A DNA stretch of 58,095 nucleotides from an uncultured Prevotellaceae bacterium (lineage in GTDB: Bacteria > Bacteroidota > Bacteroidia > Bacteroidales > Muribaculaceae), in NCBI GenBank assembly GCA_900319525.1, contig ONOU01000027.1:1-58095 (forward strand), read 5' to 3'. Below the pieces are notes generated by a model. It saw only the letters and a program-made list of their open reading frames with translations. It ran no database searches and was not told the origin of the DNA. The position numbers and the translations under genes were made by a program. This document shows positions 1 through 58,095 of the stretch, one piece after another. Each line of letters begins with the position of its first letter. The stretch's first letter is position 1.

Positions 1-90
1 TGCTCGGCTTGCACTACTGTTGCCTTGCGGCGAAGGTAGGCTGCGCCTCAACAATGCTCAAATAAATTTGGCATTGTGCTCGGCTTGCAC
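1..90. repeat. 76-bp intergenic repeat, copy 1
   Basis: Positions 1-80 are identical to 3721-3800; a third, slightly divergent copy ends at 3720. Each unit carries a 7-bp inverted repeat (ACAATGC/GCATTGT around an AT-rich loop). Its right part supplies the TTTG element of the promoter for the downstream peptidase. Confidence 0.85.
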
Positions 91-98
91 TACCTTTG
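67..98 (+). promoter_or_regulatory. Bacteroidetes-type promoter of the M28 peptidase
   Basis: TTTG at 67-70, 20 nt spacing, TACCTTTG at 91-98. This matches the TTTG/TAnnTTTG consensus of the Bacteroidetes primary sigma factor. The start codon lies 20 nt downstream. The -33 element is inside the repeat copy. Confidence 0.8.
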
Positions 99-117
99 CC
101 AGAAAAATTAAAGACTT

Positions 118-1698
118 ATGAGAATGAATGTTAAAGTGCTGGCGACGGTAATCGCTTTTGTCGCCATGGGGTGGGCAACTGCCGGTGCACAGATGATTAC
201 ACAGGAGCAGTTGCGCAGCGGGAGTGACGAACAGTTGCTGCGGGAATGGACAAGGGTGCTTGCCGGTGACGAGTTTGGCGGAAGAAAGCCCATGACCCCC
301 TACGAGGACAAGACTGTGGACTATCTTGCCCGGCAGCTCGAGGTAATGGGTTTGGAGCCTGCCTTCAACGGCAGTTGGTTCCAACCCTTTGAAATGATTG
401 CCGTTACAGCCCGGCCCGTGGGAGGCAGGCTCATGGTGAGTGACAAGAAGAAGGCGGCGCTTCGTTACCCTGACGATCTGATCATCTGGACGACCCGCGC
501 CACCCCGAAGATTGACCTGAAGAAGGCCGAGTATGTGTTCTGCGGTTTTGGCATCAACGCGCCCGAATATGGCTGGAACGACTACGATGGCATCGATGTC
601 AGGGGCAAGATCGTGGTGGTCATGGTCAACGACCCAGGCTTTTATGACGCACAGCTCTTCAGGGGGCGCAACATGACCTACTATGGCCGTTGGATCTATA
701 AGTTTGAGGAGGCGCAGCGTCAGGGCGCCGCCGGTTGCTTGGTGCTCCACAATACCGAGGCAGCCAGCTACGGGTGGCACGTGTGTGTGAACGGCCACCT
801 GAGTGACAACCTCGGCATCTATCATCCTGAGACACGCAATGCCGACGAGCTGGCCGTCAGGGGATGGCTGCATGAGGATGGCTGCAGGAAACTGTTTCTT
901 GCCGCCGGCATGGATATGGACAAGGCACTGGCTGCTGCCAGGAAGCCGGGCTTCAAGAGCTTCACACTGAATGTGAGAGGCGATGTGAAGATGAATGTGA
1001 CCTACGACATCCAGCAGACGCGCAATGTGGGCGGCATCCTGCGAGGGAGCGCCCACGATGGCGAAACCGTGGTGTTCTGTGCCCACTGGGATCACCTGGG
1101 CATCGGCAAGGCCGATGAGCGCGGCGACACGATCTATAACGGCGCTGCCGACAATGCCTCGGGCATGGCTGGAGCGTTGCTCGTGGCCAAGAAGTTCAAG
1201 GAGATGCCCCAGCCGCGCCGGGACCTGCTGTTCCTCTTCCCCTCGTCTGAAGAGAGCGGACTGTTCGGCTCAGCCTATTACTGCGATTACCCTGCCGTGC
1301 CGATGGAGAAGACCGTGGCCTGCCTGAACTTTGAGAGCATAGGCCCTGCCGAGCTCACGCGCGATGTCGTGATCCTGGGCGGCGGGGAGAGCGGTCTGGA
1401 CCGCTATTATGAGGCCGCCGCTGCTGCCCAGGGCCGCTATATCTACTACGACGACGATAACTCCGACGGCTGGTTCTTCCGTTCAGACCATTACAACTTT
1501 GTGAAAAAAGGAGTGCCTGCTGTGGTGCTGGAGAACGGCCGCCAGCCCGTGGATGTGAGCAAGCCCAACAAATATCCCATGCCCGTGTGGTATCACAAGC
1601 CGTGTGACGAGTACCGTGAGGATTGGGACCTGAGCGGAACATTGTCTAACGTGAACCTGATCTATAGCGTAGGCCTATCCTTGTCAAACAATTTGTGA
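118..1698 (+). CDS. Secreted M28-family zinc aminopeptidase with PA domain
   Basis: This 526-residue protein has a Sec signal peptide (residues 1-25, ending AGAQ). It then has a region compatible with a protease-associated insert around 130-260 and an M28 peptidase domain around 300-520. Visible metal-site motifs are CAHWDHLG (His, Asp), NGAADNASG (bridging Asp), SSEESGLFGS (catalytic Glu pair), LNFESIG and SDHYNF (last His). All expected zinc ligands are present, so it should be active as a periplasmic or extracellular aminopeptidase releasing N-terminal residues from peptides. It is transcribed alone from the promoter at 67-98. The exact substrate cannot be read from sequence; family assignment is secure. 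Confidence 0.92.
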   Translation: MRMNVKVLATVIAFVAMGWATAGAQMITQEQLRSGSDEQLLREWTRVLAGDEFGGRKPMTPYEDKTVDYLARQLEVMGLEPAFNGSWFQPFEMIAVTARPVGGRLMVSDKKKAALRYPDDLIIWTTRATPKIDLKKAEYVFCGFGINAPEYGWNDYDGIDVRGKIVVVMVNDPGFYDAQLFRGRNMTYYGRWIYKFEEAQRQGAAGCLVLHNTEAASYGWHVCVNGHLSDNLGIYHPETRNADELAVRGWLHEDGCRKLFLAAGMDMDKALAAARKPGFKSFTLNVRGDVKMNVTYDIQQTRNVGGILRGSAHDGETVVFCAHWDHLGIGKADERGDTIYNGAADNASGMAGALLVAKKFKEMPQPRRDLLFLFPSSEESGLFGSAYYCDYPAVPMEKTVACLNFESIGPAELTRDVVILGGGESGLDRYYEAAAAAQGRYIYYDDDNSDGWFFRSDHYNFVKKGVPAVVLENGRQPVDVSKPNKYPMPVWYHKPCDEYREDWDLSGTLSNVNLIYSVGLSLSNNL

Positions 1699-1723
1699 AA
1701 CAGTGCTGTTTGCGGGCCAATTC

Positions 1724-2442
1724 TTACTTGATGATGTATTTCTTGCCTGAGTGGATGTAGATTCCAGGTGCCGTGGGCTTGGAGTTGTAAGAGCGGCCAA
1801 TGATGTCAAACCACAGGTTGCTTTCAGCTGCAGGCTCGTCGCTCTCGATACTGTTGACGGCAGTTGTCCGCTTGATGTATTCTATGCCTGCTGCAGCGTC
1901 AATCTTGCCATAGCCCCACCTGATGGGCTCTAGGGTAGTGAACTCGTCGTTGCGCGAGGTGGCGGCGAGCACTTCTTTGATGTCATCTAGTGTGAGGGTA
2001 GGGTCGGCTTGAAGCCACAGGGCGTGGTACCGTCAATCAGGTTCACGCCAGTCTCCACAAGCGAGACATCGGTTTTCAACTCCCCTTTACTGGTCGCATC
2101 CACCTTTTTCACACCCTTGATGGCAACGAGGGCATCAACCTTGTCGGCAGGAATGCTGATGACAGCCTGATGCCCGAGTTTTGACAACACGGTAGCACCT
2201 GCCTCACGGATTTTGGCAAACGTACTCGCCGCATCTTGGGAATCAACCTCCACCACAAGTCTGATGCCCGGATCGGCATCAAGAGCTTGAAGTCTCTTGC
2301 CGTTTGAGTCATATTTTGCTGCCCGTTTTTGCAGTAACGACAGTTGTGCGCTAGGGGTGAGTTTACTGTGGGCATTCGACATGAGAGCGCACGAGCAAGC
2401 GATTATGGCTAATAAGACAATCTGAAATAACCTATTCTTCAT
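1724..2442 (-). pseudogene. Subtilisin-like (S8) serine peptidase with the catalytic core deleted
   Basis: The 5' part (2442 down to about 2030) encodes a signal peptide and an inhibitor-I9-like prodomain ending in GVNLIDGTTP. The 3' part, in another frame, encodes the end of a subtilase domain (LWLQADPTLTLDDIKEVL, then WGYGKIDAAAG) and a C-terminal tail typical of secreted Bacteroidetes proteins (IIGRSYNSK...GIYI.SGKKYIIK). The two parts join near 2018-2030 with a frameshift. The segment that should carry the Asp, His and Ser catalytic motifs is absent, so this is an internal-deletion pseudogene. Its ATG overlaps the stop of the upstream DUF3667 gene by 11 nt, so it was the second gene of that operon. 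Confidence 0.85.
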
Positions 2443-3397
2443 GATTGTTTTGTTTCTTCCTCTGTTTGATTGCTTGAAATTTCATTTTCAAGAATTGGAA
2501 TACACTTTGTTTCTTTTTCTCCCTTAGCTCAAATGTTTTTTTGCTGATAAACATTCCAACAAGAACAGGTACCACCGAACAAAATGTCAGATCTAGTATT
2601 GCTTTGAATTCATCAACATAAGATTTGGGTGTTATAGTCAGCAGATCGACTATTGCCAGTGCCAGAGCAGCTAACAAGAAACCGCTTACCAATGTAACAG
2701 CCACTCTCCAGAAGCTCCCCCAGTAGTCATAGCCAAACAACTGCTTGTAGGCATAAAAATAGCATAAAGGAAGCATAATATAGAAATAGTCACCGAAAAA
2801 GTCGACAAGATTATCCACAATCAGAACCTGAATGGCCATGAACACCGTGATGAAAAAAACTTGCGGTAGCGTATGCTTGGTGTTGCTTGGCGCATAATGG
2901 AATAGACACCATGTGGGAATAATAAAGAAGCATGTCATGACCAACCATCCCCATCCCGGACTGCTCTCAAGCCAGGCAAAGAACTGAGCGCTCAATGACG
3001 TGTTGCCTTGAAATGCCTTGACTTCATTAGAACCGAACAATTTATCAATGAGGACACTGAGCACTCCCATGACAACCAGCATTTTCACTGGCGGGAATGA
3101 CACTTGCCGCTTGCCGTTGATGTAATCGCTGATGAAATATCCGGGACGCCAAATCAGCTGCCACAGCGAGTACAGCAACGAACGGTTGCCCATTCCCCAC
3201 ACTTCGGCGGTGCTTTGAAGCACACTCTTCCACGATATCTTTTTCAATCCGGCCTTTTGCGAGCAATGCGGACAAAACTTGCCGACAAAGTCATACCCGC
3301 AATTCACGCAATGATGGCGTTCGTTCTCGTCATAACTCCAATCGAAGGGTTCGAGCTGCCATGCCTTGAATCGTTTATATCTTTCCTTTAAAGTCAT
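2432..3397 (-). CDS. DUF3667-type membrane protein with N-terminal zinc ribbon
   Basis: An N-terminal zinc ribbon (HHCVNCGYDF...FCPHCSQ) is followed by several hydrophobic segments spread through the C-terminal two thirds. This is the layout of the DUF3667 family, which is common in Bacteroidetes and has no known biochemical function. The frame is open from 3475, but I prefer the ATG at 3397 (MTLKERYKRF) because a TATCTTTG promoter box at 3415-3422 would start transcription just upstream of it, inside the longer reading. The gene overlaps the start of the subtilase pseudogene, which suggests the two were once co-expressed. Confidence 0.8.
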   Translation of the reverse strand: MTLKERYKRFKAWQLEPFDWSYDENERHHCVNCGYDFVGKFCPHCSQKAGLKKISWKSVLQSTAEVWGMGNRSLLYSLWQLIWRPGYFISDYINGKRQVSFPPVKMLVVMGVLSVLIDKLFGSNEVKAFQGNTSLSAQFFAWLESSPGWGWLVMTCFFIIPTWCLFHYAPSNTKHTLPQVFFITVFMAIQVLIVDNLVDFFGDYFYIMLPLCYFYAYKQLFGYDYWGSFWRVAVTLVSGFLLAALALAIVDLLTITPKSYVDEFKAILDLTFCSVVPVLVGMFISKKTFELREKKKQSVFQFLKMKFQAIKQRKKQNNHEE

Positions 3398-3414
3398 CCA
3401 ATGAAATCTTTTTG

Positions 3415-3422
3415 CAAAGATA
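3415..3422 (-). promoter_or_regulatory. -7 box (TATCTTTG) for the DUF3667 operon
   Basis: CAAAGATA on the plus strand reads TATCTTTG on the minus strand. It lies 18 nt upstream of ATG 3397 and decides the choice of start codon. Confidence 0.6.
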
Positions 3423-3648
3423 ATGTTTTTCCTTAAAAGTGATGTTCTTACAATCATTTTCTCTAGCAAAGACATTACCGTGACACCTTCCGTTTATTCC
3501 GTCTCCTCCGTTAATTGCTCTACATCTCGCCTAAGAACGCGCCTCGCCAATGCAAGAAAATATGTTTTTTCTTGCTATTGCGCTTGGGTTGGATAAATTC
3601 CTCACGCTCGACAATAAAAACAAGTTTTCATTGTTCTCGCTTAATCGG

Positions 3649-3800
3649 AATTTTGCACTACTGTTGCCTGTCGGCGAAGGTAGGCTGCGCCTCAACAATG
3701 CTCAAATAAATTTGGCATTGTGCTCGGCTTGCACTACTGTTGCCTTGCGGCGAAGGTAGGCTGCGCCTCAACAATGCTCAAATAAATTTGGCATTGTGCT
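3649..3800. repeat. Two tandem copies of the 76-bp repeat
   Basis: Copy A (about 3649-3720) and copy B (3721-3796, running into 3800) are head to tail. Copy B is identical to 1-76. They fill most of the 3476-3841 intergenic space before the C1 peptidase. Their -7-like box reads TACTGTTG rather than TACCTTTG. The rest of the gap (3476-3648) is AT-rich and I see no convincing gene there. Confidence 0.85.
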
Positions 3801-3841
3801 CGCCTTGTGCCGCGCGCAACAACCATTTGACAAATTTTGAT

Positions 3842-5245
3842 ATGAACAAAATCACAACACTTGCTCTGGCAATGGGCCTGGCCCTTGCCGGCACAGCACA
3901 GAACCGTTCCCAGGGTGGTATCAGCCCTGAGATGATGCGCCAGATCGTCGCCACCTCGGCCACCCAACAAAACAAGGCGCTCAGCAATGCCATGGCGACA
4001 AATTCCATCGACGATCTTGCCCGTAACTACCGCAACAACAAGGTTACGGACACCCACTTCAGCATCGAGACGCCCAAGCAGTCGATCCACAACCAGCGGC
4101 AGAGCGGACGCTGCTGGATGTACTCGAGCTTCAACGTGCTGCGCGCCAACTTCGCGCGCCGTCACGCCGACTCGATCAGCGTGGAGTTCTCTCATGACTA
4201 CCTCTTCTTCTACGACCAGCTGGAGAAGGCCAACCTGATGCTGCAGGGCGTGATCGATTGCGCCGACAAGCCCATCGACGACACGCGCGTGCAGTTCTTC
4301 TTCCATCACCCGATGAACGATGGCGGCACCTTCTGCGGTGCGGCCGACCTGGCCGAGAAGTACGGCCTCGTGCCCGTTGAGGTACAGCCCGAGACCTACT
4401 CGGCCGAGCGCACCTCACGCATGAGCCAGCTCGTCGCCTCCAAGCTGCGTGAGTTCGGACTGGAACTGCGTCAGATGGTCGCCGACAAGAAGAGTAAAAA
4501 AGCCATCAACCAGCGCAAGACCGAGATGCTGGGCACGATCTACTCGATGCTCTCGCTCACGCTGGGCGAGCCCATCAAGTCGTTTACCTACGCCTTCCGC
4601 GACAAGAACGGCAAGGCCGTGGGACCGGCACGCACCTACACGCCGCTGGAATTCTACCGCGAGACGGTGGGTGGCCCCATCAACGGCACGTTCATCATGG
4701 CGATGAACGACCCCCGCAGGGAGTACTACAAGACCTATGAGGTGGAATGGGACCGCCACACCTATGACGGTCACAACTGGCGTTACATCAACCTCCCCAT
4801 GGAGGACATCGCAGCCATGGCCATCGCTTCGTTGAAGGATTCTACCAAGCTCTACGCCAGCTTTGACGTGGGCAAGCAGCTCAACCGCGACAACGGATAC
4901 CTCGCGCTCGACAACTTTGACTATGCGACCCTGTTCGGCACCACATTCCCCATGAACAAGGCCCAGCGCATCGCAACATTTGACAGCGGCTCGACGCACG
5001 CCATGACGCTCTGCGCCGTCGATCTTGACGCCGATGGCAATCCCCTCAAGTGGAAGGTGGAGAATTCATGGGGTGGCGACAGCGGACACAAGGGATACAT
5101 CATCATGACCAACGAGTGGTTCAACGAGTACTCCTTCCGTCTGGTCGTTGACAAGAAGTACGTGCCGCAGCACATCCTCAAGGCTGCCGAGAGCAAGCCC
5201 GTGATGGTCATGCCCGAAGATCCCCTCTTCGGCACCGACGACTGA
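3842..5245 (+). CDS. Secreted C1-family cysteine peptidase (bleomycin hydrolase / aminopeptidase C-like)
   Basis: 467 residues from ATG 3842 (MNKITTLALAMG), which opens a signal peptide ending near GTAQ; the frame extends upstream into the repeat but without plausible coding. Papain-fold signatures of the PepC/BLMH group are all visible: the oxyanion Gln and nucleophile Cys in QRQSGRCWMYSS, the active-site His in STHAMTLCAV, and the Asn in VENSWGG. Classical bleomycin hydrolases are cytosolic self-compartmentalising hexamers; this version has a signal peptide, as often seen in Bacteroidales, so it probably acts in the periplasm. Its usual length and intact triad argue for an active peptidase. 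A strong terminator follows at 5271. Confidence 0.92.
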   Translation: MNKITTLALAMGLALAGTAQNRSQGGISPEMMRQIVATSATQQNKALSNAMATNSIDDLARNYRNNKVTDTHFSIETPKQSIHNQRQSGRCWMYSSFNVLRANFARRHADSISVEFSHDYLFFYDQLEKANLMLQGVIDCADKPIDDTRVQFFFHHPMNDGGTFCGAADLAEKYGLVPVEVQPETYSAERTSRMSQLVASKLREFGLELRQMVADKKSKKAINQRKTEMLGTIYSMLSLTLGEPIKSFTYAFRDKNGKAVGPARTYTPLEFYRETVGGPINGTFIMAMNDPRREYYKTYEVEWDRHTYDGHNWRYINLPMEDIAAMAIASLKDSTKLYASFDVGKQLNRDNGYLALDNFDYATLFGTTFPMNKAQRIATFDSGSTHAMTLCAVDLDADGNPLKWKVENSWGGDSGHKGYIIMTNEWFNEYSFRLVVDKKYVPQHILKAAESKPVMVMPEDPLFGTDD

Positions 5246-5270
5246 CAATTGACGCATGTGTCTAAACGCA

Positions 5271-5309
5271 ATACTCCTGCCGACCACCACATCGGCAGGA
5301 GTATTTTTT
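5271..5309 (+). terminator. Rho-independent terminator of the C1 peptidase
   Basis: ATACTCCTGCCGA pairs perfectly (13 bp) with TCGGCAGGAGTAT, followed by a T-run. Confidence 0.9.
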
Positions 5310-5317
5310 ACAGTATA

Positions 5318-5440
5318 GCCAGTGAATGCCTCGCGTCGCGCATGGGCTTATCGACGGGCAACCGCTGCCGCACCGACCTGCGCCGCTTCAACAAGTTCAC
5401 CCAGGGCACCTCGTGGTTCTGGGGACAACCTCAAAGGCAA
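5318..5440 (+). other. Possible short coding remnant in a gene-poor stretch
   Basis: Between the terminator and the tandem repeats lies a GC-rich stretch. One frame reads RMGLSTGNRCRTDLRRFNKF and continues with codon choice like neighbouring genes. It has no start, ends without a domain, and I do not recognise it. It may be debris of a lost gene. Confidence 0.25.
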
Positions 5441-5510
5441 TGTGTTAGATGCAAACGACTGCATCTATTTGACGAAAATATCAAGATTTATCCGTATTTT
5501 TCTCAATTAT

Positions 5511-5674
5511 TATTGTCCGCGATAAGCCCCACTAGGGGTGACCAGAGTCTATATTGTCCGCGATAAGCCCCACTAGGGGCGACCAGAGTCTATATTGTCC
5601 GCGATAAGCCCCACTAGGGGCGACTAGAGTCTATATTGTCCGCGATAAGCCCCACTAGGGGCGACCAGGGCATA
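5511..5674. repeat. Four tandem copies of a 41-bp unit
   Basis: Units begin at 5511, 5552, 5593 and 5634 and differ at only a few positions. Each contains the palindrome GCCCCACTAGGGGC. The 5246-5854 space holds these repeats and related palindromes rather than a gene. Confidence 0.9.
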
Positions 5675-5679
5675 GGCAG

Positions 5680-5800
5680 GGGTGTAACGAGGCGAAGCCG
5701 AGTGAAACCCCTGCAATAGCCAAGACACATCACCAAGCCCCGTTAGGGGCGGCAGGAAATCATTGATATACAGACCTGTCGTCCCTAGCGGGGCTAATGA
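5680..5800. repeat. Palindromic (REP/BIME-like) units flanking the tandem repeats
   Basis: A hairpin with GCAGGGGT/ACCCCTGC arms is followed by AGCCCCGTTAGGGGCGGCAGG at 5734. Its near-complete inverse lies at 5780-5796 (CCTGTCGTCCCTAGCGGGGCT). The second pair would form a long stem. These units share the AGCCCC..GGGGC core with the 41-bp tandem array. Confidence 0.7.
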
Positions 5801-5854
5801 ATAATTCAAATCATAGGGGTGGAGTGGGAGTGGACTGGGGGTGTTCGGACTCGG

Positions 5855-6352
5855 TTAGTGATTCCGTGACCGTGTCAGCTCAATGGCCTCTTTGCCCGTC
5901 AGGTGCTTGATGTCGAGGCGCAGCAGCAGGACGTGGTCCAGCGATTTGTCAATCTCGTGCTGCAGCCCTGGCTCGTCGCCGGGCGAGTAGCGGCGACCCA
6001 GCAGGCGCAACGCCTGCACTTTCTCCTCGGCGGTTTCCAGCATCTGGATGTGGCCGAAGGCGATCACGCTCCTGAAGTAGGTCGTGAACTCGGCCGGTTT
6101 GATGTCATCCTGCTCGATCACACAGAACGAGCAACGGCTGTCTCGCCTGATGGCATCCACTTTGTGCCCCTGAACTGCCGAGTGGAAGTAAATCGCCCCA
6201 TCGCTATAGACATAGCTGAGTGGCACCGCGTAGGGGTAACCGCCGTCACCCGTCAGCGCCAGCACGCCCGACGTGCAGCGGTCGAGGATGCTCACACATT
6301 CTTCTCTGGATAATTGCTGCCGATGGCGGCGCATGGGTCTGAATTCTGTCAT
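5855..6352 (-). CDS. Pyridoxamine 5'-phosphate oxidase-like flavoprotein (Nim-like)
   Basis: 165 residues, one split-barrel flavin-binding domain. It opens RRHRQQLSREECVSIL and continues CTSGVLALTGDGGYPYAVPLSY, the pattern of the NimA/5-nitroimidazole-reductase-like subgroup (cofactor FMN or F420 not determinable). IYFHSAVQGHKVDAIRRD follows, the conserved phosphate-contacting stretch. Its ATG overlaps the stop of the upstream SMR exporter gene by 4 nt (ATGA), so the two are translationally coupled. Family members reduce or bind small oxidised aromatics; a role in nitroimidazole tolerance is possible but not shown by sequence. Confidence 0.85.
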   Translation of the reverse strand: MTEFRPMRRHRQQLSREECVSILDRCTSGVLALTGDGGYPYAVPLSYVYSDGAIYFHSAVQGHKVDAIRRDSRCSFCVIEQDDIKPAEFTTYFRSVIAFGHIQMLETAEEKVQALRLLGRRYSPGDEPGLQHEIDKSLDHVLLLRLDIKHLTGKEAIELTRSRNH

Positions 6353-6675
6353 GCCGAAATGAGTTTTAGGCCAATCACTGATCCGATCAGCGTAATGATG
6401 AAAAACAAGCGCCAGAACGTGGCTGGCTCATGAAAAATAAAAATACCTACAAGCACCGTGCCCACGGCGCCGATGCCGGTCCATACCGGGTAAGCGGTTC
6501 CCAGCGGCAGTGACTGGGTCGCTTTAGCCAGCAGACCCATACTTGCGATGGTAAAAGCCATGAAACCGCCCATCCACAGCCACCATTGCAGCCCCTCGAC
6601 GTCCCTGGCGCGACCCAGGCAATAGGTGAACCCCACCTCACAAAGTCCCGCGACAATCAGGATAATCCAATTCAT
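6349..6675 (-). CDS. SMR-family exporter, Gdx/SugE (guanidinium exporter) subtype
   Basis: 108 residues with four transmembrane helices and the essential membrane Glu in helix 1 (IVAGLCEVGF, residue 13). The helix-3 motif GTAYPVWTGIGAVGT matches the Gdx/SugE subgroup rather than the polyaromatic-exporting EmrE group. Members work as dual-topology dimers that exchange protons for guanidinium or small quaternary ions. It is the first gene of an operon with the Nim-like flavoprotein. The leader after the TACCTTTG box (6743-6750) is about 65 nt; I looked for a guanidine riboswitch and did not find one. Confidence 0.88.
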   Translation of the reverse strand: MNWIILIVAGLCEVGFTYCLGRARDVEGLQWWLWMGGFMAFTIASMGLLAKATQSLPLGTAYPVWTGIGAVGTVLVGIFIFHEPATFWRLFFIITLIGSVIGLKLISA

Positions 6676-6742
6676 CTGATATTTAGCGATTGCCTGTTTG
6701 AGGGCTGCAGAACTGTTCCGGCGACTCCTTCTCTAGGCTCTG

Positions 6743-6750
6743 CAAAGGTA
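6743..6750 (-). promoter_or_regulatory. -7 box (TACCTTTG) of the SMR/Nim-like operon
   Basis: CAAAGGTA on the plus strand, 68 nt upstream of the SMR start codon. Confidence 0.6.
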
Positions 6751-6865
6751 CAACATTTTTCAATACCGCCCTGCTGGCGGGAACCTCTAGCCCGGCGAAG
6801 CCAAATTATTCAAATTAATTATAAAACGCCTATTAAAATTTTAATTTAATAATTTGTTAAATTTC

Positions 6866-6881
6866 CCGTGCGTTAGCACGG
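6866..6881. terminator. Hairpin downstream of the flavodoxin-like reductase
   Basis: CCGTGC-GTTA-GCACGG flanked by complementary A/T tracts (AATTT/TAAATT). It lies 50 nt past the reductase stop on the minus strand and probably ends that transcript. Confidence 0.45.
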
Positions 6882-6931
6882 TTAAATTACCGAGTCGCTA
6901 TTATGGCACTCGTCGAACTGGCTGCCGTGAA

Positions 6932-7570
6932 TTAAGCCATGATCTGCTCGGCCATGTGCTTGCCAGCGTCATAGGCCTTCTGCAGGTCTTCCTGCCAATG
7001 CGTTTCGCGCCACTCACGCTTAGCCTTCTCAGAGAAACCTGCGAGCTCAAAATTATCGTAGTTTCTCACCTGGTAGGTATTGTAAGCATACAGGTGGTCG
7101 GGTTGTCCTAGTGCCGCGGCGATGCAGTGTTCCATCGATCCGTATCCGTTGCTGTTGTTGCGCTCGGGCTGGCCGTTCATGGTCTCGATGAGCAATACGG
7201 GCATCTTCTTGGGCGCTGTCATGCTGTAGTCATTGTAGGACAGCCAGGGGAAAGCAAGGCGCTCGAGGAAAGTGCGCATCTGGCCTGTCACGTCGCCAAA
7301 GTAGATGGGTGAGCCGAGCACCAGCCCGTCGGCCTGGGCGATTTCTTCAAGCACGGGCGTCAGGGCGTCCTTGAATTTACACACGTTGGAGGCCTTTCCC
7401 TTGATCTTGCAGGCCAGGCAAGAGATGCAGCCCTTGTAGTTCAGGTCATAAAGGCGGACGGTCGTCACCTGGGCGCCGGCTTGTGAAGCGCCCTCGGCAA
7501 ACTTTGCGAGCATCGCTGCTGTGTTCATGTTCCTGCGGGGGCCTCCATCAATGATTACAATCTTTTTCAT
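6932..7570 (-). CDS. Flavodoxin-fold NAD(P)H-dependent FMN reductase
   Basis: 212 residues. The opening IVIIDGGPRRNMNTAAML is the FMN phosphate-binding loop. CISCLACKIKG...VCKFKD is the Cys-rich insert typical of the iron-sulfur-flavoprotein/multimeric flavodoxin group. GLVLGSPIYFGDVTGQMRTFLERL is the second FMN-contact block. It should catalyse NAD(P)H-dependent reduction using bound FMN; the acceptor is unknown. It has no export signal of its own, but a Tat signal peptide ORF lies immediately upstream in the same frame, separated only by TAA and two codons. Both are transcribed from the promoter at 7712-7743. Confidence 0.88.
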   Translation of the reverse strand: MKKIVIIDGGPRRNMNTAAMLAKFAEGASQAGAQVTTVRLYDLNYKGCISCLACKIKGKASNVCKFKDALTPVLEEIAQADGLVLGSPIYFGDVTGQMRTFLERLAFPWLSYNDYSMTAPKKMPVLLIETMNGQPERNNSNGYGSMEHCIAAALGQPDHLYAYNTYQVRNYDNFELAGFSEKAKREWRETHWQEDLQKAYDAGKHMAEQIMA

Positions 7571-7576
7571 ATAGCG

Positions 7577-7684
7577 TTAGTTGTTTGGCTTTTGGGCAAG
7601 CGCACCGGGCGCGGCCGACAATAGGGGCATGGCCGCCAGGGCCATTGCCGCCTTCTTGAGAAACTCGCGTCGATTGGTTGCCAT
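7577..7684 (-). CDS. 35-residue free-standing Tat signal peptide ORF upstream of the flavin reductase
   Basis: ATG 7684 opens MATNRREFLKKAAMALAAMP and runs to a TAA at 7577-7579. It has a textbook twin-arginine motif (RREFLK), a hydrophobic Ala/Leu core and a cleavage-like PGALAQ. After the TAA the frame continues CGC TAT ATG into the reductase with no shift. This is either a former N-terminus cut off by a nonsense mutation or a deliberate leader with read-through. A perfectly spaced promoter lies just upstream, so it is transcribed. Confidence 0.7.
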   Translation of the reverse strand: MATNRREFLKKAAMALAAMPLLSAAPGALAQKPNN

Positions 7685-7711
7685 GTGGTTAATGTTAATT
7701 GTTATTGTCTG

Positions 7712-7743
7712 CAAATATACATATTATCAGGCAAATCGGCAAA
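7712..7743 (-). promoter_or_regulatory. Promoter of the Tat-leader/flavin reductase unit
   Basis: On the minus strand TTTG (7740-7743), 20 nt, TATATTTG (7712-7719). Initiation about 20 nt before ATG 7684 puts the Tat ORF inside the mRNA. Confidence 0.8.
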
Positions 7744-7960
7744 TATTCTTTATACTTTGGTGCGGTTGTGCTGCCATTATGTGGATTTATTTGGCAAACT
7801 GGTATATTTGTTGTAAATTTGCAAGCCGTTAGCGCATAGAATCTGTGAAATGTGCTGATAGCCTATTCGTTCAGTGCTCGTCGAGTGTCCTAATTGATGA
7901 CGGGCTTGGACGATAATATTTATTATATAAACTATATTTAAACAAGATTTCAAGAGAAAA

Positions 7961-9535
7961 ATGATGAAGAGAAAATTTACATGTTTTTTCATCTCGCTTT
8001 TGGCATTGGCTGCTGCGATTCCAGTGAATGCAATCAGTGAGCTGACAGTCTTTGGCGATGGTGATGAGCTGAGTAACACGAGCCCCATCAACTTGGTTTA
8101 TATGGACGAGGTAGGTACCCGTTGCCAGGTGATTTTCCCTGCCGAGGCATTGTCCGAGATGAACGGAGAACCCATCAACTCGATGACCTTCTATCTTGCC
8201 GATGAGGGATTGACGATCAGCGGTGGTCTGGTGCGTGTGTCGCTGGCCGAGACCGGTCAATCGTCTTTTGCCGCCGACTATATTACCGATGGACTTGTTC
8301 AGGTCGCCACAATATCAATGAGTGCTGGCGTGAAAATGCTGGTCATCAATTTTGACACCCCTTATATGTATCATGGAGGCAATCTCGTGCTCGATACCTA
8401 TGTCGAGGAGGCTGCCATCGATTGCTATAACCTCTTCAGGGGCGTTCGACCCGAGAATTACACCACCATCACTCGTGGTGAGGTGGCTAAGTTCATCCCC
8501 AAGACGACCTTCAATTACGGCACGGATGCCGAGTATGCCGTCAAAGTGCTTCCCACCGAGGTGACCTTCAATACCGTGCGCGCCGAGCGCCAGGACATGC
8601 AGACCGTCACGCTCAAGAACGTGGGCCAGAAGGACTTCACTCCAGCCTTTGTAGCCGAAGCCCCATTTGGCGTGATTGCTCCCAACATCGTCCTTGCAGC
8701 AGGGCAGTCGGTCGAGGTGCCCGTCACCTTCTCGCCCCAGACGGCAGGCCTGTATAGTGGCAACCTCACCATCGATTGCGGCCCCGCTGGCACGCTAAGT
8801 GTTCCCCTTAACGGAACGGCCACTCAGGCCGCTGCCGACCTGACCATCTGTGACGGCACCGAATATGCCAGCTTTGTCCCCATCTATGGCCTGGATATTG
8901 ACGTGGTCAACACCGAGGGGCAAATGATCTATCCTGCATCGATGCTGACCGACATGCGCGGTCGCGAGATCTACTCGCTGCGTTTTCACACCTATAAGGA
9001 AGTGCAGATGAATGGCGGCGTGATCCAGCTCTCGTTCAAGGAAGTCCAGGATACGGCCTTTGCCACCGCGGCCATTGCAACCGACCTGACTGCTGTCGCT
9101 ACCGTATCGCCCGTGTATGGTGGTACCGACCTCGTGTTTGACCTCCTCGAGCCCTTTGCTTACAATGGCGGCAACCTGCTGATCGACTGCAAGGTGATTG
9201 AACCTGGTATCACCAACTACAAGCAGACGTTCTTCTACGGAACACCGGTGGACTATAACTGCGGTGTGTACAAGTCGGTATGGTATGGCAACGTCTTTGA
9301 TACCGAGTTTGTGCCCTTCTTGCCCAAAATCACATTCTCTTACTCTATGGAAGATGGCCTGCGTGGCGACGTGGACAATAACGGAAGCGTCAACATCGCC
9401 GACGTGACCGCTCTGATCGACATCCTGTTGAGTGGCGCCACCGCACCGTCTCAGGCCGATTGTGACCTCAACGGATACGTGAACATTGCCGATGTGACGG
9501 CTTTGATCGACTACCTGTTGAGCGGAAACTGGTAA
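7961..9535 (+). CDS. Secreted dockerin-bearing protein with choice-of-anchor-D-like domain
   Basis: 524 residues. A signal peptide (about 1-24, ending PVNA) is followed by two homologous beta-rich modules, around 28-185 and 290-450. Each has a MIYPA/VIFPAEAL...Y.L.F pattern. Between them sits an Ig-like ASPM/choice-of-anchor-D-type segment (VTFNTVRAERQDMQTVTLKN...GQSVEVPVTFSPQTAG). The C-terminus is a type I dockerin-like pair of calcium loops, GDVDNNGSVNIADVTALID and CDLNGYVNIADVTALIDYLL. In Bacteroidales such dockerin tails occur on secreted proteins even without known cohesins. Function unknown; probably cell-surface. ATG at 7964 is an equal alternative start. Confidence 0.85.
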   Translation: MMKRKFTCFFISLLALAAAIPVNAISELTVFGDGDELSNTSPINLVYMDEVGTRCQVIFPAEALSEMNGEPINSMTFYLADEGLTISGGLVRVSLAETGQSSFAADYITDGLVQVATISMSAGVKMLVINFDTPYMYHGGNLVLDTYVEEAAIDCYNLFRGVRPENYTTITRGEVAKFIPKTTFNYGTDAEYAVKVLPTEVTFNTVRAERQDMQTVTLKNVGQKDFTPAFVAEAPFGVIAPNIVLAAGQSVEVPVTFSPQTAGLYSGNLTIDCGPAGTLSVPLNGTATQAAADLTICDGTEYASFVPIYGLDIDVVNTEGQMIYPASMLTDMRGREIYSLRFHTYKEVQMNGGVIQLSFKEVQDTAFATAAIATDLTAVATVSPVYGGTDLVFDLLEPFAYNGGNLLIDCKVIEPGITNYKQTFFYGTPVDYNCGVYKSVWYGNVFDTEFVPFLPKITFSYSMEDGLRGDVDNNGSVNIADVTALIDILLSGATAPSQADCDLNGYVNIADVTALIDYLLSGNW

Positions 9536-9569
9536 TCGCCAGCACGGGTAAAGTGTACGTCAACCATGT

Positions 9570-9631
9570 CGCTGGAGGCGGCCCCATTGTCGATGACAGG
9601 TTTTGGGGGCGCCTCCAGCGGCAGTTTCTTT
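9570..9631 (+). terminator. Terminator of the dockerin protein gene
   Basis: CGCTGGAGGCG-GCCCC pairs with GGGG-GCGCCTCCAGCG across a loop, followed by a T-rich stretch. Confidence 0.75.
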
Positions 9632-9769
9632 ACACCATGATCCCCAGAGTTACCCAGATGGCCGCCTTGCTGGCCTCTACTACCAATTTTGGTTGGCTTT
9701 TACGATGTGATTTTGTTGCAGTTGCCCTGGAAATTACCGACTTTGTATCGCCGATTGGGAAATAATGAG

Positions 9770-9777
9770 TACCTTTG
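9770..9777 (+). promoter_or_regulatory. -7 box (TACCTTTG) of the YitT gene
   Basis: TACCTTTG lies 24 nt upstream of ATG 9802. No well-spaced TTTG is evident. Confidence 0.6.
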
Positions 9778-9801
9778 CGGCCAAATTTCAGAGAATGAAT
9801 T

Positions 9802-10764
9802 ATGATTAAGATTGATCCCAAGAGAAAGTTATGGCAGGAAGTGATTGCCTATGTCCTGCTCACCATCGGCAGCCTGCTGTTCGCCGTTGGCGATGTGATG
9901 TTTGTAAACCCCTATCTGATGGCCCCTGGAGGCACCTATGGTCTGTCTAACGTGTTCAACACCCTGTGGCCCTGGAAGATCTCACTGTACGCGATCTGCA
10001 TGGATGTGCCCCTGCTCATCATCGGCACATGGATCCTTGGCCCCAAGTTCGGCATCAAGACCATCGTATCGACCGCGTTGATTTTCCTGTTCACCTTTGT
10101 GCTCGAGAGCGCTTGGGGCTATAACCCCGTCATTCACGATGGCGAGATCGTCAAGGCCGTTGACCCGTCGGTGGTCAAGTCGATGGTCGAGATTCCCCAT
10201 CATGGCGGCTGGTTCAGCCCTGACTATTTCCTCAACACGGTTGTGGCTGGTCTCATCTATGGTGTGGCTATCGGCCTGATTTTCCGCTCGGGAGCTACCA
10301 GTGGCGGTTCGGACATCATCTCGATGATCCTGCACAAGTACACCAAGATTTCCCTGGGCACCCTCGTCATGATTGTTGACGGCATCATCACGCTGAGCAC
10401 CCTCGTTGCTTTTGGCGACATCCGCCTGCCCATCTATTCGGTTATCATCATCTTTATCGAGGGCAAGGTCATTGACCTCGTGGTTGATGGTATGAAGACC
10501 TACAAGACCATGTTCATCGTGACCGACGAGGCCGAAGCCGTGCGCGACTATATCATCAATGACATCAAGCGTGGCGGCACCCTCATCGCCGGTACAGGCC
10601 TCTACAAGGGCACTGAGCGCAAGATGCTCTATGTCACCCTCGACCGCTCTGACATGATCAAGTTGCGTTCGGTACTCTATCACATCGATCCGCACGCGTT
10701 TGTCAACATCATGGAGAGTAGCGAGATTTTGGGCGAGGGCTTCCGTCGTCTGCCCCAGGAGTAA
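9802..10764 (+). CDS. YitT family membrane protein (YitT_membrane + DUF2179)
   Basis: 320 residues. Five to six transmembrane helices occupy residues 15-235, including the typical NPYLMAPGGTYGLSNV and FRSGATSGGSDIISMIL glycine-rich turns. A cytosolic DUF2179 domain follows (about 235-315: FIVTDEAEAVRDYIINDIKRGGT...YVTLDRSDMIKLRSVL). The family is widespread and proposed to be a transporter, but its substrate is unknown. It is a single-gene unit: promoter at 9770, MITE-like element immediately downstream. Confidence 0.9.
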   Translation: MIKIDPKRKLWQEVIAYVLLTIGSLLFAVGDVMFVNPYLMAPGGTYGLSNVFNTLWPWKISLYAICMDVPLLIIGTWILGPKFGIKTIVSTALIFLFTFVLESAWGYNPVIHDGEIVKAVDPSVVKSMVEIPHHGGWFSPDYFLNTVVAGLIYGVAIGLIFRSGATSGGSDIISMILHKYTKISLGTLVMIVDGIITLSTLVAFGDIRLPIYSVIIIFIEGKVIDLVVDGMKTYKTMFIVTDEAEAVRDYIINDIKRGGTLIAGTGLYKGTERKMLYVTLDRSDMIKLRSVLYHIDPHAFVNIMESSEILGEGFRRLPQE

Positions 10765-10787
10765 CTGTATACTGTGTGTCCCAATAA

Positions 10788-10964
10788 GGGGACTTCTATA
10801 AATTAGCTTGGAATGGATTTGGATTGATTTTCGAGTAGATTTTGACTTGACTTCGCAGGAGCATAGCAAGCTATGGTCCAAGAAGGCAAGGCAAAAGATG
10901 CCGAAAAGCGGCCAAAGACATCCAACATTAAAAACTATCTTTTGGGTAATTTATAGAAGTCCCC
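10788..10964. mobile_element. MITE-like element A (177 bp, 18-bp terminal inverted repeats)
   Basis: The ends GGGGACTTCTATAAATTA (10788-10805) and TAATTTATAGAAGTCCCC (10947-10964) are perfect inverted repeats. ATAA flanks both ends (10784-10787 and 10965-10968), which would fit a 4-bp target duplication. There is no ORF of note inside. An internal palindrome CATAGC..GCTATG is present. A shortened relative is at 11443-11559. Confidence 0.8.
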
Positions 10965-10995
10965 ATAAATATTGTTCACCTTTAAATCAAGACTG

Positions 10996-11421
10996 ATGAA
11001 AAAGATTGTAAACGCGCTACTGCTTGTGCTGCTCGTTGTTGCCACATCGTGCAACAAGGATGAAACCGTCGAGGGAGAGGAAATGAGATGGGAGATGCCC
11101 AGCGAGTTCGTTCAGCTGAATAAGGGCACCTTCCAGGTTCCGGCCGAGGGAGGCAGCTTTACGCTCACCTGTGAGAACTATGAGCCCTGGATTGAAGTAC
11201 TCCATGAGATTGGACCAGAAGTTACGTATGACCTTATCGGTAGAAATAAAAGTACACGCTCAGCACAGGGCCAGTGGATTAAGGTGGAATGCGTGAAAAA
11301 GAAAGTGCATCTCACGTTCACTCCTGTGACCGTGGAAGAACCTCATGGGTTTGAGATCATGTTTTCCTCAGGAAATGTTTCATTCACTTTTATTTTCGTG
11401 CAGACCAAGCGCCAGTATTGA
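10996..11421 (+). CDS. Small lipoprotein, BACON-like fold, paralog of the protein at 18910
   Basis: 141 residues from ATG 10996 (MKKIVNALLL). The lipobox LVVATSCNK predicts lipidation at Cys. The mature part has the spacing of a BACON/Ig-like beta-sandwich: FQVPAEGGSFTLTCENYEPWI, then a strand-rich region ending HGFEIMFSSGNVSFTFIFVQ. It is clearly homologous to 18910-19341 (same CENY.PWI and EDPHEFE/EEPHGFE blocks). Each copy has its own terminator built on an AAGAAAG stem. It sits between two MITE-like elements, which may have moved it. Function unknown; likely an outer-membrane or surface lipoprotein. Confidence 0.8.
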   Translation: MKKIVNALLLVLLVVATSCNKDETVEGEEMRWEMPSEFVQLNKGTFQVPAEGGSFTLTCENYEPWIEVLHEIGPEVTYDLIGRNKSTRSAQGQWIKVECVKKKVHLTFTPVTVEEPHGFEIMFSSGNVSFTFIFVQTKRQY

Positions 11422-11442
11422 TTGCACGCCAGTAGCCTGAAA

Positions 11443-11559
11443 GGGGACTTCTATAAATTAGCTTGGAATGGATTTGGATTGATTTTCGAGCAGATTTTGA
11501 CTTGCCTTCGCAGGAGCATAGCAAGCTATGGTCCAAGAAGGTAATTTATAGAAGTCCCC
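11443..11559. mobile_element. MITE-like element B (117 bp, internally deleted relative of A)
   Basis: It has the same 18-bp inverted ends and the same left two thirds as element A. It lacks about 60 bp just before the right end (the GCAAAAGATGCC...TTTTGG part). It has no clear target duplication. Confidence 0.8.
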
Positions 11560-11562
11560 TTA

Positions 11563-11594
11563 AGAAAGAGGTCCCATGCGGGGCTTCTTTCTTT
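11563..11594 (+). terminator. Terminator after the lipoprotein / element B
   Basis: AGAAAGAGGTCCC-ATGC-GGGGCTTCTTTCT, with G-U pairs, then a T-rich run. Confidence 0.65.
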
Positions 11595-11644
11595 ATTTCG
11601 GGCTAAAGGATCGAAACGCCGCTATTTTTTTTCGAAATCTAAAA

Positions 11645-11681
11645 GAAAATGAAGTGTTTGGTGAAAAAATCGCTACCTTTG
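11645..11681 (+). promoter_or_regulatory. Conserved promoter module (copy 1) before the C69 dipeptidase
   Basis: AAAATGAAGTGTTTGG, then an A-rich spacer and CGCTACCTTTG (-7 box TACCTTTG at 11674-11681). The same AAAATGAGTGTTTAG block recurs before 14219, 16504 and 18087. Confidence 0.65.
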
Positions 11682-11719
11682 CCCCTATAGAAAAAACGAC
11701 GAAAAGGAATTTACAGGAT

Positions 11720-13372
11720 ATGAATACTAAACGATTTCTCTTTGCCCTTGTGGCGGCGTTGGCACTGGCAGTCGCCCCGTCATGGGCGTGTACCAACCTT
11801 ATCGTTGGTAAGGCTGCCTCAGTAGATGGCTCGGTGATTTGTACCTACAATTGTGATGGCTATGGCTTCGCTGGCTCTCTGTCGCGCACTCCAGGCGGCA
11901 GGCATGAGAAAGGCGAGAAGATTGCCGTCCGTGAGTGGGGCAGGGGAGCCGTTAGGGGCTATATCCCTCAAGTGGAGTACACCTATGACGTCATCGGCCA
12001 TATCAATGAGAAGCAGGTGAGCATCGTGGAAACCACCTTCGATGGCCGCCTGGAGCTGCAGAATCCTGATGGACTGCTCGACTATTTCACCATGATGTAT
12101 CTGGGACTGGAGCGTGCCGCTACTGCACGTGAGGCGATCATCATCATGACCGACCTGTTGCAGGAGTATGGCTACCGCAGCACGGGAGAGACGATCACCG
12201 TGTGTGACAAGAACGAGGCCTGGATTCTCGAGATCATCGGCAAGGGGCCTGGCGTGAAAGGCGCCGTGTGGGTCGCCGTACGCATCCCTGACGACTGCAT
12301 CTGTGCCCATGCCAACCTCTCCCGCATCCGCCAGTTCCCCTTGAAGGATCCCAAGAACTGCATGTACTCCAAGGACGTGATTTCCTTTGCGCGAGAGAAA
12401 GGCTACTACAGCGGCAAGGATGAGGACTTCAGCTTCCGCGATGCCTATTGCCCCATTTCCTTCTCCAAGGTGCGCTATGCCGATGCCCGGGTGTGGAGTT
12501 TCTTCCGCCACCACTATGACAAGGACGAGATGGACAAGTACCTGCCCTACATCAACGGCCAGCATGACGTTTGCGACCATCTGCCGCTATACATCAAGCC
12601 CGACAGGAAGTTGTCGGTGCGTGACATCATGAATGACATGCGAGACCATTTCGAGGGCACCCCGCTCGACATGACTGCTGACATGAGTGCGGGTCCATGG
12701 AGCTCGCCCTACCGTCCGCTGCCCATGAACTGGGAAGTCGATGGAAAGAACTACTTTCGTGAGCGTGCCATTGGTACCCCGCAGTCGGGCTTCACGCTGG
12801 TGTCGCAGCTGCGCAACTGGTTGCCCGATGAGGTGGGTGGCATCATGTACTTCAACTGCGACGATGCCAACATGATCGCCTACGTGCCCGTGTATTGCTG
12901 CGTGAATGAGGTGCCCGAGGCCTTCCGTCGTGAGAATAACGTGAGCAACGAGTTCAGCGAGAACAGCGCTTTCTGGATAAACAATCTGGTGGCCAACATG
13001 ATATATCCGCGCTACAGTGCCATGATTGGCGACCTGCGTGAGGCACAACAGGAGTTGGAGGACTTCTACGCTGCCGATCAGGCACAGGTGTTGAAAGACA
13101 TCGAGCCGCTCACCAAGCGGGAGCGCGTCAGCTACCTCACCAGCAAGAGTGCTGCCTATACCGCCCGGATGATGCAGCGCTGGGACAAGCTCTTCCGCCT
13201 CATCGCCGTGAAGCACAACGACCAGATCGTGAAGCCTTCACAGGATGGTACCGTCGTTCCAGGGCGTTATACTACACCCGGCTACGACCAGCAGTTCCGT
13301 GAACAGATCAGCAAGGACACCGGCACCCGCTACCTGATGCCCGAGAGCTCAGGAGACATCAAGTCGCTGTAA
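11720..13372 (+). CDS. Secreted C69-family dipeptidase (PepD-like)
   Basis: 550 residues from ATG 11720; the frame is open further upstream but passes through the promoter. A signal peptide ends ...APSWA and the next residue is Cys in ACTNLIVGKAAS. That is the position of the N-terminal nucleophile Cys in the C69/Ntn-hydrolase group, here exposed by signal-peptide cleavage rather than a propeptide. Further family blocks are DGSVICTYNCDGYGF, ETTFDGR.ELQN, WILEIIGKGPG and a C-terminal HND region. It should hydrolyse dipeptides in the periplasm. It fits with the other secreted peptidases in this window. Confidence 0.9.
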   Translation: MNTKRFLFALVAALALAVAPSWACTNLIVGKAASVDGSVICTYNCDGYGFAGSLSRTPGGRHEKGEKIAVREWGRGAVRGYIPQVEYTYDVIGHINEKQVSIVETTFDGRLELQNPDGLLDYFTMMYLGLERAATAREAIIIMTDLLQEYGYRSTGETITVCDKNEAWILEIIGKGPGVKGAVWVAVRIPDDCICAHANLSRIRQFPLKDPKNCMYSKDVISFAREKGYYSGKDEDFSFRDAYCPISFSKVRYADARVWSFFRHHYDKDEMDKYLPYINGQHDVCDHLPLYIKPDRKLSVRDIMNDMRDHFEGTPLDMTADMSAGPWSSPYRPLPMNWEVDGKNYFRERAIGTPQSGFTLVSQLRNWLPDEVGGIMYFNCDDANMIAYVPVYCCVNEVPEAFRRENNVSNEFSENSAFWINNLVANMIYPRYSAMIGDLREAQQELEDFYAADQAQVLKDIEPLTKRERVSYLTSKSAAYTARMMQRWDKLFRLIAVKHNDQIVKPSQDGTVVPGRYTTPGYDQQFREQISKDTGTRYLMPESSGDIKSL

Positions 13373-13441
13373 TGAAATCCACCTTTATCCTAACAGTCTC
13401 ACATATATGTGTGCTATTAATAACATCAATCTTTATTAGTT

Positions 13442-14113
13442 ATGAAAAAAATATTGCTTCTCATTCTGATGATTCCGCTGTTTGCCAGTGCGCAGAATCG
13501 GCCACGCGTTTCCGTCTTGGGTGACTCTTACTCGACTTTTCAGGGGTATATACCTGAGGAAAACGAGCCATGGTACTATACCCCGGCCGACACTTCAAGG
13601 ACCGATGTGGACAATGTCACTCAGACCTGGTGGTGGCAGGTCATCAATCAGGCAGGCTGCCTCATTGAGAAAATTGACTCTTACAGCGGAGCGACGGTCA
13701 GCTACCACGGATACGATAATCAGGATTACAGCGCCCAGTCGTTTATCACCCGATTGCCACGCCTGGGCAGCCCTGATGTGATTTTCATCTTTGGCGGAAC
13801 CAACGACGACTGGGCGGGGGCAGAATTGGGCGATTATAAATATGACAATTTTACTCGGGCCGACTTCTACACCTATCGTCCCGCATTGGCTAACCTGTTA
13901 CAGCAGGCAAAGGAGAGATATCCCAATGTCAAGATTTTCTGTCTTATTAATGACGCGATTTCAAAGGATTTTATAGAATCGAGCAAAGTCATTTGTGACC
14001 ATTACGACATTCCATATATCGAGCTAAAAGATATTGACAAGAAACAGAATCATCCCACGGTAAAGGGAATGAGGTCAATCGCAGAGCAAGTCTTGACGTT
14101 TATCAACAAATAA
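13442..14113 (+). CDS. Secreted SGNH/GDSL-type hydrolase
   Basis: 223 residues with a signal peptide (MKKILLLILMIPLFASAQ). SGNH block I is VLGDSYSTF (nucleophile Ser in GDSYS), block III is FGGTNDDW (oxyanion Asn), and block V is NHPTVKGM (catalytic His). It should be an esterase or lipase-like hydrolase, probably removing acyl groups from a carbohydrate or lipid; the substrate is not predictable. A promoter module starts right at its stop codon, so the next gene is a separate unit. Confidence 0.88.
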   Translation: MKKILLLILMIPLFASAQNRPRVSVLGDSYSTFQGYIPEENEPWYYTPADTSRTDVDNVTQTWWWQVINQAGCLIEKIDSYSGATVSYHGYDNQDYSAQSFITRLPRLGSPDVIFIFGGTNDDWAGAELGDYKYDNFTRADFYTYRPALANLLQQAKERYPNVKIFCLINDAISKDFIESSKVICDHYDIPYIELKDIDKKQNHPTVKGMRSIAEQVLTFINK

Positions 14114-14186
14114 AAAGAGCGCTGAGACCTCATTTCACCGAAAAATAAAAGAAAATGAGTGTTTAGGGAAAAAATGCTTAACTTTG
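14112..14186 (+). promoter_or_regulatory. Conserved promoter module (copy 2)
   Basis: A block starting AAAAAGAGCGCTGAGACC at 14112 and running through AAAATGAGTGTTTA is repeated almost exactly at about 16398-16450. It ends in TAACTTTG (14179-14186). CTCATTT and AAATGAG inside it are inverted repeats. Confidence 0.7.
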
Positions 14187-14218
14187 CACTCTCATTCAAA
14201 ATAGTTTAACGGACATCG

Positions 14219-14629
14219 ATGCTCAGACTGCTCCAAATAGTCACTTTACTGATTGTTGGGTTCTTATTCAATTCCCAGCAATCGGCCATCGTGGAGCTTC
14301 ATGCCGAAGCGGTCGGTAATATTGAGCCAACAGAGAAAAAGCATAATCAGTCGAGCGATTTTGGCTGTTTCAAGGTGGCTCTGCCGCAGTCCGGTATAAT
14401 AAACAATCACAGAAGCAATGTTAGGACCATCAGCACACGTACCTTCAGAACCTCAAGTTCTAATGGGACAGCCAAATGGAGGTGCTGCAGTGGCTCTTTC
14501 TTCAAGACATACAACAACCTACTCACATCTAAAAGGTGGAAAGATGCGCTTCGCATAGAGTCCGCGCCTTTCCATTTCTCATGCCCGTGCGATTACTATG
14601 TCATCGCATTGCGGCACATCATCCGTTAG
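14219..14629 (+). CDS. Small secreted protein of unknown function
   Basis: 136 residues from ATG 14219, 33 nt below a TAACTTTG box. A hydrophobic N-terminus (MLRLLQIVTLLIVGFLF) is followed by a Ser/Thr-rich middle with several Cys and a C-terminal FHFSCPCDYYVIALRHIIR. A closing aromatic-Leu-Arg-His-Ile-Ile pattern is one I associate with small conserved Bacteroidales proteins, but I cannot name a family. Some Arg-rich content leaves a chance that the frame is not coding; the promoter and signal-like start favour a real gene. Confidence 0.5.
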   Translation: MLRLLQIVTLLIVGFLFNSQQSAIVELHAEAVGNIEPTEKKHNQSSDFGCFKVALPQSGIINNHRSNVRTISTRTFRTSSSNGTAKWRCCSGSFFKTYNNLLTSKRWKDALRIESAPFHFSCPCDYYVIALRHIIR

Positions 14630-14717
14630 CCTTTGTCTTGTTTCCCGATCGTTTTATATCGCCTTCTGCCGCAGGAGGTGATAAGTATTTTCACATCCAA
14701 ACATCAATCTATAAACA

Positions 14718-15119
14718 ATGGCTAATATTAAAAATCTTGGAATGGCTGAGGATCTTCTCGCCAATCCGCATATCTCTGTCCGCAAGTCTTTCTTCGGAAT
14801 GGTCACTGACCATATCTACACCCCGACTGGCGGAAAAATCAAAGTGGTTCAGAAAATCTACAACCCCGGTGACGGCGATGCAATTAAAGGCATGCTCAGC
14901 CTCGGGGCCGAAGGCTTGAAAAAGGGACTCAAGGGCAAAGGCCTGCCCGAACCTGTCAATATCGGCAACATGCAGCTCAACATCTGCTACAGCAGTGACT
15001 TCCAGTTCGTTGCTATGCAGATGGAAAAGTTCGTGGATTTCTTTTACAAGCCCGTGACTGATCTTGTCGTGGCCGAAGGTGATGACGCCCGCCAGATTCT
15101 GACGGCCATCAAGTTATAA
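14718..15119 (+). CDS. Conserved-looking cytosolic protein of unknown function
   Basis: 133 residues, no signal peptide or membrane segment. Features are a central Gly/Lys stretch ([13 protein letters not shown]), a possible amphipathic helix [19 protein letters not shown], and an acidic end. It looks like a small folded alpha/beta protein. I do not recognise the family. It is followed at once by a hairpin terminator (15136-15169), so it is probably monocistronic and separate from the antiporter gene downstream. Confidence 0.7.
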
Positions 15120-15135
15120 ACCCGTTAATGAGGAT

Positions 15136-15169
15136 GGATGCCGACAGCCTGTTGGCATCCTCCTTTTCA
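15136..15169 (+). terminator. Terminator between the unknown protein and the antiporter
   Basis: GGATGCC-loop-GGCATCC then CTCCTTTTC. It lies inside the longest possible antiporter frame, so the true antiporter start is downstream of it. Confidence 0.6.
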
Positions 15170-15172
15170 ATC

Positions 15173-16141
15173 ATGATGATACTATTGATAGCAAAGTTCA
15201 TGGTCGGGTTATTGCTCATCATCAAGGGAGCCGACTGGCTCACCGATGGTGCGTCTGATATTGCCCGGCGTTTTAACGTCTCAAGCCTGGTTATCGGCTT
15301 GACGATTGTGGCTTTCGGCACATCGGCACCCGAATTGGTCGTCAGTGTGATCTCAGCGGTCAAGGGACAGGCCGACCTTGCCATCGGCAATGTGGTGGGA
15401 AGCAACATTTTCAATTCATTGGCCATCGTCGGAATCACTGCAATCATTTGTCCCGTTGCTTGCTCCAAGGGCAATATCCGCTACGACGTGCCTTTATGCT
15501 TATTGGCTTCAGTTGTGCTTTTCGTGATGGCCAACGATTCGTTGCTCGGCGCAAGCGGGGATATGATCAGCCGGAGCGACGGTATCGTCCTGCTCTGCTT
15601 CATGGCTGTTTTCATGGCATACTCCATCACGCTCGGCATCAACTCAAGCAACGACGTTATCGATGACGGGCCGACAACAGTTGCGCCTCTCTGGAAATCG
15701 GCACTGCTTTTCCTCGTCGGTCTGGCAGGGCTTGTTGTCGGCGGAGATTGGATGGTGGATGGTGCCTCGGGCATCGCTGCACACATGGGTGTGAGCCAAA
15801 GCATTATTGCTCTGACCATAGTGGCGGCTGGCACCAGTTTCCCTGAACTGATGACATCAGTCATCGCGGCCCGTAAAGGGGATACAGACATGGCTCTCGG
15901 CAATGTTGTCGGGAGCAATATCTTCAACATCTTCTTTATTCTGGGCACGTCGGCGACCATTACTCCGTTGCAACGGGGAAATATCGGTATGATTGACTTC
16001 ATCACGCTTGTACTCGGTGCGGCGCTGATATGGGTGTTCTGCAGGTTTGGACGCAAGTATCACCACATCACTCGGCTTGAAGGTGTCGTTCTTGCCGTGT
16101 GTGCCGTTATCTACTACATCCAAGCCGTGATAATGGCATAG
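15173..16141 (+). CDS. Calcium/sodium antiporter (CaCA family, YrbG-like)
   Basis: 322 residues from ATG 15173 (15176 equally possible). The earlier ATG at 15128 would put a terminator hairpin inside the gene. Two homologous halves of five helices carry the alpha-repeat motifs [15 protein letters not shown]...[12 protein letters not shown] and [15 protein letters not shown]...[13 protein letters not shown]. Their Glu residues form the ion site. It should exchange Na+ (or K+/H+) for Ca2+ across the inner membrane. An acidic loop (DDGPTTV) joins the halves. Confidence 0.92.
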
Positions 16142-16169
16142 ATTGACAACGTCTTTTCCAGTCATACGT

Positions 16170-16296
16170 GGGTGTGTCATAATTCTTTTGTCGCAAATTG
16201 AATCGCGCTTCGCGCGAGAAATTGAACAAAATCTCGTTTAATTTCTCGGCCGCTAGGCCGATTTAAAAACAAGCGAATGAATTATGACACACTCCC
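16170..16296. repeat. Inverted-repeat element (127 bp) with GGGTGTGTCATAATTC ends
   Basis: GGGTGTGTCATAATTC at 16170 and GAATTATGACACACTCCC ending at 16296 are inverted. The inside carries small palindromes (CGCGCTTCGCGCG, CGGCCGCTAGGCCG). It is non-coding and fills part of the 16142-16503 gap; the remainder is a promoter module and AT-rich sequence. Confidence 0.75.
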
Positions 16297-16397
16297 TATT
16301 CTTTATAATACTGACGATAAACAGAAAACTTGTGCTATTATACACATTATGCCAGTTCGGGATAAGAAATTATCGAAAATAGTGGTCTAAAAAATTG

Positions 16398-16474
16398 TAA
16401 AAGAGCGCTGAGACCTCATTTCACCGAAAAATAAAAGAAAATGAGTGTTTAGTTAAATTAATTCACTATATTTG
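16398..16474 (+). promoter_or_regulatory. Conserved promoter module (copy 3)
   Basis: The first 53 or so bases duplicate the module at 14112. It ends in a TATATTTG box at 16467-16474, 30 nt before the start codon. Confidence 0.7.
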
Positions 16475-16503
16475 CCAACGTTAATCAATTAATACTAAAC
16501 GAT

Positions 16504-17916
16504 ATGAAGAAACTATTTTTACTTTGCCTTTCATTGATAGCGACACTCGGTGCGTTTGCTGATGTTCGAATTTGCGATGTGAGCTGTGATGCGAATGGAC
16601 ATTTTAACACATCCTTTATCAAGAGTGGCAGCATTACGTGGAATAAAGAAAGCCACACACTCACCTTAGACAATGCGGTAGTTGAATACAATACCGATAA
16701 CGTCTATGATAATATTCGTCCCATACGCATTTCAGAGGCTGAAGCAACCATTGTGATCAATGGGCACTGCAAACTGACGACCAATGGGTTTGTTGTCATG
16801 GCTTTTGATACTTATAATGCCAAGAAGGTGACTATCCAAGGTAATGGCAGCCTACAGATTTCCAGCACATGGATTGACATATTTCTCATTGATACAAATC
16901 TGACAATTAAAGATATAACATTAGAATCCCAGAATGGTATAGCGAATAACGGGAATGGAGTTAATGTAGCCCTTGCGTTCAACAATGTTCAAGCCAATAT
17001 CAAAGGACTGGTTGAAAGAATCGGAGAGGGTATCACCTTCACGAACTGTGCGATTACATATCCTGCTGACGCTTATGTAGGCGAGATGGACGGCTACGGC
17101 TATGCCATCTTATGCGGCAATAATGACTTCCCAGACAACATCATTATCTCGCGTGGTGGAGGGCTTAAAGGGGATGTCAACGGCGACGGTGAGGTCAACA
17201 TTGCTGATGTCAACGCCGTCATTGATGTGATATTAGGTAGTGGCAACAACACATCTGCCGATGTCAACAAAGACGGTGAAATCAACATTGCCGATGTCAA
17301 TACCATCATTGATATTATCCTTGGCGGCGGTTCCTCTCAAGACAATCATGAGTATGTTGACCTGGGTCTGCCCAGTGGCACGCTGTGGGCAACATGCAAC
17401 GTCGGTGCCGATAGACCCGAGGACTACGGCGACTACTTCGCTTGGGGCGAGACCGCTCCGAAGAGCAACTATAATTTGGCAACTTATAAGTGGTACAATA
17501 GTGTCAGCGATAAGTTGACAAAATACTGCACCGATGACCATAAGACCGAGTTGGAGCCTGCCGACGATGCCGCCACGGTCAACTGGGGCGCAGGAGCGCG
17601 CATGCCCTCCTTGGAACAGATACAAGAGTTGTTAGATAATTGTTCTTGGCAATGGACGCAGAAGAACGGCGTGTACGGTCAGTTGGGCACAGGTCCAAAC
17701 GGAATCACCATTTTTTTGCCAGCTGCTGGCGGCTGGTTGCGCGAGGTGCTCGATGAAGTGGGCTCTTGGGGCTACTATTTATCGCGAACACTCTACTCAC
17801 GCGACTCCAGCGGCGCCTACAACCTGGAATTCGATTCTGAATATTTGAACTGGGATGAAGAATACAGGTATCGTTACTACGGATATACCGTCCGTCCTGT
17901 GCGTGTACAAAATTAG
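16504..17916 (+). CDS. Secreted protein with internal dockerin and FISUMP-like C-terminal domain
   Basis: 470 residues. The order is: signal peptide (1-19, GAFA); a beta-helix-like region (about 20-215) with repeated T.TLDNAVVEYN / AEATIVINGHC / KKVTIQGNGSL strands; a dockerin pair at about 220-275 (GDVNGDGEVNIADVNAVID, ADVNKDGEINIADVNTIID); and a C-terminal domain opening EYVDLGLPSGTLWATCNVG...YGDYFAWGE. The last domain matches the Fibrobacter-succinogenes-major-paralog/formylglycine-like fold common in Bacteroidales surface proteins. A dockerin in the middle is unusual because dockerins are mostly terminal. Ligand unknown. Confidence 0.85.
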   Translation: MKKLFLLCLSLIATLGAFADVRICDVSCDANGHFNTSFIKSGSITWNKESHTLTLDNAVVEYNTDNVYDNIRPIRISEAEATIVINGHCKLTTNGFVVMAFDTYNAKKVTIQGNGSLQISSTWIDIFLIDTNLTIKDITLESQNGIANNGNGVNVALAFNNVQANIKGLVERIGEGITFTNCAITYPADAYVGEMDGYGYAILCGNNDFPDNIIISRGGGLKGDVNGDGEVNIADVNAVIDVILGSGNNTSADVNKDGEINIADVNTIIDIILGGGSSQDNHEYVDLGLPSGTLWATCNVGADRPEDYGDYFAWGETAPKSNYNLATYKWYNSVSDKLTKYCTDDHKTELEPADDAATVNWGAGARMPSLEQIQELLDNCSWQWTQKNGVYGQLGTGPNGITIFLPAAGGWLREVLDEVGSWGYYLSRTLYSRDSSGAYNLEFDSEYLNWDEEYRYRYYGYTVRPVRVQN

Positions 17917-18018
17917 CTTAACGCCCGTCTTTTTATGGTCTAATCGGTTGAAGAACTTATACCAAAATGATAAAAGTCGGGACGAATAACACCTAATAAC
18001 AAAGCATCGAAAAAGAAG

Positions 18019-18057
18019 AGAAAATGAGTGTTTAGGGCGAAAAAATCGCTACCTTTG
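18019..18057 (+). promoter_or_regulatory. Conserved promoter module (copy 4)
   Basis: GAAAATGAGTGTTTAGGGCG, an A-run, then TACCTTTG at 18050-18057; 29 nt above the small ORF at 18087. Confidence 0.7.
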
Positions 18058-18086
18058 CAAGTGGCAAAATAATTTATTTTGAAGTT

Positions 18087-18221
18087 ATGTCTGATAATGA
18101 AAAAGTAAAAAAAGAGAGAAAAAAGATGATTATCTTAAAGTCTTGCTTCTTGGGCTTTTTGATAGCATGCTGTCTCTTTGTTATTTTGGGTTTTATCGTC
18201 AGTATCGCTTTTGGCGGATAA
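18087..18221 (+). CDS. 44-residue single-pass membrane protein
   Basis: ATG 18087 opens MSDNEKVKKERKKM, a highly basic cytosolic head. One strongly hydrophobic helix follows (ILKSCFLGFLIACCLFVILG) and then a short tail ending FGG. It is too short for most gene callers. The well-formed promoter module directly upstream and the classic N-in single-pass design support a real gene. Function unknown. Confidence 0.6.
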   Translation: MSDNEKVKKERKKMIILKSCFLGFLIACCLFVILGFIVSIAFGG

Positions 18222-18350
18222 TAAGATGATTCAAATGTATTAGAGATTCCGTCTTTTCTTGTCATAATCGGTTGATTTACCTTTGCCAGTGTAAATCAGC
18301 CGCTATTCTTTATCAATAGTTCGTTAAAAAATCGATATATGGCGAAACGG

Positions 18351-18789
18351 CTATGCCGCGCCGCCAAAGAGTTCATTGAAAATCTGAGTAATTAAAGTTT
18401 GGTTCGGTCGGAATCGGGACACGTCAAAAATTCGCTTGGCCATGAACGTGTTGGTCATCAGTAGTTTGAACTTGGACATGGAATATTCCATTCCCCGTTC
18501 CTTCATCATGACCTTTGCCACGTTGAGTGAGGCAAAAGAGGCATTGAAGGCGCAGCCGCCCGAAGTTCTGGCGGTAGCACTGTTCGCAGTGCCTGCCGTA
18601 GCGGCCCATCTGGGTGAAGTTTATCTTTCCTGGGATGACCATGTATAAAAGCAGTACCTCGATGATGACAGACTCAAAACTTTTGCTTAACTTTGACGCG
18701 CAATCGTGCAAGGCCTCCTTGCAGATGCCCGTATATTGGTCGAGTGCTTGTGAAATATCCTTCATAATCTTAGCAGTGTTTGGCGACAA
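18351..18789 (-). pseudogene. Internally deleted and frameshifted DDE transposase remnant
   Basis: The 5' part encodes the start of a transposase (KINFTQMGRYGRHCEQCYRQ, typical of Bacteroides IS4-like DDE enzymes). After a frameshift near 18570 the sequence encodes its C-terminal end (FASLNVAKVMMKERGMEYSM...NTFMAKRIFD...ELFGG) and stops at 18351. The middle, which should hold the DDE catalytic domain, is missing, so it cannot transpose. It divides the dockerin/small-protein area from the second BACON-like lipoprotein. Confidence 0.75.
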
Positions 18790-18909
18790 CTAAGTTGCTG
18801 AATATCAGGCACTTGACCAAATTTTATCAGTTATATGTTGTTAAAATAACTCATTGATTTTCAAATATTTAAATTAATCATTAACTATGTATTGTAATAG
18901 TTAAAACCA

Positions 18910-19341
18910 ATGAAAAAGATTGCAAAGACATTGCTGATGGTGCTGCTTGTGCTTGTAGTAGCAACATCGTGTGGCAAAGATGAAGAAGAGCCTATCGGTA
19001 TTTGGACCCCGATGAAATGGAAAGTTCCGGGCGACCTTGTCCGGATCCAAGAAGGTGTCTATCAGGTACCCTTGGCGGGAGGCTCTTATACATTCATCTG
19101 TGAGAACTATGTGCCCTGGATTGTATCACTCCACGAGAGCGGCCCCTATGTTACTTATGACACCCCATGCCTCGGTGATACCGTCTATGGTGAGTGGTGT
19201 AATGTGAAATGCGTGAATAAGTATTTGACCATCACATTTAGTCCTACAACTGAGGAAGATCCTCATGAGTTTGAGGTCGCACTCCAATCAGGAGATGCCT
19301 TTTACTATTTTCTTTTCTATCAAAGGAACCGCTTGTACTAG
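18910..19341 (+). CDS. Small lipoprotein, paralog of the protein at 10996
   Basis: 143 residues. Lipobox VVATSCGKD, then an acidic linker. The BACON/Ig-like segment is YQVPLAGGSYTFICENYVPWIVSLHESGPYVTYDT, ending HEFEVALQSGDAFYYFLFYQRN. It aligns along its whole length with 10996-11421, with differences spread evenly, which suggests an old duplication. No -7 box is obvious within 60 nt upstream. Surface or periplasmic role unknown. Confidence 0.8.
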   Translation: MKKIAKTLLMVLLVLVVATSCGKDEEEPIGIWTPMKWKVPGDLVRIQEGVYQVPLAGGSYTFICENYVPWIVSLHESGPYVTYDTPCLGDTVYGEWCNVKCVNKYLTITFSPTTEEDPHEFEVALQSGDAFYYFLFYQRNRLY

Positions 19342-19364
19342 ACACTCCCTGCCACCATTAAAAC

Positions 19365-19397
19365 AAAGAAAGAAGCTCCATCAGGCTTCTTTCTTTA
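19365..19397 (+). terminator. Terminator of the lipoprotein gene
   Basis: AAAGAAAGAAGC pairs with GCTTCTTTCTTT over a short loop. The same AAGAAAG-type stem follows the paralog at 11563. Confidence 0.8.
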
Positions 19398-19513
19398 ATA
19401 TCCAGCAGAAAGGAATGGATTGAAAACCCTAAGATTGTTCGGTAACGGCTATTATTTTTAGGACTATTTTCAAAACTAATGGTACAAAGATAGCGAAATA
19501 TTAGAAAAGTAAT

Positions 19514-19521
19514 TAACTTTG
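19514..19521 (+). promoter_or_regulatory. -7 box (TAACTTTG) of the propeller lipoprotein
   Basis: TAACTTTG 41 nt upstream of ATG 19563. The about 90 bp before it resembles 21230-21324. Confidence 0.6.
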
Positions 19522-19562
19522 TATCTTAATAAGGATAAGTGTTTCATATAATATTAACGGTT

Positions 19563-21182
19563 ATGAAAAAGGTTTTATCACTAATGGTCTTGGTATTATC
19601 ACTGCTGATATGTTCATGCACTGATGAGAATGATATTAGTTATATTAGTTTAAGTGAAGCATTGATAGAAATTGACGCTAGTTCAGGGTCAACATCAATA
19701 AACATAAAGGCAAACTGCCCGTGGACTGCATCTGCCGATGTGTCATGGCTTAAAGTAACTCCAGCCAAGGGCACTGGTGATGCCGTTCTTAACTGTGAGT
19801 GGACCGCTAATACCGAGCCTCAACAACGAACGGCTACGATAACTGTGCAATCTGGTGATGTTATAAAAACGACTCGTGTGGTTCAGTCCTTTAGCATTCA
19901 GCCACAAGTTGTAAGTTGCCGTGGTGTGATTGGTAATTTAATGAAGAATGAAGAAAGCTATTTTGAAATCACTTTTGACCAGCCTGTATCAGCAGAAAGT
20001 GTGGACCTGGATAGGTATTCACCTAGTTCTGGTCCCAAGTATAGCAATAATAATAAGACAATACACTATGATTTTAAATCAGCAAGGTTAGGACAAGACT
20101 TGGCTTGTAAAGTAAGGGTTAGGAATGATAGTGGTAATGCTTATAATTATGATGTAAATATTCCTTTTTATCAAAAGAAGTTTCTTGTTGAAGGTGGTTT
20201 GATGTATGCGTTGCTATCCGAAGACAAACAGAGCGTATGGGTAACCACAGCAGAGCCTAACAGACTGATACAACTGTCACTCGATGATGGACATGTGATG
20301 CACAATATTGAACTATCGTTTGTGCCAAGGCACATTTGCTATAATCCTTACAACAAGAAAATCTATGTTTTGCCAGTAAATGCTAACTACGAGTATAATA
20401 ATTTCCTTTGTGTTGTTGACCCCGTGAGTGGACGTATTGATGAAACTATCACTTTTGATCCAGCACCTGATGCACATCCTCAACACCCGACAATCTATCC
20501 ATACGACTTGCAATTCACAAATGACGGTTTTGGAATTGTCTTGCTGCGTGCAAGAGCCGCTTCAAATTTAGAGTGGCGATACATCGATGGTGCTAATAAT
20601 AATCAGCTGTCGTTAAGTGGGTATAGATGGTATGAAAAGATTTTTGAGGAACTCTATCGCAGTTACGATGGCAATAAAATATGGGCAAATAAATACCCAG
20701 CCGATTATACCACAATCTACAGTGTAAGCCGAAATGAGCCTATACCCAAAGAATACGCGATTCATGGAAAATTCCGTTCCGACGAGTTTTACGCAGGCGG
20801 AAGATTGGTGGATATGCAGTTCAGTCCTTTTGGCAACAAGGTGTTTATTAGTGCGGCTCCTCGCAGTGTGTGTGTTGTTGATCTCGATACTGACACTTAC
20901 TCCGTAGTGATTATGGGCGATGCGCGTGATTCGAAGGCTGCTTGGGACTGCACAAGCAGTAGCCGTTCATTGGTTTATCATGTGTGTGGATTAAATCATA
21001 TGTTCTTACTGCTTGACATGGAAAGAGGTGAACCCATCTTTTATAATTACCACATCTGGTCTGATTATTATAATAAGCCTTGTAATGTTTATCATCTACC
21101 TGCAAGCGATCAACTGATGATTACCGCGTGGAATGGTATCTATTTATTTGATGCTTCGGTCATGAAAAAAGAACGACCATAA
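19563..21182 (+). CDS. BACON-domain lipoprotein with beta-propeller-like C-terminal region
   Basis: 539 residues from ATG 19563. The lipobox is LLICSCTDE. Residues about 30-115 form a BACON domain (ISLSEALIEIDASSGSTSIN...CPWTAS...SWLKVTPAKGTGDAVL.CEWTANTEPQQRTATITVQSG). A second Ig-like segment (about 115-205, ITFDQPVS motif) follows. The remaining 330 residues have repeating strands such as NRLIQLSLDDGHVMHNIEL, KIYVLPVNANY and CVVDPVSGRIDETITF, like a YncE/NHL-type propeller. It is probably an outer-membrane lipoprotein binding glycan or protein. Base composition is AT-richer than the housekeeping genes. Confidence 0.8.
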   Translation: MKKVLSLMVLVLSLLICSCTDENDISYISLSEALIEIDASSGSTSINIKANCPWTASADVSWLKVTPAKGTGDAVLNCEWTANTEPQQRTATITVQSGDVIKTTRVVQSFSIQPQVVSCRGVIGNLMKNEESYFEITFDQPVSAESVDLDRYSPSSGPKYSNNNKTIHYDFKSARLGQDLACKVRVRNDSGNAYNYDVNIPFYQKKFLVEGGLMYALLSEDKQSVWVTTAEPNRLIQLSLDDGHVMHNIELSFVPRHICYNPYNKKIYVLPVNANYEYNNFLCVVDPVSGRIDETITFDPAPDAHPQHPTIYPYDLQFTNDGFGIVLLRARAASNLEWRYIDGANNNQLSLSGYRWYEKIFEELYRSYDGNKIWANKYPADYTTIYSVSRNEPIPKEYAIHGKFRSDEFYAGGRLVDMQFSPFGNKVFISAAPRSVCVVDLDTDTYSVVIMGDARDSKAAWDCTSSSRSLVYHVCGLNHMFLLLDMERGEPIFYNYHIWSDYYNKPCNVYHLPASDQLMITAWNGIYLFDASVMKKERP

Positions 21183-21316
21183 TTGGTCAATAGGAGTAAA
21201 GTGAATCGGGTGAGAATGATTTTCAATTCTCAGATAATTCTGTTTGCAAAAGTACTGTTTTTAGGTCTGTTTTCAAAATAGTGGCATACGAATAGCAATT
21301 ATAACAGAATTATGTT

Positions 21317-21324
21317 TAACTTTG
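21317..21324 (+). promoter_or_regulatory. -7 box (TAACTTTG) of the antitoxin/toxin remnant
   Basis: 28 nt upstream of ATG 21353. Confidence 0.6.
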
Positions 21325-21352
21325 CACAAATAATTGAATAAACAAATAGACA

Positions 21353-21556
21353 ATGGCGACCTATACTATCACAGTGAATGAGCGCACATCATGGGGTAAA
21401 GCTCTTATGAACTATCTCCATGCATTAGGAGTGATTGTGCAACGAGTCCCCTCAAAATCCAAGAGCAGCTATATTCGTTCTCAAGAAGACAAGAAGGCTG
21501 GCCGCGTAGAATCATTTGATTCGTCCGAGGAAATGTTTGAGTCATTAGGAATCTAG
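21353..21556 (+). CDS. Type II antitoxin-like protein
   Basis: 67 residues, small and basic in the middle (RVPSKSKSSYIRSQEDKKAGR) with an acidic tail (FDSSEEMFESLGI). Size, position 2 nt before a YafQ-like toxin start, and the acidic toxin-wrapping tail fit the antitoxin partner of a RelE/YafQ pair. The N-terminal half (TITVNERTSWGKALMNYL) differs from the ribbon-helix-helix of DinJ, so the family is not certain. The partner toxin is truncated here, leaving an orphan antitoxin. Confidence 0.65.
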   Translation: MATYTITVNERTSWGKALMNYLHALGVIVQRVPSKSKSSYIRSQEDKKAGRVESFDSSEEMFESLGI

Positions 21557-21558
21557 GC

Positions 21559-21672
21559 ATGTATAAGATTCAGATGACCAAGACGTTCCGCAAAGACACG
21601 GAACGTTGCCGCAAACGTGGTTACGACATGGAACTGCTCAAGACGGCAATTCGTGGCTCAGCGGAAAATTAG
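21559..21672 (+). pseudogene. Truncated YafQ/RelE-family mRNA interferase
   Basis: ATG 21559 encodes 37 residues: MYKIQMTKTFRKDTERCRKRGYDMELLKTAI, then GSAEN and a stop. This is the N-terminal third of a YafQ-type toxin (usually about 90 residues). The catalytic His/Phe-containing C-terminal part is absent. The frame ends exactly where the cloverleaf palindrome begins (21674), so insertion of that element, with loss of the rest, probably inactivated it. Confidence 0.75.
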
Positions 21673-21673
21673 C

Positions 21674-21746
21674 GGGGGCAAGCATGAGGTCGAAAGACCT
21701 CGCCAAGGCCGCTGGCCTTGCTGTGGTCTTCGACCACACCGCCCCC
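21674..21746. repeat. 73-nt cloverleaf-like palindromic element
   Basis: An outer stem GGGGGC (21674-21679)/GCCCCC (21741-21746) encloses three perfect hairpins: GAGGTC-GAAA-GACCTC (21686-21701), CAAGGCC-GCT-GGCCTTG (21704-21720) and GTGGTC-TTC-GACCAC (21723-21737). There is no anticodon or T-loop consensus, so it is not a tRNA. It could be a REP-like mobile palindrome or a structured RNA. Confidence 0.75.
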
Positions 21747-21798
21747 ACCTTTTATCGGGTGAGACCCTGTGTGCTCGAATCTGTAGCGCCTGACACGT

Positions 21799-21839
21799 AA
21801 AATGAAAAAGAAGCCCACAAGGGACTTCTTTTTCATTTT
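21799..21839. terminator. Bidirectional terminator
   Basis: AAAATGAAAAAGAAGCCC-ACAA-GGGACTTCTTTTTCATTTT, a long near-perfect stem. It can end transcription both from the toxin remnant (+) and from tRNA-Ser (-). Confidence 0.85.
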
Positions 21840-21840
21840 G

Positions 21841-21926
21841 CGGAAAGGGAGGGATTCGAACCCACGGTACGCAAAGCGTACAACGGTTTTCGAGACCGCC
21901 CCGATCGACCACTCCGGCACCTTTCC
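21841..21926 (-). tRNA. tRNA-Ser (anticodon CGA)
   Basis: Acceptor GGAAAGG/CCTTTCC with discriminator G, anticodon loop CTCGAAA (CGA), a long variable arm (TACGC.TTT.GCGTA) as in class II tRNAs, and T-loop GGGTTCGAATCCC. CCA is not encoded. Confidence 0.95.
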
Positions 21927-21962
21927 AGTCTTGCCCTCGGGATTACTCCCCAAAAGCGGGTG

Positions 21963-21970
21963 CAAAGTTA
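21963..21970 (-). promoter_or_regulatory. -7 box (TAACTTTG) of tRNA-Ser, overlapping the end of rpe
   Basis: CAAAGTTA on the plus strand, 36 nt upstream of the tRNA. It includes the rpe stop codon. Confidence 0.65.
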
Positions 21971-22618
21971 GGGCAAATTTTCCACCAGCCCCTCGATGGT
22001 CTTGATGGGATCATCGGCGCCAAAAACGTAGCTTCCTGCAACCAGGATATCGGCTCCAGCCTCAGCGAGTTGGGCTCCGGTGACGGCGTTCACGCCGCCG
22101 TCAATCTCAATCTGGGCTTGTGAGCCGTTGAGAGCGATGAGTTGCCGCAGCTCACGCACCTTGTTCAGCGTTTGAACGATGAACTTTTGGCCTCCGAATC
22201 CCGGGTTCACCGACATGAGCAGCACCAGGTCCACATCACAGATGATGTCCTTGAGCATGGCAACCGGCGTGGCGGGATTGAGGGCTACACCTGCCTGCAT
22301 GCCGGCATCGTGAATCTGCTGCACCACGCGGTTGAGGTGGATACAAGCCTCTTGGTGCACGGTCATGATGCGGGTGCCGCAGTCGCGCACCTCGGGGATG
22401 AACTTCTGGGGCTCGACAATCATCAGGTGAACGTCTAGTGGCTTGTTGCACAAGCGCTGCACGTGCTTGATGACGGGGAAACCAAATGAGATGTTAGGCA
22501 CGAAAACGCCGTCCATCACGTCGAGGTGAAGCAGGTCGGCATCGCTGCGGTTAATCATGTCGATATCCTTGGCGAGGTGACCGAAATCAGCGGATAACAG
22601 AGAGGGGGAAACTTTCAT
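21968..22618 (-). CDS. rpe: Ribulose-phosphate 3-epimerase
   Basis: 216 residues, a single TIM barrel of normal length. Family motifs: SPSLLSADFGHLAKDI at the N-terminus, HLDVMDGVFVPNISFG (metal His and catalytic Asp), LDVHLMIVEP, LLMSVNPGFGGQKF (phosphate and metal loop) and EIDGGVNAVTG (second catalytic Asp). It interconverts ribulose-5-P and xylulose-5-P in the pentose phosphate pathway. It lies 12 nt downstream of the DedA gene and is probably co-transcribed with it. Confidence 0.97.
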   Translation of the reverse strand: MKVSPSLLSADFGHLAKDIDMINRSDADLLHLDVMDGVFVPNISFGFPVIKHVQRLCNKPLDVHLMIVEPQKFIPEVRDCGTRIMTVHQEACIHLNRVVQQIHDAGMQAGVALNPATPVAMLKDIICDVDLVLLMSVNPGFGGQKFIVQTLNKVRELRQLIALNGSQAQIEIDGGVNAVTGAQLAEAGADILVAGSYVFGADDPIKTIEGLVENLP

Positions 22619-22630
22619 ATATTTTAGTTG

Positions 22631-23356
22631 TTAGTTGTTAGTTGTTGGGCGTTTCTTCAGGGCCTGGTAGGCTAGGAAAAGGACGATGGCGATGGCCAGT
22701 GCGTAGCCGGCCCACGACAGGTAACGGTTGTAGTGCTCGAGCTGGGCTAGCAGCTCCTCTTCGGGGAAATGAAGGCTCAGCCAGTAGCCCAATCCTGCCA
22801 ACACCACGTTCCAGATGCCAGCGCCCAGCGACGTGAACAGGGCGAAGGTGCCAAAGTTCATCCTCGACAGACCGGCAGGAATGGAGATGAGCTGGCGTAT
22901 GGCAGGGATTAACCGGCCCAGGAAGGTCGAAATGGCACCGTGACGGTCAAAGTAAGCCTCGGCTTTCTGGACCTTCTCGGCATCGATCAGGCACATGTGG
23001 CCGATGCGGCTGTTGGCAAAGGCATAGACCACCGGCCGCCCGATGAGCAGCGACAGCACGTAATTGATGACGGCCCCGATGAGCGCGCCAACGGTCGCGA
23101 TGAGGACAATCATCATGATGTTGAGATCACCGTTGCGGGCGGCAAAATAGGCGGCTGGCGGGATGACCACCTCACTCGGGAACGGAATGAATGAACTCTC
23201 AATGGCCATCAGCAGCAGGATGGTGCCATAGGTCAAGTGCTCCTTGTACCAGTTGTAAATCGTCACGATGTCGTGAGGCATATACACCACGATGCCGACC
23301 ACCACGGCTGCCAGCACGACAAGTATAATCACGAGTTGTAAAGTATCTTTCTTCAT
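22631..23356 (-). CDS. DedA-family inner-membrane protein
   Basis: 241 residues with five or six hydrophobic segments. DedA/SNARE-associated signatures: the acidic E.S..PFPSEVVIPPAAYFAARNG and FLGRLIPAIRQLISIPAGLSRM, with the conserved Gly-Arg-x-x-Pro and Arg-x-x-x-x-x-Pro-Ala-Gly of the re-entrant loops. The family is linked to lipid carrier (undecaprenyl-phosphate or phospholipid) flipping and proton-motive-force maintenance. A TACCTTTG box at 23365-23372 lies just upstream; rpe follows in the operon. Confidence 0.9.
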   Translation of the reverse strand: MKKDTLQLVIILVVLAAVVVGIVVYMPHDIVTIYNWYKEHLTYGTILLLMAIESSFIPFPSEVVIPPAAYFAARNGDLNIMMIVLIATVGALIGAVINYVLSLLIGRPVVYAFANSRIGHMCLIDAEKVQKAEAYFDRHGAISTFLGRLIPAIRQLISIPAGLSRMNFGTFALFTSLGAGIWNVVLAGLGYWLSLHFPEEELLAQLEHYNRYLSWAGYALAIAIVLFLAYQALKKRPTTNN

Positions 23357-23364
23357 ATCGACGG

Positions 23365-23372
23365 CAAAGGTA
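23365..23372 (-). promoter_or_regulatory. -7 box (TACCTTTG) of the dedA-rpe operon
   Basis: CAAAGGTA on the plus strand, 9 nt upstream of the start codon, giving a very short leader. Confidence 0.6.
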
Positions 23373-23730
23373 GTAAAAAGTATTTTTACTTGTTGGTTTT
23401 AACTGCTGGTTTTTGCCATTTAGCGAGATGGGCAGGTAAAATTGTTGTGTCAAAAAGCAGAGCAGAAGCATAAATGGTCATTTTCGCAATATGCTGGTTG
23501 TCAAAAACATGTCAAGGATCGCTTATTTAAAAAGGGTGGTGCGGAATTGTTAACGTGATGTTAAAAGCAGGATCGGCCCTTTATAGTGCAAAAGTAGTAC
23601 CCATCCGTTTGCCTGTGCAAGGTCAAAACGCACAAGATGCCAAGAATCGCTTCCGAGCCAAAAACTCGGATTACATAGATTGACCTTTGTCACAATGATT
23701 TCTAGACAGGATGCAGCGTATTTGTGCCGG
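23373..23730. other. Gene-free stretch
   Basis: About 360 nt with no supported ORF. It includes degraded sequence adjoining the transposase remnant (a shifted frame around 23640-23730 still reads weakly coding on the minus strand), possibly the decayed 3' part of that insertion sequence. Confidence 0.4.
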
Positions 23731-23946
23731 TCATTGATATTGGCGGCGCGAGATCAAGTTCGGCACTTCGTTGCAGCAGTCTTCCAGCATTGCGAACAGA
23801 TATTTTTTGCTATCGGTGCTTATGCTTTCGGCCATCAGATTAAGGGCTATTGCTTCCAGACCACTGAACTTCGGGACCGCACCAGGTCGAGGCAGATTGC
23901 CGAGTTCATTAACGACTTTTCTTTGAAAAACTCTTGCAGACATCAA
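23731..23946 (-). pseudogene. N-terminal fragment of an IS982-like transposase
   Basis: 71 residues: FQRKVVNELGNLPRPGAVPKFSGLEAIALNLMAES, then DSKKYLFAMLEDCCNEVPNLISRRQY, then stop. This matches the N-terminal helical part of IS982/IS4-type transposases found in Bacteroidales, which continue into a DSK...C..R catalytic region. That region is lost or frameshifted here. The fragment lies between dedA-rpe and the outer-membrane receptor gene. Confidence 0.6.
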
Positions 23947-24108
23947 GGATTTTGACGAAATTTGCGTACAAGTTGTGCGTACGGTGATCTGAATTTAATG
24001 TTTTGATCACCATTAAATTGCTAAAAATCAGAGGCATACACTACTTCTTGGACATCTTTATGTTAACTATTTAATCCCGCCAACGGGTTTGTAACTAATC
24101 TTAATACA

Positions 24109-26352
24109 ATGAAAAGTATAACAAAACTAATTTGCATATTTTTGCTAATACCATTATCCGCCTTTGCTCAATATTGTATGCAAGGAAGAGTAACTGATGA
24201 AAATGGAATTGGTATAAATGAAGCGCAAATATATCTATACTTGAATGGAGAACTGGAGGTATTGGCACTTACAGATATGAACGGAGAATACCGCACTGGC
24301 AAAGTGCCACAAGGAAAATATCAAGTAGTAGTTAGTTGCATGGGGTTCACTAGCAGGGATGATTCTGTGGCGATAGACCAAGATGTCACCCTTGATTTCA
24401 TTCTCGAAACGAGAAGCATTATGCTTGACAGCGTTGTGGTCATGGGGAGAAATAGCCGTCCCACATCAAAGGGACATGTTTTTTACCTTTCAAAGAAAGC
24501 TAAAGAAAGTGGAAACCCGTTTGTCGCCTTGCAGGAAATACCACTACTCTATAGCGATCCTGTTAGTGAAAGTGTACGATCTTCCGACGGCCAGTCGATG
24601 ATGATACTCATTGACGGTATGCGAGTGAATTCCGGTATAAGCCCGATAGATCCTTCTCGAATAAAGTCAGTGGAGATTATAGATGTAGTGGGAGCGAAGT
24701 ATATGCGGCAAGGCGTAAAACGCATTATGAACATAAAACTGAAAGAAACATCGCTTTACACATACATACAGCAATCGGTACGTGCCGACTACCCTGAAAA
24801 ATCATATTTCGCATCTCCAAAATTTGAGATTGGAAACAGCCGCATCTCACTCTATGGCGATGCTTTTTTCAGCACAGGTCACGGCAGTAAAACGAACACC
24901 TACAATTTGCAAACACCAGAGCTCGATAAAGAATACTCTGGTGAGTCAAAAAGTAAAATCAAAGACTATGATTTTTCCCTGATGTCAAAGTGGCGCATTT
25001 CTGCTAGAGACTATTTTGCCGCATATGTTCAAGGTAACGCAAGCAGGGAAACAAGCAGAAACCTGTCTTCCGGCGAACTGAACGAGCACAGCATCACTCG
25101 TAACAACACTAGTGACTACCATTCAAATCTGTTTTCAGCAACGTCATATTATAAGCATATCTTCTCTGATAACGAGGAAATGGAGTTATATGCTGTTTAT
25201 TCTGATAATCATGCGAATAACACAAGCAGCTTGGAAGAGAGTTTAAATGGAATGGGAGATATGAATACCATAGAATATGACAATGACCGCAAACTGACTA
25301 CTTGGACACTGGATTATTCCAAAGATTTCGATAATGGCGGGAGCCTGAATATAGGAAACGACATGCAATATTCTTATGATAGGATTGAAAACATCGGCAT
25401 TGGTAGTTATCTTTTCAAACACCATCGTTTGAATGAGTTTGTATTTGCCGGATATAGTGGAACGCTGACACGAAAACTAACATACGACGCCACAGCTGGA
25501 ATGGAGTATGTCTCTATGAAGTCTGACAGCATTCATCATCATTACTTCAGGCCGAGATTGTCATTTGGCATGTACTGCAACATAACAAACAGTATCAGTA
25601 CAAAAGTCAGCTACACATATAGTAACACACCACCCTCTGTTGCTATGCTTAACCCATACAACACATCAGCCGATACGCTTCTTGTCAGTCATGGAAATCC
25701 TTATCTTATGCCGTCAAAAACGCACACATTTGGTTGGAATGCCTCATATTTCAGCGGTGGGCTGGCACTCGGCACAAGTATTTCATACGGAATATCTCGC
25801 GACATTATCGAGCCTGTCCATCTTGCTGAAGACAATGGTGTGCTGCTGACAACATATAAAAATATAGGGAGTTTCCGCTCGCTGCAGTTGAAGTGCAATA
25901 TGTCATGGCGCATAAAAGGATTCTTCTTGCTGATGGACATAGCCCACAACGTAAATTATTATACAACAGTTGGGGCAAAAAAGCATTTCACAGGCATTTT
26001 GCTTTTGAGCAGGAGATGGGGAAAGTTCGAGATGCGAACCAATTTCTCCTATCAGAACTACATAAACACTGAATTCTCAAAGACAAAGAACTACAATCCG
26101 GAAAGCAACCTCACGCTCTCATACAGTTTCACTCCTGACATTTTGCTGTCAATAGGATGCACAAGTTTTATAGGCAATCCGAGAAGTCGGACGACTGTAA
26201 GCACCGGCACATATAAAAGTTTTACCTATACGACAAAAAAGACATTTACGCCATGGATATTGTTCCGATGGAGTATGAGGAAGAACGACAAGAAAAAAAT
26301 TGAACTTGAAAACGACATAATAAGAGACCATGAGGACAAGATAAAACTGTAA
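24109..26352 (+). CDS. TonB-dependent-receptor-like outer-membrane beta-barrel protein
   Basis: 747 residues. The order is: signal peptide (1-20, SAFAQ); carboxypeptidase-regulatory-like domain (about 24-105, GRVTDENGIGINEAQIYLYLNGE...KGKYQVVVSCMGF); plug-like domain (about 110-215, ending VEIIDVVGAKYMRQGVKRIMNI); then a beta-barrel of the outer-membrane-beta-barrel-3 type to the C-terminus. The last residues are charged (DHEDKIKL) rather than the usual aromatic. No SusD partner or regulator is adjacent, so the substrate is unknown. The gene is clearly AT-richer than the U32 gene after it and sits behind transposase debris, suggesting acquisition by transfer. Confidence 0.85.
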   Translation: MKSITKLICIFLLIPLSAFAQYCMQGRVTDENGIGINEAQIYLYLNGELEVLALTDMNGEYRTGKVPQGKYQVVVSCMGFTSRDDSVAIDQDVTLDFILETRSIMLDSVVVMGRNSRPTSKGHVFYLSKKAKESGNPFVALQEIPLLYSDPVSESVRSSDGQSMMILIDGMRVNSGISPIDPSRIKSVEIIDVVGAKYMRQGVKRIMNIKLKETSLYTYIQQSVRADYPEKSYFASPKFEIGNSRISLYGDAFFSTGHGSKTNTYNLQTPELDKEYSGESKSKIKDYDFSLMSKWRISARDYFAAYVQGNASRETSRNLSSGELNEHSITRNNTSDYHSNLFSATSYYKHIFSDNEEMELYAVYSDNHANNTSSLEESLNGMGDMNTIEYDNDRKLTTWTLDYSKDFDNGGSLNIGNDMQYSYDRIENIGIGSYLFKHHRLNEFVFAGYSGTLTRKLTYDATAGMEYVSMKSDSIHHHYFRPRLSFGMYCNITNSISTKVSYTYSNTPPSVAMLNPYNTSADTLLVSHGNPYLMPSKTHTFGWNASYFSGGLALGTSISYGISRDIIEPVHLAEDNGVLLTTYKNIGSFRSLQLKCNMSWRIKGFFLLMDIAHNVNYYTTVGAKKHFTGILLLSRRWGKFEMRTNFSYQNYINTEFSKTKNYNPESNLTLSYSFTPDILLSIGCTSFIGNPRSRTTVSTGTYKSFTYTTKKTFTPWILFRWSMRKNDKKKIELENDIIRDHEDKIKL

Positions 26353-26360
26353 AACTGAAG

Positions 26361-26390
26361 AATACATCAAATGGATGGTTTGATGTATTT
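26361..26390. terminator. Terminator after the receptor gene
   Basis: AATACATCAAA-TGGATGG-TTTGATGTATT, an 11-bp perfect stem; usable from both strands. Confidence 0.75.
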
Positions 26391-26438
26391 TGAAGTGTCG
26401 GATGGGGATCCTATTACTGGTAAGGTAAAGGAGTGGGG

Positions 26439-28283
26439 TTATTGCTTGTGCTGGGTAATCGTCATCTCGCAGGCCTTGCAGTCGCAGGTGACCTTGAGGA
26501 GGGTGGTGCCGGTTTTCAGGTAGAGGTCGTGGGGGAGGGCTGTAGCGTTTTTGCCTTTTAGGCAGGCGCCGAGCTGGCGGCGTAGGCAGTAGCGGGTGTG
26601 CATCAGTGGGGTAGAGGCGTTGGCGGGGGTGCCCGCTTCGAGGGCGGGCAGGATGTCGGTCACGCCGTGGTCGCGGTAGAGTTGCTCGGCCAGGCGGTTG
26701 GCGACGTTGTCGGCGGGCGTCAGGGTGGAGACTGGGCATGGATAGGAGCGATTCTCCTTTCGGCGCTTGTCAACGGGACGGGTGATGCGGTGGGCGCGGT
26801 CGAGCAGCTCGATGGCCTCACGGCGCAGCTGGGACAGCAAGGAGGCGGGGATGAAAATGTCGCCGGGCACTTGTGCCTCGTGCAAGCGGTAGATGGTGCC
26901 GCCCAGTTTGGCCAGTTCGGTGCGCTGGCGTTCGCCTTGGGGCTTGGCGGCGGCTTGCAGGTCGCAGGGCAGGGTATGAGTCACACGGTTGCCCCGCTCA
27001 TCGGCTAGGGTGAGGGAGAGCAGGCCGCTTGTGTAGCGCAGTTCGGCATCGACGGCGATGGTGCGTGTGGCCGATGGCTTGGCCAGCAGGTCGGTGAAGA
27101 CCTTGTCGGCCGTGCGGTAGATTCGGGTGCCGCGGGGGATGTCGGCGCGCTCACGCAGCAGGACGGTGCCGTTCTCCATCGCGCGGTTTACTCTTGCGCC
27201 CGAGAACTGTCCGTGGCTGTCGATAAAACTGAGGCCGTCGCCGTTGACCAGGGTCGCACGGGTGTCGATGGTGAGCGTGTTGCCGCTGCAGCGCAGGGCA
27301 CGCCCCAGGTATTCGCCCTGGGACTTGGGAGTGTCGATCGAGGCAATGGCGGTGCCGTCCTTGGGGCGGCGTTCGTCCAGGAAATAGTGGGTGAATCCGC
27401 GGTTGAAACTTTTCTCAATAGCCGGCTCGAAAGTCAGGTTCACGATGCCGCATGAGGCGCGGCGGTAGCGCTCGGGCTCGCGGTCGATGACCTTGTCGAT
27501 GGCGCGGCGGTAATAGGCCACGACGTTCTTGACGTAGCCGATGTCCTTGAGGCGCCCTTCAATCTTGAACGAAGACACGCCGGCTGCCATCATCTGCTCC
27601 AGGCGGTCGTGCTGTGCCATGTCGCGCAGCGACAGCAGGTGCTTACCGGCGACGAGCACTCGCCCCTTGCCATCTACCAGGTCGTATGGCAGGCGGCACA
27701 GCTGGGCGCACTCGCCACGGTTGGCGCTGCGGCCCTTCAACACCTGGCTGATGGCGCATCGTCCGCTGTAGCTCACGCACAGGGCCCCGTGGACAAACGC
27801 CTCGAGCGGCACGGTGGTTGCCTGGCGGATGGACGCTATCTCGTCAAGTGTCAGCTCGCGCGCCATCACCAGCTGCGAGAATCCCAGCGACTCAAGGAAG
27901 CGCGCCTTGTCGGGCGTGCGCAGGTCGCACTGCGTGCTGGCGTGCAAGGCGATGGGAGGGAGGTCGAGCCGCAGCAGGGCCATGTCCTGAACGATGAGGG
28001 CGTCAACGCCAATGCGGTACAGGTCATGGACAAGACGTTCAACCTCCATCAACTCGTCGTCATAGACCAGCGTGTTGACTGTGGCATAGATCTTTGCCCC
28101 GTAACGGTGGGCATAGTCACAGGCGCGCTGCACGTCATCAAGCGTATTGGTGGCATCGGCGCGGGCACCGTGATGGGATGCGCCCATATACACGGCATCG
28201 GCGCCATGGTCGATGGCGGCGATGGCGATGTCGGCGTCGCGGGCGGGCGCGAGCAGTTCTATGTCAGCGGGACGATGGCCCAT
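26439..28283 (-). CDS. U32 family peptidase / tRNA-rRNA hydroxylation protein
   Basis: 614 residues. It starts with the U32 barrel (IELLAPARDADIAIAAIDHGADAVYMG), then ALIVQDMALL and the signature EAFVHGALCVSYSGRCAIS. A Cys-containing NRGECAQLCRLPYDL block follows, and SSFKIEGRLKDIGYVKNVV ends the catalytic part near residue 290. The C-terminal half is the extended collagenase-like domain, with a final Cys cluster (VTCDCKACEM). Bacterial U32 proteins of this length (RlhA/TrhP type) support prephenate-dependent hydroxylation of rRNA or tRNA, using an Fe-S cluster held by the Cys residues. The old name collagenase-like protease is probably misleading. Second gene after the nitrilase, 3 nt apart. 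Confidence 0.88.
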   Translation of the reverse strand: MGHRPADIELLAPARDADIAIAAIDHGADAVYMGASHHGARADATNTLDDVQRACDYAHRYGAKIYATVNTLVYDDELMEVERLVHDLYRIGVDALIVQDMALLRLDLPPIALHASTQCDLRTPDKARFLESLGFSQLVMARELTLDEIASIRQATTVPLEAFVHGALCVSYSGRCAISQVLKGRSANRGECAQLCRLPYDLVDGKGRVLVAGKHLLSLRDMAQHDRLEQMMAAGVSSFKIEGRLKDIGYVKNVVAYYRRAIDKVIDREPERYRRASCGIVNLTFEPAIEKSFNRGFTHYFLDERRPKDGTAIASIDTPKSQGEYLGRALRCSGNTLTIDTRATLVNGDGLSFIDSHGQFSGARVNRAMENGTVLLRERADIPRGTRIYRTADKVFTDLLAKPSATRTIAVDAELRYTSGLLSLTLADERGNRVTHTLPCDLQAAAKPQGERQRTELAKLGGTIYRLHEAQVPGDIFIPASLLSQLRREAIELLDRAHRITRPVDKRRKENRSYPCPVSTLTPADNVANRLAEQLYRDHGVTDILPALEAGTPANASTPLMHTRYCLRRQLGACLKGKNATALPHDLYLKTGTTLLKVTCDCKACEMTITQHKQ

Positions 28284-28286
28284 TGG

Positions 28287-29087
28287 TCAGATGTTGAGGG
28301 TAAACGAGTCGGCGTCACGCCAGGCGGGGAATTTTTCTCTAAACTGTGCCAGCTGGGCAGGGGAGAGGTCGGCGGTGATGACGGGACTGTTCATGCGCTG
28401 GGCGATGACCTTGCCCTTGAAGTCGATGACGAGTGACGAGCCCTCGGGGTACTCCACGCCGGCGGGATCGGTGCCGCAGCGGTTCACACCGCACACATAG
28501 CACTCGTTCTCCATGGCGCGTGCGGCAAGTAGTGTGCGCCACACTTTCTCACGCGACTTGGGCCAGTTGGCGATGACCACCAGCAGGTCATAGTTGTTGT
28601 TCACGTTGCGGCAAAAGACCGGGAACCGCAGGTCATAGCACACCACCAGCTTGATGTTGAAGCCACGGAACCGCACGATGGGCGCGGCCGTCAGGCCCTG
28701 GTTGAACACCTTGTCCTCGCCGCCAAACGAGAACAGGTGGCGCTTGTCGTAGTAGGTCTCGTCGCCATTAGGCTCGATAAAGAAAGCGCGGTTGTAGAGC
28801 TGGGCGGCGGTGTTGGCAAGGAAACTGCCAATGATGCCCACGTGGTACTGGGCAGCCAGCTTGCGCAGGGTGTGCAGCGTGTCGCCGCTGTTCCACTCGG
28901 CCACGGCGGCTGCCTGTTCGCGGTCGCCTGTCATAAATCCTGTCGAGAACAACTCGGGCAATATGACCAGATCGGTGTCGTCGGGCATATTCCTCAAGTT
29001 ACGCTCCAGTTGCTTGATATTGGCTTCACGGTCACCCCAGGCGATGTCGTCCTCGAGGAGTGTGACGCGCAGATTGCGGGAAATCAC
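28287..29087 (-). CDS. Nitrilase-superfamily omega-amidase (YafV/Nit2-like)
   Basis: 266 residues of CN-hydrolase fold. The catalytic triad is visible: Glu in LVILPELFSTGF, Lys in YYDKRHLFSF, Cys in LKLVVCYDLRFPVF-type context (KLVVCYDLRFP). Extra family blocks are NWPKSREKVWRTLLAARAMEN and NRCGTDPAG. Length and blocks match the omega-amidase group that repairs alpha-ketoglutaramate and alpha-ketosuccinamate. It lies 3 nt upstream of the U32 gene, so the two are co-transcribed. Confidence 0.9.
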   Translation of the reverse strand: MISRNLRVTLLEDDIAWGDREANIKQLERNLRNMPDDTDLVILPELFSTGFMTGDREQAAAVAEWNSGDTLHTLRKLAAQYHVGIIGSFLANTAAQLYNRAFFIEPNGDETYYDKRHLFSFGGEDKVFNQGLTAAPIVRFRGFNIKLVVCYDLRFPVFCRNVNNNYDLLVVIANWPKSREKVWRTLLAARAMENECYVCGVNRCGTDPAGVEYPEGSSLVIDFKGKVIAQRMNSPVITADLSPAQLAQFREKFPAWRDADSFTLNI

Positions 29088-29163
29088 TTTTCAGTTAACA
29101 GTTAAGAGTTAATAGATGATAATAGTTGGCATTGTATGAGTTCCTCGGCAATGCCCATATGGT

Positions 29164-29712
29164 TTATTCTAGTCCAGTGACAAACTTTTCGGGATATTTC
29201 CCGCAGCCGTGTTGCTGGAAATATTGCTTGATGCGCAGCAGGTCGGCATCTGCATCGCCGCTGAGCTCAAACTCGCGGTCGATACACACCACACGCTCCT
29301 TGTAGTCAAAGTAGGCCATCACCATCGGCACCTGGGCCTCTCTGGCCATGAAGATGGCGCCCTTGTGCCAGTTGGGGTTGGCGCTGCGGGTGCCCTCAGG
29401 CGTGACGCCAATGGCCAGCTTGGGCGTTTCGCTATAGGCTTGAACTATCGACTGGGTGAGGTTGCCGTGTTGGCGGCGGTTGACGGGAATGCCACCCAGG
29501 GCTTTGAGCATGGGGCCTAATGGGAAAAAGAACCAGGTGTCCTTCATGAGGAAACCTGCTTTCATCCCCACCGAGTGTATGCCCAGTTCACCCAGGATGA
29601 AATCCCAGTTGCTGGTATGGGGGGCAATGACGATGATGCACTTGTCGGGCATGGTCAGGTTGACCTTGAACGCCCAACCCATCTTTTTCAATATCCAACC
29701 AGAAAGGTTCAT
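29164..29712 (-). CDS. 1-acyl-sn-glycerol-3-phosphate acyltransferase-like protein (short PlsC type)
   Basis: 182 residues. The acyltransferase motif I is PHTSNWDF, where the canonical NHxxxxD His-Asp pair is preserved as HTSNWD. Motif III is GVTPEGTRS, with the Glu-Gly-Thr-Arg used for phosphate binding. GGIPVNRR is motif II. It lacks a long N-terminal membrane helix, so it probably binds the inner membrane peripherally and acylates lysophosphatidate or another lipid. Separate from the nitrilase operon by 76 nt. Confidence 0.85.
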   Translation of the reverse strand: MNLSGWILKKMGWAFKVNLTMPDKCIIVIAPHTSNWDFILGELGIHSVGMKAGFLMKDTWFFFPLGPMLKALGGIPVNRRQHGNLTQSIVQAYSETPKLAIGVTPEGTRSANPNWHKGAIFMAREAQVPMVMAYFDYKERVVCIDREFELSGDADADLLRIKQYFQQHGCGKYPEKFVTGLE

Positions 29713-29740
29713 GCAGGAATCCAGGTATAAATAAAATCAA

Positions 29741-29776
29741 CAAGGGCGTGCCGATTGCTGTGTCTGCACGCCCTTG
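29741..29776 (-). terminator. Terminator of the 110-residue protein gene
   Basis: CAAGGGCGTGC pairs with GCACGCCCTTG (11 bp); on the minus strand it is followed by a T-rich tract. Confidence 0.85.
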
Positions 29777-29786
29777 GGAAAATTCA

Positions 29787-30119
29787 TTATTTTTTGGACG
29801 GCATGAGCTCGTTCATGCGCTTGGCAATGTTGTTCACCTCGGCACGGAAGTACTCGCTCAGTTCCTTCTCGCACTGCTTGAAGAACGCGCGGCGGGCCTT
29901 GTTATACTCCTTGCGGTTAGCAAACTCTTTTACCTTCTTGCCAAAGTGGTTGTTCACGCGGTTAACAGCCTCTTGCTGCAACAGGGCGGTGTCGATGATG
30001 ATGCTGTCCCACTGCTCGAGCTTGCCCTCGCCAAAGGCTGATTCTGCAAAGATGCACTCGCCTGCGATATCGCCACAGGCATTCTGAATTGCTTTCTTGA
30101 TCTGTCGTTTACTTGCCAT
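29787..30119 (-). CDS. Conserved-looking cytosolic protein of unknown function
   Basis: 110 residues, mostly helical and basic. It opens MASKRQIKKAIQNACGDIAGEC and contains a charged helix (GKKVKEFANRKEYNKARRAFFKQCEKEL). No signal, membrane segment or known motif. Its own terminator and good codon usage support a real gene. I do not recognise the family. Confidence 0.75.
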   Translation of the reverse strand: MASKRQIKKAIQNACGDIAGECIFAESAFGEGKLEQWDSIIIDTALLQQEAVNRVNNHFGKKVKEFANRKEYNKARRAFFKQCEKELSEYFRAEVNNIAKRMNELMPSKK

Positions 30120-30269
30120 AATGTGATAAATTGTACAAATGAATGATATTTACAGTGCGCTAAGGTACAAAATATATCTCAATCACAGGTGCTGACTGAG
30201 CAGGAATTTGCCGAAAATTGTCAAAATTTGATTTTTTTTTGCCGAAATGCTAAAAAAGTGCTCTAAAAA

Positions 30270-30300
30270 TTTGCCAGTTCAAAAAATGGCAGTAATTTTG
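30270..30300 (+). promoter_or_regulatory. Promoter of the tRNA-Glu pair
   Basis: TTTG (30270-30273), 19 nt, TAATTTTG (30293-30300), 15 nt before the first tRNA. Confidence 0.8.
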
Positions 30301-30314
30301 CATCGCTTTTGAAC

Positions 30315-30387
30315 GGAGATATCGTCTAGTGGTCTAGGACGCCGCCCTCTCACGGCGGAAACCAGGGTTCGAGTCCCTGTTTCTCTA
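30315..30387 (+). tRNA. tRNA-Glu (anticodon CTC), copy 1
   Basis: Anticodon stem CCGCC/GGCGG around loop CTCTCAC, T-arm CAGGG-TTCGAGT-CCCTG, acceptor GGAGATA/TTTCTCT with one T-T mismatch, discriminator A. CCA not encoded. Confidence 0.93.
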
Positions 30388-30392
30388 CTAGC

Positions 30393-30426
30393 AAAGCCTT
30401 CACCCTACCATGAGCGAGGGCTTTTT
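30393..30426 (+). terminator. Terminator between the two tRNA-Glu genes
   Basis: AAAGCCTTC with GAGGGCTTT and a T-run. Confidence 0.7.
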
Positions 30427-30434
30427 AAATCGAT

Positions 30435-30507
30435 GGAGATATCGTCTAGCGGTCTAGGACGCCGCCCTCTCACGGCGGAAACCAGGGTTCGAGTCCCTGT
30501 TTCTCTA
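30435..30507 (+). tRNA. tRNA-Glu (anticodon CTC), copy 2
   Basis: Differs from copy 1 by one base in the D-arm (AGCGG versus AGTGG). The offset is exactly 120 bp. No separate promoter is visible between the copies. Confidence 0.93.
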
Positions 30508-30512
30508 CTAAC

Positions 30513-30543
30513 AAAAAACCTCGGTTACGGCCGAGGGTTTTTT
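30513..30543. terminator. Terminator after tRNA-Glu copy 2
   Basis: AAAAAACCTCGG-loop-CCGAGGGTTTTTT; works on both strands and may also end the gmk transcript. Confidence 0.85.
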
Positions 30544-30569
30544 GTATATATCAGGATGTGATGATGTGT

Positions 30570-31142
30570 CTAGCTGTTGATGAAAGCAACAATAAGGCTG
30601 TGCACCTCGTTGACAGCGGTCTCCAGGTCGTCGTTGATGACCGTGTGGTCAAATTGCGGACCGATGGATATCTCAAATTCCGCTTTATTGACCCGGTTCT
30701 CGATGTCCTCCATGCTGTCGGTGCCGCGGCTGATGAGACGGCGGCGCAGCACCTCAACGCTGGGGGGCTGGATGAAGATGGACAACGCACGGTCGCCGTA
30801 CATCTTCTTGACGTTCACGCCGCCCAGCACGTCCAGGTCCAGCACCACGTTTTTGCCCATGGCTGTTATGCGCTCGACCTCGCTCTTGAGCGTGCCGTAG
30901 TAACGTCCGGGGTACACTTCCTGGTATTCCACGAGCTCGTCGTTCTCGATCTTGTGCTCAAACTCTTCTTGAGTGAGGAAATAGTAGTCCACGCCATGCA
31001 CTTCCTCGCCCCTGCGGGGACGGGTGGTGGCTGATACCGAGAAGGCAAGCCTCAACGACTCGTCCTGCATGATATGGCCGATGATGGTCGACTTGCCCGA
31101 TCCTGACGGCGCCGAAATGATGATCAATTTGCCTTGTTCCAT
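30570..31142 (-). CDS. gmk: Guanylate kinase
   Basis: 190 residues, full length. P-loop SAPSGSGKST, GMP-binding SVSATTRPRRGEEVHGVDYYFLTQEEF, and VVLDLDVLGGVNVKK with the lid-region RLISRGTD. It phosphorylates GMP to GDP. It lies 31 nt downstream of yicC and is likely in its operon. Confidence 0.97.
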   Translation of the reverse strand: MEQGKLIIISAPSGSGKSTIIGHIMQDESLRLAFSVSATTRPRRGEEVHGVDYYFLTQEEFEHKIENDELVEYQEVYPGRYYGTLKSEVERITAMGKNVVLDLDVLGGVNVKKMYGDRALSIFIQPPSVEVLRRRLISRGTDSMEDIENRVNKAEFEISIGPQFDHTVINDDLETAVNEVHSLIVAFINS

Positions 31143-31173
31143 AAAAAAGAGATTTCCCTAAAAAGCCTAAAGC

Positions 31174-32055
31174 CTATAACACATTCAGCACCTGCTCCTT
31201 GATCTGCTCCAGGTGATCCTTCATGCGAACGACCAGATTTTGCAGTTCAGCCTGGTTGGCCTTGGAGCCCATGGTGTTCACCTCACGGCCGATTTCCTGG
31301 CTGATGAACCCCAGCTTCTTGCCTTGGCCGGGTTCCTCGCTATGCAGGGTCTCGAGGAAATAGTTCAGGTGATTCTGCAGGCGTAACTTCTCCTCGGTGA
31401 TGTCGAGTTTCTCAATATAATAAATGAGTTCTTGCTCAAAGCGGTTGTTGTCATAGTCCACCTCCTTGATCTTGGCCAGTGAATCCAGGATGCGTGATTT
31501 GATCTTGGCGATGCGGGGCTCCTCATAGCGTGGAACCTCGTTGAGCAGGGCTTGGATGGCCGCAATTTTCTCCTCAAAGAATGTGCACAGCCTTGCGCCC
31601 TCTTGGCGTCGGAACTCGATCAGTTGTTGGGTTGCCTCGGCAACGACATCCTTGACCACTTGCAGCTCTTCCTTGTCGGCCTCGTTGCACTTGGCGTCGG
31701 TCTTGAGGGCGTCGGGCATGCGCAGCAGCGTGGCATACCAGTCCTCGGGCTGAGGCAAGTTGAGTTCCTTGGCCATCTGCTCGATTTGTGCCTTGTATTG
31801 TTGCAGCATCGGGATATTGATGGTGCCTGATGGCGCGCCCTCGATGGGTTCGCTGATGACATACAAGTCAATCTTGCCGCGCATCAAGGCCTGGGTGACG
31901 CTGTTGCGCAGCTCCATCTCTATTTCTCGGTAATTTTGGGGAGTACGTGCCCCAAAATCCAACTGTTTGCTGTTAAGCGACTTGAGCTCGGCGGTGATTT
32001 TCTTGTTGTTATACACTTTCACGGCCTTGCCAAATCCGGTCATCGATAATATCAT
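31174..32055 (-). CDS. YicC/YloC-family endoribonuclease
   Basis: 293 residues with the family start ILSMTGFGKAVKVYNNKKITAELKSLNSKQLDF. The C-terminal DUF1732 block is EEPGQGKKLGFISQEIGREVNTMGSKANQAELQNLVVRMKDHLEQIKEQVLNVL-like in order (key residues GKKLGF, QE..RE.NT.GSK). Members form hexameric clamps that cut RNA and, in E. coli, influence the small RNA RyhB. Conserved gmk neighbourhood supports the call. A TAATTTTG box sits at 32081-32088. Confidence 0.92.
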   Translation of the reverse strand: MILSMTGFGKAVKVYNNKKITAELKSLNSKQLDFGARTPQNYREIEMELRNSVTQALMRGKIDLYVISEPIEGAPSGTINIPMLQQYKAQIEQMAKELNLPQPEDWYATLLRMPDALKTDAKCNEADKEELQVVKDVVAEATQQLIEFRRQEGARLCTFFEEKIAAIQALLNEVPRYEEPRIAKIKSRILDSLAKIKEVDYDNNRFEQELIYYIEKLDITEEKLRLQNHLNYFLETLHSEEPGQGKKLGFISQEIGREVNTMGSKANQAELQNLVVRMKDHLEQIKEQVLNVL

Positions 32056-32080
32056 AGTTAATCAGATTTTATATAGGCTG

Positions 32081-32088
32081 CAAAATTA
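32081..32088 (-). promoter_or_regulatory. -7 box (TAATTTTG) of the yicC-gmk operon
   Basis: CAAAATTA on the plus strand, 26 nt upstream of the yicC start. Confidence 0.6.
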
Positions 32089-32204
32089 CAAAAAATATTC
32101 ATAATGGCGCCTCTCTTTTCTAAAAAGATGTTGCTAGCACGTTGGGATGAGGCGCGCTCGACTTGCGCTATTCCAAGAAAAATCAAACCGAATGGCGTGA
32201 TTGT

Positions 32205-32236
32205 ATTGCACATTACATTTTAAAAATGTAACTTTG
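32205..32236 (+). promoter_or_regulatory. Promoter of the surface-glycan operon
   Basis: ATTG at 32205-32208, 20 nt, TAACTTTG at 32229-32236; 37 nt before the first gene. No other TAnnTTTG-type promoter is obvious up to 39962. Confidence 0.7.
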
Positions 32237-32272
32237 CAGGTTGGGGGGCGATAATGGAGCCCTTGAAAAGAT

Positions 32273-33220
32273 ATGGATAATTCGACTTTAGCGATAGTGG
32301 TGCCTTGCTACAACGAGGAGGAAGTGCTACCACAGACCAATGAGAGGCTGTGCTCACTGCTCGACGGCATGATGCGTGACGGACTGGCAGGACAGGGTAG
32401 CTACATCCTCTATGTCAACGACGGTTCGCGTGACAGCACATGGCAGCTCATTGAGAAATATTGCTCGATTGGCGCCCATGTGCGCGGCCTCAAGCTGGCA
32501 GGCAATGTCGGGCACCAGAACGCCCTCATGGCCGGACTGGACACAGCCCGTGCCGATGCCGACGTGACGGTCTCGATCGATGCCGACCTGCAGGACGACA
32601 TCAACGCCATCCCCGAGATGATGAAGAAATATCATGACGGTTGTGACATTGTCTATGGCGTGCGCCGCAAACGCACGACCGACACCTTCTTCAAGCGCAC
32701 CAGCGCCCAGATGTTTTACCGTTTCATGACCTCGATGGGCGTGAAGTCGGTTTATAATCATGCCGACTTCAGGCTGATGAGCCGCCGGGCTGTCGATGCC
32801 TTGTGCCAGTATGAGGAGCGCAACCTGTTCCTGCGTGGGCTGGTGCCGCTGCTGGGCTACAAGACCGATTCGGTCTATTACGACCGTCTGGAGCGTCCGG
32901 CTGGCGAGAGCAAGTACCCCCTGAGCAAGATGCTGTCGTTTGCCATCGACGGCGTCACCTCGTTCAGCGTCAAGCCATTGCGGCTGATCTTCGACATGGG
33001 GTTGATCTTCATCTTGATCAGTCTGGTGATTTTGGTTTATGTGATTGTGGCATTGTGCCAGGGCAGGGGTGTGCAAGGCTGGGCCTCACTGATGCTCTCG
33101 ATCTGGTTTGTGGGCGGATGTGTGCTCATCTGCTTGAGCATCATCGCTGCCTACATTGGCCGCATCTATACCGAGGAGAAGCATCGTCCCCGTTACAACA
33201 TTGAGAAGTATCTGAAGTAG
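32273..33220 (+). CDS. Family 2 glycosyltransferase with two C-terminal membrane helices (GtrB/DPM-like)
   Basis: 315 residues. GT-A fold: VVPCYNEEEVLP at the start, VNDGSRD, and the DXD-type SIDADLQD, plus KLAGNVGHQNALMAG. The C-terminal 85 residues hold two hydrophobic helices and a basic tail. This architecture transfers a sugar to undecaprenyl-phosphate (GtrB/DPM1 class), making a lipid-linked donor in the inner membrane. First gene of the glycan operon. Confidence 0.9.
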   Translation: MDNSTLAIVVPCYNEEEVLPQTNERLCSLLDGMMRDGLAGQGSYILYVNDGSRDSTWQLIEKYCSIGAHVRGLKLAGNVGHQNALMAGLDTARADADVTVSIDADLQDDINAIPEMMKKYHDGCDIVYGVRRKRTTDTFFKRTSAQMFYRFMTSMGVKSVYNHADFRLMSRRAVDALCQYEERNLFLRGLVPLLGYKTDSVYYDRLERPAGESKYPLSKMLSFAIDGVTSFSVKPLRLIFDMGLIFILISLVILVYVIVALCQGRGVQGWASLMLSIWFVGGCVLICLSIIAAYIGRIYTEEKHRPRYNIEKYLK

Positions 33221-33227
33221 AGAGAGT

Positions 33228-33758
33228 ATGTCCGATCAAATCAATAAAGACACTATCGTGAAGCATAACGGCATTCCCAGTCCCGGTGACATCAGGTTAT
33301 TCCTGACCGATGTGGATGGCACGCTCACCGACGGGGGCATGTACTACGGGACCGATGGCACCGAGTTCAAGAAGTTCAACACCCGTGACGGCATGGGGCT
33401 GCAGCTGCTGCAGCGCACGGGCGTGAAGGTGGGCATCGTCACCAGCGAGAACACGCCCATCAACGTGAACCGTGCCCGTAAGCTTGGCCTCGATTACCTC
33501 AAGCAGAGCGCCCGTGACGGCGGCAAGCTGGCCGCTACACGCGAGATTTGTGACGAATTGGGCATCAGCTTGGACCAGGTGGCTTACATCGGCGACGACG
33601 TCAACTGCTATGACCTGCTGGCTGCCGTGGGGTGGGCCGCTTGTCCTGCCGACGCTTGCGGCAAGGTGAAGAACATCGAGGGCATACGCATTCTGGAGCG
33701 CCGTGGCGGTGACGCTTGTGTGCGTGAATGGATCGACATGATTTTGGAAAATCAATGA
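33228..33758 (+). CDS. KdsC-type HAD phosphatase
   Basis: 176 residues. HAD motif I is DVDGTLTDGGMYYG, typical of KDO-8-phosphate/sialate-9-phosphate phosphatases. Motif II is IVTSENT; the conserved K is in LKQSARDGGK; motif IV is YIGDDVNCYDLL. No cap domain, as in the tetrameric C0 HADs. It removes phosphate from a nonulosonate phosphate, most likely KDO-8-P for lipid A core, although a kdsA/kdsB partner is not in view. Its stop overlaps the flippase start (ATGA). Confidence 0.88.
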   Translation: MSDQINKDTIVKHNGIPSPGDIRLFLTDVDGTLTDGGMYYGTDGTEFKKFNTRDGMGLQLLQRTGVKVGIVTSENTPINVNRARKLGLDYLKQSARDGGKLAATREICDELGISLDQVAYIGDDVNCYDLLAAVGWAACPADACGKVKNIEGIRILERRGGDACVREWIDMILENQ

Positions 33759-35218
33759 ATAACGAGGGTCTCGATAATCAGAATCTGAAGCAGAAAACAG
33801 CCCAAGGCTTGTTTTGGAGTTTCCTGAGCAGTGGCGGCATGCAGTTGCTCAACTTGATTATCGGCATTTTCCTGGCCCGTCTGTTGTCGCCAGGCGAATA
33901 TGGCATCGTGGGAATGCTCGCTATTTTCACACTGCTGGCCAACAACTTGCAGGAGAGCGGCTTTGGTGTGGCTCTGGTCAACATCAAGGACATCGAGCAC
34001 AGCGACTACAATGCTGTGTTCTGGTTCAATGTGGGCATGAGCCTTCTGCTCTATGCGATACTGTTTTGCTGTGCTCCGCTCATTGCCGCGTTTTTCCATC
34101 AGCCTTGCCTGGTTTCCTTGTCCCGATTTGTCTTTCTGGGCTTTATCATCGCCTCGCTGTGCATCTCACCCAATGCGATGCTGGTGAGGGGGCTCAAGAT
34201 GAAGGAGAAAGCCATCACGTCGTTGTCGGCACTGATCGTTTCGGGTACCGTGGCTGTGATCATGGCGATAAATGGCTTTTCCTATTGGAGCCTGGCGACG
34301 CAGCAGATACTATATAATGTGGTTATCTGCTTTGGCCGTTTCTATTACACGAGGTGGTGCCCGACCCTCAAGGTGGATTTCACCCCCGTGAGGCAGATGT
34401 TCTCGTTCAGTTACAAGGTGCTGATCACAGCAGTGCTGACCACAATCAACAACAATGTGCTGACGGTCATCTTCGGCCGCCTGTTTCCGGCTCAGGCCGT
34501 GGGCAACTTCACCCAGGCCAACAAGTGGAACACGATGGCCAATCAGATGGTGACCAACACCATGGCCCAGGTGGCTCAACCGGTCTTCACCCAAGTGACC
34601 GACGACAAGGAGCGGCAGCGCCGTGTCTTCGGCAAGATGTTGCGTTTCACGGCTTTTCTTGCGTTCCCGGCATTGTTCGGCCTGGCACTGGTGGCGCCAC
34701 AGGTCATCCTGCTAGCCATTGGCGACAAGTGGGTTGATAGCATCCCGTTACTGCAGATTTTGTGCATCAGCGGTGCTTTCATCCCTCTCTACACGGTTTA
34801 CCAGAACCTGTTTTTGAGTCAGGGCAAGTCAGATACCTATATGTGGCTCTCCATTGGCCAGATTGCCATTATGCTCACCGCAGTGCTTGCTTGTCATGCT
34901 ATGGGCATCAGGACAATGGTCATCGCCTTTGCCTGCATCAATATCCTGTGGTTGCTGGCATGGCAGGTCTTTGCCTATCGGCTCATTGGCTACCGCTTCT
35001 TCTCGATGCTGCGCGACCTGTTGCCATTCATGCTCATCGCGCTGGCTGTGATGGCATTGACCTATCTGGTTACGCTTCACATCAGCAACATGTTGATGTT
35101 GCTGGTTTCTCGTGTGCTCATTGCCGCAGCTCTCTATTTCATGGCGATGAAGTTGTTACGGGCGCGCATCCTTGAGGATTGCATTGAGTTTATCCGTTCC
35201 AAGAAATCTAAATCATAA
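33755..35218 (+). CDS. Polysaccharide flippase (WzxC-like, MOP superfamily)
   Basis: 487 residues from ATG 33755, which overlaps the preceding stop codon. About 12-14 transmembrane helices. The opening TAQGLFWSFLSSGGMQLLNLIIGIFLARLLSPGEYGIVGML is the diagnostic PST/WzxC pattern (key residues FW, L.RLL.P.EYG). It should flip lipid-linked glycan repeat units from cytosol to periplasm. It completes the logic of an exported glycan with the GT2 upstream and galE, licD downstream. No Wzy polymerase is in this window. Confidence 0.9.
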   Translation: MNNEGLDNQNLKQKTAQGLFWSFLSSGGMQLLNLIIGIFLARLLSPGEYGIVGMLAIFTLLANNLQESGFGVALVNIKDIEHSDYNAVFWFNVGMSLLLYAILFCCAPLIAAFFHQPCLVSLSRFVFLGFIIASLCISPNAMLVRGLKMKEKAITSLSALIVSGTVAVIMAINGFSYWSLATQQILYNVVICFGRFYYTRWCPTLKVDFTPVRQMFSFSYKVLITAVLTTINNNVLTVIFGRLFPAQAVGNFTQANKWNTMANQMVTNTMAQVAQPVFTQVTDDKERQRRVFGKMLRFTAFLAFPALFGLALVAPQVILLAIGDKWVDSIPLLQILCISGAFIPLYTVYQNLFLSQGKSDTYMWLSIGQIAIMLTAVLACHAMGIRTMVIAFACINILWLLAWQVFAYRLIGYRFFSMLRDLLPFMLIALAVMALTYLVTLHISNMLMLLVSRVLIAAALYFMAMKLLRARILEDCIEFIRSKKSKS

Positions 35219-35239
35219 TCAATAAAAATAACTATCACG

Positions 35240-36274
35240 ATGAAAGGTAAAATCTTAGTGACTGGCGGAACCGGCTTTATCGGTTCACACACCACGGTGG
35301 AGCTGCAGCAGGCAGGCTTCGAAGTGGTCATCATCGATGACCTGAGTAACAGTAACATTGAAGTGCTTGACGGCATTGAGCGCATCACGGGCATCCGCCC
35401 CGTCTTCGTCAAGGGCGATTGCACCGACCGCGCAGTGGTGCGTAAGCTGTTTGAGGACAATCCCGGCATCAGCGGCATCATCAATTTCGCGGCCAGCAAG
35501 GCTGTAGGCGAGAGCATCGAGAAGCCCATCATGTATTACCGCAACAACATTAACATCCTGCTCAACCTGCTGGAGTTGATGCCCGAGTTTGGCGTGAAGG
35601 GCTTTGTCTTCTCGTCGTCATGCACCGTCTATGGCGAGCCCGACAAGAACCCGATTACCGAGGACGCGCCCACCAAGAAGGCGACTTCGCCCTATGGAGC
35701 CACCAAGCAGATTTGCGAGGATATCATCACCGATGTCATCCGCAGCGGCAGCCCCATCAAGGCTATCCTGTTGCGTTACTTCAACCCCATTGGCGCCCAT
35801 CCCAGTGCCGAGATCGGTGAGCTGCCCAACGGTGTTCCCCAGAACCTCGTGCCCTACTTGACCCAGACCGCCATCGGCGTGCGCAAGGAACTGAGCATCT
35901 TTGGTGACGACTATCCCACACGCGACGGCTCTTGCATCCGCGACTTCATCAACGTCGTTGACCTGGCCAAGGCTCATGTCAAGGCCCTGGAGCGCATGCT
36001 CGAGGACAAGAGCGACGAGGCGCTGGAAATTTTCAACATTGGCACGGGCAATGGCGCATCGGTACTCGAGTTGCTGCATTCGTTTGAGCGCGCCACGGGC
36101 GTGAAGGTGCCTCACAAGATTGCCGCACGTCGTCCCGGTGACATCGTCCAAATTTGGGCCGACCCCAAGCGTGCCAACGAGGTCCTGGGCTGGCATGCCG
36201 AGATTTCCCTCGACGACACCATGCTCAGCGCCTGGAACTGGCAAAAACGTCTCCGCGAACGCGGCATCATGTAA
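35240..36274 (+). CDS. galE: UDP-glucose 4-epimerase
   Basis: 344 residues, extended SDR. NAD loop VTGGTGFIGSHT, catalytic Ser in SSSCTVYG, YxxxK as SPYGATK, and RYFNPIGAHPSAEIGE, which is the GalE substrate block. It interconverts UDP-Glc and UDP-Gal (or the GlcNAc forms) and provides the sugar for the operon's glycan. Confidence 0.95.
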   Translation: MKGKILVTGGTGFIGSHTTVELQQAGFEVVIIDDLSNSNIEVLDGIERITGIRPVFVKGDCTDRAVVRKLFEDNPGISGIINFAASKAVGESIEKPIMYYRNNINILLNLLELMPEFGVKGFVFSSSCTVYGEPDKNPITEDAPTKKATSPYGATKQICEDIITDVIRSGSPIKAILLRYFNPIGAHPSAEIGELPNGVPQNLVPYLTQTAIGVRKELSIFGDDYPTRDGSCIRDFINVVDLAKAHVKALERMLEDKSDEALEIFNIGTGNGASVLELLHSFERATGVKVPHKIAARRPGDIVQIWADPKRANEVLGWHAEISLDDTMLSAWNWQKRLRERGIM

Positions 36275-36291
36275 TTACACCAACAAGATAG

Positions 36292-37101
36292 ATGGCTGAT
36301 AATCCCACATTCAATCAAGAGGAACTCAGGGCTAGGTTTAACCCTGAGGGTTCGCCCTTGCGCCGCCAGCAGATGGTCATGCTGGAGATGGTTACTGTGC
36401 TTGACAAAATTTGTAAGAAGCACGATATTCCTTATTTCCTGTATGGAGGCACATTGCTTGGCGCATTTCGTCACAATGGATTCATTCCTTGGGACGACGA
36501 TTTGGATGTGGCCATGATGCGACAAGACTACAAGCGGTTGATGAAGGTGCTGCCGGCCGAATTGCCCGCGCACATCGCCTTGCAAAACAATGACACCGAC
36601 AAGAATTACTTCCTCTTTATCACCAAATTGAGGGACAAACGGTCATTCCTCGATGAAGGTAATTTTGATAAGGTGTTCAAGGAACGCGGCATCTTCATTG
36701 ACATCTTTCCGCTGGACAGGCTCTTGCCGTGGACCCAACGCCTGCGTGTGCAAAGTGTGACTTATAACATTTTCCGCAAGGGGAACGGAAGCGACTCGGC
36801 GATGAAAAAAATAAGGGCCTTGACTTGGTTTAACCGTCATGTCTCTTTCCCGCTGTTGCGAGGCATCAGTCGGCTTAGCGGAACCAAAGCCCTCATGTGC
36901 GAATACGGAATTCCGTTTCACAACATCTATGACCTGCGTGATGTTTTCCCGTTGACAACCCACGACTTCGAGGGAGTCCAACTCCCAGTCCCCGGCAATA
37001 GTCAGCACATGCTCCAAACCATGTTTGGCGACTACATGCAACTCCCCGATGACCTCGACAACGTCTACCACCACGTCGAGCGCCTCGAGTTTTACGACTA
37101 A
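36292..37101 (+). CDS. LicD-family phosphodiester transferase
   Basis: 269 residues. The LicD signature is YFLYGGTLLGAFRHNGFIPW followed by DDDLDVAMMRQDYKRL, with the metal-binding acidic cluster. The family moves phosphocholine, or another CDP-linked phospho-substituent, onto a surface glycan. It ends 20 nt before the gene encoding a LicC-like domain, so the two likely provide transfer and activation of the same decoration. Confidence 0.9.
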   Translation: MADNPTFNQEELRARFNPEGSPLRRQQMVMLEMVTVLDKICKKHDIPYFLYGGTLLGAFRHNGFIPWDDDLDVAMMRQDYKRLMKVLPAELPAHIALQNNDTDKNYFLFITKLRDKRSFLDEGNFDKVFKERGIFIDIFPLDRLLPWTQRLRVQSVTYNIFRKGNGSDSAMKKIRALTWFNRHVSFPLLRGISRLSGTKALMCEYGIPFHNIYDLRDVFPLTTHDFEGVQLPVPGNSQHMLQTMFGDYMQLPDDLDNVYHHVERLEFYD

Positions 37102-37121
37102 CAATGAAATAAACCGATAAT

Positions 37122-39962
37122 ATGCAAGCGATAATTTTAGCGGCAGGAATGGGCCGCCGGTTAGGCAAATACACCCGAGACAATACCAAGTGTATGTTAC
37201 CCGTCAACGGCGTCAGATTGATTGACAGGATGTTAGAACAGCTGTGTCAACTCAACCTGTCTCGCCTTGTCTTGGTTGTTGGATACAAAGGGAAGGAATT
37301 GAAGGATTACATCGGTGAGCGTTATGAGGACCGATTGCATATCGAGTATGCCGAGAATCCCGTCTATGACAAGACCAACAATATCTATTCCCTGGCATTG
37401 GTCAAGGACAAGATGGTTGAGGATGACACGCTGCTCATCGAGAGCGATTTGATTCTTGACGACAGCCTCTTCCAGATGATTCTTGAAGACCCGTACCCTA
37501 ATCTGGCCCTCGTCGCCAAGTATGAGACCTGGATGGATGGTACGATGGTGCGTATCGACAAGGATAACAACATCGTCAACTTTGTGCCCAAGAAGGCTTT
37601 CAAGTATTCCGAGGTAGATTCCTACTATAAAACGGTGAATATCTATAAGTTCAGCAAGGAGTTCTCCAACAAGGTCTATGTGCCGTTCCTGGATGCTTAT
37701 TGCAAGGTGATGGGCAATAATGAGTATTACGAGCAGGTCTTGCGTGTGATCACCTTGCTGGATCAGGCCAATCTCAAAGCGTTGCCCATCGGTGACAAGC
37801 CGTGGTACGAAATAGATGACGTGCAGGACAAGGATATTGCCGAGGCCATTTTCTCTCCCGAGAAGGATCGCCTGCATAAGTATCATGTGAGGTACGGCGG
37901 GTATTGGCGTTTCCCCAAAATGCTGGATTTCTGTTATCTGGTCAATCCGTTTTTCCCACCTAAACGAATGCGTGACGAGATGCGTGCAAACTTTGACCAA
38001 CTCTTGACACAGTATCCCAGTGGCATGGCGGTCAATTCGTTGTTAGCTGGAAAATATTTTGGGGTCAGCAGCCAGTATATTATCGTGGGCAATGGTGCTG
38101 CCGAACTGATTAAGAGCCTGATGGAACAGTTCATTCAGGAAGACAGTAAGGTGGGTGTCGTGTATCCGACCTTTGAGGAGTATCCACATCGCCTAAAACA
38201 GGAATCCATTGTGCCGTTCTATCCTGAACTGCCCGATCTGCATTATTCAGCCGCTGATTTAAAAGCATTTTACGCTTCCCGGGATATCACGGCATTGCTG
38301 CTCATCAATCCTGACAACCCTTCGGGAAACTTCATTCCCAAAGAAGATGTACTCTCTCTCGCTGCATGGTGTGGCGAGCGTGGTGTGAGGCTGATTGTAG
38401 ACGAGTCGTTTGTGGACTTTTCCGACGAGGGTCCGGCTAATTCGTTGCTCAACGATGATATCCTTGAGCAATATCCGGGCCTGTTGGTTATGAAGAGCAT
38501 CAGCAAGTCTTATGGTGTTCCTGGCCTTCGATTGGGCGTCTTGGCAGGTGCCGATACCGCTTTGCTGGATAAAATGAAAAAGGATGTGGCTATCTGGAAC
38601 ATCAACTCGTTCGCCGAGTTCTACATGCAAATCTTTAACAAGTATGAATTCTTCTATAAGAATGCTTGTGCCAGCTTTGTGGAAGAACGTAGCCGTTTTG
38701 CCGAGCAGCTATCATCAATCCCGTATCTTCGTGTCATTCCTTCACAGGCCAATTACTTCCTGTGCCAAGTGACGAAACATTACACTTCTAGACAGCTGAC
38801 TGAAAAACTGCTGAATGATTTCAACATCCTTATCAAGGATTGTGATAACAAGACCGGACTTGAAGGGAAGAACTATATCCGTTTAGCAATACGCGATAAA
38901 GAAGATAATGACAACCTCGTTAATGCATTAAACAGTCTCAGAGGCTTAAATATCTGTATCTGTGGTGGTGGCAATCTCGGGCATGTGATGGCCGGTTATC
39001 TTTCTGCTCAAGGCATTCATCGGGTGAATGTGTTGACTGGCCATCCCGAGAAATGGTCTACTTCATTGACGATTAATGTGAACAATTCAAGTGGTAACGA
39101 GACTTTGAAAGGTGAACTGAACATGGTTACATCTAGCGCCGAACAGGTGATTCCCGATGCCGACCTGGTATTTATCTGTTTGCCTGGCCCCCACATCAAG
39201 CCCATGCTCGAGAAGATTAGACCCCACTTGAAGAAGAATACTATTGTAGGTAGTATCGTTTCTAATACTGGTTTCTTCTTCCATGCCCATGAGGTGATCT
39301 CTTCACAGCCCATTTTCGGTTTTCAGCGTGTCCCGTTCATTTCGAGAATTGTTGAGTACGGCAAAGAGGCCGACCTCTTGGGCTCAAAAAGGTCGCTCAG
39401 CGTGTGTGTTGAGAATGGCAATGGCAATGCAATACGCATGATGATAGAGAACTTGCTGCACACGCCTGTAAAGTTGTTGGGGAATTTCTATGAGGTGAGT
39501 TTGTCAAATAGCAATCCTCTGTTGCACCCTGCAAGACTGTATACCATGTGGAAAAACTGGAACCCGGCAGTGAAGTATGATAGGATTCCCATGTTTTATG
39601 CCGAATGGGACGATACTGCTTCCCAGTTGCTCATTGATATGGATAATGAGTTGCAGTCATTGCTGAGGTTGTTGCCGGTTGAGCCTAATAGTGTGCCGTC
39701 TATATTGGAATACTATGAATCGGTTGATGCTTCAACATTAACTCAAAAGATTCGCTCCATACCGGCATTCAAATCAATCAAGTCCCCAATGATTGAAAAC
39801 GAAGGCGATGGCTATATCCCTGATCTGAATAGCCGTTATTTTATCGAGGACTTTGAATGTGGAACGTTCTATATCCGGGATACTGCACGATTAAAAGGCG
39901 TTGACACGCCAGCCATTAACCGGGTGTGTGATTGGTATGAAAGCCTCAAGGCCTATAAATGA
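37122..39962 (+). CDS. Triple-domain enzyme: nucleotidyltransferase, CobD-like PLP enzyme and opine-dehydrogenase-like domain
   Basis: 946 residues in one uninterrupted frame. Domain 1 (about 1-240): LicC-like sugar/choline-phosphate nucleotidyltransferase, LAAGMGRRLGKYT...TKCMLPV, with IESDLILD. Domain 2 (about 265-605): fold-type I PLP enzyme closest in pattern to HisC/CobD, with NPDNPSG (396-402), VDESFVDF (426-433), Schiff-base Lys462 in SISKSYGVPGLRLG, and RLAIRD. Domain 3 (about 608-946): Rossmann loop ICICGGGNLG (G615-620), VFICLPG, then a helical domain ordered as in octopine/nopaline-type dehydrogenases. It is cytosolic. Following licD, it plausibly makes a CDP-activated, N-substituted amino-alcohol phosphate (or aminophosphonate). 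The individual folds are solid; the product is inference. Confidence 0.82.
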   Translation: MQAIILAAGMGRRLGKYTRDNTKCMLPVNGVRLIDRMLEQLCQLNLSRLVLVVGYKGKELKDYIGERYEDRLHIEYAENPVYDKTNNIYSLALVKDKMVEDDTLLIESDLILDDSLFQMILEDPYPNLALVAKYETWMDGTMVRIDKDNNIVNFVPKKAFKYSEVDSYYKTVNIYKFSKEFSNKVYVPFLDAYCKVMGNNEYYEQVLRVITLLDQANLKALPIGDKPWYEIDDVQDKDIAEAIFSPEKDRLHKYHVRYGGYWRFPKMLDFCYLVNPFFPPKRMRDEMRANFDQLLTQYPSGMAVNSLLAGKYFGVSSQYIIVGNGAAELIKSLMEQFIQEDSKVGVVYPTFEEYPHRLKQESIVPFYPELPDLHYSAADLKAFYASRDITALLLINPDNPSGNFIPKEDVLSLAAWCGERGVRLIVDESFVDFSDEGPANSLLNDDILEQYPGLLVMKSISKSYGVPGLRLGVLAGADTALLDKMKKDVAIWNINSFAEFYMQIFNKYEFFYKNACASFVEERSRFAEQLSSIPYLRVIPSQANYFLCQVTKHYTSRQLTEKLLNDFNILIKDCDNKTGLEGKNYIRLAIRDKEDNDNLVNALNSLRGLNICICGGGNLGHVMAGYLSAQGIHRVNVLTGHPEKWSTSLTINVNNSSGNETLKGELNMVTSSAEQVIPDADLVFICLPGPHIKPMLEKIRPHLKKNTIVGSIVSNTGFFFHAHEVISSQPIFGFQRVPFISRIVEYGKEADLLGSKRSLSVCVENGNGNAIRMMIENLLHTPVKLLGNFYEVSLSNSNPLLHPARLYTMWKNWNPAVKYDRIPMFYAEWDDTASQLLIDMDNELQSLLRLLPVEPNSVPSILEYYESVDASTLTQKIRSIPAFKSIKSPMIENEGDGYIPDLNSRYFIEDFECGTFYIRDTARLKGVDTPAINRVCDWYESLKAYK

Positions 39963-39992
39963 TATTGAGTATTGTAATTGTAATACAAAAAA

Positions 39993-40023
39993 CAAGCCCC
40001 CAACCGTGATGGTTGAGGGCTTG
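39993..40023. terminator. Bidirectional terminator between the glycan operon and rpsP
   Basis: CAAGCCC-C-CAACC pairs with GGTTG-A-GGGCTTG; A-run before and T-rich stretch after. Confidence 0.85.
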
Positions 40024-40051
40024 TGTGGTTTTAAAAAGAACGGGGTTCTTT

Positions 40052-40633
40052 TTATGCCTCTGCGGCGGGAGCCTCTTCGGCAGCGGGAGCCTCCTCGGCG
40101 GGAGCCTCAGCGGCCTCAGCCTCTTGAGCAGCCTTTGCAGCCTCAGCCTCGGCAGCAGCTTTAGCGGCAGCGATCTCGGCTTTCTTCTTGGCTACGGCCT
40201 CGGCCTTTGCCTCGTTCTTCTTGGACTCCTCGGCGATGGCTTTCTTGTAATCGGCCTTCTTGTCGTCGCGCTCCTTGTTACGGATTGCGTCGAGCTTAGC
40301 CTGCTTCTCGGCCTTCCAGGCCTCGAAACGCTTCTGAGCCTCTTCCTCGGTGAAAGCGCCCTTCTTGACGCCGCCCTGGAGGTGCTTCATCAGCATCACG
40401 CCCTCGCGAGAGAGAATGTTACGTACAGTGTCGGTGGGAATTGCACCTACGTTGATCCAATAGAGTGCACGCTCGAAATTCAAACTGATGGTAGCAGGAT
40501 TAGTGTTGGGGTTATAAGAACCAATCCTCTCAATAAATCTACCATCTCGTGGTGCCCTGCTATCGGCAATAACAATGGGATAGAACGCATAGTCCTTGTG
40601 ACCGTGGCGCTGCAATCTGATCTTTGTTGCCAT
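40052..40633 (-). CDS. rpsP: 30S ribosomal protein S16 with long C-terminal extension
   Basis: 193 residues from ATG 40633; the frame runs on upstream through tRNA-Gln and is not coding there. S16 core: [63 protein letters not shown]. After residue 90 comes an about 100-residue Lys/Ala/Glu-rich low-complexity tail, ending in repeats of [16 protein letters not shown] type. Extended S16 tails are usual in Bacteroidales. It is a component of the small subunit. Confidence 0.96.
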
Positions 40634-40678
40634 AATAAAACAGTTTAAATTTTTAAATGTTACTAATTTATTCTCATA

Positions 40679-40709
40679 AAAAAAGTGACCTTGTTTAAGG
40701 GTCACTTCT
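40679..40709 (-). terminator. Terminator of tRNA-Gln
   Basis: On the minus strand AAGTGACC-loop-GGTCACTT followed by a T-run. Confidence 0.85.
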
Positions 40710-40714
40710 CTTTG

Positions 40715-40785
40715 TTGTCCTGGAAGGATTCGAACCCTCGCAAGCGGAACCAGAATCCGATGTGCTACCATTACACCACAGGACA
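40715..40785 (-). tRNA. tRNA-Gln (anticodon CTG)
   Basis: Acceptor TGTCCTG/CAGGACA, anticodon loop TTCTGGT, T-arm GAGGGTTCGAATCCTTC, discriminator A. It starts with U, as tRNA-Gln often does. Confidence 0.94.
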
Positions 40786-40802
40786 ATTCCTAATTGCGAC
40801 TG

Positions 40803-40810
40803 CAAAGGTA
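40803..40810 (-). promoter_or_regulatory. -7 box (TACCTTTG) of tRNA-Gln
   Basis: CAAAGGTA on the plus strand, 17 nt upstream of the tRNA. Confidence 0.7.
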
Positions 40811-40944
40811 CTGCTTTTTTTGTTACCACCAAGAAAAATCTCAACTTTTTTTCAAAAAATTTTACTCTACCCCCAAAAAACGCCCCATTCTCGCATGTTT
40901 TCGCCAGTATGGACAGCTCTAGCGGGTGGTGCCACGTCCTCCTG

Positions 40945-42534
40945 TCAGGGCTTCAGCACCTCACGGGTCTCGACGGGGACGGTGTATTCCTCGTGGATGC
41001 GTTGTTCCAGCTGGTCGGGCGTCATCTTCAGGCACTCCTCAACGGGCGCTGGAATTTCTACCACCGCACGGTTCTTGTCGAGATAGGAGAGTGCCCTCTT
41101 GAAGGCATAGGCAAATCCCTCCTCACCCGGATTCTTCACCTTGTGCTCCAGGCCATATTCAATCATGGCGAACATCATGGCCAGCATGCCCTCTCCACTC
41201 TCACCGATGCTGCAGTCGCGCAGCTCGACCATGATTTCGTCAGAGTTCATGCACCAGGCCACAAGGAAGCCCCGCACCTGGTCCTGTATGTAGCTGTTGG
41301 TGTCGAGCGGCTGGTCCAGCCACCAGCGCGACAGGCGCAGGGCATCGGCGCTGTGCTTGCGGCAGTCCTTGGCATTGGAGACGGTCTCGCGGGCGGGGAT
41401 GTCCAGATTGATGAGGCGGTACGCCTTGTTGCGCAGGGTGGGGTGCTCGGCCGAGGGCGTGAACGGGTGCTCGTCATACCATCGTGCAAAAGCCTCCATC
41501 TGGTCGGCTGCAGTGGAGTCGTTGGCTCCCCACTGCTGGTAGGCTTCCATATCGCCCTGGCGCAGCAGGAACATGTTATAGGCCTGCCAATGGCCGCTCT
41601 CGCGCACCTGGCGCTGGAAGTCCAGAATCGACACGTCATAGTAGTCGCTGAAGCGCTCATAGAACGAGTCGATGAAACGTCCGCGCACATCGATGAGAGA
41701 CTGTAGCGTGAGTTCCTTCTTCTCGGGAATCAAGGCGTGCAGCATCTCCTCCTCAAATGCCATGGGCAACGGCAGGAACACCAGTGATGAGTCCTGTGAG
41801 ATGCTGATCTGGTTCATCTTGGTCAACGTGGTGTGAATCACCGTCGAGTCACCATTGTTGGTGATCTCGATATTGTCTTTATACACCTGATAGAGTAGGG
41901 CGCTTATCTCCTCGCTGCGCTGCTCGTAGATGTTGTAATGCATATTCAGCAGGCGTGCCGCCTCGCCATACATGATGGACCAGAAGGGCTCGTAGGAGTC
42001 GGCATACAGCACTGCCAGGCAATGGTAGGCCGACGGATGCTCAGGATCAACCTCGATGGCCTTCTCATACAGCTCCACGGCTTTGTCATATTCCTCTGCC
42101 TTCTGGGCAATCCTGCCTTGTTCCACAATCAGCAGGGCCGCGTCGGGGAAGCGCTCCAGGCCGCGGTTGTAGGCCTTGATGGCCTCTTTGGATTTACCCA
42201 TGTCGTCAAGGCAGTTACCCTCCAGATGATACACCATGAAGGTGGCTGCCGGGTGGCTTTCCAGCCGCTTGAGGATTTCCAGAGCCTTTTTCTTCTCGTT
42301 CGTAACCCAGTAGGCATAGCACATCTCATAGAGCACATTATAATTATTAGGGTACTCCTTGTCCAGGTTGTTCAGTATCTCGATGGCTGTCTCGGCCATG
42401 CCGGTGTCCATCAGCGTGATGGCCTTCTCCAGGCGGGTCCTGGCGGCCGCGCTCAGGTCGTCGGCAGTGGTCTGTGCCATCCCTGTGAGCACAGTCAGCA
42501 GGGCGATCATCGATAATAATAGCGTCTTTTTCAT
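40945..42534 (-). CDS. Secreted tetratricopeptide-repeat protein
   Basis: 529 residues. Signal peptide 1-20 (LLTVLTGMAQ). TPR units at about 35-180: METAIEILNNLDKEYPNNYNVLYEMCYAYW-type repeats (key LEILKRLESHP, EAIKAYNRGLERFPDAAL, KAVELYEKAIEVDPEHPSAYHCLAVLYAD). The rest is helical without a known motif. Third gene of a minus-strand operon with 42550 and 43635, whose products are also exported and unknown. It may be a scaffold on the periplasmic side. Confidence 0.8.
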   Translation of the reverse strand: MKKTLLLSMIALLTVLTGMAQTTADDLSAAARTRLEKAITLMDTGMAETAIEILNNLDKEYPNNYNVLYEMCYAYWVTNEKKKALEILKRLESHPAATFMVYHLEGNCLDDMGKSKEAIKAYNRGLERFPDAALLIVEQGRIAQKAEEYDKAVELYEKAIEVDPEHPSAYHCLAVLYADSYEPFWSIMYGEAARLLNMHYNIYEQRSEEISALLYQVYKDNIEITNNGDSTVIHTTLTKMNQISISQDSSLVFLPLPMAFEEEMLHALIPEKKELTLQSLIDVRGRFIDSFYERFSDYYDVSILDFQRQVRESGHWQAYNMFLLRQGDMEAYQQWGANDSTAADQMEAFARWYDEHPFTPSAEHPTLRNKAYRLINLDIPARETVSNAKDCRKHSADALRLSRWWLDQPLDTNSYIQDQVRGFLVAWCMNSDEIMVELRDCSIGESGEGMLAMMFAMIEYGLEHKVKNPGEEGFAYAFKRALSYLDKNRAVVEIPAPVEECLKMTPDQLEQRIHEEYTVPVETREVLKP

Positions 42535-42549
42535 AGCGTATCCAGTTAT

Positions 42550-43608
42550 TTAGATGTCCTTGTTTTCGGTAGATTCATCGTCGGGGACGTAGATGTTCCA
42601 GTGACGTGATATCCACTCGATGGAGCGGGTCTCGACGTTCTTGCTGATGCCCATGTCGATGGCACGCGAGTAGTAGCATTCCTTGGGCCAGCCGTTCAAG
42701 AAGTAGCCGTAGTATTCGTTGACCTTCATCTCAATGCCTTGGGGCATAGCGGCTTTGATGGTGTCAACTATCATGTCGCGGACAGCATTCAGGCTGTCGG
42801 CGATCATGTCGCTCATCATCATCGACATTGTGCCCAATCCATAGTCCAGAGCGTCCTCTACGGGAATGATTGTCGTGGTTTGGGTAACGATGACATAATC
42901 GCCGTCAAAATCGTTTTCCTCGTCCTCAACAGGTGTATAGCCGATACGGGCCAGGATGTGCTGTGGGTAGCCGTTCTCCTCGCTGTCCAGCTCCTTATCG
43001 CCGATGTCAAACATGGATCCGTGCAGGCCGAACAGAGTGTTCAGCTCCTCGTAGGAGTTGCGGATGCCTTGCTCGGTCGAGAATTGCAGCAGCAAGAGGT
43101 TTTCCAGTGACTTGCGGGGTGTGATGCTGTCCAATTCAGGAATGGTTCCGTACAAGGAGTCGCACACCACCTTGACGCTCTTGCGGAGTTGGTCGCGTAT
43201 CTCGCGCCAGTTGGTGATGCTCTTGAGCAATCCCAGCTCATCGGTTGTGAACTCGCACACGACCGACTGCATCAGCTGGCTCATGGCGTTGGTCATGATA
43301 GCTGTAATGGTGTCGGCATCGTTAAGCGTGAAACTCAACGGGACGTACTTCATCTTGTAACCGTCGCTGGTGGAGTCGGTCACGACAATCAAGAATTCCT
43401 CAGCGTAGTCCTCACTGATGGTTGTGTCGCCCTCTTGTATCTTGTACTTCTGGTGGGTCTGCCTGAAGGTCATGCTGTCGTTCTTGCAGAAGTAGCCCAC
43501 CACTGCAATCGCATCATCGGCCTCCTCCTCTTGTCCCAGGACCAGGTTCTGTGACCATGCGCTCATGGCCATGCCGATAAGGCATGCTAATAGACAAATC
43601 GTTCTCAT
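42550..43608 (-). CDS. Secreted protein of unknown function
   Basis: 352 residues with a signal peptide (MRTICLLACLIGMAMSAWSQ). Acidic, mostly alpha/beta, with a central region rich in Asp and Glu (KELDSEENGYPQHI...EDEENDFDGDYVIVTQTTTI). No recognised motif. It lies 16 nt upstream of the TPR gene and 26 nt downstream of 43635, so it is in the same operon and presumably the same pathway. Confidence 0.75.
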   Translation of the reverse strand: MRTICLLACLIGMAMSAWSQNLVLGQEEEADDAIAVVGYFCKNDSMTFRQTHQKYKIQEGDTTISEDYAEEFLIVVTDSTSDGYKMKYVPLSFTLNDADTITAIMTNAMSQLMQSVVCEFTTDELGLLKSITNWREIRDQLRKSVKVVCDSLYGTIPELDSITPRKSLENLLLLQFSTEQGIRNSYEELNTLFGLHGSMFDIGDKELDSEENGYPQHILARIGYTPVEDEENDFDGDYVIVTQTTTIIPVEDALDYGLGTMSMMMSDMIADSLNAVRDMIVDTIKAAMPQGIEMKVNEYYGYFLNGWPKECYYSRAIDMGISKNVETRSIEWISRHWNIYVPDDESTENKDI

Positions 43609-43634
43609 ATTCTATTGTTTTTTTGTGTTAGGTT

Positions 43635-44564
43635 TCAGTTTTCTTCATCAGAGTGTTGAGTGGCCGTTTCTTCCTCGGCCTTCTTGAAGGCCTCTTTGAG
43701 GGCTTCTTCCAGAGCGGGGTCATCGATGTCGTCACCATTATCAAGTTTATCAGTCGCTTGGGCATCGTATTGCGCCTCATAGTACTTCGTGAGGCACATT
43801 TTCACTTCTTCAACCGTCATTTTGCGCTCTTCCAATCCCAGGGCACCACGGGCACCGTCGATGACCGCATCGTAATCGAAATCCAAGCCCAACAACTGCT
43901 TCATTCTCATGTTGTCAATGAAATAGAACAGTGCCGCAAATCGGCCCATGTCATAAGTCGATGCCGAGATTGAGTTTTCAAGCACATCAGCCATCCCCGC
44001 AGCAAAGGTCTGTTGATCCTCGACAGAAATGGAGTCGCCCTGATCACGGTCGGATGGCTGACGCGGGTTATAGGCCTGCAGCCCCAAGAAGATTCCCATT
44101 GTCGTCTCGATGCGGCATGAGTCACCATCAACCATCGATAGCATGGCCTCATCGTCAAGGTCTAACAATAAATGATGGGCGCCGATAGTGTCCTGTGGTA
44201 GGACAACGGTATTGTCGGCCACTTTGCGCAGCCCCTCGATCAGGCAGTCCAAATGAGGCTTTTCCTTATCCTCATATGGTTCAAAATTGATGCTCATCAG
44301 GAAAAACAGGCCCATCTTCTGACCGTTAAAATAGAAACTGGCCGCTGTCGTCTCCTGCCTATAGACATTCAGCCCGTCACTGAACCCCCGGATGTACTCC
44401 TCACGATCGCCCATGACCTGCTGTGTTTCCTTATAGTTGCCGTCCAGATAGAGCCGTATGAAGTAATCGCCCATGGCATAGGAGAGCGAATCCAACCGCT
44501 CCTGTGCCGCAAGATTACCCAGCAGGCAGCCAGCCATAATGAATGATAAAAGAAAACGTTTCAT
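43635..44564 (-). CDS. Secreted protein with FKBP-N-like repeats
   Basis: 309 residues; signal peptide to about 20 (GNLAAQ). The opening ERLDSLSYAMGDYFIRLYLDG...EEYIRGFSDGLNVY resembles the helical dimerisation domain that precedes FKBP-type peptidyl-prolyl isomerases (key residues DSLSYAMG, F..G...G). A second such segment appears to start near 180. There is no FKBP catalytic domain, and the end is a Glu/Lys-rich tail. First gene of the operon, with a perfect promoter at 44612-44643. Confidence 0.7.
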   Translation of the reverse strand: MKRFLLSFIMAGCLLGNLAAQERLDSLSYAMGDYFIRLYLDGNYKETQQVMGDREEYIRGFSDGLNVYRQETTAASFYFNGQKMGLFFLMSINFEPYEDKEKPHLDCLIEGLRKVADNTVVLPQDTIGAHHLLLDLDDEAMLSMVDGDSCRIETTMGIFLGLQAYNPRQPSDRDQGDSISVEDQQTFAAGMADVLENSISASTYDMGRFAALFYFIDNMRMKQLLGLDFDYDAVIDGARGALGLEERKMTVEEVKMCLTKYYEAQYDAQATDKLDNGDDIDDPALEEALKEAFKKAEEETATQHSDEEN

Positions 44565-44611
44565 GTCTGTACTCGGTTATATCGTTCAACAGTGCGGATA
44601 TACTTCGGTTG

Positions 44612-44643
44612 CAAAGTTACTGCCAAATACCGAATCCAGCAAA
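44612..44643 (-). promoter_or_regulatory. Promoter of the three-gene secreted-protein operon
   Basis: On the minus strand TTTG (44640-44643), 20 nt, TAACTTTG (44612-44619). About 110 nt around it are homologous to 49680-49800. Confidence 0.8.
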
Positions 44644-44804
44644 TAATCGCACTTCATTTCGCATTTTTCAAATCGCTGAATTTCAGACCCTTGAAAAACA
44701 AAAAGTTCATTCATCGCCTTTGCCCTAGAGATTATCCATCTTGATGGATGGCAGGAAGGCGCCTGTGGTGTAGTGCATAATCGAAGAGTATGACTAATAC
44801 TTCA

Positions 44805-45164
44805 TCATAACAATTGTAGAAACATGATGATTCCAATCAGTATAAACGTGATTCCAAAACTGATTTGCTCGAACCTGTAGTCCCATCTATGACCCCGATA
44901 TTCACAGTAATCATCAACAATGAGTCTGATACCAAAGCAAATGAGACAAGCGCCTGCCAGTATAGGTGCAAAAAAAGTGACCATGGACAAGGCTAATCCA
45001 ATAAATAAAAAAGCCAGATACATGCGTTTCTTTGCTTTTGGCATCTCTCGCCATTTCTTGGGGCTAAAGACACCATCAATAATAGCACTGAACAATGTCC
45101 AGATCAATAACAGGCTGGCAGCCACGATGTGCCAATTGTTCTGTTCAAATACATGGGAAAACAT
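44805..45164 (-). CDS. Small four-helix membrane protein of unknown function
   Basis: 119 residues with four hydrophobic segments (IVAASLLLIWTLFSAIIDGVF; MYLAFLFIGLALSMVTFFAP; AGACLICFGIRLIV; FGITFILIGIIMFLQLL). Between segments 1 and 2 is a basic loop (SPKKWREMPKAKKR). It resembles small membrane immunity or orphan proteins found near polymorphic toxins, but I cannot name a family. Confidence 0.7.
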   Translation of the reverse strand: MFSHVFEQNNWHIVAASLLLIWTLFSAIIDGVFSPKKWREMPKAKKRMYLAFLFIGLALSMVTFFAPILAGACLICFGIRLIVDDYCEYRGHRWDYRFEQISFGITFILIGIIMFLQLL

Positions 45165-45188
45165 CTCGTTGTGATAATAAACGATATA

Positions 45189-45593
45189 CTATAGTCTGCT
45201 ATTCCATAACTCCATTCTTTTGCTGATCTGCAGTTCATACCTCTCATCGGCAAAGGCTTCTTTGATAGCATCAAGTGCTACTTGTGGCACTTCGGAGGTG
45301 CCTTTCACATAAGCCAAAAACATCATCAGCTCTGGATCAAATGATTCCTCTGCTACCTGTGTGACGACGATACCAGCTAATAGGGGCATCTGCTTACAGA
45401 ATCTCCCTGGTGGGATGATGATTCTCCCGGTACCTCCTCCAGCAAGAGTCAGTGAGTGGTTTTCAATGATGGGTTCGAACAACTCCAGGACGGTTTCTGC
45501 GGTTTGCTCGTCACCGTCAGTATTGATGAAAATGACGTTGCCAGTTTGTTTGAATTCGCCCACATGGAGTTTTTTACGGATTCTCTTCTTCAT
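45189..45593 (-). CDS. YggL-like (DUF469) protein
   Basis: 134 residues. The N-terminus KKRIRKKLHVGEFKQTG matches the start of the ribosome-associated YggL/DUF469 family (key residues RIRKKL.VGEF). The remainder (NTDGDEQTAETVLELFEPIIENHSLTLAGGGTGR) fits a small alpha/beta fold. It is unexpected inside a run of immunity-like genes. Possibly a family member adopted for another role. Confidence 0.6.
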   Translation of the reverse strand: MKKRIRKKLHVGEFKQTGNVIFINTDGDEQTAETVLELFEPIIENHSLTLAGGGTGRIIIPPGRFCKQMPLLAGIVVTQVAEESFDPELMMFLAYVKGTSEVPQVALDAIKEAFADERYELQISKRMELWNSRL

Positions 45594-45618
45594 AACGTAT
45601 TTTTTTTCTAACTAATAA

Positions 45619-46281
45619 TCATTCAATGGCATTGCCGGGTAAGAGAATGTCTATTTTTTGCATTTCAAATCCAATCAAATTCATTTCCTCAATCTTATCC
45701 TTTAGTCGTTTCGAAATAAAAGTCCTTGAATCGAAAGGATCTAAATGGAATAAATCAAGAGATAAATCAAAATTCTGAGATAATGCAATTTGATTAAGCC
45801 TTACACCAAAAGCTAATCCTTCGCTTTTATCTTTGCTTTTTAATTCTAAGTAATGATCAAAAGACTCAATTCTAATCGGGCCCACATCTGAAATTCCATA
45901 TTCAGTCTCAATGAACTCGGAACGTTGATAATCCAGAAGAAAAGACAATTCAGGCTGTGTGAAATGCAACCAATAATACTCAATGTTCTTTTTACTGGAT
46001 ATAACTGTGACATCAAAAACCTGATGGCGCATCAGATTGAATTCAGAAAATACTTTTAACGTTTTGTCGTTGACTAAAAAATCAGTAAGAGGCCCACTAG
46101 TTGTAGCAAGCACATCGGTCATCTGTGCGCTTCTTTTTAATTCAAAGATCAATTTAGGAGCACACTTCATCAATTCCGCTGGCGAAAGCAACTGTGCTTG
46201 AAATATCGTTTGGCAATCGACTTGAGGATAACATCCGATCACTCTTTTATCTGATGATGTTTTTAATGTATAATACTCCAT
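45619..46281 (-). CDS. Imm11/DUF1629-like immunity protein
   Basis: 220 residues from ATG 46281 (MEYYTLKTSSDKRVIG); ATG 46329 upstream is possible. The start pattern Y-Y-x-L-K, the central FELKRSAQMTDVLATTSGPLTDFLVNDKTLKVFSEF and the following HQVFDVTVISSKKNIEYYWLHF resemble DUF1629/Imm11 proteins, which neutralise toxins of contact-dependent or Rhs systems (key residues L...F, HQ.F...V, YY.LH). No matching toxin gene is adjacent, so it would be an orphan immunity protein. Moderate similarity only. Confidence 0.6.
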   Translation of the reverse strand: MEYYTLKTSSDKRVIGCYPQVDCQTIFQAQLLSPAELMKCAPKLIFELKRSAQMTDVLATTSGPLTDFLVNDKTLKVFSEFNLMRHQVFDVTVISSKKNIEYYWLHFTQPELSFLLDYQRSEFIETEYGISDVGPIRIESFDHYLELKSKDKSEGLAFGVRLNQIALSQNFDLSLDLFHLDPFDSRTFISKRLKDKIEEMNLIGFEMQKIDILLPGNAIE

Positions 46282-46338
46282 ATTACGATGATTCTTTTTA
46301 GATTCATAAACCGATCTTGATAAAGCCATTACAAATAA

Positions 46339-46437
46339 TCATTCATAGGCATCCCAACTGAGAATAAGATATGTGATCACAACGAGCCAGATCAAAATAC
46401 ATAAAGCCCATTTTATTTTCTTATCAATCTTTTCCAT
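46339..46437 (-). CDS. 32-residue single-pass membrane peptide
   Basis: ATG 46437 opens MEKIDKKIKWALCILIWLVV and ends SWDAYE. It has a basic head and one hydrophobic helix. It lies 23 nt below a TAACTTTG box and directly before the Imm11-like gene, so it is probably the first gene of that unit. Confidence 0.5.
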   Translation of the reverse strand: MEKIDKKIKWALCILIWLVVITYLILSWDAYE

Positions 46438-46459
46438 TTCGATCGAGTTATAATTACGG

Positions 46460-46467
46460 CAAAGTTA
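46460..46467 (-). promoter_or_regulatory. -7 box (TAACTTTG) for the Imm11-like unit
   Basis: CAAAGTTA on the plus strand, 23 nt upstream of ATG 46437. Confidence 0.6.
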
Positions 46468-46508
46468 GAGATTATTTTGCTAAGCCATTGAATTCGTTCC
46501 GCTGTCCA

Positions 46509-46949
46509 TCAAACCATGAAACCATCGACCCATTGCAAAAGCGGTGCAAAGAAGCATGCGATGCCCGTCAATAGAGTGATCCAAGCCACTGCTTTGTCAT
46601 AATGTTTAAAGAGAACAAATAGAGCACATATTGGTGAAAGCCATTGAATAAAAGAATTATACCTGAAAAGCACTGGCATTAATGTGCTGATATTTGGAAT
46701 CACTAGAAACACTAATAATAGTTGAGCTATTGGTTTCTTATGGAAAACCAAACACATCAAGAACAAGAAGTCAATAATGATTCTGAAAATAATTTCCAAC
46801 CAATTAGCTCTACCAAGAAGCGGCATAACATTTCGTGTGAGAATAGGGAAAACAATTGCATCAACAATGACTATTGCCATTATTGAAATTATCGTGATTG
46901 CTTCCCATTTCTTCACCGGGGACTTCATTTTTATAATCGGTTTCATCAT
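46509..46949 (-). CDS. Small multi-pass membrane protein of unknown function
   Basis: 146 residues from ATG 46949 (MMKPIIKMKSPVKKWEAI). The longer frame to 47057 overlaps the promoter and the upstream gene. Four to five hydrophobic segments (TIISIMAIVIVDAIVFPIL; IIFRIIIDFLFLMCLVF; AQLLLVFLVIPNISTLMPVLF; AVAWITLLTGIACFFAPLLQ). No known motif. A TAACTTTG box at 46967-46974 serves it. Confidence 0.65.
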   Translation of the reverse strand: MMKPIIKMKSPVKKWEAITIISIMAIVIVDAIVFPILTRNVMPLLGRANWLEIIFRIIIDFLFLMCLVFHKKPIAQLLLVFLVIPNISTLMPVLFRYNSFIQWLSPICALFVLFKHYDKAVAWITLLTGIACFFAPLLQWVDGFMV

Positions 46950-46966
46950 AGCTGTTTCATTTTCTG

Positions 46967-46974
46967 CAAAGTTA
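46967..46974 (-). promoter_or_regulatory. -7 box (TAACTTTG) for the 46509-46949 gene
   Basis: CAAAGTTA on the plus strand. It overlaps the last codons of the upstream gene and fixes the start choice. Confidence 0.6.
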
Positions 46975-47388
46975 CTTCTTTTCATCAATAATTTTGAACA
47001 AATAAATGCTACAAACATATAAGGCGACAACACTGAGTACCATAAGGGCGAATCCAAGAATAAAACTTGTCGAAACTTGTTCCTTTGGATCAGAGTATGC
47101 CAGAGTAAATAACCCCAACCAACTAATTACCAGAATGTGCAATAAAACGACGAAACCCATGCCGACGAGTGTTCGCACTTTTCCTTTTTTACCCTTCCAA
47201 ATCAAGCGTGAAGCGCACAATAGAGTCATTATAAAGCCCATCGGCGGTATCACCCACAGATAGAAATAAGACGAATCTATAGGTAACAATATCTCCCATA
47301 CAAAGAAACTATAGAATAGTCCCAGGATAAAGAAGATGGCGCTAATGACTGATAATATCGCGCTGGCGGCAGATTTCTTGAGTTTCAT
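46972..47388 (-). CDS. Small multi-pass membrane protein of unknown function
   Basis: 138 residues from ATG 47388 (MKLKKSAASAILSV). Four hydrophobic segments; the last ends FKIIDEKK. The frame continues upstream to 47508 but there overlaps a separate small ORF (47421-47534). It is similar in design to 46509-46949, though I see no close sequence identity. Confidence 0.65.
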   Translation of the reverse strand: MKLKKSAASAILSVISAIFFILGLFYSFFVWEILLPIDSSYFYLWVIPPMGFIMTLLCASRLIWKGKKGKVRTLVGMGFVVLLHILVISWLGLFTLAYSDPKEQVSTSFILGFALMVLSVVALYVCSIYLFKIIDEKK

Positions 47389-47420
47389 TACCCTATAATC
47401 ACTGAGCAAAAGATTATTAA

Positions 47421-47534
47421 CTAAGTATTGATTATATGTTGTTGAATAAACATCGGTGCCAATAAGGCACAAATGAATCCTAATACCAGGAAATAAGTCC
47501 CAATGCAACGTATGATTATTTCTTTCTTTGTCAT
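47421..47534 (-). CDS. 37-residue membrane peptide coupled to the TPR lipoprotein-like gene
   Basis: ATG 47534 shares its A with the TAA stop of the upstream gene (TAATG), a classical translational-coupling arrangement. It reads MTKKEIIIRCIGTYFLVLGF and ends IQQHIINT: basic head, one hydrophobic helix. Function unknown. Confidence 0.5.
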   Translation of the reverse strand: MTKKEIIIRCIGTYFLVLGFICALLAPMFIQQHIINT

Positions 47535-48436
47535 TATTCGGTCAATTCACTGATGGCTTGACGGGCCAGTTCTTCCATCTCTTCGTCACCGCAATTGGAC
47601 AAAAGGCGATAATATTTCAGCGCATTCTTCTTATCTCCCATCGTCTTATAGATATAGGCGATATTTGAGGTCACGATGTTGTCATTGGGGTAGTCCTTGT
47701 GGATGGAGAGGAACAGGGGCAATGCTTGATCACTGTTGCCTGTTATGGCGAGTAGTGATGCCTTATCGCTGCGAAACATGACTTCATCGGGATAGTATTG
47801 CAATAGCCATTCCACAAGTTGCATCGCATCGCCATCAAGATCAGCGTCAAATAGCCTGCTGAAATAGTCTTGCATGCTCGACTTGAACATCGCTTCGCCA
47901 TCCTCACCTACTGGGGTATTAAGAGTCCAAGTCCAATGGTTGCCATTGAGGTGGGAACGCTCTATCACCTGATGGAGCACAGGCATTGCACTATCGTAAT
48001 CCTCCAACATGAAGAGTGTGGCGAGTTTACCGAAGGGTAAATCCAACCTGTCAGGATAGAGGCTGATAGCTTTGTCTATCTTCTCGTGGGCAATTGCTAA
48101 AAGTGAATCGTCAAATACCTGTACCTCATACATATATACTGGTGCGCCCGTGCTGTCTTCAAATTCCAAAGCTTGCCTGCCATCCTCGGGAGGAATGGGC
48201 GTCATCTGCATGACTTCATCCCGGCTCATCTTGAAATAATAGTTGAACCAAGCGGCATACACGTCGGGGGATTCAGGATCGGCCTGTTCCCATTGCTCAA
48301 TGACCTGTCGCGAATACTCAAGGCTACTGTCATTGATGCACTCGCGGTATCGCTCATACCAATTGTTTTGAGCGGCGATGCTGCCCGCTAGACTTACTGC
48401 TAGGATAATAAACAAAAGAAATCGTTTCATATTCAT
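47534..48436 (-). CDS. Secreted TPR-like protein
   Basis: 300 residues with a signal peptide (LAVSLAGSIAAQ). Helical repeats at about 20-60 and 205-290 (QALPLFLSIHKDYPNDNIVTSNIAYIYKTMGDKKNALKYYRLL; TPR key residues N..Y.Y..MGD...AL.YY). A central region mentions no known motif. A TAACTTTG box is at 48450-48457, 13 nt above the start. It resembles the TPR protein at 40945 in general design. Confidence 0.75.
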   Translation of the reverse strand: MNMKRFLLFIILAVSLAGSIAAQNNWYERYRECINDSSLEYSRQVIEQWEQADPESPDVYAAWFNYYFKMSRDEVMQMTPIPPEDGRQALEFEDSTGAPVYMYEVQVFDDSLLAIAHEKIDKAISLYPDRLDLPFGKLATLFMLEDYDSAMPVLHQVIERSHLNGNHWTWTLNTPVGEDGEAMFKSSMQDYFSRLFDADLDGDAMQLVEWLLQYYPDEVMFRSDKASLLAITGNSDQALPLFLSIHKDYPNDNIVTSNIAYIYKTMGDKKNALKYYRLLSNCGDEEMEELARQAISELTE

Positions 48437-48542
48437 TTCGTATTTTCTGCAAAGTTAAAGGATAATCATCAAGTCCACAATACCCTAATGGGTATTATTG
48501 TGCGGTAGTATATGAGTCTCATTTCTTCTATTTCAATGTGGA

Positions 48543-48998
48543 TCACCAATGAAAGATATTAAAACCATCAATTTTCCAATTGCTGGATATTATATCTTTG
48601 ATTATAGCTATAGTTGGGGACTGTTCAACTAATTCAAATGATTTGGGGAACACAATATAGAGATTATTTTCAATAGAATTGCAGCTAAAAGAAACGCCTA
48701 TACGAAATCCTATTTCAAAGCAGTCACACCCAAATTGATTTCTAGACCAAAAACAAAAATCCGAACCTAGTTCTATTTGAGGACACCATGATTCTGTAAT
48801 AATTCTTTTAATCACTAACAAATCCACATGTAGTTCTTTCTCTATCGCTGATGCATAAGAGGAAGATTGTTCATGCCATGATTCTACAGGGATAACCGAT
48901 AAAAGCATGGTCAAGGTATTGCATACGGACTGACTTAAAGAAAGAATATCATATTGACTTTCTTTTCTTATCGTAAATCTTATTGTTTCAATACACAT
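48543..48998 (-). CDS. Unknown cytosolic protein, possible immunity protein
   Basis: 151 residues, no signal or membrane segment. It contains an unusual number of Cys and Trp (ITESWCPQIELGSDFCFWSRNQFGCDCFEIGF) and a C-terminal FNIFHW. It ends a two-gene unit, 6 nt after the C39/papain-like protease gene. By position it could be the cognate inhibitor of that protease. I recognise no family. Confidence 0.6.
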   Translation of the reverse strand: MCIETIRFTIRKESQYDILSLSQSVCNTLTMLLSVIPVESWHEQSSSYASAIEKELHVDLLVIKRIITESWCPQIELGSDFCFWSRNQFGCDCFEIGFRIGVSFSCNSIENNLYIVFPKSFELVEQSPTIAIIKDIISSNWKIDGFNIFHW

Positions 48999-49004
48999 AG
49001 TTCA

Positions 49005-49649
49005 TCATTTCTTTTTGATGATTATCGCATCGTCTAAACCTACCCATTCTTCGGTGTCCGTCACATAGTGGAATCCATACTTAAGCCTTGTACACCTGTC
49101 TAGGTTAAGTATTCCATTCCAGAAACAACCTATTCGGAGATCTTTTCTGGAATCAAGGGTCAGAAGATAACTCATTTCCTTACCTTCGTCTATCACATAT
49201 CCCACAACTACAATCCAATGGGTCTCATCTTGATTGCAGCTAATCTGCAGGATTACAGGAGCGTTTTTGTCGATACACTCCTTCACATTCAGTGGAATTC
49301 CCGCTTTTCTTCCCGTATGGTCGATGGTGACGTATTTAGAATATGTTTGTGTCACCATTTTGATCATGTCACAAGGTCTAAGTCCATTGGGATAGAGGTC
49401 TTGGTTGTTGAGTGACTGAATCATCTTCCATTCCACTGCTCTATTGCCATGCTCATCGGAGTTTCTGGATGAATCTTCAAAAACGCCGAGGATATTGAAC
49501 ACCATCGCCAGAGAATAAGCGCCACAAACACCGTCAAGGTCCCCCTGCTTGAGGTGCACTTTCGAGCACAGCCGTCCGGATGGTTTCTTACACACCAGGG
49601 CGCCTTTTTCATTCAAGCGAAGTTGATCTATGACAATGAACTGTTTCAT
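49005..49649 (-). CDS. Papain/C39-like cysteine protease, no signal peptide
   Basis: 214 residues. The catalytic Gln-Cys block is KQGDLDGVCGAYSLAMVFNILG (Gln35-area oxyanion residue, Cys in GVCGAYS). The His block is NQDETHWIVVVGYVID and the Asp follows in YLLTLDSRK. The spacing Cys to His of about 115 residues fits C39/papain-like folds. No export signal and no ABC transporter domain, so it is not a bacteriocin exporter. It has a perfect promoter (49697-49728) and is paired with 48543-48998. Possible roles are a toxin effector or a defence protease. Confidence 0.7.
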   Translation of the reverse strand: MKQFIVIDQLRLNEKGALVCKKPSGRLCSKVHLKQGDLDGVCGAYSLAMVFNILGVFEDSSRNSDEHGNRAVEWKMIQSLNNQDLYPNGLRPCDMIKMVTQTYSKYVTIDHTGRKAGIPLNVKECIDKNAPVILQISCNQDETHWIVVVGYVIDEGKEMSYLLTLDSRKDLRIGCFWNGILNLDRCTRLKYGFHYVTDTEEWVGLDDAIIIKKK

Positions 49650-49696
49650 TTCGACACCCTGTTTTATTGTTTATACACACGGACTTATCTTGTTTG

Positions 49697-49728
49697 CAAA
49701 GTTACAGTCAATTACTGAATCCAGCAAA
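49697..49728 (-). promoter_or_regulatory. Promoter of the cysteine protease unit
   Basis: On the minus strand TTTG (49725-49728), 20 nt, TAACTTTG (49697-49704). The surrounding about 110 nt are a diverged copy of 44600-44710. Confidence 0.8.
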
Positions 49729-49833
49729 TAATTGGAGTTCATTTCATCTTTTGCAAACCACTGGATTTCAACCGTTTGAAAATAAAAAACTTCATTCAGG
49801 TTCATGCCTCTTGTTTTTGCTGCCAAAAACAAG

Positions 49834-49841
49834 TATTTTTG
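49834..49841 (+). promoter_or_regulatory. -7 box (TATTTTTG) of the divergent membrane protein
   Basis: 27 nt upstream of ATG 49868. Confidence 0.55.
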
Positions 49842-49867
49842 CGGTTGAAGACAACAAAACAATCAAG

Positions 49868-50371
49868 ATGAGAACAAGAATCGATATAAAGAGATTTGTA
49901 TTATACACGGTAAGGATATACTTTATATTCATAATCGTGTACGCTCTCGTTCTTTGCGTCCTAGCATTCATTCCTATTGGTCACTCTGATGATGACCCGG
50001 GATTTGCGTTGGCTATCGGTTTTATGATAGGTTTTTATATCAGCCTATTCAACACATTGTTTGTTGTGTTTTTGTACTTGACAAAAATCAACGTCAATGT
50101 TTTAACGAAAGTCAAATCAGGCATTGTAGAGTGCATATTGTTTATCATACTACATGGTATTACAGACCTCATCATTGATGCAATACCTACGGATTTCAAA
50201 TACCACTACGAGAATATTACCGATGATGCAGGAAACATCATTTCAACTAATGCTTATGGTCTTAGATGGTGGGCTGAGGACGTGCATTTCATGTATTATG
50301 TCTTTATTGTACTCACCATTATCTACATAATCGTTCGTTTCTCCAAAAGGAGAGCATCCAAAGTCTCATAG
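49868..50371 (+). CDS. Small multi-pass membrane protein, paralog of 51342-51830
   Basis: 167 residues from ATG 49868 (MRTRIDIKRFVLYTVR). The upstream frame passes through the promoter. Four hydrophobic segments. The order of segments, the acidic extracellular loop (YHYENITDDAGNII...RWWAEDVHFMYY) and a basic tail (RFSKRRASKVS) are shared with the protein at 51342. Both are in plus orientation among minus-strand genes. Function unknown. Confidence 0.65.
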   Translation: MRTRIDIKRFVLYTVRIYFIFIIVYALVLCVLAFIPIGHSDDDPGFALAIGFMIGFYISLFNTLFVVFLYLTKINVNVLTKVKSGIVECILFIILHGITDLIIDAIPTDFKYHYENITDDAGNIISTNAYGLRWWAEDVHFMYYVFIVLTIIYIIVRFSKRRASKVS

Positions 50372-50444
50372 TGTGCTATTGGGTGGTACACTAAAAGACA
50401 GCGTTTTTACGTTATATTTCAAACAATTGACAGGACTTCACTAA

Positions 50445-51278
50445 ATGGAAAACGATAAGGATACACTCAAGAAAGTGGGATTGACTAGTGGTCAACTATT
50501 ACCTATGATTCTTGCAAGCATTATCATTATTTCTCTTCTAAGGTGTGATGATGGACCTTTTGGGGCAGCATTAGTTTTGGGTTTGTTTTGGTGGCTCATT
50601 CTACCTGTCACAATATGGGCATTGGTTGTTTTTGTCAGGTCAGTAAAGATGAGAACCAAATTGGAGAAAATCGTCTTTGCATGGGGTTGTGTTCTCCTTG
50701 TGTTGACGGGGATTTTAATCTTTTCTCCGTTCAATAAAGAGAAGCCCTGCAATCCTGACATCATGGCAGAATACTGCAATGAGCATGAGCAGGAAATGAG
50801 AGAACTGATCGCCTATGCTAACCAAAGCCTGGAACCTGGTAAAAGGATGGAACTAGAATTTGAAAAAGGCAAGGTTTCCAGATTTCACATATTCGCTAAT
50901 GATAAAGACTCGATTTGGTCTACCCATTGGAATCCCGTGAATACAGACTCAATCATGCAGATTGTCGGTCTGGAAGAAGGCGAATTTGACAACATCCGCC
51001 TGCGGCTCAAAGATCTGGAGTGCATTTCTATTGAAGCCCATACCACACATGAGGACTATGCTACTATTGGTTTCCGTCGAGTTGGTTTTGGCATGTACTC
51101 TTTTGTCATCTACAATCGCCCGATGACGCCTGAAGAGAAGAAGCATTACACTGATGACCCCAGTTTCATACCTTATAAAGACAATGTGGTGTTTGAATAT
51201 GGTGGTGGCGCAATAGGCCCTCAGGCTTTCAGCAGCGACTATAAGGAAGATTTCATGAAACGGCATCCAGTCGAATGA
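50445..51278 (+). CDS. Membrane-anchored protein with soluble C-terminal domain, unknown
   Basis: 277 residues. Three hydrophobic segments in the first 105 residues (LLPMILASIIIISLL; AALVLGLFWWLILPVTIWALVVFV; IVFAWGCVLLVLTGILIF). A soluble domain of about 165 residues follows, with FHIFANDKDSIWSTHWNP and a motif-like FRRVGFGMYSFVIYNRPMTPEEKKHY. That last part is a pattern I have seen in small Bacteroidetes proteins but cannot name. 73 nt after the preceding gene, probably co-transcribed. Confidence 0.65.
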   Translation: MENDKDTLKKVGLTSGQLLPMILASIIIISLLRCDDGPFGAALVLGLFWWLILPVTIWALVVFVRSVKMRTKLEKIVFAWGCVLLVLTGILIFSPFNKEKPCNPDIMAEYCNEHEQEMRELIAYANQSLEPGKRMELEFEKGKVSRFHIFANDKDSIWSTHWNPVNTDSIMQIVGLEEGEFDNIRLRLKDLECISIEAHTTHEDYATIGFRRVGFGMYSFVIYNRPMTPEEKKHYTDDPSFIPYKDNVVFEYGGGAIGPQAFSSDYKEDFMKRHPVE

Positions 51279-51315
51279 ATCTCAATACGCTAGCGTAGGA
51301 GATTGATAATTTTAT

Positions 51316-51323
51316 TATTTTTG
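51316..51323 (+). promoter_or_regulatory. -7 box (TATTTTTG) before 51342
   Basis: 19 nt upstream of ATG 51342. Confidence 0.5.
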
Positions 51324-51341
51324 CACGATAATTAGCGCTAT

Positions 51342-51830
51342 ATGCATATGAGTAACTCGATTCAACAGCAGCCAGAAAACGCCTCTGGCAAAAACAACTT
51401 AAACGGTGAAGGGCTTATTATTGCCTTATTTCGTTCGGTGCTAATTTTCATGGGTGTTCTGTTAGTGCTTATCGTAGTTGGTATGTTAGCACTGGATGGG
51501 TCATTCGATATTATGGGGCTTGTAGTATGGGTGGTTTCCACACCTCTTGCCGTTGTGAACGCATTATTTATCTGGTTACTCTACCGTTTCAATATTGACC
51601 GTAAGCCGATGACTACTGTAAAAGCTTGTTTATTGGAATGTATGTTGGTTTTTGCGGTCTTTATTTTTTGTGCCTGGGGGCAGGATTATCTCGCTGATAT
51701 CATGTGGAATGAGCCTGTAGAGGTTGGATTCTGGTATTCTGAGCTGGCAACAGTGATAATCACGGTTTTTGCCGTTCTCTCGTTTTATCTAGTCAAGAAA
51801 TGGATCGGCACCTGCATCAAGAAAGCCTGA
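51342..51830 (+). CDS. Small multi-pass membrane protein, paralog of 49868-50371
   Basis: 162 residues (ATG 51348 also possible). Four hydrophobic segments in the same order as the 49868 protein, with matching features: P.AVVNALFIWLLYRFNID, KACLLECMLVFAVFIF (compare KSGIVECILFIILHG) and FWYSELATVIITVFAVLSFY. This is consistent with tandem duplication and divergence of a small membrane, perhaps immunity, protein. Confidence 0.65.
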   Translation: MHMSNSIQQQPENASGKNNLNGEGLIIALFRSVLIFMGVLLVLIVVGMLALDGSFDIMGLVVWVVSTPLAVVNALFIWLLYRFNIDRKPMTTVKACLLECMLVFAVFIFCAWGQDYLADIMWNEPVEVGFWYSELATVIITVFAVLSFYLVKKWIGTCIKKA

Positions 51831-51903
51831 TGTGCTCTTAGAGAATGTCCTCGGGACAAATCTGTTTCTGAGGCTCAACAACATGTCTCTGTAAAGTATG
51901 ATG

Positions 51904-52428
51904 TTACCCCCTTGCATCCAGATACAATCCATTTGAGTTGACAATTTCACGAAGCCTACGAGTGCTAATATCACAACAGACATTGAGATAAAAATCATAG
52001 CCAATTTCAAACTTGAGATGCCTGGATTTATTGGAAAGAATCATATAGCAATACTCCCTTAACCAAAATTTCATAACTGGCTCAATCAGATTGATATGGA
52101 TACGTCTCCCTTTTTCCATTTTCATGAAGAGCTTGATATGTTTCAACAAGTCTTCATTGTATGGTGACTTCTTTAAATCATGAATAAGCGAATCTTTATA
52201 GATCTCTATATATTCAATAGTAAGAAAATGACAGTTCGTTTCCGACAAGAGTTGAGAGACAACATCAATGTGACGTCTCTCGACTGTTTGATATTCTTGA
52301 AATGTGAACACAATCCCATTGAATGATTTGCCTATATCGTAGAATGAAGTCCATTCATCAATGGTGTACTCACGATCATGATAACCCTCTGGTGAATACT
52401 TTGTTATTTCATGCCATTTCATCTTCAT
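51904..52428 (-). CDS. Unknown cytosolic protein, probable immunity protein
   Basis: 174 residues, no signal or membrane segment. Mixed alpha/beta with a Trp-containing start (MKMKWHEITKYSPEGYHDREYTIDEWTSFYDIGK) and a Cys pair near the end (YLNVCCDISTRR). The start codon overlaps the stop of the preceding stub (52425-52517) by ATGA, the arrangement of toxin-tail followed by immunity gene. Family not recognised. Confidence 0.6.
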   Translation of the reverse strand: MKMKWHEITKYSPEGYHDREYTIDEWTSFYDIGKSFNGIVFTFQEYQTVERRHIDVVSQLLSETNCHFLTIEYIEIYKDSLIHDLKKSPYNEDLLKHIKLFMKMEKGRRIHINLIEPVMKFWLREYCYMILSNKSRHLKFEIGYDFYLNVCCDISTRRLREIVNSNGLYLDARG

Positions 52429-52517
52429 TTTGATCTAATTACTAACCCTCTACCATGTAAGACTTCATTGGTATAGGGATTACAGGTGACTATTTTGTAT
52501 TTTTTATTTAGAATCAT
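52425..52517 (-). pseudogene. C-terminal stub, possible toxin tail before the immunity-like gene
   Basis: A 30-residue frame reads MILNKKYKIVTCNPYTNEVL then HGRGLVIRSK and stops inside the ATG of the next gene. Just upstream (52520-52690) a second open frame without a start reads KPWLNVDNKSFLQICGMPSW and more, ending at the same spot in another frame. Both look like decayed coding sequence, perhaps the 3' end of a polymorphic toxin. The 52440-52690 gap holds nothing else. Confidence 0.4.
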
Positions 52518-52690
52518 GATTGACAACTGTTCCTTACTCTTAAAGTTTTATAGATTTCACTTGCATGGTATAAAATCATGCAGTTTGAATAGTTTCCTCT
52601 CCACGAGGGCATCCCGCATATCTGAAGAAACGACTTATTATCTACATTTAACCATGGCTTTCTGATTGTTATTTGTTTTGTTCTTGCTTT

Positions 52691-53242
52691 TCATTTGTAC
52701 TCATTCAGGAGAATGAAATCATCGTTGATTGGTATAGAGGGATCAAGAACATCGTCTCGCCATGAAATCTCTTGGCCTTCATAATACATGTGATGACCAC
52801 TGACAGCATAATCGTTACGAATGATTTTGAAGTTTTGATGATCAGCATTCTTGATTATAATATATTGAACAGCATAGTATCCCCCATACTCGTCACCGTC
52901 AAGGTATTCAATCTGTAACGGTGCGTATACATGATGAGCATCCCTGGCATAACACGAATTTTCACAGACTTCAAATGTTTCCACATCTGCCTCTTTCAAA
53001 TATGGCAAATCGGCTTCAGGCCTTGAACAAAGGACACTGTCGTAGAATGCACGGTCAAAGCCGCCATAGTATATTTTACCGTCTATAAGGGCGTAAGTGT
53101 CTTTTACTACGGAATCTTCGAATGATGATATCTTTGTCCATTGACCTTGATCAGCGATTATACGATCTCTGGAACACGCATAACATTGAGCGATGAGAAC
53201 ACCAATGAGAATAGTGACGACTATATTGATATGTTGCTTCAT
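52691..53242 (-). CDS. DKNYY-type lipoprotein
   Basis: 183 residues with a signal-anchor and a Cys at the lipobox-like IAQCYACS. The mature part has the DKNYY-family rhythm: VKDTYALIDGKIYYGGFDRAF, EADVETFEVCENSCYARDAHHVYAP, IIKNADHQNFKIIRNDYAVSGHHMYYEGQEI (repeated D...YY.G and AD..TF). Such proteins are frequent near toxin/immunity clusters; the biochemical role is unknown. Confidence 0.7.
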   Translation of the reverse strand: MKQHINIVVTILIGVLIAQCYACSRDRIIADQGQWTKISSFEDSVVKDTYALIDGKIYYGGFDRAFYDSVLCSRPEADLPYLKEADVETFEVCENSCYARDAHHVYAPLQIEYLDGDEYGGYYAVQYIIIKNADHQNFKIIRNDYAVSGHHMYYEGQEISWRDDVLDPSIPINDDFILLNEYK

Positions 53243-53265
53243 TTGATAAAATGGTTTAAAAGTTC

Positions 53266-53397
53266 TTATTCATGGACGCCAATAATTAAAGCCCTCGACA
53301 GTCTTGAGGATTTGGAGCCATTCACTGCACTAACCACAAGCATGTAGATAAAGCACAGTATCAACTCAGTGAGAACTATTTTGAGAATCAGTTTCAT
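53266..53397 (-). CDS. 43-residue membrane peptide, translationally coupled
   Basis: ATG 53397 overlaps the stop of the upstream gene (ATGA). It reads MKLILKIVLTELILCFIYML and ends SRALIIGVHE: one hydrophobic helix and a basic tail. The overlap is the main reason to believe it. Function unknown. Confidence 0.5.
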   Translation of the reverse strand: MKLILKIVLTELILCFIYMLVVSAVNGSKSSRLSRALIIGVHE

Positions 53398-53771
53398 CTG
53401 TCAATATCAACTTTCATATAGCCATCATAGATCTTGAGAATGGGCATGACACTATCACCCCGGAGTTTCAATCCATACGGTTTTTGATAGACGTTCAAAG
53501 AAGATAGGCTCTCATACATCTCTTGACGTGAAGAGGTGATAATCTTAAAGTCGGCTTCCAATGCAAGAGCTAAATTATCGTCTATCACCTTGAAATGTAT
53601 GGTTGAATCGGTTGCCGAGATTTCCTGAAGAAAAAACGTATCATCTGGTCCGCCAATTTCTATTGATCCTTCAGGAGGAGTAATTATCTTTACAACACCT
53701 GATGCAAACATTACTGCCATAATAGCCAATACAGCAGCTAAGATGATTAATATGACATAATTCCGTTTCAT
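53394..53771 (-). CDS. Small membrane-anchored protein of unknown function
   Basis: 125 residues from ATG 53771 (MKRNYVILIILAAVLAIMAVMF), preferred over the longer frame because TATATTTG at 53787-53794 lies just upstream. One N-terminal membrane segment, then a beta-rich periplasmic domain (SIEIGGPDDTFFLQEISATDSTIHFKVIDDNLALALEADFKI). No known motif. Confidence 0.65.
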   Translation of the reverse strand: MKRNYVILIILAAVLAIMAVMFASGVVKIITPPEGSIEIGGPDDTFFLQEISATDSTIHFKVIDDNLALALEADFKIITSSRQEMYESLSSLNVYQKPYGLKLRGDSVMPILKIYDGYMKVDIDR

Positions 53772-53786
53772 TCTTTTATATACTTG

Positions 53787-53794
53787 CAAATATA
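53787..53794 (-). promoter_or_regulatory. -7 box (TATATTTG) for 53771
   Basis: CAAATATA on the plus strand, 16 nt upstream of the chosen start. Confidence 0.55.
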
Positions 53795-53828
53795 GCCACT
53801 TATTCTGATTACACAAGTGTTCTTTAGA

Positions 53829-53924
53829 TTATTCGACAATAACGATATCTGATCCATCATCAGTTAGGATTCCTTCTAAATTGAACCAGAAGATTAGTTT
53901 TGTCTTATCGGCACCTTCAATCAT
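53829..53924 (-). pseudogene. Short coding remnant
   Basis: 31-residue frame MIEGADKTKLIFWFNLEGIL then TDDGSDIVIVE. It has the composition of an immunity-protein C-terminus but no upstream body. The neighbouring sequence to 54058 is AT-rich and without a gene. Confidence 0.3.
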
Positions 53925-54058
53925 TTGGCGATCTTACGCATCATTGAGTCATATCAATTCAACCGCCTTTGGTCGTATATATGTATCACTCAACAGAATC
54001 ATCCATTCGGCGACAAGATTTGAACAACAAGGGGACAGTCTCAGAAAAATGAACTCAT

Positions 54059-54532
54059 TCAAGATGGTATTACGTCAATTTCATATTGTGTAAACGTGCC
54101 GTTCAAGCAATATATTTCAATATTGTTACCAGTAATCACAAGTTTTTTATATGTGTCCAATAATGGTATGGTATAAATCACACACCATTGTTGCGTATCA
54201 ATAACAATAATCTCAAATTCTGTCGCAACAAATAAGTAATGTTTGAACTTTATTGTTTCAAAGAATAGAAAATCCAAACTGATATACAAAAGTCTATGAC
54301 TCGTGTTAAAATCATAAATGGCAAAATTTTGATCAATGCCTACTGCAAATATTTTTGAGAAGATTTCCATAAAAATAGGTTGAAGCAAATCACTTGTCCA
54401 TGCGATTTTTGCCATTATTGTCCCCTCGGTTATTATTCCAAACTTACGATTATACGCATCTTGAGAATCTTCAAAAATAGAGTCACATGCTAAATCTTTG
54501 TAAATTTGTTCTTCAATAATATCAAAAGTCAT
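54059..54532 (-). CDS. Unknown cytosolic protein, probable immunity protein
   Basis: 157 residues, no signal. Alternating hydrophobic strands (YLFVATEFEIIVIDTQQWCVIYTIPLLDTYKKLVITGNNIEIYCLNG) suggest one or two beta-propeller-like blades or a small beta-sandwich. Its start overlaps the stop of the upstream stub by ATGA, again a toxin-tail/immunity arrangement. No family recognised. Confidence 0.6.
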   Translation of the reverse strand: MTFDIIEEQIYKDLACDSIFEDSQDAYNRKFGIITEGTIMAKIAWTSDLLQPIFMEIFSKIFAVGIDQNFAIYDFNTSHRLLYISLDFLFFETIKFKHYLFVATEFEIIVIDTQQWCVIYTIPLLDTYKKLVITGNNIEIYCLNGTFTQYEIDVIPS

Positions 54533-54715
54533 TTTACTTTGTAAACTTTAGGAATAATTGTAATTACTTTAGGCGTTTTAGAAAGATCTCCTCCCTGATA
54601 GAAGAAGCTAGTTTGGCTCTCTCCTTTCTTGCATATCTTTATGTCTTTGTTAATAGTAGTGCCATACTCGGTTGTTTTTCTAGACACTTCAGTTTCTTCG
54701 GTATAAAACCGTTTT
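54529..54715 (-). pseudogene. C-terminal stub of a probable toxin
   Basis: Open frame of about 60 residues, RFYTEETEVSRKTTEYGTTI then KDIKICKKGESQTSF and KTPKVITIIPKVYKVK. It stops inside the ATG of the next gene. The frame extends upstream into the lipoprotein gene but without sense. The ending is like the last strands of nuclease toxin domains from Rhs/contact-dependent systems. The catalytic body is missing. Confidence 0.45.
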
Positions 54716-55117
54716 GATGCGGTTGGTGAAGAACACGTCTGGGTTATTATGGATAAGCACAATACTATCATTAGAAATGTGTCTGATATAGCATGTGTCA
54801 ATGTCGTCTTGATATTCTGTACTCAGTATCAGGACATCATCTTCTTGGTGGAAAAGATAATGTTCAATTCTTTTGGGAAGTTGAGCACTATCCTCTTCAA
54901 CGGTGATTTCACCAATCTCTTCATTCCACCCCAAGGTGATTCTTACTTGATTCTGTTCTGCATCAGACATCACAATAGTATCAACATATAGATTACCTTG
55001 ATAATCTTTATAACCAGACTTATTTGTGTTTTGGGAATCACAACTCATCAGTAACATAATGGTGAGAACAAAGGGTAAGGTACTTAGCATGAGTTGAGTA
55101 TTTCTAATCTTTTTCAT
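54689..55117 (-). CDS. Small lipoprotein of unknown function
   Basis: 142 residues. The lipobox is LLMSCDSQ. A beta-rich mature domain follows: DAEQNQVRITLGWNEEIGEITVEEDSAQ...HYLFHQEDDVLILSTEY...DTCYIRHISNDSIVL. No known motif. Its 3' end runs into the toxin-tail stub. Confidence 0.65.
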   Translation of the reverse strand: MKKIRNTQLMLSTLPFVLTIMLLMSCDSQNTNKSGYKDYQGNLYVDTIVMSDAEQNQVRITLGWNEEIGEITVEEDSAQLPKRIEHYLFHQEDDVLILSTEYQDDIDTCYIRHISNDSIVLIHNNPDVFFTNRIKTVLYRRN

Positions 55118-55153
55118 ACTGGCTAATCCATTATTAATGGTATAATTTGCACT

Positions 55154-55705
55154 TCATTCTGCTATATGCGAATCCTCTGAATGAAGACTGATATTGGATA
55201 TTTGTTCTTGCAAGGACCAGTTTTGGGGCTGCAACTTGGGGTCAAACCAATGGGCGCCTTCACTGATCCATTTCGCACGATATTCTTTTAGCGATTCTTC
55301 GGTATAATCCTCATTGCCAAACTCAACGCCACAACAGGGGCAGATGTCAAAGCATGGTGTTTTCCCATCTTCACCCCACGGCAGGTAGTTAAGTTTATAT
55401 CCACAAACCTTGCAAAAACCATTTTGAGCCGGTTTATGAACTGGTGATTTATCCTTGTCGATATTCTTTCTCCAGAGCAGATATAGTGCTACAATGGCTA
55501 CACCCAGGTTGACGAACATTGCAATAGACAAACTACCTATTCTCATATAATAGGTGTCATCAATATGATGATTGCCATAGGGTTCAATAAGGTATTTGCC
55601 ATCGACGTAAGCATTTACCCACAAAAGAAGGTCCCAAATGATGTCAACAATAATCGCCACAATAGCAATCATCGTTATTATTGAATATTTGATTTTCTTT
55701 TTCAT
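55154..55705 (-). CDS. Membrane protein with CPCC-type cysteine-rich domain
   Basis: 183 residues. Two hydrophobic segments (ITMIAIVAIIVDIIWDLLLWV; IAMFVNLGVAIVALYLLW) followed by a CPCC-like zinc domain at about 98-170. That domain has CKVCGYKL, then PCFDICPCCGVEFG, then LKEYRAKWISEGAHWFDP. Stand-alone CPCC domains commonly neighbour polymorphic toxins and are thought to be immunity or accessory proteins. The fusion to a membrane anchor is less usual. A TAACTTTG box is at 55728-55735. Confidence 0.72.
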   Translation of the reverse strand: MKKKIKYSIITMIAIVAIIVDIIWDLLLWVNAYVDGKYLIEPYGNHHIDDTYYMRIGSLSIAMFVNLGVAIVALYLLWRKNIDKDKSPVHKPAQNGFCKVCGYKLNYLPWGEDGKTPCFDICPCCGVEFGNEDYTEESLKEYRAKWISEGAHWFDPKLQPQNWSLQEQISNISLHSEDSHIAE

Positions 55706-55727
55706 TTCGTTCCATTTATGATTATGG

Positions 55728-55735
55728 CAAAGTTA
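55728..55735 (-). promoter_or_regulatory. -7 box (TAACTTTG) of the CPCC gene
   Basis: CAAAGTTA on the plus strand, 23 nt upstream of the start codon. It lies between this gene and the lipoprotein gene upstream. Confidence 0.6.
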
Positions 55736-55754
55736 GTGAATATTCTTGTTTACT

Positions 55755-56333
55755 TTAGTCTCCATGATCAATAACTGATTTTCTATACTCTAGAGTCAAG
55801 TCATAAAGCATTAGCTTGAAATCTTGAAACTCTTTTGAGAATTCAATAGAATACCTATCCATAGTGGTGGGTCTTGTACTTATATGGTTTTGATTCTTTT
55901 TCCCATCTCTATATAAGATAACATCAATCTCGGTGAATTCACCTTCCCAAAATTCATTGGTTTTATGCTTTCTGGCAATGATATCATATTCTTTGCTGAC
56001 AAAAAAGCCATTAATGTAATCAATTAATTGGTTTCTATCTTTCTCCGATAATTCAATTGGCGATTTCCATTTTTCAAAATACACTCTCCCAAATAACATA
56101 GTTACAGAATCCTTCATCAGGAATCTGAATTCACTAACCCACATGTTTACATCACAAAAAATAACGACACTGTCCAAGCCTAAATCTTTAGAAAGCGACA
56201 ACTCTTTCACTATGTTATCGTTCGCTGTATTGTCACTCCCTTTCTTACTCTCCATATTTCGTGAGCAAGAGCAGAATGCAATTATAGACGCTATCAGTAA
56301 TAATGAGGCGGTTATGTTGATGAACTGTTTCAT
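55755..56333 (-). CDS. Lipoprotein of unknown function
   Basis: 192 residues with lipobox AFCSCSRN. The N-terminus MKQFINITASLLLIASI resembles that of the DKNYY lipoprotein at 53242 (MKQHINIVVTILIGVLI). The mature part is mixed alpha/beta with SEFRFLMKDSVTMLFGRVYFEKW and a helical end. Last gene of the island before the mobile element. Confidence 0.65.
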   Translation of the reverse strand: MKQFINITASLLLIASIIAFCSCSRNMESKKGSDNTANDNIVKELSLSKDLGLDSVVIFCDVNMWVSEFRFLMKDSVTMLFGRVYFEKWKSPIELSEKDRNQLIDYINGFFVSKEYDIIARKHKTNEFWEGEFTEIDVILYRDGKKNQNHISTRPTTMDRYSIEFSKEFQDFKLMLYDLTLEYRKSVIDHGD

Positions 56334-56512
56334 ATGAATTCATTTCTTTGATTCTACTATAGTATTTCTGATAGTTCAATTTAACTCTGTATTTAGAGAC
56401 CTCTAAACAACCACAAACAGTGAAAAATACATAGAGATAAACCGTTGTATATCAACCACTTTTAGAATTTAACAATTCGGGCTTGCTTTTTGGTGGTTCT
56501 CAAAAATCCGCT

Positions 56513-56520
56513 TATCTTTG
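56513..56520 (+). promoter_or_regulatory. -7 box (TATCTTTG) at the left end of the mobile element
   Basis: TATCTTTGC followed by AACGCATTTC. It reads toward the HTH gene with an about 240-nt leader. TTTGC-type cores are also used as attachment sites by Bacteroides tyrosine integrases, so this could be the element boundary. Confidence 0.45.
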
Positions 56521-56580
56521 CAACGCATTTCTACCGCGGAGAATTTTGAGGGCTTTTATTTTGCCATCTCGTGGACTGGG

Positions 56581-56707
56581 TTGACAAAGGTTGACAAGAG
56601 TGTACGACGGTTGACAGATTAACGAGAGGGAAAAGAGCAAGGAAGTGACCTCATTTGAAGAACGTGACATCGTGGAATGAATTGACAAGGATTGTCAAAG
56701 ATTGACG
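56581..56707. repeat. Helically phased TTGACA repeats
   Basis: TTGACA at 56581, 56591, 56611 and 56682, with TTGTCA at 56692 and TTGACG at 56702. Spacings are 10, 20, 71, 10 and 10 bp. The repeats face the same side of the helix within each cluster. They fill the gap between 56334 and 56768 with no gene, next to an excisionase-like gene and an integrase. Confidence 0.75.
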
Positions 56708-56768
56708 AAAGTTCACTCCGTGGCGGTTTGCATGAAATTGATTGTAAAACCACATAAAAAGGAGTCAA

Positions 56769-57778
56769 ATGAGAAAGACAAGAAAATGTGCCTTCTGCGG
56801 AAAGGAGTTCACTTGTAACAGCGGCTCGCAGAGGTATTGTTCAGAACATTTAACAGCGGCTCGCAGAGGTATTGTTCAGAACATTGTGCTGAGGCTGCAA
56901 AGACTCAGCGCAAGAAGAGGCAACAGGACTTTCTTAAGACAGTCCAGCCAGTTATAGACATCGCTAGCCAGGAGTATCTTACATTCTCCAAGGCTGCCAT
57001 CCTCATGGGGTGTTCCCGCCAGTACGTTTACAAATTGGTAAACGAGGGGAAGCTACCTGCATCACGAATCAGCAGCCGGATGGCATTCGTCCGCAAGGTA
57101 GACATTGAGAAGATGCTTGCAGGCAATCCTTATCATAGAGTATTGCCAGGCACTCCAACAAACAAGCCGTGCAAAACTTCTTCTTCCCTTTCGTCGAGAA
57201 AAGTCAACAACCACATACCCGAAACAGGTATGAGGTCATCAGAACCACTTGAATACATCTCTGGAGACGATGTTATGGCAATCTACAAAGTGAAGCGTTC
57301 TTGGCTCTACACTTCTGCCAAGAATAACCAAGTACCCATTTGCAAGATTGCAGGCAAGAACTATTATAGCCGCAAGCACATGGATGCGCTCTTCGGAGTG
57401 TCTGCCGAGATTGAAGCCCTGACAGAATGGCTCACCACCGAGGAGGCAGAAGTACTTTATTCCACAACAAAGGAATCCTTGCGCACCCAAGCCTATCGCC
57501 GCCATATTCCCACCAAGCGAGAATATGGCAAGACCTATTATTCAAAGAAACATCTTGATGACATCTTCCGTCCCGACCTGAAGGCGAGTAATGACTATTA
57601 CACTACTGCCGAAGCTGCCAGGAAGTACGGCATGACCAAGAGCAACATCTGTGTTATCGTCAAGACAAACAACCTCACGAAGGTGAAAGTCGGAGTGCAG
57701 AACCTCATCGTCAAGGAGGAACTAGACCGAATAATGGCAAGCAGACTGGCACAATTCGGGGCTTACAGGCTCCAATAA
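56769..57778 (+). pseudogene. Excisionase-like multi-HTH protein, frameshifted by a 35-bp duplication
   Basis: ATG 56769 encodes MRKTRKCAFCGKEFTCNSGS, a small zinc-finger start. A 35-bp tandem duplication (56817-56886) throws the frame off. Removing one copy gives a continuous 324-residue protein (zinc finger CAFC...C..H C, then three or four MerR/excisionase-type helix-turn-helix units). Those units include LTFSKAAILMGCSRQYVYKLV, ISGDDVMAIYKVKRSWLY, LTTEEAEVLYSTTKESLRTQAY and YTTAEAARKYGMTKSNICVIV. The downstream part can still be made from an internal start such as TTG 56837. Likely a regulator or recombination directionality factor of the element. Confidence 0.75.
56817..56886 (+). repeat. 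35-bp tandem duplication
   Basis: Copy 1 56817-56851, copy 2 56852-56886. They are identical except for the last base (T/G). Period 35 is not a multiple of three. Confidence 0.95.
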
Positions 57779-57795
57779 TGGCCAATAATAAGCAT

Positions 57796-57866
57796 CAACT
57801 GCGTGAAAGTACAATTATCCACGAATTATGAAAAGGTGCTTTGGCCACACTTTCATCACGCAGTTG
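57796..57866 (+). terminator. Hairpin between the HTH gene and the integrase
   Basis: CAACTGCGTGA..AAAGT pairs with ACTTTCATCACGCAGTTG over an about 35-nt loop. It could end the HTH transcript or be an att/regulatory site of the element. Confidence 0.5.
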
Positions 57867-57927
57867 CTTTGCACCTGCTATGAGACGCATAGCCTTCGAT
57901 TATCAACAAAACAAATTTCATACAAGT

Positions 57928-58095
57928 ATGAGTAACATTTGTAAGACAGTAACCTTGCGTACACGTAAGATAAAGAAAGGTACGCAGCTGAGCTTCTACC
58001 TTGACTACTATCCCGGCTACAGGGACGAGTCAACCATGAAGGTACAGCGACATGAGTCACTTGGCATCTACATCTTTGCCAAGCCCAAGAACCAG
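57928..58095 (+). CDS. Tyrosine recombinase/integrase (5' end only)
   Basis: 56 codons from ATG 57928 to the window edge. It reads MSNICKTVTLRTRKIKKGTQ then LSFYLDYYPGYRDESTMKVQR. The pattern T.R.KK...G...LYLDYYPG is the N-terminal arm-binding domain (Arm-DNA-bind_5-like) of Bacteroides integrases of the CTnDOT/NBU type. The core-binding and catalytic (R..H..R.Y) domains lie beyond the window. It identifies 56.5 kb onward as the end of an integrated element. Confidence 0.75.
   Translation, partial: MSNICKTVTLRTRKIKKGTQLSFYLDYYPGYRDESTMKVQRHESLGIYIFAKPKNQ

Follow-up and report, generated by a model that had tools for sequence, protein, structure and literature searches.

In the Lic-1 pathway, which places phosphocholine on teichoic acids and LOS, choline is taken up and phosphorylated by a kinase, the small amino-alcohol phosphate is activated with CTP by LicC, and a LicD-family enzyme carries out the transfer. 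PntC-AEPT (6pd1/6pd2) also begins with a LicC-like cytidylyltransferase, and the PLP enzyme to which this is fused, a class V transaminase acting on a phosphonate, supplies it with the aminated substrate. CobD and SMUL_1544 are phospho-amino-acid decarboxylases that serve the cobamide pathway. Octopine dehydrogenase (OcDH, 3c7a) and N-(1-D-carboxylethyl)-L-norvaline dehydrogenase (1bg6) share a Rossmann and a PF02317 domain with a His/Arg/Asp active site, and opine-type C-N chemistry is also known in the ornithine-cyclodeaminase/mu-crystallin (OCD) family, to which SbnB, mu-crystallin ketimine reductase and sponge tauropine dehydrogenase belong. Opine chemistry occurs in invertebrate muscle, crown-gall tumours and metallophores. 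N-(1-carboxyalkyl)ethanolamine phosphate is a substituent known from Proteus O-antigens, and to our knowledge no gene has been assigned to it so far.

In the 58,095-nt stretch of DNA analysed here (the window), a single open reading frame (37122-39962, forward strand) with an ATG start and no internal stop encodes a protein of 946 residues, in which a LicC/PntC-like cytidylyltransferase, a CobD-like PLP enzyme and an octopine-dehydrogenase-type reductase (ODH) follow one another (Table 1). The initial annotation had described three intact domains in one frame 20 nt past licD, and each element was found in place: the licD stop at 37101, LAAGMGRRLG at residues 6-15, Lys462 within SISKSYGVPGLRLG (codon 38505-38507) and GGGNLG at residues 615-620. 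Profile searches of each third, which it had proposed, gave NTP_transf_3 (41.9 bits, residues 3-123), Aminotran_1_2 (121.9 bits, 289-603) and Octopine_DH (103.8 bits, 787-941), all above their gathering scores. The same triple architecture, sought elsewhere at its suggestion, occurs in eight further loci (L033-L040) with 78-98% identity, so the fusion is not a one-off assembly error. The active-site residues of the protein are kept among its relatives (92 rows, window included). The neighbouring licD is the sole LicD gene found in the 3.28 Mb genome (94.5% complete), and its product is predicted to move a CDP-linked amino-alcohol phosphate onto a glycan. The flippase of the cluster is related to the O-glycosylation flippase family (NF058658, 650 bits, below the cut-off of 720).

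Table 1. Features of the fusion gene and its cluster, with supporting scores.
Feature	Position	Strand	Evidence
GT2 glycosyltransferase	32273..33220	+	PF00535 90 bits
KdsC/KDN-9-P-phosphatase-like HAD phosphatase	33228..33758	+	TIGR01670 119 bits, above cut-off
Wzx/MOP flippase, upstream in the same cluster	33728..35218	+	PF13440 252.8 bits
galE-type epimerase	35240..36274	+	TIGR01179 397 bits, above cut-off
licD-family phosphotransferase, 269 aa	36292..37101	+	PF04991 145.7 bits (gathering score 22.6)
Domain 1 (residues 1-253), LicC/PntC-like cytidylyltransferase	37122..37880	+	PF12804 41.9 bits (gathering score 27)
Domain 2 (residues 256-606), CobD-like fold-type I PLP enzyme, probable O-phosphoserine decarboxylase	37887..38939	+	6oux 154.5 bits; CobD 1lc5 119.4 bits
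Domain 3 (residues 607-946), octopine-dehydrogenase-type NAD(P)H reductase	38940..39962	+	PF02317 103.8 bits (gathering score 30); 3c7a 108.5 bits

We suggest that the fusion probably assembles an opine-type amino-alcohol phosphate headgroup in three steps. In the first, domain 2 would form phosphoethanolamine by decarboxylating an O-phospho-amino acid, for which O-phospho-L-serine is the likeliest candidate. The free amine would next be joined by domain 3 to an alpha-keto acid, probably pyruvate, and NAD(P)H would serve to reduce the resulting imine, giving N-(1-carboxyalkyl)phosphoethanolamine. Domain 1 would then activate this product with CTP to the CDP form. The adjacent LicD may pass the headgroup on to the cluster's lipid-linked glycan, either before the Wzx flippase exports it or as it does so. 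In relatives, the reductase step lies with a separate gene directly after a bifunctional cytidylyltransferase-PLP protein, or with a non-homologous OCD that would do equivalent chemistry. Instead of taking up choline as in the Lic-1 pathway, the microbe is thus predicted to make the headgroup de novo through the PLP domain and to have its nitrogen carboxyalkylated by the reductase. A chain of CDP-amino-alcohol formation, opine-type N-alkylation and LicD transfer had been proposed in the initial annotation. The chain is now backed by independent comparative evidence; we still infer the product, the keto acid, the amino-alcohol and the glycan that LicD would act on, as well as which of the reductase and cytidylyl steps comes first.

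For domain 1, the nearest solved structures are LicC (1jyk) and PntC-AEPT (6pd1), and R13, K23, E107 and D109 are present in 92/92 rows (window included). It has the Gly-rich/Arg and Lys N-terminal signature that we take to be the mark of LicC/PntC-type cytidylyltransferases, and it would use CTP and a phospho-amino-alcohol as its substrates. In an order-wide sample, LicD was found in 11 of the 13 genomes with a bifunctional or fused protein and in 43 of 380 others (Fisher p 8e-9), in line with the expected co-occurrence of fusion and licD. Among these 13, LicD lay near the bifunctional gene in six and on other contigs only in five, and two had no LicD match; it was not seen in 21 of 80 loci within the available stretch, some of them on short contigs. 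In distant relatives, a similar cytidylyltransferase/PLP pair stands in a row with a CDP-alcohol phosphotransferase homologue (9/9, of which 2/9 were confirmed by Pfam), which supports a CDP-amino-alcohol as the product of domains 1 and 2.

Domain 2 has as its closest solved relatives 6oux, whose title names SMUL_1544, a decarboxylase, and then CobD, and it is predicted to share their chemistry; the third was named HisC. The substrate of SMUL_1544 is presumably L-serine-O-phosphate. The PLP lysine K462 is kept in 91/92 rows, and the C-terminal R587 and R591 in 90/92. It is possible, but we consider it unlikely, that the same core pathway starts from O-phosphothreonine, so that the amino-alcohol would be (R)-1-aminopropan-2-ol phosphate and the product N-carboxyalkyl-aminopropanol phosphate. 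The top named family model of domain 2 is indeed the threonine-phosphate decarboxylase (TIGR01140), at 199.2 bits and below the equivalog cut-off of 290.55, which makes the domain CobD-like and not CobD, and Foldseek placed CobD slightly above 6oux. However, sequence favours 6oux over CobD (154.5 vs 119.4 bits), as it does for the PLP partner in one of the CDP-alcohol phosphotransferase operons (155.2 vs 98.1 bits), and O-phosphoserine is a universal intermediate whereas O-phosphothreonine requires a dedicated kinase. Campylobacter has a phosphoserine decarboxylase, Cj1436; no text on its activity was among the open-licence matches listed.

The C-terminal third, as the initial annotation had read it, falls within the opine dehydrogenases, and an ApbA-type Rossmann match (34.5 bits, gathering score 22.2) accompanies PF02317. 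Alignment to OcDH pairs H802 with H212, R905 with R324 and D910 with D329, and sets R736 at the position of T143; all four are present in 52/52 ODH rows (window included). In OcDH we take H212 and D329 to be catalytic and R324 to bind the keto acid, and presumably Thr143 lines the amine pocket, which is Glu-Thr in OcDH and Gln-Arg in domain 3. Domain 3 may reductively condense an amine with an alpha-keto acid, and the invariant Arg would suit an anionic amine. Unlike 3c7a and 1bg6, the domain is part of a fusion with headgroup enzymes and lies next to a surface-glycan cluster. Its fold assignment rests on sequence because the helical part was predicted with low confidence (pLDDT <50 at 736-756 and 781-831) and the 50 Foldseek matches listed for the full model include no opine dehydrogenase.

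More widespread than the triple fusion, which is a local variant, is a bifunctional protein of Bacteroidales that consists of domains 1 and 2 without a reductase; the novelty lies in the exchangeable reductase slot that follows it. We took as relatives the best 80 of 173 loci recovered with six peptide patterns. The slot (92 rows) held an ODH, adjacent or fused, in 49, a frequency inflated because two of the six patterns come from the ODH domain; it held an OCD in 25 and neither in 15, and three were unassigned, two at contig ends and one with both reductases (L082). Among cultured isolates, Xylanibacter rarus (L041) has the ODH, Bacteroides cellulosilyticus (L092) the OCD and Prevotella ihumii (L094) neither. 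This OCD is unrelated in sequence to the ODH that it replaces and shows about 13-22% identity to solved members; SbnB, with alpha-ketoglutarate, was the top Foldseek row, and alanine dehydrogenase and mu-crystallin were further relatives by structure and sequence. K70 and R109, which we take to be its active-site Lys and Arg, occur in 26/26. Both families contain known opine dehydrogenases, and the OCD in the slot probably performs chemistry equivalent to that of the ODH. Two sources describe a tauropine dehydrogenase of the OCD family (PMC3840593, PMC4113996). Neither the slot nor the status of the fusion as a local variant was visible from the window alone.

At the window's own locus, blastn identity was 76-84% through licD and the bifunctional part, disappeared over the reductase and returned at 92-98% in blocks of >400 nt at the next gene. 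This is a syntenic cassette swap, with the exchange running from the end of domain 2 to the next gene. Such exchange at the domain border has been repeated and is nearly always exclusive: among 31 chosen genomes, 23 had the ODH, eight the OCD and none both. On a quick tree with many weak forks (37/87 inner branches starred), 16 changes between ODH and OCD were counted over 74 rows, compared to a shuffled mean of 21.0 (minimum 16 in 200 shuffles). With three states the tree needed 25 changes, compared to 35.0 on average after shuffling, and 0/200 shuffles were as low; starred branches alone required at least 14 changes when ODH, and at least 15 when OCD, was set against the remaining two states. 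The changes are fewer than shuffled but numerous, so the slot states are somewhat clustered, being inherited for a while and yet changed often. In 14 syntenic loci, one column of LicD separated ODH from OCD loci, a result reached by 53 of 2002 label sets, and there was no separating column in the bifunctional part (14 loci) or in Wzx and GalE (13 loci). With almost no such columns, the swap leaves little mark on the downstream enzymes. This is in keeping with products that are alike, but says nothing firm on stereochemistry.

We tentatively propose, as a less likely extension, that gut Bacteroidales possess a swappable tailoring slot on surface phospho-headgroups, in which recombination at one fixed border exchanges two unrelated opine dehydrogenases, which may be opposite in stereochemistry or in their choice of keto acid, with none as a third state. 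If this is true, slot swapping would give rise to a range of N-carboxyalkyl phosphoethanolamine epitopes, with a chirality or side-chain switch on glycans. The slot also provides a natural experiment, since a single position has repeatedly passed between two enzymes that share no homology.

It is rather improbable that ODH and OCD act on some other molecule, for example in amino acid supply or sugar decoration, and merely travel with the headgroup genes. The presence of alanine dehydrogenase among the OCD-fold proteins, the convergent orientation of the OCD gene in L043-L047 and, in two genomes, an ODH homologue located apart from the bifunctional gene would agree with this. Against it, the ODH is fused to the headgroup enzyme in nine loci (the window and L033-L040), separate ODH genes show a 4-nt start/stop overlap in 31/39, the two reductases exchange near-exclusively at the domain border, and the Arg at the Thr143 position suits an anionic amine.

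There is a slim chance that domain 2 is a transaminase converting a keto-phosphate into an amino-alcohol phosphate, such as serinol phosphate, which the reductase would then N-alkylate. This reaction remains conceivable because domain 2 falls below the CobD model cut-off; HisC-type transaminases match it too, and the PntC-AEPT fusion of cytidylyltransferase and transaminase has a similar layout (PMC6697681). However, the top two solved relatives are named decarboxylases, and AEPT belongs to class V whereas domain 2 belongs to class I/II. An aminophosphonate route, raised in the initial annotation, with CMP-2-aminoethylphosphonate as headgroup and 2-AEP modified by the reductase, is hardly credible: PntC-AEPT is the closest two-domain structure, but domain 2 lies outside the AEP transaminase class, and we set the route aside because PEP mutase, the gene of this route that the search covered, was above cut-off neither in the own genome (0/1) nor in 30 relatives (0/30, best trace one 18.8-bit fragment), in a search whose 14 control genomes likewise gave none and so provided no positive control.

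Returning to the assembly of an N-(1-carboxyalkyl)phosphoethanolamine headgroup, N-(1-carboxyalkyl)ethanolamine phosphate would, as far as known, have in the fusion its first concrete candidate enzyme, and opine chemistry would thereby enter CDP-activated glycan decoration. The predicted exact mass of the substituent, +195.030 Da with pyruvate as keto acid, becomes testable in cultured gut bacteria. That this type of product has a precedent, as first supposed, agrees with the legend to a figure dealing with O-polysaccharides of Proteus and Klebsiella, which names N-[(R)-1-carboxyethyl]ethanolamine phosphate (PMC9630907). The open-licence matches listed (titles, abstract starts, term counts and passages) contained no opine dehydrogenase tied to such a headgroup. 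By term, nothing on the fusion enzyme appeared in sources on Bacteroides inositol lipids (PMC9246714), phosphocholine genes (PMC10434233) and bacterial glycan side chains (PMC10609480), and a Prevotella intermedia glycan paper (PMC10897501) gave one match, in its reference list. Within the phylum, a passage on the protein O-glycan of P. gingivalis reports nearly stoichiometric glycerol phosphate (PMC8729774), a precedent for a phosphodiester substituent.

A role of domain 2 in cobalamin synthesis was considered and rejected. The genome encodes a second CobD-like protein (227 bits on TIGR01140, likewise below cut-off) that fits this job, and its gene is flanked by genes whose translations read like cobQ and cbiB, so domain 2 appears dispensable for cobalamin.

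The fusion gene of the window is one intact open reading frame, in which all the motifs quoted by the initial annotation are found where it had placed them. Its proposed make-up of a cytidylyltransferase (domain 1), a PLP enzyme (domain 2) and an octopine-dehydrogenase-type reductase (ODH, domain 3), as well as the LicD neighbour, was borne out by Pfam, with all domains above gathering scores. This was the only LicD gene found in the genome of the window (3.28 Mb, 94.5% complete). The cluster further includes a GT2 glycosyltransferase, a KdsC-like HAD phosphatase, a GalE-type epimerase and a Wzx-type flippase, which resembles the O-glycosylation family, yet scores below the cut-off of that model.

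Many relatives have a bifunctional protein of domains 1 and 2 alone, and the position after it is an exchangeable slot for a reductase. We compared 92 rows, namely the best 80 of 173 loci from titled genome records, 11 loci from a sample of the order Bacteroidales and the window. The slot held ODH in 49 rows, a reductase of the ornithine-cyclodeaminase/mu-crystallin family (OCD) in 25 and neither in 15, counts in which ODH is over-represented because two of the six search patterns lay inside ODH and the best 80 of 173 loci were kept; the three rows outside these classes were two at contig ends and the locus L082. The less biased order sample (13 genomes) gave ODH in 4, OCD in 3 and neither at the slot in 6, two of which had an ODH homologue elsewhere. 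Among 31 genomes, that of the window and 30 chosen ones, 23 had ODH, 8 had OCD and none had both. Where ODH was a separate gene, it overlapped the upstream stop by 4 nt in 31 of 39 cases (L067, with an early frame start, left out).

Positions of features in the window and at loci (L) of relatives
Feature	Position	Remark
Triple-fusion gene	window 37122-39962 (+)	946 residues
NTP_transf_3	residues 3-123 of window protein	Pfam, above gathering score
Aminotran_1_2	residues 289-603 of window protein	Pfam, above gathering score
Octopine_DH	residues 787-941 of window protein	Pfam, above gathering score
LicD gene	20 nt upstream of fusion gene	Pfam
bS16-like frame	window 40052-40786 (-)	read as bS16 by sequence; long Ala/Glu/Lys-rich C-terminal extension; outer border of exchanged cassette, far side of locus
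Bifunctional gene, then OCD, then divergent ODH	L082:359-4374	sole locus seen with both reductases
ODH homologue away from any bifunctional gene	L123:7499-8506	344 bits; adjoins glycoside-hydrolase-2 gene; bifunctional gene on another contig
ODH homologue away from any bifunctional gene	L124:5165-6214	281 bits; adjoins GTPase gene; bifunctional gene on another contig
Second ODH-family gene, several kilobases off	L049:15226-16428	~400 aa; ~115 bits to window ODH
Second ODH-family gene, several kilobases off	L059:3311-4513	~400 aa; ~115 bits to window ODH
Second ODH-family gene, several kilobases off	L061:3294-4502	~400 aa; ~115 bits to window ODH
Separate LicC-like, CobD-like PLP and CDP-alcohol phosphatidyltransferase-like genes in a row	L128:6355-8936	example of L017-L025, nine genomes
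Three activities as separate adjacent frames	L135:7493-10453	genome G266; 329, 319 and 336 aa
CobD-like PLP gene between glutamine-synthetase-like and peptidase-C26/glutamine amidotransferase-like genes	L131:5939-8902	different pathway context

The triple architecture, which the initial annotation had proposed to seek across relatives, does occur beyond the window, in L033-L040, but among the best 80 of 173 loci and the order sample it was confined to this one syntenic group. The yicC-/gmk-like flank of the window is matched in L033-L038 and L040, with no match in L039; on the other side a bS16-like frame is present in L033, L035, L036 and L038-L040, and the sequence available for L034 and L037 stops at that point (these gene names are readings of translations and come from no model). 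In the same syntenic group, the fusion is replaced in L043-L047 by a bifunctional gene with an OCD gene convergent to it. In pairwise DNA comparison of the syntenic loci (plus strand, words of 11), similarity was 76-84% over licD and the bifunctional part and stopped within the last 26 codons of the latter, no similarity was found in the reductase region, and near the bS16-like gene it returned at 92-98% in blocks longer than 400 nt. A tree of the bifunctional part, built by a quick method and with 37 of 87 inner branches starred and many others weak, required 16 changes between ODH and OCD states over 74 rows, and 4 among the 14 syntenic rows only.

The solved structures nearest to domain 1 were LicC, a phosphocholine cytidylyltransferase, and PntC-AEPT, the cytidylyltransferase-transaminase fusion of the phosphonate pathway. 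In sequence, domain 2 had 6oux as its closest solved relative (154.5 bits), followed by CobD (119.4 bits), and Foldseek placed CobD slightly above 6oux. The latter is SMUL_1544, a decarboxylase of Sulfurospirillum multivorans, known as a serine-phosphate decarboxylase of norcobamide synthesis; domain 2 may nevertheless be a transaminase. Because its score is below the CobD equivalog cut-off, we call it CobD-like and not CobD. K462 is kept in 91 of the 92 bifunctional or fused proteins, window included. Domain 3 aligned with octopine dehydrogenase (OcDH, 3c7a) over its length at 108.5 bits, with H802, R905 and D910 of the window, kept in 52 of 52 ODH sequences, matching the catalytic residues H212, R324 and D329 of OcDH. 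All 52 also have Arg (R736 in the window) at the position of OcDH Thr143, a change that would suit an anionic amine.

OCD has no sequence relationship to ODH. The solved structures nearest to it (model pLDDT 81.9) were SbnB with alpha-ketoglutarate, pyrroline-carboxylate reductase, alanine dehydrogenase and mu-crystallin, and all 26 OCD sequences keep K70, R109, H224 and D232. Common to both families is hydride transfer to a C=N bond beside a carboxylate. Tauropine is N-(1-carboxyethyl)taurine, and taurine is similar to phosphoethanolamine in size and charge. Tauropine dehydrogenases of the OCD family are described in passages of two papers (PMC3840593, PMC4113996). The recurrence of the swap at one border, next to the same set of headgroup enzymes, is best explained by a shared job of ODH and OCD, the reductive N-carboxyalkylation of an amino-alcohol phosphate. 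In the syntenic loci, no residues tracking the swap were found in the flippase, epimerase or bifunctional part; one LicD column separates ODH from OCD loci, with doubtful weight since 53 of 2002 label sets were equal.

The comparisons above show the architecture, the active sites, the LicD linkage and the exchange of reductases. For the substrates, step order, product and target we infer a scheme in which, most likely, domain 2 would convert O-phosphoserine to phosphoethanolamine, domain 3 or OCD would N-carboxyalkylate this reductively with a keto acid, domain 1 would activate the resulting headgroup with CTP, and LicD would transfer it. The initial annotation had called such a product chemically precedented, and N-[(R)-1-carboxyethyl]ethanolamine phosphate is indeed named in full, in the legend of a review figure, as one of the components of Proteus and Klebsiella O-polysaccharides (PMC9630907). 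The amino-alcohol may be aminopropanol in place of ethanolamine. A phosphonate headgroup route is unlikely: PEP mutase, whose co-occurrence with the fusion had been named as evidence against the CDP-amino-alcohol reading, scored above the cut-off in 0 of 31 genomes in a search that had no positive control. Every part of the N-carboxyalkylated headgroup scheme comes from a known family, and taken together they make up a variant of the CDP activation known from the Lic and Pnt pathways. Among the papers listed from an open-licence library, neither an exchangeable slot for opine reductases nor a fusion that brings opine chemistry into it was found.

Co-occurrence with LicD, another suggestion of the initial annotation, was seen in the order sample: LicD was present in 11 of the 13 genomes that encode the bifunctional or fused protein and in 43 of the remaining 380 (Fisher p 8e-9). 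Six of these 13 have LicD close to the bifunctional gene, on one contig with it; in 5, PF04991 matches were confined to other contigs, although in one of the five (genome G286) the bifunctional gene has a weak LicD-like neighbour. A LicD relative was within the locus stretch in 59 of 80 loci, with none in 21, and at genome level in 29 of 30 examined. The protein O-glycan of P. gingivalis carries an added glycerol phosphate, according to a passage in PMC8729774, so that the phylum offers a precedent for a phosphodiester substituent on a glycan of this kind.

In the order sample, 23 of 393 genomes matched at E 1e-50 or better, and the matches were of three kinds: the bifunctional protein in 13 (one fused on to ODH, another split), a distant separate gene pair in 9 and a PLP relative alone in 1. 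A CDP-alcohol phosphatidyltransferase homologue follows next after the distant pair on the same strand in all nine, its identity being confirmed by Pfam in two of the nine. In one such operon the PLP partner was closest to 6oux and the cytidylyltransferase to LicC. Such a gene order has the logic of a CDP-ethanolamine branch and lends independent support to the idea that domains 1 and 2 would make a CDP-amino-alcohol. The operons at L017-L025 are candidates for a de novo CDP-ethanolamine route to phosphoethanolamine lipids, such as the ceramide form, in the phylum. The three-frame state of L135 may reflect natural fission or frameshifts.
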